From Clostridia bacterium (lineage in GTDB: Bacteria > UBA6262 > WVXT01 > JAUXBS01), in contig JAUXDE010000023.1 of the NCBI GenBank assembly GCA_030618495.1, positions 1 through 18,229 of the forward strand: DNA of 18,229 nt, in the 5' to 3' direction. The notes beneath the pieces are model-generated. The model saw only the letters and a list, made by a program, of their open reading frames with translations, was not told the origin of the DNA and did not search any database. A program made the position numbers and the translations under genes. The first letter of the stretch is position 1, and each line of letters begins with the position of its first letter. Below, piece after piece: positions 1 to 18,229 of this stretch.

Positions 1-168
1 ATATCACAAAACCTGTTTCTTCTCAACATGCCTATTTTAAAACTCTAACTCATAAATTGAAAACGATAGATTTTCGGTGAGTAGAGATGTTTCCACCTAA
101 TGGATAGAAAAAAAACGTGAAAAAAGCGCGGGATTCATAATAAACGGGGTTTTTAAGTTATGGGAAGT
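1..168. other. Gene-free left edge
   Basis: No gene is visible past the response regulator stop. On the minus strand two T runs (about 125-120 and 114-107) follow a GC-rich spot (CCCGCGC), but no proper stem forms, so I do not call a terminator. Confidence 0.4.
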
Positions 169-543
169 TCAAGTGCTTTGACCAAGCAATTCATTGACTC
201 TGTCAAGAAAATGATCCGTTTCGAAGGGCTTTATAATATAATCGTCGGCTCCTGCTATGTAGCTGTCTACTTTATTGTCCTCACTGGCAAATCCGGTCAT
301 CATCAAAACCGGTATTTTTCTTGAGGAAACGTTCTTCTTGATTTTTTCACAAACCTCGGTACCGCTCATCCCGGGCATAATTATATCAAGAATGATTAAA
401 TCCGGCACGAAATTAGACACCTCTCTTAACGCTTCTTTCCCATTAAGAGCTTTTGTGGTTTCAAACCCCTTGCTAGAAAGAATAGTCCCGAGCATCTCAC
501 AAAATTTATCATGATCATCTACAATAAGTATTTTTTTGTTCAT
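169..543 (-). CDS. Single-domain response regulator (CheY-like receiver)
   Basis: The 124-residue protein is one receiver domain with nothing attached. The acidic pocket is D9/D10, the phosphorylation site is D53 (LIILDIIMPGMSG), the switch Thr is T83 (MMTGF) and the conserved Lys is K105 (KPF). It would be phosphorylated by a histidine kinase encoded elsewhere and act through protein contact. It has its own perfect promoter and a short leader with only a weak ribosome site (AAAGAAAAA), so mRNA may be abundant but poorly translated. The nearby PAS protein lacks a kinase domain and so cannot be its phosphodonor. Confidence 0.93.
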   Translation of the reverse strand: MNKKILIVDDHDKFCEMLGTILSSKGFETTKALNGKEALREVSNFVPDLIILDIIMPGMSGTEVCEKIKKNVSSRKIPVLMMTGFASEDNKVDSYIAGADDYIIKPFETDHFLDRVNELLGQST

Positions 544-569
544 ATTATTTTTCTTTATAATTCATATTA

Positions 570-598
570 ATTATACCACTTGTACGTGTGTTTGTCAA
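570..598 (-). promoter_or_regulatory. Perfect consensus sigma-70 promoter for the response regulator
   Basis: The minus strand has TTGACA (598-593), exactly 17 bases, and TATAAT (575-570). The start would be near 563, only about 20 bases before the ATG at 543. Confidence 0.85.
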
Positions 599-737
599 GT
601 AAAGTTATTGTAATTGTTGTTACAATGCTTAAATGTTAATACTTTGTTTTAATATTCTTAATAATTCGGGTAAAGCATCTTACCAGCTCAAAATGAGGTA
701 TACTGCAGTACCTTAATGCTGATTTTAGTGCGGTGTA

Positions 738-757
738 AAAAACTCTTTACACTATCT
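738..757 (-). other. Hairpin after the PAS gene
   Basis: The minus strand has GTGTAAA, a six-base loop, and TTTACAC (about 752-733), starting a few bases past the PAS stop. There is no T run, so it may be an RNA-stabilising hairpin rather than a terminator. The rest of the gap to the next promoter is AT-rich, with no gene seen. Confidence 0.3.
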
Positions 758-1363
758 TTAATGAGGTTTACCTTTAGGCTTGAAATGATCTGAGAGTATA
801 GCCTCAGAACAATCCGGGCACAAACCGTGGGTAAAATCAACTTCCAGATGCTTGCTCATGTATTTATCTACGCCTTCCCAGTAATCATCATCTTCCCTTA
901 CTTTCTTGCATTTCGCGCATATAGGTATAAGCTTTCTTAATCCTACCAGCTCATTTATATTTTCCAGGGTTACGAGTACGAGGTGCTTGTTTTCATATTC
1001 AAAGGGTATCGCTGTAACAAGGACATTCATTTCCTTTCTTGTTTCCCCGTAAATCAGCTCAAGTCTTTCTTTTTTCCGTATTGTTTTCTTGCCTTCTACG
1101 GCTTTGCCTACCGCATTGCGTATAATACAATCCTTGCAAAAAACTGTCTTACCGCAACCCCCCTTTGTTTCAAACGCATGTATACAATGAAGCACCTCAC
1201 CGCCGCGCTTGCCGATAACAACATTTTTATTTGCTTTAATCATCTTCAGCGCGGTCAGGTTACAATCCTCCAGGCAAACATTGCTGTCTACAAGCATCAT
1301 GATTGCCGGGTTCGCGTCCATAATATCATCCAACATGATTTTTTTGCTTTTTATTTTTAACAT
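758..1363 (-). CDS. PAS-domain protein with two Cys clusters and no output domain
   Basis: The 201-residue protein starts with a PAS-type fold (about 12-138): MDANPAIMMLVDSNVCLEDCN, then GEVLHCIHAFETKGGCGKTVFCKDCIIRNAV with C60, C70, C76 and C79, a cysteine pattern found in many sensor kinases. The C-terminal part (about 144-190) has LIPICAKCKKVREDDDYWEGVDKYMSKHLEVDFTHGLCPDC, a module usually found between sensor and kinase or at the ends of response regulators, with C149/C152 and C182/C185 likely holding a metal. No kinase, cyclase or DNA-binding domain follows. It is probably a soluble redox, metal or small-molecule sensor acting through a partner. The start has AAGGAGGGGG and a perfect promoter. 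The response regulator gene lies 214 bases downstream under its own promoter. Confidence 0.82.
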   Translation of the reverse strand: MLKIKSKKIMLDDIMDANPAIMMLVDSNVCLEDCNLTALKMIKANKNVVIGKRGGEVLHCIHAFETKGGCGKTVFCKDCIIRNAVGKAVEGKKTIRKKERLELIYGETRKEMNVLVTAIPFEYENKHLVLVTLENINELVGLRKLIPICAKCKKVREDDDYWEGVDKYMSKHLEVDFTHGLCPDCSEAILSDHFKPKGKPH

Positions 1364-1447
1364 TCCCCCTCCTTAATCTTAAACTGACAACCTCAATCTA
1401 AACCCCAAAAAAAATACTTTTCTATATCTCCTCACCTCTTATACATA

Positions 1448-1476
1448 ATTATATACCGTTCCTCTTATATTGTCAA
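1448..1476 (-). promoter_or_regulatory. Perfect consensus sigma-70 promoter for the PAS gene
   Basis: The minus strand has TTGACA (1476-1471), exactly 17 bases, and TATAAT (1453-1448). Transcription would start near 1441, giving a leader of about 78 bases to the ATG at 1363, with no terminator-like structure in it. Confidence 0.85.
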
Positions 1477-1541
1477 CCCTATTATCATATATTCTTGGGA
1501 ATATCGTTTTCTTCATATGGAAATTATCGATTTTTTGGTCT

Positions 1542-1639
1542 TAACTTTTTACAAAATTCATACAACTTCATTACTCGTTCTTTATCATTGACTAAATATT
1601 GCATAAAAAATGTTTACCGTTGCATTTTGTAAAAAGTCA
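1542..1639. repeat. Inverted repeat, 19-base arms, possible mobile-element relic
   Basis: Arms at 1542-1560 and 1621-1639 are reverse complements at 17 of 19 positions, with a core of 14 exact pairs (ACTTTTTACAAAAT). They flank 60 AT-rich bases. The GGGCATGACCC palindrome lies just outside one arm. The size and layout resemble a small non-autonomous element or a REP/IS200-type repeat. A 26-codon minus-strand frame (1606-1526) lies inside, without a ribosome site, and I do not call it a gene. Confidence 0.5.
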
Positions 1640-1651
1640 GGGTCATGCCCT
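1635..1651 (-). terminator. Weak terminator-like hairpin after glnN
   Basis: The minus strand AGGGCATGACCCT forms a 4-bp stem with a five-base loop, followed by GACTTTTTAC, seven bases after the glnN stop. The stem is short, so termination there would be poor. Confidence 0.3.
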
Positions 1652-1657
1652 ATTCAT

Positions 1658-3844
1658 CTATATAATAAATAGCATTTCCCTGTATTTCGGCAGGTCCCAC
1701 ATGTCATCAGGCAAGACACTTTCAAGTTTGTCGGAATGTGTGCGGATATGTTCCATGAGTGGTTTTAATCTATCAAAATACGCATTTGCCCTCTTTCCTA
1801 TGTCCACCTCTTCAAGTTCGTTCAACAACTTTTCCATCTCCTGGGTATTTCTTCTCACGTAATAAATCATATCTGTTATATCAGAAAGGTGCCTCTTCTG
1901 GTTTTCAAGGCTGGTGATGTTAAGCTCAACTCCGGATTCGGACATCTCGAGCAACGCCTTCAGGTTCTGCGCCAGCACACCCTGGTACTTGAGGCCTGAA
2001 GGAACTATGTTTGAATCAACCATTTCTTTTAATGTCTGGGCTTCAATATTGACCAGCTTGACGTACATATCAAGCCAGACATTATACCTTGCCACGAGTT
2101 CCTCCCTGGTAAACACCTTGTATCTCTCAAAAAGCGATACATGGTCTTCCCTGATAAATGACTTGAGAGCCAAAGGCGTTGAGGGCTCGTTCTCCAATCC
2201 GCGCTTTTCAGATTCTTTCTTCCAGTCTTCGGAATAGTTGTTTCCTTCAAACCTTATGTCCCTGCTTTCCCCCGTAAATTCCGCAATAACCTCAAAAACA
2301 GCATCATTGAAGTTCTTCTTCCTTGCTTCTTCCTCAATCCTGCTTGAAATATAATCCAACGACTCGGCTATAATGGTGTTCAACACCATAATCGGAGTGG
2401 ACACATTCTGTGACGAGCCACCGGCCCGGAACTCAAACTTTTTCCCCGTAAATGCGAATGGCGATGTCCTGTTCCTGTCCGTCATGTCCCTGTTAAATGT
2501 CGGGAGCCGCGCCACCCCGAGATCAATGATGTCCTTCTTTGAAATCTCAACTTTTTTCTTTTTTTCAACGGTATCGAGTATTTCCGTAAGCTGGGAACCC
2601 AGGAAAACCGACATGATGGCAGGGGGGGCTTCGTTAGCGCCAAGCCGGTATTCATTACCGGCAGAAGCAACACTTGCCCTCAGTAGCCCCTGGTGCCTGT
2701 AAATTGCTCTCAGCACAGCCGCTATAATGGCAAGGAACTGGAGATTGTCCATTGGTGTTTTTCCGGGACTTAGAAGATTATTGTTATTGCTATCCTCAAT
2801 TGACCAGTTGATATGCTTCCCGCTGCCGTTTATTCCCGCAAAGGGTTTTTCATGCAGGATACATACAAGGCCGTGCCTCAAGGCGATTTTCTTCATTATA
2901 TCCATGAGCAGCTGGTTATGGTCCGCGGCAATGTTGGATTCCTCGTATATCGGGGCAAATTCAAACTGGTTGGGGGCAACCTCGTTATGCCGGGTCTTTA
3001 TGGGTATACCCAGTTTATACGCTTCTTCGGTAACGTCGCTCATGTAGTTCAGCACCCTGTCCTTGATTGAACCGAAGTACTGGTCTTCCATCTGCTGCCC
3101 CTTAGGGGAAGGGGCGCCGACAAGGGTGCGCCCGCACAACAGCAGGTCCTGGCGCATCAGGAAATACTTTTCATCAATAAGAAAATATTCCTGTTCAGCC
3201 CCGCATGAGGACTTTACCCTCTTAACATCCTTTTTCCCAAAAAGCCCCAAAAACCTTACCGCGGCCTTGCTCAACGCCTCCTCCGAACGAAGCAACGGCA
3301 GTTTCTTGTCAAGAGCCTCCCCGTTGTAGGATACGAATATGGAAGGGATGCAAAGGGTCTTCCCGAGTTCACATTCAATTATAAATGCCGGGCTTGAAGG
3401 ATCCCACGCGGTGTATCCCCTTGCTTCAAAAGTGGTTCTTATACCTCCGCTTGGGAAACTGCTTGCATCGGGCTCCCCGAGTATCAGGTTTGACCCGGAG
3501 AACTTTTCAACCACCCCGCCGGGCGTCAAAGATATGAACCCGTCATGTTTTTCGGCAGTCAGCCCTGTCATTGGCTGGAACCAGTGTGTATAATAAACCG
3601 CTCCCTTTGATATTGCCCACTTCTTTATCCCTTCGGCTATTTCATCAGCATGAAATGCGCTCAGCTGTTTACCCTCATCAATCCATTGCTTAAAGGCTGT
3701 AAAGGGCTTGACTTTGATATATTTTTTCATCGTCCGTATATCAAAGGTATTAATGCCAAAAACAGCTTTCAAAGACTTTGGCTTATGGACCTTTTCAAAC
3801 CTGACCCTTTTAATTGAAGTAAGGATATCCTGTCTTATGCTCAT
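1658..3844 (-). CDS. glnN: Glutamine synthetase type III
   Basis: GSIII makes glutamine from glutamate, ammonia and ATP as a large dodecamer, and is distinct from GlnA. The 728-residue length is normal for the family (about 700). Visible are the type III N-terminal domain (KSLKAVFGINTFDIRTMKKYI; HWFQPMTG with the following AEKHDGFI), the catalytic GINGSGKHINWSIE, the type III signature LGANEAPPAIMSVFLG, and the NRTSPFAFTGKKFEFRAGGSSQN segment. The C-terminal helical part (about 590-728) is also typical. The start is the ATG overlapping the nadE1 stop as ATGA, so the two are translationally coupled. It is the last gene of its set. Downstream is only a weak terminator and a repeat-like stretch. 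Having GSI and GSIII together suggests use under different nitrogen supply. Confidence 0.97.
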   Translation of the reverse strand: MSIRQDILTSIKRVRFEKVHKPKSLKAVFGINTFDIRTMKKYIKVKPFTAFKQWIDEGKQLSAFHADEIAEGIKKWAISKGAVYYTHWFQPMTGLTAEKHDGFISLTPGGVVEKFSGSNLILGEPDASSFPSGGIRTTFEARGYTAWDPSSPAFIIECELGKTLCIPSIFVSYNGEALDKKLPLLRSEEALSKAAVRFLGLFGKKDVKRVKSSCGAEQEYFLIDEKYFLMRQDLLLCGRTLVGAPSPKGQQMEDQYFGSIKDRVLNYMSDVTEEAYKLGIPIKTRHNEVAPNQFEFAPIYEESNIAADHNQLLMDIMKKIALRHGLVCILHEKPFAGINGSGKHINWSIEDSNNNNLLSPGKTPMDNLQFLAIIAAVLRAIYRHQGLLRASVASAGNEYRLGANEAPPAIMSVFLGSQLTEILDTVEKKKKVEISKKDIIDLGVARLPTFNRDMTDRNRTSPFAFTGKKFEFRAGGSSQNVSTPIMVLNTIIAESLDYISSRIEEEARKKNFNDAVFEVIAEFTGESRDIRFEGNNYSEDWKKESEKRGLENEPSTPLALKSFIREDHVSLFERYKVFTREELVARYNVWLDMYVKLVNIEAQTLKEMVDSNIVPSGLKYQGVLAQNLKALLEMSESGVELNITSLENQKRHLSDITDMIYYVRRNTQEMEKLLNELEEVDIGKRANAYFDRLKPLMEHIRTHSDKLESVLPDDMWDLPKYREMLFII

Positions 3845-4569
3845 TTCTTTCCTTTCCTGTAAATCACAGCCGGTTCCCTTTTATGCCTGGATGCCTTCAT
3901 CATCTTCATAATTTTTTCATAATTCTGGCTTGAAACCTCGGACCTTTTTCCCTTTTCAATTGATACGACTACCCTTTCTATTTCCCCGTAGGTAACACCC
4001 ATTTCCTCTTCATCAGTCTGGCCTTTCCACAACCCCGCGGAAGGGACTCTTTTAACTATTTTTTCCGGCACACCCAGTTCACGGGCAAGTTTGGTTACCT
4101 CGGATTTAAGCAAATCACCTAAGGGCTGAATGTCCACGCCGCCATCGCCGTACTTGGTAAAATAACCCACTAACATTTCGCATTTGTTGCCCGTGCCTAC
4201 CACGAGGTAATTAAGCATATTCGCGTAGTAATACAGCGTTGTCATCCGGAGCCTTGGTTTCAGGTTAGCCATGGCGATTTTATTGCTTTCATGAAGGACT
4301 TCCAGAAAGTGCTCATTAACCCGGCTCAACTCAATCCTGTGCGTTTTGAGGGCAAATTTTTCTGCCGCAAGAAGCGCATCTTTTTCATCCAGGGCAAGAC
4401 TGTCACACATTATAATCAGTCCAAGCACATTATCACCGCAAGCCCTCTTTGCAAGGCCAGCCACGACCGCGGAATCTAGCCCGCCGCTCAAGCCGAATAC
4501 TATTCCATCCTTATTTGATTCCTCAACCTGCCTCTTAATCCAATTTGATATTTTGTCGGATAGTTTCAT
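3841..4569 (-). CDS. nadE: NAD synthetase-like protein, copy 1 (divergent)
   Basis: This 242-residue PP-loop ATPase is a paralog of the NadE at 13768-14478. It keeps SGGLDS (28-33), NLKPRLRMTTLYY (102-114), YFTKYGDGGVDIQPLGD (136-152), PSAGLWKGQTDEEEMG (176-191) and the terminal basic HKREP, so the fold and most of the active site are intact. Two spots differ: GTGNKCE (125-131) has Cys where the family and copy 2 have Ser, and the copy 2 segment MPCHSS is replaced by IMCDSL (53-58). No glutaminase domain is attached. It starts with AAGGGG near the ATG, 15 bases after the CsgG-domain gene, and its stop overlaps the glnN start by four bases (ATGA). It may be a second NAD synthetase or a related amidating enzyme with altered substrate. 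Confidence 0.82.
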   Translation of the reverse strand: MKLSDKISNWIKRQVEESNKDGIVFGLSGGLDSAVVAGLAKRACGDNVLGLIIMCDSLALDEKDALLAAEKFALKTHRIELSRVNEHFLEVLHESNKIAMANLKPRLRMTTLYYYANMLNYLVVGTGNKCEMLVGYFTKYGDGGVDIQPLGDLLKSEVTKLARELGVPEKIVKRVPSAGLWKGQTDEEEMGVTYGEIERVVVSIEKGKRSEVSSQNYEKIMKMMKASRHKREPAVIYRKGKK

Positions 4570-4584
4570 AATCCCCTTAATGCC

Positions 4585-6048
4585 TTAAAACGACCAATTA
4601 AAACCCGCTCTTAGTATTAATCCCTGTAGTTTCAGCGGGTCCGGTTTTTGTGCCAGGTATTCCGTTGAAATTGCTGCGCTGTCTTCTTCGCCCCAGCTTG
4701 CGCTAATGCCCCATTCAGTGTTCGTAAAAAGCGCGTAACCGCAGTTAACACTGAACGCAAGCGCCCTGGAAAAATTAATATTAAGCCTTGCGAGGATTTC
4801 CCCCCCGAAACCGATACACGCGGCAGTGAGGCCGGAGGTACGGGGGATCTGTCCAATATCAAATCCCAGTTTACCAAGCGAAGCAAAAGCCCCGAAACCT
4901 CCCAGCCTTGCCCCTATGCCGAGGTTAACAGGCCCCAGCCTTATAAAATCAAACAAACCGCCCGCGGTTATCTTCAACCCAAGTATCGGGCTTCCAATCA
5001 ATATATTGAAATCAAGTGACGTGGTGCCCCAGTAGGACTGCTTACCCGATTCAAAACCGATGACAGGAACATGCGTTAGTTTGTTGAAATTAAAACTTAT
5101 TGAACCTTCGTCGGGTCCGTCATCATAAGTTGCCGTTGTTATCGGCTCCTGTACAAACGGATATATCCCGCCGGTTATCGAAGTAAACACGTTCAGGGTG
5201 GGAACTTCCACAAGCTGCGTGCCGGGAGTCAGCGTCCCTTTCCCGGAAGTCACCCTGCCGTATGAAATCTTGTTATCAACCTTTGTCACCCATATATGGG
5301 CAATCCTGTCCGTCTTTACTTCAAGTATTTCACCTGTTACGGGGTCTTTTACCTCCGCTCCTTTTCTTACGGCATCAAAACGGAAGTTCTTCTTAATACC
5401 CATGTCCTTACCCATCCTGATGCTGACCTTCCGGCCCTTGATTGTCATTATATAGGTCTTTAAACTGAAGTAATCCCTCATCTTATGGAAGAACTTGCCT
5501 GACACCTTCTTAAGTAATTTCTTTCTCACCGTTTCACGCAGTGTACTGTCACTGACCGTTTTGGAAGCTCCGATGGAAGCCGATACTCCCAGTGTCGCCG
5601 CCTTCTCTATCCTTGATGTTTCAACATCAACAACCTTAATATCAACCGTAAGCGTTCCGTCATACCCTTCCTTCTTGTTCCTGCCCACATTAAAACCTGT
5701 GACACTGCCCATTATTGATGTCTTTGCGCCCAGCAGATTCCCAACCTCAACGGCGTTTTCCTCAGACATCAGCCCCGACAGTCCAAGGGTTTGTTCCTTC
5801 ATTATCTTCTCAATATTCACCCTGTCCGCAACTTCAAAACGCCCCATGTTGATTAACTCTGTAATAATGGTATCCGCAACCGCCTGACCGACTTTGTACC
5901 CGAAATTCCCAGGTTCCGTGAACGGGAAAACAATAATTTTTTCCTTTTTCGACAGTTCTATCTCCGGTTCCTCCGCCAGGACCGTTCCGGAAACAAAACA
6001 GAAAATGATAAATAAGCAGGTTGCCGCACTAATTATTTTCCCGGTCAT
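4585..6048 (-). CDS. CsgG-domain outer membrane-associated protein with barrel-like C-terminus
   Basis: The 487-residue protein has a signal peptide (about 1-25, no lipobox cysteine at the cleavage site), then a CsgG-like domain (about 36-190: IIVFPFTEPGNFGYKVGQAVADTIITEL, GRFEVADRVNIEKIMKEQ, LLGAKTSIMGSVTGF). A FlgT C-terminal-like segment follows (about 200-285: KVSIRMGKDMGIKKNFRFDAVR, DPVTGEILEV, IAHIWVTKV). The last 200 residues are Gly- and aromatic-rich beta strands ending in Phe, consistent with an outer membrane barrel. CsgG itself is a lipoprotein secretion channel of about 260-280 residues, so this is a longer fusion and not the curli pore proper. Function is unknown; envelope secretion or stress sensing is possible. 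The ribosome binding site is AGGAG. NadE copy 1 starts 15 bases downstream. Confidence 0.8.
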   Translation of the reverse strand: MTGKIISAATCLFIIFCFVSGTVLAEEPEIELSKKEKIIVFPFTEPGNFGYKVGQAVADTIITELINMGRFEVADRVNIEKIMKEQTLGLSGLMSEENAVEVGNLLGAKTSIMGSVTGFNVGRNKKEGYDGTLTVDIKVVDVETSRIEKAATLGVSASIGASKTVSDSTLRETVRKKLLKKVSGKFFHKMRDYFSLKTYIMTIKGRKVSIRMGKDMGIKKNFRFDAVRKGAEVKDPVTGEILEVKTDRIAHIWVTKVDNKISYGRVTSGKGTLTPGTQLVEVPTLNVFTSITGGIYPFVQEPITTATYDDGPDEGSISFNFNKLTHVPVIGFESGKQSYWGTTSLDFNILIGSPILGLKITAGGLFDFIRLGPVNLGIGARLGGFGAFASLGKLGFDIGQIPRTSGLTAACIGFGGEILARLNINFSRALAFSVNCGYALFTNTEWGISASWGEEDSAAISTEYLAQKPDPLKLQGLILRAGFNWSF

Positions 6049-6113
6049 TACTCATCTCCTTTTCTATTTTCAACGAATTATACACATTTCAATCCTAAAT
6101 TCCAGCAAATAAT

Positions 6114-6953
6114 TCATTGCTTCCAAGCTACCAGTTTCACGCCATACAACCTTTCTTCCGGTACAAAATAAGGCATTAATGCCAACTTCTTACTCTTTTC
6201 AGAACTGTTCAGGTGGACAACCGCCCTCCCGACAAGAATCCCGAGAACAGCCCCGGCGAAGACATCGGACGCCCAGTGCTTATTATGGTATATCCTTGAG
6301 AGCGCGGTAAGTCCGGCAAGTGTATAAACACTCACGTCAACCCATATGTTGTACTGCCCCGCTATGACCGAAGCCAGCGAAAAAGCGGTTGAAGTATGGG
6401 CTGAAGGGAATGACATTTCACCTACATCCAACGTAAATAAATTATATTTCCACGCGCCCGCATTTTTTTCAGGCCTGCTCCTGCCAAGCACGACCTTCAT
6501 CCCTACGGTAAGAATCCCGGTGAATATGTAGGATTCAAGTCCCATTGTACCGATTTTACTCAATTTCTTATCCTTTAATCCTTGCCCTGCCAGGTACAAA
6601 GCGCCTGCCAGCGGTACAGCTACAAAACCATTGCCTAATTCACCCGTAACAGAAAATAAACCGTCAAGTATTGCTCCGCTCCCTTTATCGGGAAAGACAT
6701 TTTGGATACCCTCGTCAAGAACCATCAGAAGCCCCAGCGTCCCGGCAAATTTAGCGCACTGCGGAATATCCGACTTCTCTAACCTTGCCGGGGAAGTTAT
6801 AATCCACTTGAAATCATCCGTAAGTTTAGACATAACATCCGAGAACCTGGAATGCAAATCATCCTCTCTCCCGGACTTAATCTCCGGGAACTCGGAATAC
6901 GCATTGCCCGCGTTCAAGGAAATAATCAATAAAACTAAAATTATTTTTTTCAT
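6114..6953 (-). CDS. PAP2-family membrane phosphatase
   Basis: The 279-residue protein has all three acid-phosphatase motifs: KVVLGRSRP (153-161), PSAH (183-186) and SRIYHNKHWASD (219-230), with the two catalytic histidines and the conserved Asp. An N-terminal signal sequence (about 1-20) and several hydrophobic helices place it in the inner membrane with the active site facing the periplasm. Likely substrates are undecaprenyl pyrophosphate, phosphatidyl phosphates or lipid A phosphates; the sequence does not choose. About 30 residues follow the last helix (LALMPYFVPEERLYGVKLVAWK), a strand-like tail unusual for the smallest members. It lies between the DUF1573 gene (18 bases) and the CsgG-domain gene (65 bases). 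Confidence 0.92.
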   Translation of the reverse strand: MKKIILVLLIISLNAGNAYSEFPEIKSGREDDLHSRFSDVMSKLTDDFKWIITSPARLEKSDIPQCAKFAGTLGLLMVLDEGIQNVFPDKGSGAILDGLFSVTGELGNGFVAVPLAGALYLAGQGLKDKKLSKIGTMGLESYIFTGILTVGMKVVLGRSRPEKNAGAWKYNLFTLDVGEMSFPSAHTSTAFSLASVIAGQYNIWVDVSVYTLAGLTALSRIYHNKHWASDVFAGAVLGILVGRAVVHLNSSEKSKKLALMPYFVPEERLYGVKLVAWKQ

Positions 6954-6971
6954 TTTAAATAGCCCCCCGCG

Positions 6972-7667
6972 CTACTCCTGGGCATAAACTTCGTATGGGA
7001 TTTCCAGTGTCAGGTAAAGACTCTGCTTAACCGTCCCCTTGCGCCTCCCGGGTTTGATTTTCATGTTTACCATTGATGTTTGATTTACTCCAATATATTT
7101 TGTTGAAACGGAAGCTTTTACCTTCCTCGAGGAACCTGCCGCCTTATGAATTCTTATGGGCTTGTCCCCGGTATTCCTTACCAGGACTTCCCTTTCCAGC
7201 ATCCCCTTCGGCGCTATGTCTCCAAGTATCCACCTGGAGGGTTTTACGTTAATCTCGATTTCCAGCGGCGCTGCTTCCACGTTTCCCCTTACAATGACTT
7301 TCCTGAAAGACTCTTTGGGGTCGTTTGAAAACACGATAATGTCCTTTTCAATATCGCCAAGGTAATCCCAGGTATCAAGGATTACCTTGATATTCACCGT
7401 TTCCCCGGCCAATATTTTGTTTTTTTCAATTGAAGCCTCCATACAATCGCATCCCGGAGTCAGGCGCTTGATTTCAAGAATGGCTTTCCCGGTATTTTTT
7501 ATCCTGAACGTTAATTCCTTTTCTTCTCCCTGGATGACCTTCCCAAAATCAACCATTTCGGGAAAAATCTTTATCCCCGGAACTTCCAGGTCTTTGCCAT
7601 TGGAATACTCAGGCAGGAATATAACCATTAAGGATAGTATAAATACAGCTAATATCATTTTTTTCAT
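6972..7667 (-). CDS. DUF1573 secreted protein
   Basis: The 231-residue protein has a signal peptide (MKKMILAVFILSLMVIFLP onward, about 1-24) followed by an Ig-like DUF1573 domain: FPEMVDFGKVIQGEEKELTFRIKNTG, then TPGCDCMEA with two close cysteines, and FSNDPKESFRKVIVRGNV. A second, weaker beta-sandwich follows (about 140-231), with VRNTGDKPIRIHKAAGSSRKVKASV. Such proteins are exported and of unknown role, perhaps binding surface partners. I start at the ATG at 7665-7667, which gives a proper signal peptide and has GAGGGGAG ten bases upstream; the in-frame ATG at 7706 has no ribosome site. The PAP2 gene follows after 18 bases. Confidence 0.85.
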   Translation of the reverse strand: MKKMILAVFILSLMVIFLPEYSNGKDLEVPGIKIFPEMVDFGKVIQGEEKELTFRIKNTGKAILEIKRLTPGCDCMEASIEKNKILAGETVNIKVILDTWDYLGDIEKDIIVFSNDPKESFRKVIVRGNVEAAPLEIEINVKPSRWILGDIAPKGMLEREVLVRNTGDKPIRIHKAAGSSRKVKASVSTKYIGVNQTSMVNMKIKPGRRKGTVKQSLYLTLEIPYEVYAQE

Positions 7668-7740
7668 AATTGAAACACTCCCCTCTGTCAAATCACAGAA
7701 ATACATTTACTTAATATATTTTAAACTGGAATTGTAGTTT

Positions 7741-7769
7741 ATTATAACTCAAAAATTGTTTAAAAGCAA
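7741..7769 (-). promoter_or_regulatory. Sigma-70-like promoter for the DUF1573-glnN gene set
   Basis: The minus strand has TTGCTT (7769-7764), a 17-base spacer, and a perfect TATAAT (7746-7741). The -35 matches only in TTG. The start would be near 7734, about 67 bases before the DUF1573 ATG. Confidence 0.5.
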
Positions 7770-7843
7770 TTAAATAGTCAAACTTAACCGTGGATCAGAC
7801 TCCCCGCAAAGAAATTATAAATATTGTTATAGCTTCTCCCGGT

Positions 7844-8326
7844 TTATGTCGCTCTCAATCTTACATGCCTTATAACATCCCCTGATTTAATGAATGAGCC
7901 TCTAGTGCAACCCGTTACATTGCAGAAAGTTATTGCATTATTATAATCAAGTGTTTTTGTCAATCCCAGCACCACCATATCCCCATCGGAACTGCAATCG
8001 CAATTAACTAATTTCTTAAAAATGGTATTACAATGCGGACAGTAAAGCTCATCCTTAACGCCTTCTTCCAGAATCCCCGATAGTATTGTTTTACTGAAAT
8101 CACCTTCTATTGCCGAAATAACGAATTCCCCATCCATCCCCGGCCGCTTGTATTTTATCCTGATACCCGGGTACCCGTTAATGTTATTTTGATTGTCCAT
8201 CAAACTGCAACCATTCGGGCAGTATACATTCATAACAACATACCTAACCTTGTTTTCTGTCTTTTTCCTTTTCCTACGCCTGCTTAAAGGTATTATCCAC
8301 CTGCTGTCTTTACCAAACCTGTTCAT
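7844..8326 (-). CDS. Cys-rich protein of unknown function
   Basis: I do not recognise this 160-residue protein. It begins with a basic stretch (SRRRKRKK, 15-22) and has eight cysteines in pairs: C36/C40 (CPNGC), C96/C99 (CPHC), C109/C111 (CDC) and C135/C140. This suggests one or two zinc-ribbon folds or another metal site. No signal peptide or membrane segment is visible, so it is probably cytoplasmic. The start has a strong AAAGGAGGA site eight bases after a leader terminator; Met32 is a weaker alternative that would remove the basic tail. It stands between the glnA operon and the DUF1573 operon, with no promoter that I can define. It could bind RNA, DNA or a partner protein, but nothing decides this. 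Confidence 0.7.
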   Translation of the reverse strand: MNRFGKDSRWIIPLSRRRKRKKTENKVRYVVMNVYCPNGCSLMDNQNNINGYPGIRIKYKRPGMDGEFVISAIEGDFSKTILSGILEEGVKDELYCPHCNTIFKKLVNCDCSSDGDMVVLGLTKTLDYNNAITFCNVTGCTRGSFIKSGDVIRHVRLRAT

Positions 8327-8351
8327 GTCGTCCTCCTTTTTCTTTTTAAAT

Positions 8352-8393
8352 AAAAAAAAGCCTTTTCGAACATTAGAACATGTTCAAAAAGAC
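8352..8393 (-). terminator. Strong intrinsic terminator between the glnA operon and the Cys-rich gene
   Basis: The minus strand forms a 14-bp stem (GTCTTTTTGAACAT with ATGTTCGAAAAGGC, three G-T pairs), a GTTCTA loop, and eight T. It lies 129 bases past the amidotransferase stop, and its T run ends 25 bases before the next ATG. It may simply end the operon or be a third leader attenuator. No clear alternative hairpin was seen; only a 3-bp GAC/GTC hairpin touches its base. Confidence 0.88.
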
Positions 8394-8451
8394 TTACATT
8401 GTCATCGCTTATCTGTATTTTTGTTTCCCGAAGTTAAACCCTGAACTCATT

Positions 8452-8479
8452 GGACTAAATGACAAAAAGCGGACTAAAT
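8452..8479. repeat. Nine-base direct repeat, 19-base period
   Basis: GGACTAAAT occurs at 8452-8460 and again at 8471-8479, 19 bases apart, in the leader between the amidotransferase and the next gene. Two turns of the helix fit a dimeric regulator site, but two short copies may be chance. Confidence 0.35.
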
Positions 8480-8521
8480 ACTCTCCATATACATGCAAAT
8501 ATAACTCACGTTTTACAAAGT

Positions 8522-9229
8522 TCAAGAACTCTTCATAATCTTAATAAAATTGGAACAGATTATATTTAACTGTTGTTTATACCTATCTTCTATTTTAAAA
8601 TACCTGTTAAGAATATCCTTTTTTGTAACTGCCCAGTCTTTTTTGTTTATCTCTGTACCGTATTCATCCAACCATTTTATAATTTCCTGATTAGTTACTT
8701 CCGGGTGAAACTGGAAACCGTAAGCATTCTTCCCGACTTTAAATGCCTGGTTGATACAATGATCCGATGTAGCTAATAAAATACCATTCTTCGGTATTTC
8801 AAAAGTGTCTCCATGCCATTGAAACACATCCAACCATTCACTCAAACCATTGAAAATGCTTTCTGACATACCCTCACTGGTCAAATTAACCTTATACCAT
8901 CCAATCTCTTTTACGGGAGCTTTCTTTACCTTTGCCCCGCATGCCTTTGCCAGAAGCTGAGCTCCGAGGCAAATTCCCAGGATAGGCACTTCATCCCTCA
9001 GCGCTTTCTTCAGGAACATGTCCTCATCCTTGAGAAAAAGATACTTTTCCTCTTCATACACATTCATTGGGCCGCCAAGTACGACAACCGCATCAACGTT
9101 ACGGTTGTCATCCGGTAATTTTTCTCCTCTAGAAAGTTCTATAATCCTGAATTCCTTTCCCAGCTTCCTGAAACAATCAGTAAAATTACCCGGCCCCTCT
9201 ATGATAATATTTTTAATAATATATATCAT
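8522..9229 (-). CDS. Class I glutamine amidotransferase (GMP synthase-like, stand-alone)
   Basis: The 235-residue protein is a triad-type glutaminase: nucleophile C87 in GICLGAQLLAKA, and H175 and E177 in GFQFHPEV. The LGGPMNVYEEE segment near 51-61 is typical of the stand-alone 'GMP synthase-like' group. It releases ammonia from glutamine, but no synthetase domain is attached. The C-terminal about 50 residues form a charged helical tail (YGTEINKKDW onward). It starts 15 bases after the glnA stop, with only a weak ribosome binding site, so it is read from the glnA message. Possible roles are a glutaminase for an unknown acceptor, gamma-glutamyl hydrolase-like activity, or an ammonia donor in trans to the NadE proteins; none can be chosen from sequence. 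Confidence 0.85.
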   Translation of the reverse strand: MIYIIKNIIIEGPGNFTDCFRKLGKEFRIIELSRGEKLPDDNRNVDAVVVLGGPMNVYEEEKYLFLKDEDMFLKKALRDEVPILGICLGAQLLAKACGAKVKKAPVKEIGWYKVNLTSEGMSESIFNGLSEWLDVFQWHGDTFEIPKNGILLATSDHCINQAFKVGKNAYGFQFHPEVTNQEIIKWLDEYGTEINKKDWAVTKKDILNRYFKIEDRYKQQLNIICSNFIKIMKSS

Positions 9230-9244
9230 TCGTTCTTAACAAAA

Positions 9245-10579
9245 TTAAAGTATAGGCAGCATATTATCAAGCTCATATTTTGTCACCTGTATCCTGTAAT
9301 TATCCCATTCCTTTTTCTTCAATTCAATAAACCTCGGGAAAATATGCTCGCCTAATGCTTTTCTTACTATTTTACTCCCTTCGGTTATATTTACCGCGCT
9401 TCCCAGGCTATCCGGTAATGATTCTATACCCTGTTTCTTTCTCTCAATATCAGAAAGGTGATAAAGGTTCTTCTCCATTGGATCCCGAAACTTGTACTTC
9501 TTCTCTATTCCCTCCAATCCACAGTGAAGCATTACGGCAAAGGTCAGATAAGGATTACATGCCGGGTCCGGACATCTGAGTTCAGCCCTGGTGGCGCTTT
9601 CCATTCCCGGATGGTACATGGGAACCCTTATCAACGCCGACCTGTTGCGCCTTGACCAGGCAATGTAAACAGGCGCTTCATACCCGGGAACCAGCCTCTT
9701 GTAAGAGTTCGTCCACTGGGCAAATACCGAACTCATTTCCTTGGCGTGTTTAAGCTGCCCGGCTATAAAACGCTTGGCGTCATCACTTAAACTGGACTTA
9801 TCACTCTTGCTAAAAAATGCATTCTTCTTACCTTTAAATAACGATTGATGTACATGCATGCCACTTCCATTAACGCCAAAAATAGGCTTGGGCATAAAGG
9901 TAGCATAGACCCCGTGCTTACTTGCAATTTCCTTCGTGGCGATTCTGTAAGTTATCACATTATCAGCCATTTTCAGGGCATCGTCATACCTCATGTCAAT
10001 TTCATGCTGGCTGGGCCCAACCTCATGATGGCTGTATTCAACATGAATTCCCATTTCTTCCAGCGCAAATACGGTATCTCTCCTCAAATCACTTGCAACA
10101 TCAAGTGTTGTCAAATCAAAGTAACCACCCTTATCAAGCACTTCCTTCGATGAAGAATCATCTTTAAAATAGAAGAACTCAAGTTCAGGCCCTATATAAT
10201 AATGATCATATCCCATATCTTTTGCGCGCTTCAACGCCTTCTTGAGAATATAACGCGGGTCCCCTTCATAAGGTTTCCTGTCAGGAGTAAGGATATCACA
10301 AATCATCCTGGCAACAGGGCTCTCCTTTGAACGCCATGGAATAATCTGAAAAGTTTCAGTATCCGGCATTGCAATCATGTCACTCTCCTCGATTGACTGA
10401 TAACCTGTAATTGAAGAACCATCAAAACCCATTCCGTGATCCAGCGCGCCATTTAATTCCTTAACCGTAATTGAAAAACTCTTCACCTGCCCCATGATAT
10501 CCGTAAACCAAAGCCTGACAAACTTCACTCCCTTGTCCTTAACGATCTTCAGCACATCTTCTCTTGTTTTTTTTGCCAT
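9245..10579 (-). CDS. glnA: Glutamine synthetase type I
   Basis: GlnA makes glutamine from glutamate, ammonia and ATP. The 444-residue length equals that of the short (alpha) GSI of Gram-positive bacteria. Seen are the N-terminal beta-grasp with FDGSSI (52-57), the metal ligands in PELEFF (131-136), NGSGMHVHQS (237-246), the Glu-flap region NSYKRLVPGYEAP (291-303), NRSALIRVP (312-320) and RAELRCPDPACNPYL (331-345). The adenylylation region reads NLYHLSDIERKKQGIESLP, resembling the alpha type rather than the enteric NLYDLPPEE motif. The tyrosine itself is kept, so adenylylation is unlikely but not excluded. The ribosome binding site AAAGGAGAAG is good. It is the fourth gene of the porin-amt-P-II-glnA operon. 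A second, unrelated-type synthetase (GSIII) is at 1658-3844. Confidence 0.97.
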   Translation of the reverse strand: MAKKTREDVLKIVKDKGVKFVRLWFTDIMGQVKSFSITVKELNGALDHGMGFDGSSITGYQSIEESDMIAMPDTETFQIIPWRSKESPVARMICDILTPDRKPYEGDPRYILKKALKRAKDMGYDHYYIGPELEFFYFKDDSSSKEVLDKGGYFDLTTLDVASDLRRDTVFALEEMGIHVEYSHHEVGPSQHEIDMRYDDALKMADNVITYRIATKEIASKHGVYATFMPKPIFGVNGSGMHVHQSLFKGKKNAFFSKSDKSSLSDDAKRFIAGQLKHAKEMSSVFAQWTNSYKRLVPGYEAPVYIAWSRRNRSALIRVPMYHPGMESATRAELRCPDPACNPYLTFAVMLHCGLEGIEKKYKFRDPMEKNLYHLSDIERKKQGIESLPDSLGSAVNITEGSKIVRKALGEHIFPRFIELKKKEWDNYRIQVTKYELDNMLPIL

Positions 10580-10607
10580 TTCACTTCTCCTTTTCTTTGT
10601 TTTTAAT

Positions 10608-10949
10608 TTAGCCTATTGCTTCTTTTCCTTTCACCCCTGTTCTTATCCTTATGCATTCGGGCAGATCAAGAATGAATATTTTACCGTCACCTATCTTGCC
10701 TGTCCTTGCGCCTTTTATAATTGCATCAACTACAGGCTGTACAAAATCATCATTAACCGCTATCTCGAGCCTTACTTTCTTAAGAAGGCTCACCTCTTCC
10801 ATTACTCCCCTGTATGTTTCGGTATAACCCCTTTGTTCACCGCAGCCCAGGGCATTAAACACAGTCATTTTATACACTTCGTTACTGTATAAAGCCTGCT
10901 TTACATCATTTAGTTTATGCGGCTGTATCATTGCCATTACTAATTTCAT
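10608..10949 (-). CDS. glnB: P-II nitrogen regulatory protein
   Basis: P-II proteins sense ATP/ADP and 2-oxoglutarate and control Amt and nitrogen enzymes. The 113-residue protein starts [13 protein letters not shown], has the T-loop [12 protein letters not shown] (about 37-48), the B-loop [12 protein letters not shown], and the C-terminal RIRTG loop. Gln39, which takes part in 2-oxoglutarate binding, is present. The T-loop residue that is Tyr51 in enteric P-II is Glu here (RGVMEEV), so uridylylation at that site is not possible; direct effector binding is the likely control. Pairing with amt suggests the GlnK role, but the sequence alone does not separate GlnB from GlnK. It lies 28 bases upstream of glnA. 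Confidence 0.93.
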
Positions 10950-10954
10950 ATCAT

Positions 10955-10962
10955 CCTCCTTA
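10955..10962 (-). promoter_or_regulatory. P-II ribosome binding site fused to the amt stop codon
   Basis: The minus strand reads TAAGGAGG: the amt stop TAA runs directly into the Shine-Dalgarno AAGGAGG, five bases before ATG at 10947-10949. This decides the P-II start and rules out the longer reading from 11012, which would lie inside amt and lacks a site of its own. Confidence 0.85.
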
Positions 10963-12327
10963 TTCTGTAGTATATATCTGGAATCCGGCATAGGATTCCA
11001 TCCCGTGCTCAACTATATCCAGTCCTTTTAGTTGCTCCTCATCAGAAGCTCTAAGCCTTACTGTCTTTTTTATGATGGAAAAAAGAATAAATGCAGTACC
11101 GAATACCCACGCTCCCACTGAAACCACACCCATTAATTGGATAAAGAATTGAGATAATCCTCCTCCGAAAAAGAGGCCATTGACAGCTCCTGCCCCGCTT
11201 GATTCGCCATAAGCCCCCTGGGCAAACAGCCCTACAGCAAGAGTACCCCATATACCGCAGACACCGTGTACAGATATTGCTCCCACCGGATCATCCACAT
11301 GGAGAACCTTATCAAAGAATTCAACACTAAGAACAACCAACACCCCGGCAATGGCTCCAATAATAATAGCGCTAAAAGGAGAAACATTTGCGCAGGGAGC
11401 GGTTATCGCCACAAGCCCGGCTAACGCGCCGTTTAAAGCCATACTGGTATCAGGTTTACCGAATCTAATCCAGGCGGTAAACATAGCAGTAATCGCTGCT
11501 ATCGCAGCAGCTAAATTGGTGGTTACAGCAATAGTAGCAATGCTTAAGTTTGTACCTGACGTGGTGCTTCCCGCATTGAAACCAAACCATCCAAACCAGA
11601 GAATAAATACACCAAGCGCTGCCAAAGGAATATTATGCCCGGGAATAACGTTAGATTTTCCATCTTTATTATATTTCCCTAACCTTGGCCCAACCAGTAT
11701 TGCACCGGCTAATGCTGCCCAGCCGCCAACCGAGTGAACAACAGTTGAACCAGCAAAGTCTATCATGCCTTTACTCCCCAGCCAGCCTCCTCCCCATATC
11801 CAGTGGCCTACAATAGGATAGATAAGAGCACAGATAAAAAATGAATAAATCAGATAAGCAGTAAAATGTGTTCTCTCAGCCATTGCCCCTGAGACAATAG
11901 TTGCCGCTGTAGCCGCAAAGACTGCCTGAAATATCCAGTAAGCAAACTGCCATAATCCATCCCCCGTTAAAGGGTTTGCACTGCTTAGAAGAAATCCACT
12001 TGTGCCAAAAAGCCCTAATTTAGAAGTGCCGAACATTACACCAAAACCAATCAGCCAGAAGGCAATTGACCCGATACTAAAATCCATAAGGTTTTTCATT
12101 AGAACGTTCGAAGCGTTTTTCGCCCTGGTAAAACCTGTTTCAACCATTGCAAAGCCCGGCTGCATGAAAAATACCAGAAAAGCAGCTATTAACGTCCATA
12201 TCGTGTCTATGGCTACTTTATTAGCTTCTATACCGGATGTTTCCTCTGCATAAACAGCCCGTATCATAGAAAAACATACTATTAAAATCAATCCGATTAC
12301 CCTGTACATTTTATTTATCAGTTTCAT
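10960..12327 (-). CDS. amt: Ammonium transporter Amt
   Basis: Amt is a trimeric inner membrane channel for ammonium. The 455-residue protein has an N-terminal signal peptide (about 1-27, [21 protein letters not shown]) and then eleven hydrophobic helices. The twin pore histidines are visible in STVVHSVGG and [11 protein letters not shown]. The C-terminal tail [15 protein letters not shown] is the conserved cytoplasmic segment contacted by P-II proteins. I chose the ATG at 12325-12327 because AAGGTGG (12339-12333) precedes it by five bases and it gives a clean signal peptide. The longer reading from 12366 would overlap the porin gene and add a charged extension. The stop TAA overlaps the ribosome binding site of the P-II gene downstream, so Amt and its regulator are coupled. 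Confidence 0.95.
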
Positions 12328-12353
12328 TTCAGCCACCTTCTTTCTATACATTT

Positions 12354-13091
12354 TTAAAATTCGCATGACACTAAAACACCCAGGATTATTGTATCTTCCT
12401 GGTTACCATCTCCGGAATCGCTTAAACCGCCAAACGGCAGTGAATATGAAATACCCGCAGAAACAGAACCCATTTCAGTGAGGGGAACAGATATTCCTGC
12501 CGCAATTCCAATATCCGTACCATTCCCGTTAATAAACAGCTCATTGTTGTATCCAATATGCCCGCTCAAATCCAGCACAAAAGGACCTTCACCCAGGGTT
12601 AAGCCGTGCCCCAGCGCAAGTTCCAGGTAATCACCTTTCTCGACATAATCATGATACCATGTCAGCCCGGAGGATACTGCAAGTTTAGGAGCTATCCCAA
12701 TGTAGAATTCACTGCTTGTCCCATTAGACGGCGGAAAAGTATAAAAAGTATTACCTATGGAAACACTGAATTTATCTGTTTCATATGTATAATCCAGCGT
12801 GAAATCAAATTCGCCCGAAGCCAACGAATCATCAGCCCCGATATCAAAGTTTCCCCATATGCTTCCCGTAACCCCATAACCGCTTATACTCACCCCCTGC
12901 TGTATTACCGGGTCACCGTCCAGAGTAAAACCTCTCCAGACATAATTTGAATTCATTGCAGTATCCATACTCATTCCTACGGATGACCCTTCCATTATTC
13001 CCTTTTTTTCTTCCGCCCAACAAATCATAATCACATTGCATAAAACACATAACAACAAAAACACTTTTAAAACCGCATTAAACCTTTTCAT
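12354..13091 (-). CDS. TorF-like putative outer membrane porin linked to amt
   Basis: The 245-residue protein has a signal peptide (about 1-26, ending near CWAEE) and then alternating beta strands, starting with NSNYVWRGFTLDGDPVIQQGVSISG, a segment characteristic of the TorF/TIGR02001-type putative porins. The C-terminus ends in Phe, as expected for BAM-assembled outer membrane barrels. Members of this family often sit beside P-II and ammonium transporter genes, as here. The likely role is a pore for small nitrogen compounds at the outer membrane, but substrate and function are inferred. The ribosome binding site AAAGGAGAGG is strong and lies after the leader terminator. The stop codon lies 26 bases before the amt start I prefer. 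Confidence 0.75.
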   Translation of the reverse strand: MKRFNAVLKVFLLLCVLCNVIMICWAEEKKGIMEGSSVGMSMDTAMNSNYVWRGFTLDGDPVIQQGVSISGYGVTGSIWGNFDIGADDSLASGEFDFTLDYTYETDKFSVSIGNTFYTFPPSNGTSSEFYIGIAPKLAVSSGLTWYHDYVEKGDYLELALGHGLTLGEGPFVLDLSGHIGYNNELFINGNGTDIGIAAGISVPLTEMGSVSAGISYSLPFGGLSDSGDGNQEDTIILGVLVSCEF

Positions 13092-13114
13092 TTTCCCTCT
13101 CCTTTCAAAACAAT

Positions 13115-13151
13115 AAAAAAAGCGCTCTACTTACATTAGTAAATAGAACGC
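13115..13151 (-). terminator. Leader terminator (attenuator) before the porin gene
   Basis: The minus strand forms a 13-bp stem (GCGTTCTATTTAC with GTAAGTAGAGCGC, two G-T pairs) with the loop TAAT, then seven T. The T run ends 23 bases before the porin ATG, and AAAGGAGAGG lies between. It can end the nadE2-sigma transcript or act as a regulated stop ahead of the five-gene nitrogen operon. Confidence 0.9.
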
Positions 13152-13190
13152 CTTCGCTCTCTTTATTAGCCCTGTTCGATGAGCTATAAA
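13145..13190 (-). promoter_or_regulatory. Two-hairpin antitermination leader before the porin-amt-glnA operon
   Basis: On the minus strand the first hairpin (13190-13162) pairs TTTATAGCTC with GGGCTAATAAA (ten pairs, one bulged A) around the loop ATCGAACA, which begins with the A-N-N-G-A-A pattern also seen in the nadE2 leader. The second hairpin (13160-13145) pairs AGAGCG with CGTTCT around AAGG. Its 3' arm is part of the 5' arm of the terminator at 13122-13151, so they exclude each other. This is the usual order for ANTAR or similar antitermination leaders, but the second loop does not show the A1/G4 hexaloop. No clear promoter was found directly upstream, so transcripts may come through from nadE2-sigma. 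Confidence 0.5.
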
Positions 13191-13234
13191 CAATTTATTA
13201 GTATAATATTACAAGTAAAAAAACTACCCTCTTG

Positions 13235-13771
13235 TTACCCCCCGGGAAATATTTTATTCTCCCACTTCCTGCGTATGTTGTCCTGTAACTTAAAAACTCT
13301 CTTTCCCGATATATGCAGTATCCCCCCGGCTTCCCTCATGGTATAACCCTGCATCCTCAGCCTGAACACATCCTTTTCTCTAATGGTTAATCCGTTATTA
13401 TTGATGCTTTCGTAAATCATTCTCCAGTTAAGGACATCATAAAGCGGCCTTGCCGTATCTTCTATTACGTCCTTAAGTGTCATATCTTCGCTTTCGGTTT
13501 CGTTTACGGGTTCATCCAGGCTTGTAACCCTCACCTTATTATCGGCTACCCTTAAATAATTTCTAACATGAAACCAACAGCCCTGAAGTATGTAACTGTC
13601 AGTATTTCCTTCTATTCTCCCTGATTGATATTGTTCCCATAAATAAAGGCGCATTTCCTGGGCAAGGTCATCCTCATCTGAATATTCGCGGATATAGCTG
13701 AACTTCCTGGCTATGCCCTTTATTTTCAAATCGTACCTATTAATAACTTCCCCGAAAGTCATCTTCTTCAT
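13235..13771 (-). CDS. Sigma-70-family-like protein (region 2 and region 4)
   Basis: The 178-residue protein has the layout of a small sigma factor. A region 2-like helical part (about 15-80) has DEDDLAQEMRLYLWEQ, resembling the core-binding 2.1/2.2 segment. An acidic linker follows (about 84-110). A region 4-like helix-turn-helix (about 125-172) has LTIREKDVFRLRMQGYTMREAGGILHISGKRVF. I do not recognise a named group; it resembles ECF-type or phage-type sigma factors more than housekeeping ones. Its start overlaps the nadE2 stop by four bases (ATGA), with AAAGGG immediately upstream; Met4 is an alternative start with better spacing. It precedes the porin-amt-glnA leader by about 45 bases, so it may direct or tune transcription of nitrogen genes (inference). 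Without alignment, a non-sigma helix-turn-helix regulator remains possible. Confidence 0.7.
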   Translation of the reverse strand: MKKMTFGEVINRYDLKIKGIARKFSYIREYSDEDDLAQEMRLYLWEQYQSGRIEGNTDSYILQGCWFHVRNYLRVADNKVRVTSLDEPVNETESEDMTLKDVIEDTARPLYDVLNWRMIYESINNNGLTIREKDVFRLRMQGYTMREAGGILHISGKRVFKLQDNIRRKWENKIFPGG

Positions 13772-14478
13772 CCCTTTCTAAATACTGGCGAAGGACACCT
13801 TTTATGTTCCGTACGTTTCATTATTTTCTTTACTTTCCTTACTTTACCCTTATTGGCTTTGACACCCCGGTTTAACATTAACAGGGCATCATCGATTTCC
13901 CTGTAAGACATCTTCATTTCGCCCTCATCGGTCTGCCCTTCCCATAAACCGGCAGAAGGAGGTTTATTTATAATGCTTCTGGGTATTCCCACCTTTTTTG
14001 CCAACCTTTGTACATCTCTCTTCAACATGTCTCCCAGCGGAGAGATATCCACAGCACCATCCCCGTGCTTGGTGAAATACCCGGTCATCACCTCGCTTTT
14101 GTTGCCTGTACCGCAAACAAGATAATTCATGGAATTTGCGAAGTAGTACAGGGTAGTCATCCTTAACCTCGGCTTAATATTGGACAGGTAAACCTTATCA
14201 TTTATGGGATAATTCTCGACCAACTTATCATAGGCATCAGTTAAATCTATTCTCAACACCTTAATATTGAATTTAGCCGATAAAATCAGTGCATCGACAA
14301 TATCATCATTACTCGAATGACATGGCATCATCAATCCCAGCAGATTATCACCGACTGCCATTTTACACAATACTGCTGTGAGTGATGAGTCTATCCCCCC
14401 GCTTAACCCAATTACAATTCCTTTTACTTTTGCCTTACTGACATATTCCTTAATCCATTCAGCTATCTTTATTTCCAT
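13768..14478 (-). CDS. nadE: NAD synthetase, short ammonia-type, copy 2
   Basis: NadE amidates nicotinic acid adenine dinucleotide to NAD using ATP and ammonia. The 236-residue protein is a single PP-loop ATPase domain: SGGIDSS (26-32) binds ATP phosphate, GTGNKSE (123-129) and YFTKHGDGAVDISPLGD (134-150) form the deamido-NAD and metal site, and PSAGLWEGQTDEGEM (174-188) closes it. There is no N-terminal nitrilase-type glutaminase domain, so ammonia must come free or from a partner. The MPCHSS segment (51-56) is typical of this short subfamily. The start has a strong GGAGGAA site directly after the leader terminator, so expression is probably controlled by antitermination. The gene overlaps the sigma-like gene by four bases (ATGA). 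A second, more divergent NadE is at 3841-4569. Confidence 0.9.
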   Translation of the reverse strand: MEIKIAEWIKEYVSKAKVKGIVIGLSGGIDSSLTAVLCKMAVGDNLLGLMMPCHSSNDDIVDALILSAKFNIKVLRIDLTDAYDKLVENYPINDKVYLSNIKPRLRMTTLYYFANSMNYLVCGTGNKSEVMTGYFTKHGDGAVDISPLGDMLKRDVQRLAKKVGIPRSIINKPPSAGLWEGQTDEGEMKMSYREIDDALLMLNRGVKANKGKVRKVKKIMKRTEHKRCPSPVFRKG

Positions 14479-14492
14479 AATGTTTCCTCCAT

Positions 14493-14538
14493 AAAAAAAA
14501 TCCTCTATCTCCCAGCTTCACTGCCGGATTATAGAGGA
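14493..14538 (-). terminator. Leader terminator (attenuator) before nadE2
   Basis: The minus strand pairs TCCTCTAT (14538-14531) with ATAGAGGA (14508-14501), enclosing the CCGGC/GCTGG hairpin, and is followed by eight T (14500-14493). The T run ends only 14 bases before the nadE2 ATG, and GGAGGAA lies between. A strong terminator this close to a start codon makes sense as a regulated attenuator. Confidence 0.85.
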
Positions 14539-14551
14539 CTTCTATGCCCTC
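14512..14551 (-). promoter_or_regulatory. Candidate ANTAR RNA target: two hairpins with A1/G4 hexaloops
   Basis: On the minus strand the first hairpin (14551-14534) is GAGGGC, loop ATAGAA, GTCCTC: six pairs including one G-T. A six-base linker (TATAAT) follows. The second hairpin (14527-14512) is CCGGC, loop AGTGAA, GCTGG: five pairs including one G-T. Known ANTAR targets are two such hairpins with six-base loops carrying A at position 1 and G at position 4, and both loops here fit. The 3' arm of the first hairpin is also the 5' arm of the terminator at 14501-14538, so they cannot form together. The site lies between the GAF-GAF-ANTAR gene and nadE2. The structure was folded by eye and binding is inferred. 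Confidence 0.7.
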
Positions 14552-14581
14552 AAACCATTTCTTTATTTTTCTTTATATAAT

Positions 14582-14619
14582 AAAAAAGCCTTCCTTTTCC
14601 TTCAGCGGAATCGGAAGAC
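14582..14619 (-). terminator. Intrinsic terminator after the ANTAR gene / first leader hairpin
   Basis: The minus strand forms a 7-bp stem (GTCTTCC with GGAAGGC, one G-T pair), a GA/AA internal loop, a 4-bp stem TTCC/GGAA, and a six-base loop GCTGAA, followed by six T. It can end the gltBD-ANTAR transcript. If the promoter at 14639-14667 is used, the same hairpin also lies at the start of the nadE2 leader and could be a first control point. Confidence 0.75.
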
Positions 14620-14638
14620 ATCATTGCCTTTCAATATC

Positions 14639-14667
14639 ATTTTACATCAATTCTAATGGTTTGTCAA
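14639..14667 (-). promoter_or_regulatory. Sigma-70 promoter for the nadE2 leader
   Basis: The minus strand has TTGACA (14667-14662), a 17-base spacer, and TAAAAT (14644-14639). Eleven of twelve bases match the consensus. It lies 25 bases past the ANTAR stop codon. Transcription would start near 14632 and give a leader of about 150 bases before nadE2. Confidence 0.75.
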
Positions 14668-14691
14668 GCACTTTCTTCTCTATATTCTCCT

Positions 14692-15921
14692 CTATATTTC
14701 TGAAGCCAGTATTACTGCCTGCGCAATTTCCTTCATTGATTTGCAGGTATCCATGCTCTTCTTCCTTATAATCCGGTAGGCTTCATCCTCCGACACGCTG
14801 CGGTTCTTCATAATCACACCTTTTGCTTTTTCAATGATTTTCCTCATCTCCAGCGCTTCTTTTGTTTTCATCATCTCATCCATCAACCTGCTGCTTTCAA
14901 TGGCAGCGGCTGACTGGTTCGCTACCGTCAGTAAAATCCTTGTTTCCTCACGGCTGAAACTGTACTTATGTGAAACATAAACATTTATAACACCAATAAC
15001 CTTACCCTTTACCATCATTGGCACGGCAAGCATGGAAACTACTCCTATCTTTCTTGCCATTTCAGGATATGCGAATCTTGTATCTTTTGTCACGTCAGAA
15101 ACTGTTATGGCCTTCTTCTCTTTAACCACCTGCCCGCTTATACTCTGCCCAATTTTTATATTGGGTTTCTTCTTATACTCCTCGCTCAGGCTCTGGGTTG
15201 CCTTTATTACCAGCTCCTTCTTCTGCTCATCCACCAGCATAAGTGAACATATTTTGGAATCCATCATCTCTGCGGTTACCGTAACTATGAGACTAAGAAT
15301 ACCATCCAGATACCGGTCGGATACAACCGTTTCACTTACTCTTGAAAGCGTTTCCACCTGTTTTGCTTTCCTCTTCAATTCATCATACAACTTGGTATTC
15401 TCAATTACACTTCCAAGCTGCCCTGTAATGGCAGCAAGAAAGGATACCAGGGATTTACTGTACTCATAGGATTTTCTATGCTGAACATTAACAACGCCTA
15501 TAACCTTATCTTTAACAATAATGGGAATTGAAAGGAATGACTCATACCTGTCCTCCGGCATACTGTTAAACAACCTGAACCTTTTATCCCTGTATGCGTT
15601 TATTGAGATATTTACAGGCTTTTTTTCATTAGCAACCCATCCGGTAATTCCTTCCCCCAGTTTAAGCTTTACTTTACCAAGGAGTTTGGGATGGGGGTTC
15701 TTGGTTGCCCTTAGAATTAATTCATCACGAACATCATCAATAAGATAAACAAAACACGAGTTGCCTCCGGTGATACCCACTATAATCTCAACTATGTCCT
15801 TCAATATTTTTTCCAAACCCGAACCACTGCTGATAGTTTCGATTACCTGGTACAGTATTTCTATTTTCTGGTTTAACTCTTTTTTGGTTTCGGTTTTTGA
15901 AATCATTTTCTCTTTATCCAT
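14692..15921 (-). CDS. GAF-GAF-ANTAR transcription antitermination regulator
   Basis: This is a sensor protein with an RNA-binding ANTAR output, a family that binds paired hairpins in nascent RNA and prevents termination. Two GAF domains occupy about residues 20-175 and 190-342; each has a LGEGITGWV/IGQSISGQVV-type segment and the closing VIGVVNV/VIGVINV strand. A short helical linker leads to the ANTAR domain, about 352-409, with the diagnostic R-K-I-I-E-K-A-K-G-V-I-M (AKG at 366-368), E-D-E-A-Y at 378-382, and a terminal helix. No kinase or DNA-binding domain is present, so the signal is probably a small ligand or a partner acting on the GAF domains. The protein has 409 residues. The ribosome binding site is weak (GGGA), and Met6, with AAAGAG upstream, is an alternative start. 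It follows gltD by 26 bases. It precedes a leader carrying hairpins that look like ANTAR targets, so it is the likely regulator of nadE2 and perhaps of the amt-glnA operon (inference). Confidence 0.92.
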   Translation of the reverse strand: MDKEKMISKTETKKELNQKIEILYQVIETISSGSGLEKILKDIVEIIVGITGGNSCFVYLIDDVRDELILRATKNPHPKLLGKVKLKLGEGITGWVANEKKPVNISINAYRDKRFRLFNSMPEDRYESFLSIPIIVKDKVIGVVNVQHRKSYEYSKSLVSFLAAITGQLGSVIENTKLYDELKRKAKQVETLSRVSETVVSDRYLDGILSLIVTVTAEMMDSKICSLMLVDEQKKELVIKATQSLSEEYKKKPNIKIGQSISGQVVKEKKAITVSDVTKDTRFAYPEMARKIGVVSMLAVPMMVKGKVIGVINVYVSHKYSFSREETRILLTVANQSAAAIESSRLMDEMMKTKEALEMRKIIEKAKGVIMKNRSVSEDEAYRIIRKKSMDTCKSMKEIAQAVILASEI

Positions 15922-15941
15922 TTTATTCCCATTATCGATTC

Positions 15942-15950
15942 ATTATATCA
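15942..15950 (-). promoter_or_regulatory. Possible extended -10 promoter for the ANTAR gene
   Basis: The minus strand reads TGATATAAT, a perfect extended -10 (TG-n-TATAAT). It includes the gltD stop codon and sits about 20 bases before the ANTAR ATG. I see no good -35 at 17 bases. It could give separate low-level expression of the regulator, but it may be chance in AT-rich sequence. Confidence 0.3.
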
Positions 15951-17372
15951 TTTTTTACAAAGATATTCATGAATACTTTCAGCAGCTTCTTTGCCTTGTT
16001 TAATGGCCCTTACTGCAAGAGAAGCTCCTGCCGCCGCATCACCGGCAGTAAATACTCCTTTAACGCTTGTAGCACAACTACGATTACTCTGTATATTACC
16101 CTTTTTATCATACCTGACACCCATGTCCTTCAGGAGCTTCCCGTGTTCAACGTGAACAAATCCCATTGCAAGTATAACCAGTTCAACCTTTAAGGAAAAT
16201 TCACTGTCCGGGACTTCACATACCTTAAGTCCTTTTGACTCTTTTAATCTCTTCCATTCAATCCGGATAAAATCAACTTCATTTACTTCTTTGTTCCTAC
16301 CCCTGAACCTTCTGTTGGAAACAGACCATTCTCTTTTTACCCCCTCTTCATGAGAAGACGAAGTCCTCAGAATAAGCGGCCACTCAGGCCATTGGGGATT
16401 CCAGGACTCCTTCCATTCCTGAGGTTTGGGCATAATCTCAAAAAGATAAACCTTTTTCGCTCCCTGCCTGTTTGCCGTACCCACACAGTCGGAACCCGTG
16501 TCACCACCGCCAATAACCAGGACATTCTTATCTTTTGCGGTAATTATATTCTTTTTTACTCCCGAAACAGACTCATTTGACTTTTGAAGGTAATCCATGG
16601 CAAAACATATCCCCCCAAGCTCCCTTCCGGGCACTTTCATATCTCTTGGTTCTCCCGCCCCCACGGTAAGAAGTACCACATCAAAAGACCTCTTTAAGAA
16701 AGCTACGGATATATCCTCACCTATGTTGACTCCTGTCTCAAACTTTATTCCTGATTCAACCATTATTTTTATACGTCTGTCTATTATCCACTTCTCAAGT
16801 TTAAAATCAGGAATGCCGAAACGCAGTATCCCTCCAAGCCTTTCTGATTTTTCAAATACGGTCACTTCATATCCCTTTTGCCTTAAAACGATTGCTGTAG
16901 AAAGTCCCGCAGGACCGGACCCGACTATCGCCACTTTTCTGTTTAATAAAAACTCCGGTTTTTTAGGTTTTACCCATCCTTTTTCAAAACCGTGCTCTAT
17001 TACAGCAAGTTCCACCTGCCTTATTGTAACAGGACTGTCATTTATAGACAAGGTACAGGCTGATTCACACAGGGCAGGGCATATCCTCCCCGTTATCTCC
17101 GGCAGAGGATTTGTTTCTTCAAGCCTCCTCAAAGCATCCTCCCATTTGCCCCTGTATACAAGGTCATTCCATTCCGGGATGAAGTTACCAAGAGGACACC
17201 CTATACCATGACAGAAAGGCACTCCACAGTCCATGCACCTTGAAGCCTGTTCCCTTATCTTATCATCCGGAAGGCACTTCATTACATCCCTGTAATCCTT
17301 CAGGCGTTCTTTAACAGGCCTATGCCCGGCTTCTTTTCTGCTCTCCTCAATAAATCCCGTAGTTTTACCCAT
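15948..17372 (-). CDS. gltD: Glutamate synthase (GOGAT) small subunit, NADPH/FAD oxidoreductase
   Basis: GltD oxidises NAD(P)H and passes electrons through FAD and Fe-S clusters to GltB. The N-terminal region carries cysteines for two 4Fe-4S clusters (C46, C49, C54, C59, then C99, C103, C107). A first Rossmann dinucleotide site (GSGPAG, about 152-157) binds FAD and a second (GGGDTGSD, about 289-296) binds NAD(P)H. The end has the typical GVFTAGDAAAGASLAVRAI segment that closes the FAD site. The length of 474 residues is normal. I start at the ATG at 17370-17372, which overlaps the gltB stop as TGATG and has GAGG seven bases upstream. An adjacent in-frame TTG one codon earlier is less likely. 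The next gene, the ANTAR regulator, begins 26 bases downstream, which suggests a gltB-gltD-regulator operon. The family could in principle be another GltD-like partner, but the gltB fragment makes the assignment firm. Confidence 0.95.
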   Translation of the reverse strand: MGKTTGFIEESRKEAGHRPVKERLKDYRDVMKCLPDDKIREQASRCMDCGVPFCHGIGCPLGNFIPEWNDLVYRGKWEDALRRLEETNPLPEITGRICPALCESACTLSINDSPVTIRQVELAVIEHGFEKGWVKPKKPEFLLNRKVAIVGSGPAGLSTAIVLRQKGYEVTVFEKSERLGGILRFGIPDFKLEKWIIDRRIKIMVESGIKFETGVNIGEDISVAFLKRSFDVVLLTVGAGEPRDMKVPGRELGGICFAMDYLQKSNESVSGVKKNIITAKDKNVLVIGGGDTGSDCVGTANRQGAKKVYLFEIMPKPQEWKESWNPQWPEWPLILRTSSSHEEGVKREWSVSNRRFRGRNKEVNEVDFIRIEWKRLKESKGLKVCEVPDSEFSLKVELVILAMGFVHVEHGKLLKDMGVRYDKKGNIQSNRSCATSVKGVFTAGDAAAGASLAVRAIKQGKEAAESIHEYLCKK

Positions 17373-18229
17373 CAATATACCTCTTCTGTTATCGTCATAA
17401 CCCCGGATTCCCTGGACTGGGTTGTTCTAATACGCTCAATAGCTTTCTTATATTCAATAGGAAACACCTTAACGAACCTGGGAAGCATTTCATCCCAATC
17501 TTCAAGGATCCTGCCCGCATACTTACTTCCGGTATACTCAACATGCCTTTTGATAAGTTTGTATAGAAAATCAATATCTATTTTATCAACCACCGGCTCC
17601 AGGTCAACCATTTCGAGGTTGCACCTTGTATCAAACAGCTGATTCTCATCAAGCACGTAGGCAATTCCCCCGCTCATCCCGGCTGCAAAATTAACTCCTG
17701 TCCGGCCAAGTATAATAACTCTCCCCCCGGTCATATACTCACACCCATGGTCTCCTATTCCTTCAACCACGGCAATTGCCCCGCTGTTACGCACGGCAAA
17801 ACGTTCACCTGCCATACCGTCAATGAATACTTCCCCTGCGGTTGCCCCGAAAAGATTAACGTTACCGGTAATAATATTATTCTGCGAACGGTACGTAGAC
17901 CCTTTCTGCGGGTACAGTATTATCCTTCCTCCCGATAAACCCTTGCCAAGATAATCGTTTGCATCCCCTTCAAGCTCAAACACAATTCCCGGGGCAAGAA
18001 ACGCTCCGAAACTCTGCCCCGCTACACCGGTAAATTTGCACTTTATCGTGTCTGGAGGAAGCCCCCTGGAAGCATATTTTTTTGAAACCTCATAACTCAG
18101 TTTTGCCCCAACAGAACGGTTGCTATTCCTTATCTGCGTAAACAGGCTTATCTGCTTTCCGCTTTCAATAGCTTTATTTGATTTCTTTATCAGCTCATCG
18201 TCAATGGAAACCGTAAAACCCACCTCCTG
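17372..18229 (-). CDS. gltB: Glutamate synthase (GOGAT) large subunit, C-terminal part, cut by window edge
   Basis: The large subunit makes glutamate from glutamine and 2-oxoglutarate, working with the GltD electron-input subunit in the cytoplasm. The 285 visible residues match the end of bacterial GltB: the FMN/synthase-proximal tail, then the glycine-rich beta-helix (GXGXG) domain with GTAGQSFGAFLAPG-like and GKGLSGGRIILY segments, repeated Gly turns (GEVFIDGMAGERFAVRNSG, MTGGRVIILG), and a short helical C-terminus. Full GltB is about 1500 residues, so most of the gene lies beyond the right edge. A GTG at 18221-18223 is not taken as the start: the frame stays open to the edge and CAGGAG directly abuts it with no spacer. 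The stop TGA overlaps the gltD ATG by one base, so the two subunits are translationally coupled. A separate GXGXG polypeptide, as in some archaea, cannot be fully excluded from this edge. Confidence 0.9.
   Translation of the reverse strand, partial: QEVGFTVSIDDELIKKSNKAIESGKQISLFTQIRNSNRSVGAKLSYEVSKKYASRGLPPDTIKCKFTGVAGQSFGAFLAPGIVFELEGDANDYLGKGLSGGRIILYPQKGSTYRSQNNIITGNVNLFGATAGEVFIDGMAGERFAVRNSGAIAVVEGIGDHGCEYMTGGRVIILGRTGVNFAAGMSGGIAYVLDENQLFDTRCNLEMVDLEPVVDKIDIDFLYKLIKRHVEYTGSKYAGRILEDWDEMLPRFVKVFPIEYKKAIERIRTTQSRESGVMTITEEVY

Follow-up and report, generated by a model that had tools for sequence, protein, structure and literature searches.

Tandem hexaloop terminators with a nested partner hairpin between a GAF-GAF-ANTAR gene and an NAD synthetase gene

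In eut leaders, the terminator uses up the second of two hairpins and leaves the first one free (PMC8934654), and in ANTAR-target RNA a linker of 2 to 25 nt lies between the hairpins (PMC8164766). Both the covariance model and the terminator screen that have been published presuppose that the terminator overlaps the second hairpin, P2 (PMC3369931). The EutV structure paper asks why there should be two hexaloops if one dimer contacts only one of them; in its proposal, the first serves to recruit the protein and the second to block termination. Here we describe a nadE leader with two hexaloop hairpins in a different relation to the terminator, found in the window, by which we mean the whole stretch of 18,229 nucleotides that was analysed.

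The nadE leader and its surroundings

The minus strand of the window is a nitrogen-assimilation cluster made up of glutamate synthase parts, a GAF-GAF-ANTAR gene, nadE, a 178-aa frame, a porin-like frame, amtB, glnK and glnA, with the names of the glutamate synthase parts, amtB, glnK and glnA assigned from a reading of the translations. The ANTAR gene adjoining the leader is one of two in the source genome, the other being on contig C89. Its ANTAR domain aligns to EutV (6wsh/6ww6, E 6e-10) and to NasR (4akk), and the protein keeps the EutV RNA-contact residues R142, K143, K147, K149, E160, Y164, R168 and M172, among which R142, K149, E160 and Y164 contact G4; the stem-contact residues N173, R175 and R177 of EutV are D, C and S. 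Because the GAF part is similar to NifA-like proteins (Nlh1), a nitrogen signal such as 2-oxoglutarate is plausible for these domains, which would then report nitrogen status, and from the gene content a link to ammonia status, as the earlier note had suggested, may be envisaged.

Further down the window, a second short NAD synthetase (3841-4569, minus strand), 49% identical to the first, runs 4 bases into the beginning of the gene for a type III glutamine synthetase (1658-3844, minus strand). This pair is also found in a genome of the same genus, G001 (L074:16939-17667 and 14753-16942), and no hexaloop leader was seen there. A stand-alone class I glutamine amidotransferase (8522-9229, minus strand) adjoins glnA and might be an ammonia source for the short NAD synthetase; frames resembling such an amidotransferase come after nadE in the Omnitrophota loci L147 and L141. 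The 178-aa frame (13235-13771, minus strand) overlaps the end of nadE, is small and reads as sigma-factor-like, its only match being a weak one to a LuxR-type helix-turn-helix.

Between the stop of the ANTAR gene (14692) and the start of nadE (14478), the minus strand carries two tandem hexaloop-terminator units, element A (14630-14582) and then element B (14551-14493) (Table 1). Element B is the structure reported in the earlier note, which had overlooked element A upstream of it and the weaker element C. Its two loops, ATAGAA and AGTGAA, both with A1 and G4, can be read directly in the sequence, the ANTAR gene does end 141 bases upstream of the first hairpin and is recognised by Pfam as GAF/GAF/ANTAR, and the assignment of the controlled gene as an NAD synthetase is borne out by its Pfam match. 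The same note had claimed that the terminator arm is taken from the first hairpin; sequence and folding agree that the 5' terminator arm of element B is the 3' arm of its first hairpin and that the second hairpin stays intact within the terminator, and the same layout is found in related leaders. Unlike the loops of element B, the nested loop of element A (GCTGAA) lacks A1 and has G at that position. The linker between hairpin arms is 4 nt in element A and approximately 6 in element B, inside the 2 to 25 nt range. Element A lies directly behind a TTGACA-N17-TAAAAT promoter and its transcript would open with the first hairpin, and therefore no upstream partner hairpin fits. The idea that the first hairpin of the window is a classical P2 that has lost its P1 was accordingly ruled out for element A, since a P1 would not fit behind the promoter and since leaders of exactly this kind are enriched in nested G4 loops.

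Table 1. Features of the nadE leader, the adjoining genes and element C (R2, covariance model described in the text)
Feature	Position	Strand	Evidence
-35 box TTGACA	14662..14667	-	sequence, promoter scan
-10 box TAAAAT, spacer 17	14639..14644	-	sequence, promoter scan; expected transcription start ~14632
Element A, first hairpin AAGGC[AATGAT]GTCTT	14615..14630	-	R2 24.1 bits, E 1.4e-4 in window
Element A, nested second hairpin TTCC[GCTGAA]GGAA (G1, G4)	14597..14610	-	sequence, folding, R2
Element A, terminator GTCTTCC (14619-14613) / GGAAGGC (14594-14588), T6	14582..14619	-	folding
Element B, first hairpin GAGGGC[ATAGAA]GTCCTC	14534..14551	-	sequence, folding, R2 21.4 bits, E 6.4e-4
Element B, nested second hairpin CCGGC[AGTGAA]GCTGG, extended by T.G pair	14512..14527	-	sequence, folding, R2
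Element B, terminator TCCTCTAT (14538-14531) / ATAGAGGA (14508-14501), T8 (14500-14493)	14493..14538	-	sequence, folding
GAF-GAF-ANTAR regulator gene, 409 aa	14692..15921	-	Pfam GAF (2 stretches), ANTAR E 1.1e-19
nadE (controlled gene), NAD synthetase of ammonia-dependent type, short form, 236 aa	13768..14478	-	Pfam NAD_synthase E 8.8e-75
Element C, weaker candidate before porin-amtB-glnK-glnA	13115..13160	-	R2 16.5 bits, E 0.01 in window, absent from training
Element C, parts: AGAGC[GAAGGC]GTTCT; possible nested TTTACT[AATGTA]AGTAGA; terminator GCGTTCTA/TAGAGCGC, T7	13115..13160	-	R2

When the minus strand is folded, the terminator and the first hairpin are mutually exclusive in both elements. 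The terminator form of element B reaches -24.8 kcal/mol (z -4.8), with none of 200 shuffles as good. Compared with the two hairpins together, the terminator is favoured in element B by -19.2 over -16.9 kcal/mol and in element A, where both hairpins together are weak, by -16.4 over -7.1 kcal/mol; these energies are compatible with a switch in which the terminator is the default winner. Dinucleotide shuffling of the whole window (n=150) never produced a terminator with an overlapping A1/G4 and a nested R1/G4 hexaloop, of which the real window has two. The Rfam scan of the window gave no family at cut-off, and the four snoRNA, viral and lncRNA matches below it were rejected.

Recurrence of the nested layout and of nadE at ANTAR loci

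All claims that involve a covariance model rest on the leave-out model R2, which was made from 17 nested elements of other organisms and includes no window sequence; the earlier model, labelled R1, had included window sequences. As a MAFFT alignment of whole elements gapped the second stem, R2 was built from segments without linker bases, trimmed for the stems to align, and an alignment of R2 matches that was split by insertions (A5) was left out of pair counts. With this model, elements B and A are the two best sites in the whole 1.7 Mb genome, and elements A, B and C the three best in the window. In the minimum-energy fold of element C a tetraloop at the tip is preferred. The regulon of the source genome is known through model searches only; among its other R2 matches, those on contigs C87, C63, C29 and C86, which look like coding sequence and have no T-run, and that on C52, inside coding sequence, were rejected. 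Elsewhere in the window, a terminator before a 160-aa frame of unknown family (8326-8405, minus strand) is preceded by GAC[AATGTAA]GTC and is a weak candidate; the hairpin at 8376-8405 (R2 E 3.8) was not counted.

The stems of these elements vary in a compensatory manner, as the earlier note had proposed to examine. In 19 related elements, selected for these stems, 95.3% of cells are paired and 45 cells are changed on both sides (0/500 shuffles), and in related leaders of other genomes A1 and G4 are kept in both loops while the stem bases change. The loop-to-loop distance in nested units is 17-24 nt, with a mode of 19 (22 elements). The terminator helix, a feature that the model does not include, is seen in 29 of the 31 R2 matches outside the training set; the same matches, in which G4 of loop 2 was a read-out requirement, have A1 in loop 2 in 24 cases and a C-G closing pair in 29, and their other pairs vary. 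Five additional distinct R2 matches have no G4 hairpin at the second position.

A protein search provided 80 ANTAR loci from Omnitrophota, Nitrospira, Elusimicrobia and others, and later searches added 81 genomes of one Omnitrophota order, 67 of which encode a close ANTAR relative that is nearly always as long as GAF-GAF-ANTAR proteins are. With strict A1/G4 criteria, no site other than those of the window was recovered when the first relatives were scanned, and a looser scan for terminator-overlapping hairpins uncovered classical elements. A scan for R1/G4 hairpins that supply the 5' arm of a terminator yielded 81 leaders. An upstream partner is present in 28 of these, only two of which also have a nested R1/G4 hexaloop; the 53 leaders without an upstream partner divide into 22 with the nested hexaloop and 31 with neither, and among control terminators from these loci the nested hexaloop is found in 16 of 212 cases. 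In leaders that abut their promoter and leave no room for an upstream P1, it is present in 9 of 11 (Fisher 3e-8 against the controls), and the variant architecture proposed in the earlier note is in this sense a recurrent one. Of the two exceptions, L132 is a seven-base version and L100 probably has a miscalled promoter. All six promoter-abutting leaders of a second set, fetched independently after the idea arose, have the nested hexaloop. When sites were chosen by the first-hairpin pattern alone, it was present in 7 of 10 promoter-abutting sites with a terminator, a count that is not independent of the 9 of 11, as the sites are partly the same.

The nested layout is also tied to the presence of ANTAR genes. 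Within the Omnitrophota order, the first-hairpin pattern occurs in 52/67 genomes with an ANTAR gene and in 2/14 without (p 1.4e-5), the reversed pattern giving approximately 12 matches as compared with 72, and R2 matched 43 of the 81 genomes, 40/67 with the gene and 3/14 without. Dozens of further nested units are found in Omnitrophota ahead of ammonium transporter (amtB), glutamine synthetase III and nifH genes. The leader of a 522-aa frame in L118 (~4120-4187, plus strand) has three successive A1/G4 hexaloops, one upstream, one overlapping the terminator and one nested, and the ANTAR-gene leader in G051 (L063, upstream of 10755, minus strand) has hexaloops AAGGAT and AACGAT inside an outer helix TTACAGA/TCTGTAA with no terminator visible, and is possibly another layout.

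The earlier note regarded an NAD synthetase as an unfamiliar ANTAR target. In the literature searched, where papers with both terms were judged by titles and counts to be on other matters, nadE was indeed not found as a target; in genomes it is far from singular. An ANTAR gene is followed directly by nadE in approximately 20 of the 80 ANTAR loci, in Nitrospira, Omnitrophota, deltaproteobacterial and other genomes, and in 12 of these a promoter, hexaloop and terminator lie between the two genes. The six downstream proteins that were checked are all NAD synthases, mostly of the glutamine-dependent form. Comparison of the same nadE leader is possible in few genomes, and the close relative G001 is without this nadE copy; the nested layout recurs in one nadE leader whose upstream ANTAR gene shares 61% identity with that of the window, as GGAC[ACAGGC]GTCC and then CCC[AGTGAT]GGG. 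NAD synthesis, as a recurrent ANTAR-linked gene, is thereby added to nitrogen regulation in largely uncultured phyla.

The source genome also has classical leaders. The ANTAR gene on C89 (L071, ~13980-14060) has its own, with P1 and a terminator-overlapping P2, an arrangement for self-control; its upstream hairpin GGCAC[AATGTGA]GTGCT, with A1 and G4 in a loop of seven bases, is of a form common to G001 and G032. The classical layout here and in leaders of related genomes is an upstream hairpin, whose loop is often of seven bases and has A1 and G4, followed by GAAC[AAAGGC]GTTC, whose 3' arm enters the terminator. On contig C116 of the source genome (G000, L288, 6374-6408), the hairpin that overlaps the terminator, AAGGC[AATGAT]GTCTT, matches that of element A base for base. 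Its partner GAAAC[AAAGTA]GTTTT lies upstream at a loop-to-loop distance of 19, with the promoter further upstream, and no G4 hexaloop caps the terminator. The gene behind this leader encodes a pyruvate-phosphate dikinase ATP-binding domain, which suggests a carbon-metabolism target. On C89 and C116, as in elements A and B, a hexaloop overlaps the terminator, with the partner upstream in the former two and nested in the latter. The comparison of C116 with element A is as expected if a second hexaloop is needed at a set distance, on either side.

Proposed mechanism and alternative explanations

The observed anatomy, its recurrence, the pairing kept despite base changes and the association with ANTAR genes are best explained by two tandem ANTAR-controlled terminators ahead of nadE that are opened by the ANTAR protein holding P1 with the help of P2, a reading that we consider quite probable. 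A promoter behind the ANTAR gene would drive the leader with its two terminators. In each unit the first hexaloop hairpin (P1) would fold on leaving the polymerase, followed by P2. With the ANTAR protein absent or inactive, the downstream arm would invade P1 and take its 3' arm, forming the terminator with P2 as its tip, and transcription would stop. An active ANTAR dimer holding P1, helped by P2, would instead lock up the terminator arm and allow nadE to be transcribed. We infer this binding and the activating direction, and activation under nitrogen limitation would fit the gene set. More generally, it is reasonably likely that such leaders form a nested class, common in Omnitrophota and present in some other phyla, in which a leader starting at the promoter makes the termination-blocking hairpin first and the partner later, inside the terminator, with the recruitment order suggested for EutV reversed.

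Which protein acts on the leader can be considered separately. Control by the ANTAR protein of contig C89, or by both proteins, rather than by the neighbouring gene alone would be compatible with the presence of two ANTAR genes in the genome and with the classical leader of the C89 gene; we regard it as unlikely, as the window ANTAR gene adjoins the leader and nested elements are densest in the order whose ANTAR genes share the long GAF-GAF form. A second hexaloop may not be needed, because 31 of the 53 leaders without an upstream partner also have no nested one and five R2 matches have no G4 hairpin at the second position. EutV itself contacts one hexaloop and binds isolated P1 or P2 (PMC8934654). 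Only the first, terminator-overlapping hexaloop might then work, with the nested hairpin a mere terminator tip and its G4 incidental, yet the concentration of nested R1/G4 hexaloops where no upstream P1 fits, their near absence where P1 exists, and the recurrence of A1 and the C-G closing pair of loop 2 in sites outside the training set make this distinctly improbable.

Ordinary terminators that insulate nadE from the ANTAR gene, free of ANTAR control, would account for the strong terminators predicted for both elements by folding, and intergenic terminators are common; against this, the units follow a strong promoter and precede the gene, are two in tandem, have A1/G4 loops in both first hairpins in a combination that no shuffled window reproduced, and recur in association with ANTAR genes, which leaves such insulation a very slight chance. 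A metabolite riboswitch, as might be expected of a nadE leader if NAD were sensed, is hardly credible, given the Rfam result, a leader fully taken up by the two units, and the same units elsewhere before amtB, glutamine synthetase III and nifH.

Comparison with known ANTAR systems

Tandem arrangement and nitrogen genes have precedents. NasR, which controls nasF in Klebsiella oxytoca, is likewise a non-REC ANTAR protein whose leader combines two hexaloop hairpins and a terminator ahead of a nitrogen gene; its signal domain is NIT, in contrast to the GAF-GAF of the window protein. In the regulons predicted in Desulfotomaculum and Pelobacter, genes for glutamate/glutamine synthase, PII, ammonium transporter and nitrogenase are similarly preceded by several ANTAR RNAs in tandem (Ramesh 2012), and the gene list in the main text of that paper does not include NAD synthetase. 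Its terminator matches were kept only if the second hairpin overlapped the terminator, and the share of nested ones cannot be read from the text; a nested second hairpin could pass such overlap filters unremarked, and some published matches may for this reason belong here.

The closest likeness is to the EutV/eutP type of Enterococcus faecalis, with which the window shares the G4-contact residues of the ANTAR domain, two six-base loops with A1 and G4, a mutually exclusive intrinsic terminator and several units per regulon. It differs in the regulator, GAF-GAF-ANTAR as compared with the REC-ANTAR of EutV, and in the arrangement, as here the terminator uses up the first hairpin and encloses the second intact. 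Because the features of ANTAR-target RNA are present, the EutV arrangement is not, and published screens possibly include nested cases, we describe the nadE leader as a new form of known ANTAR antitermination. In dozens of natural leaders the order is reversed with respect to the EutV proposal, with the partner inside the terminator, and in a single genome an identical overlapping hairpin has its partner upstream on C116 and nested in element A. The question of why there are two hexaloops is therefore directly testable by a swap of partners.
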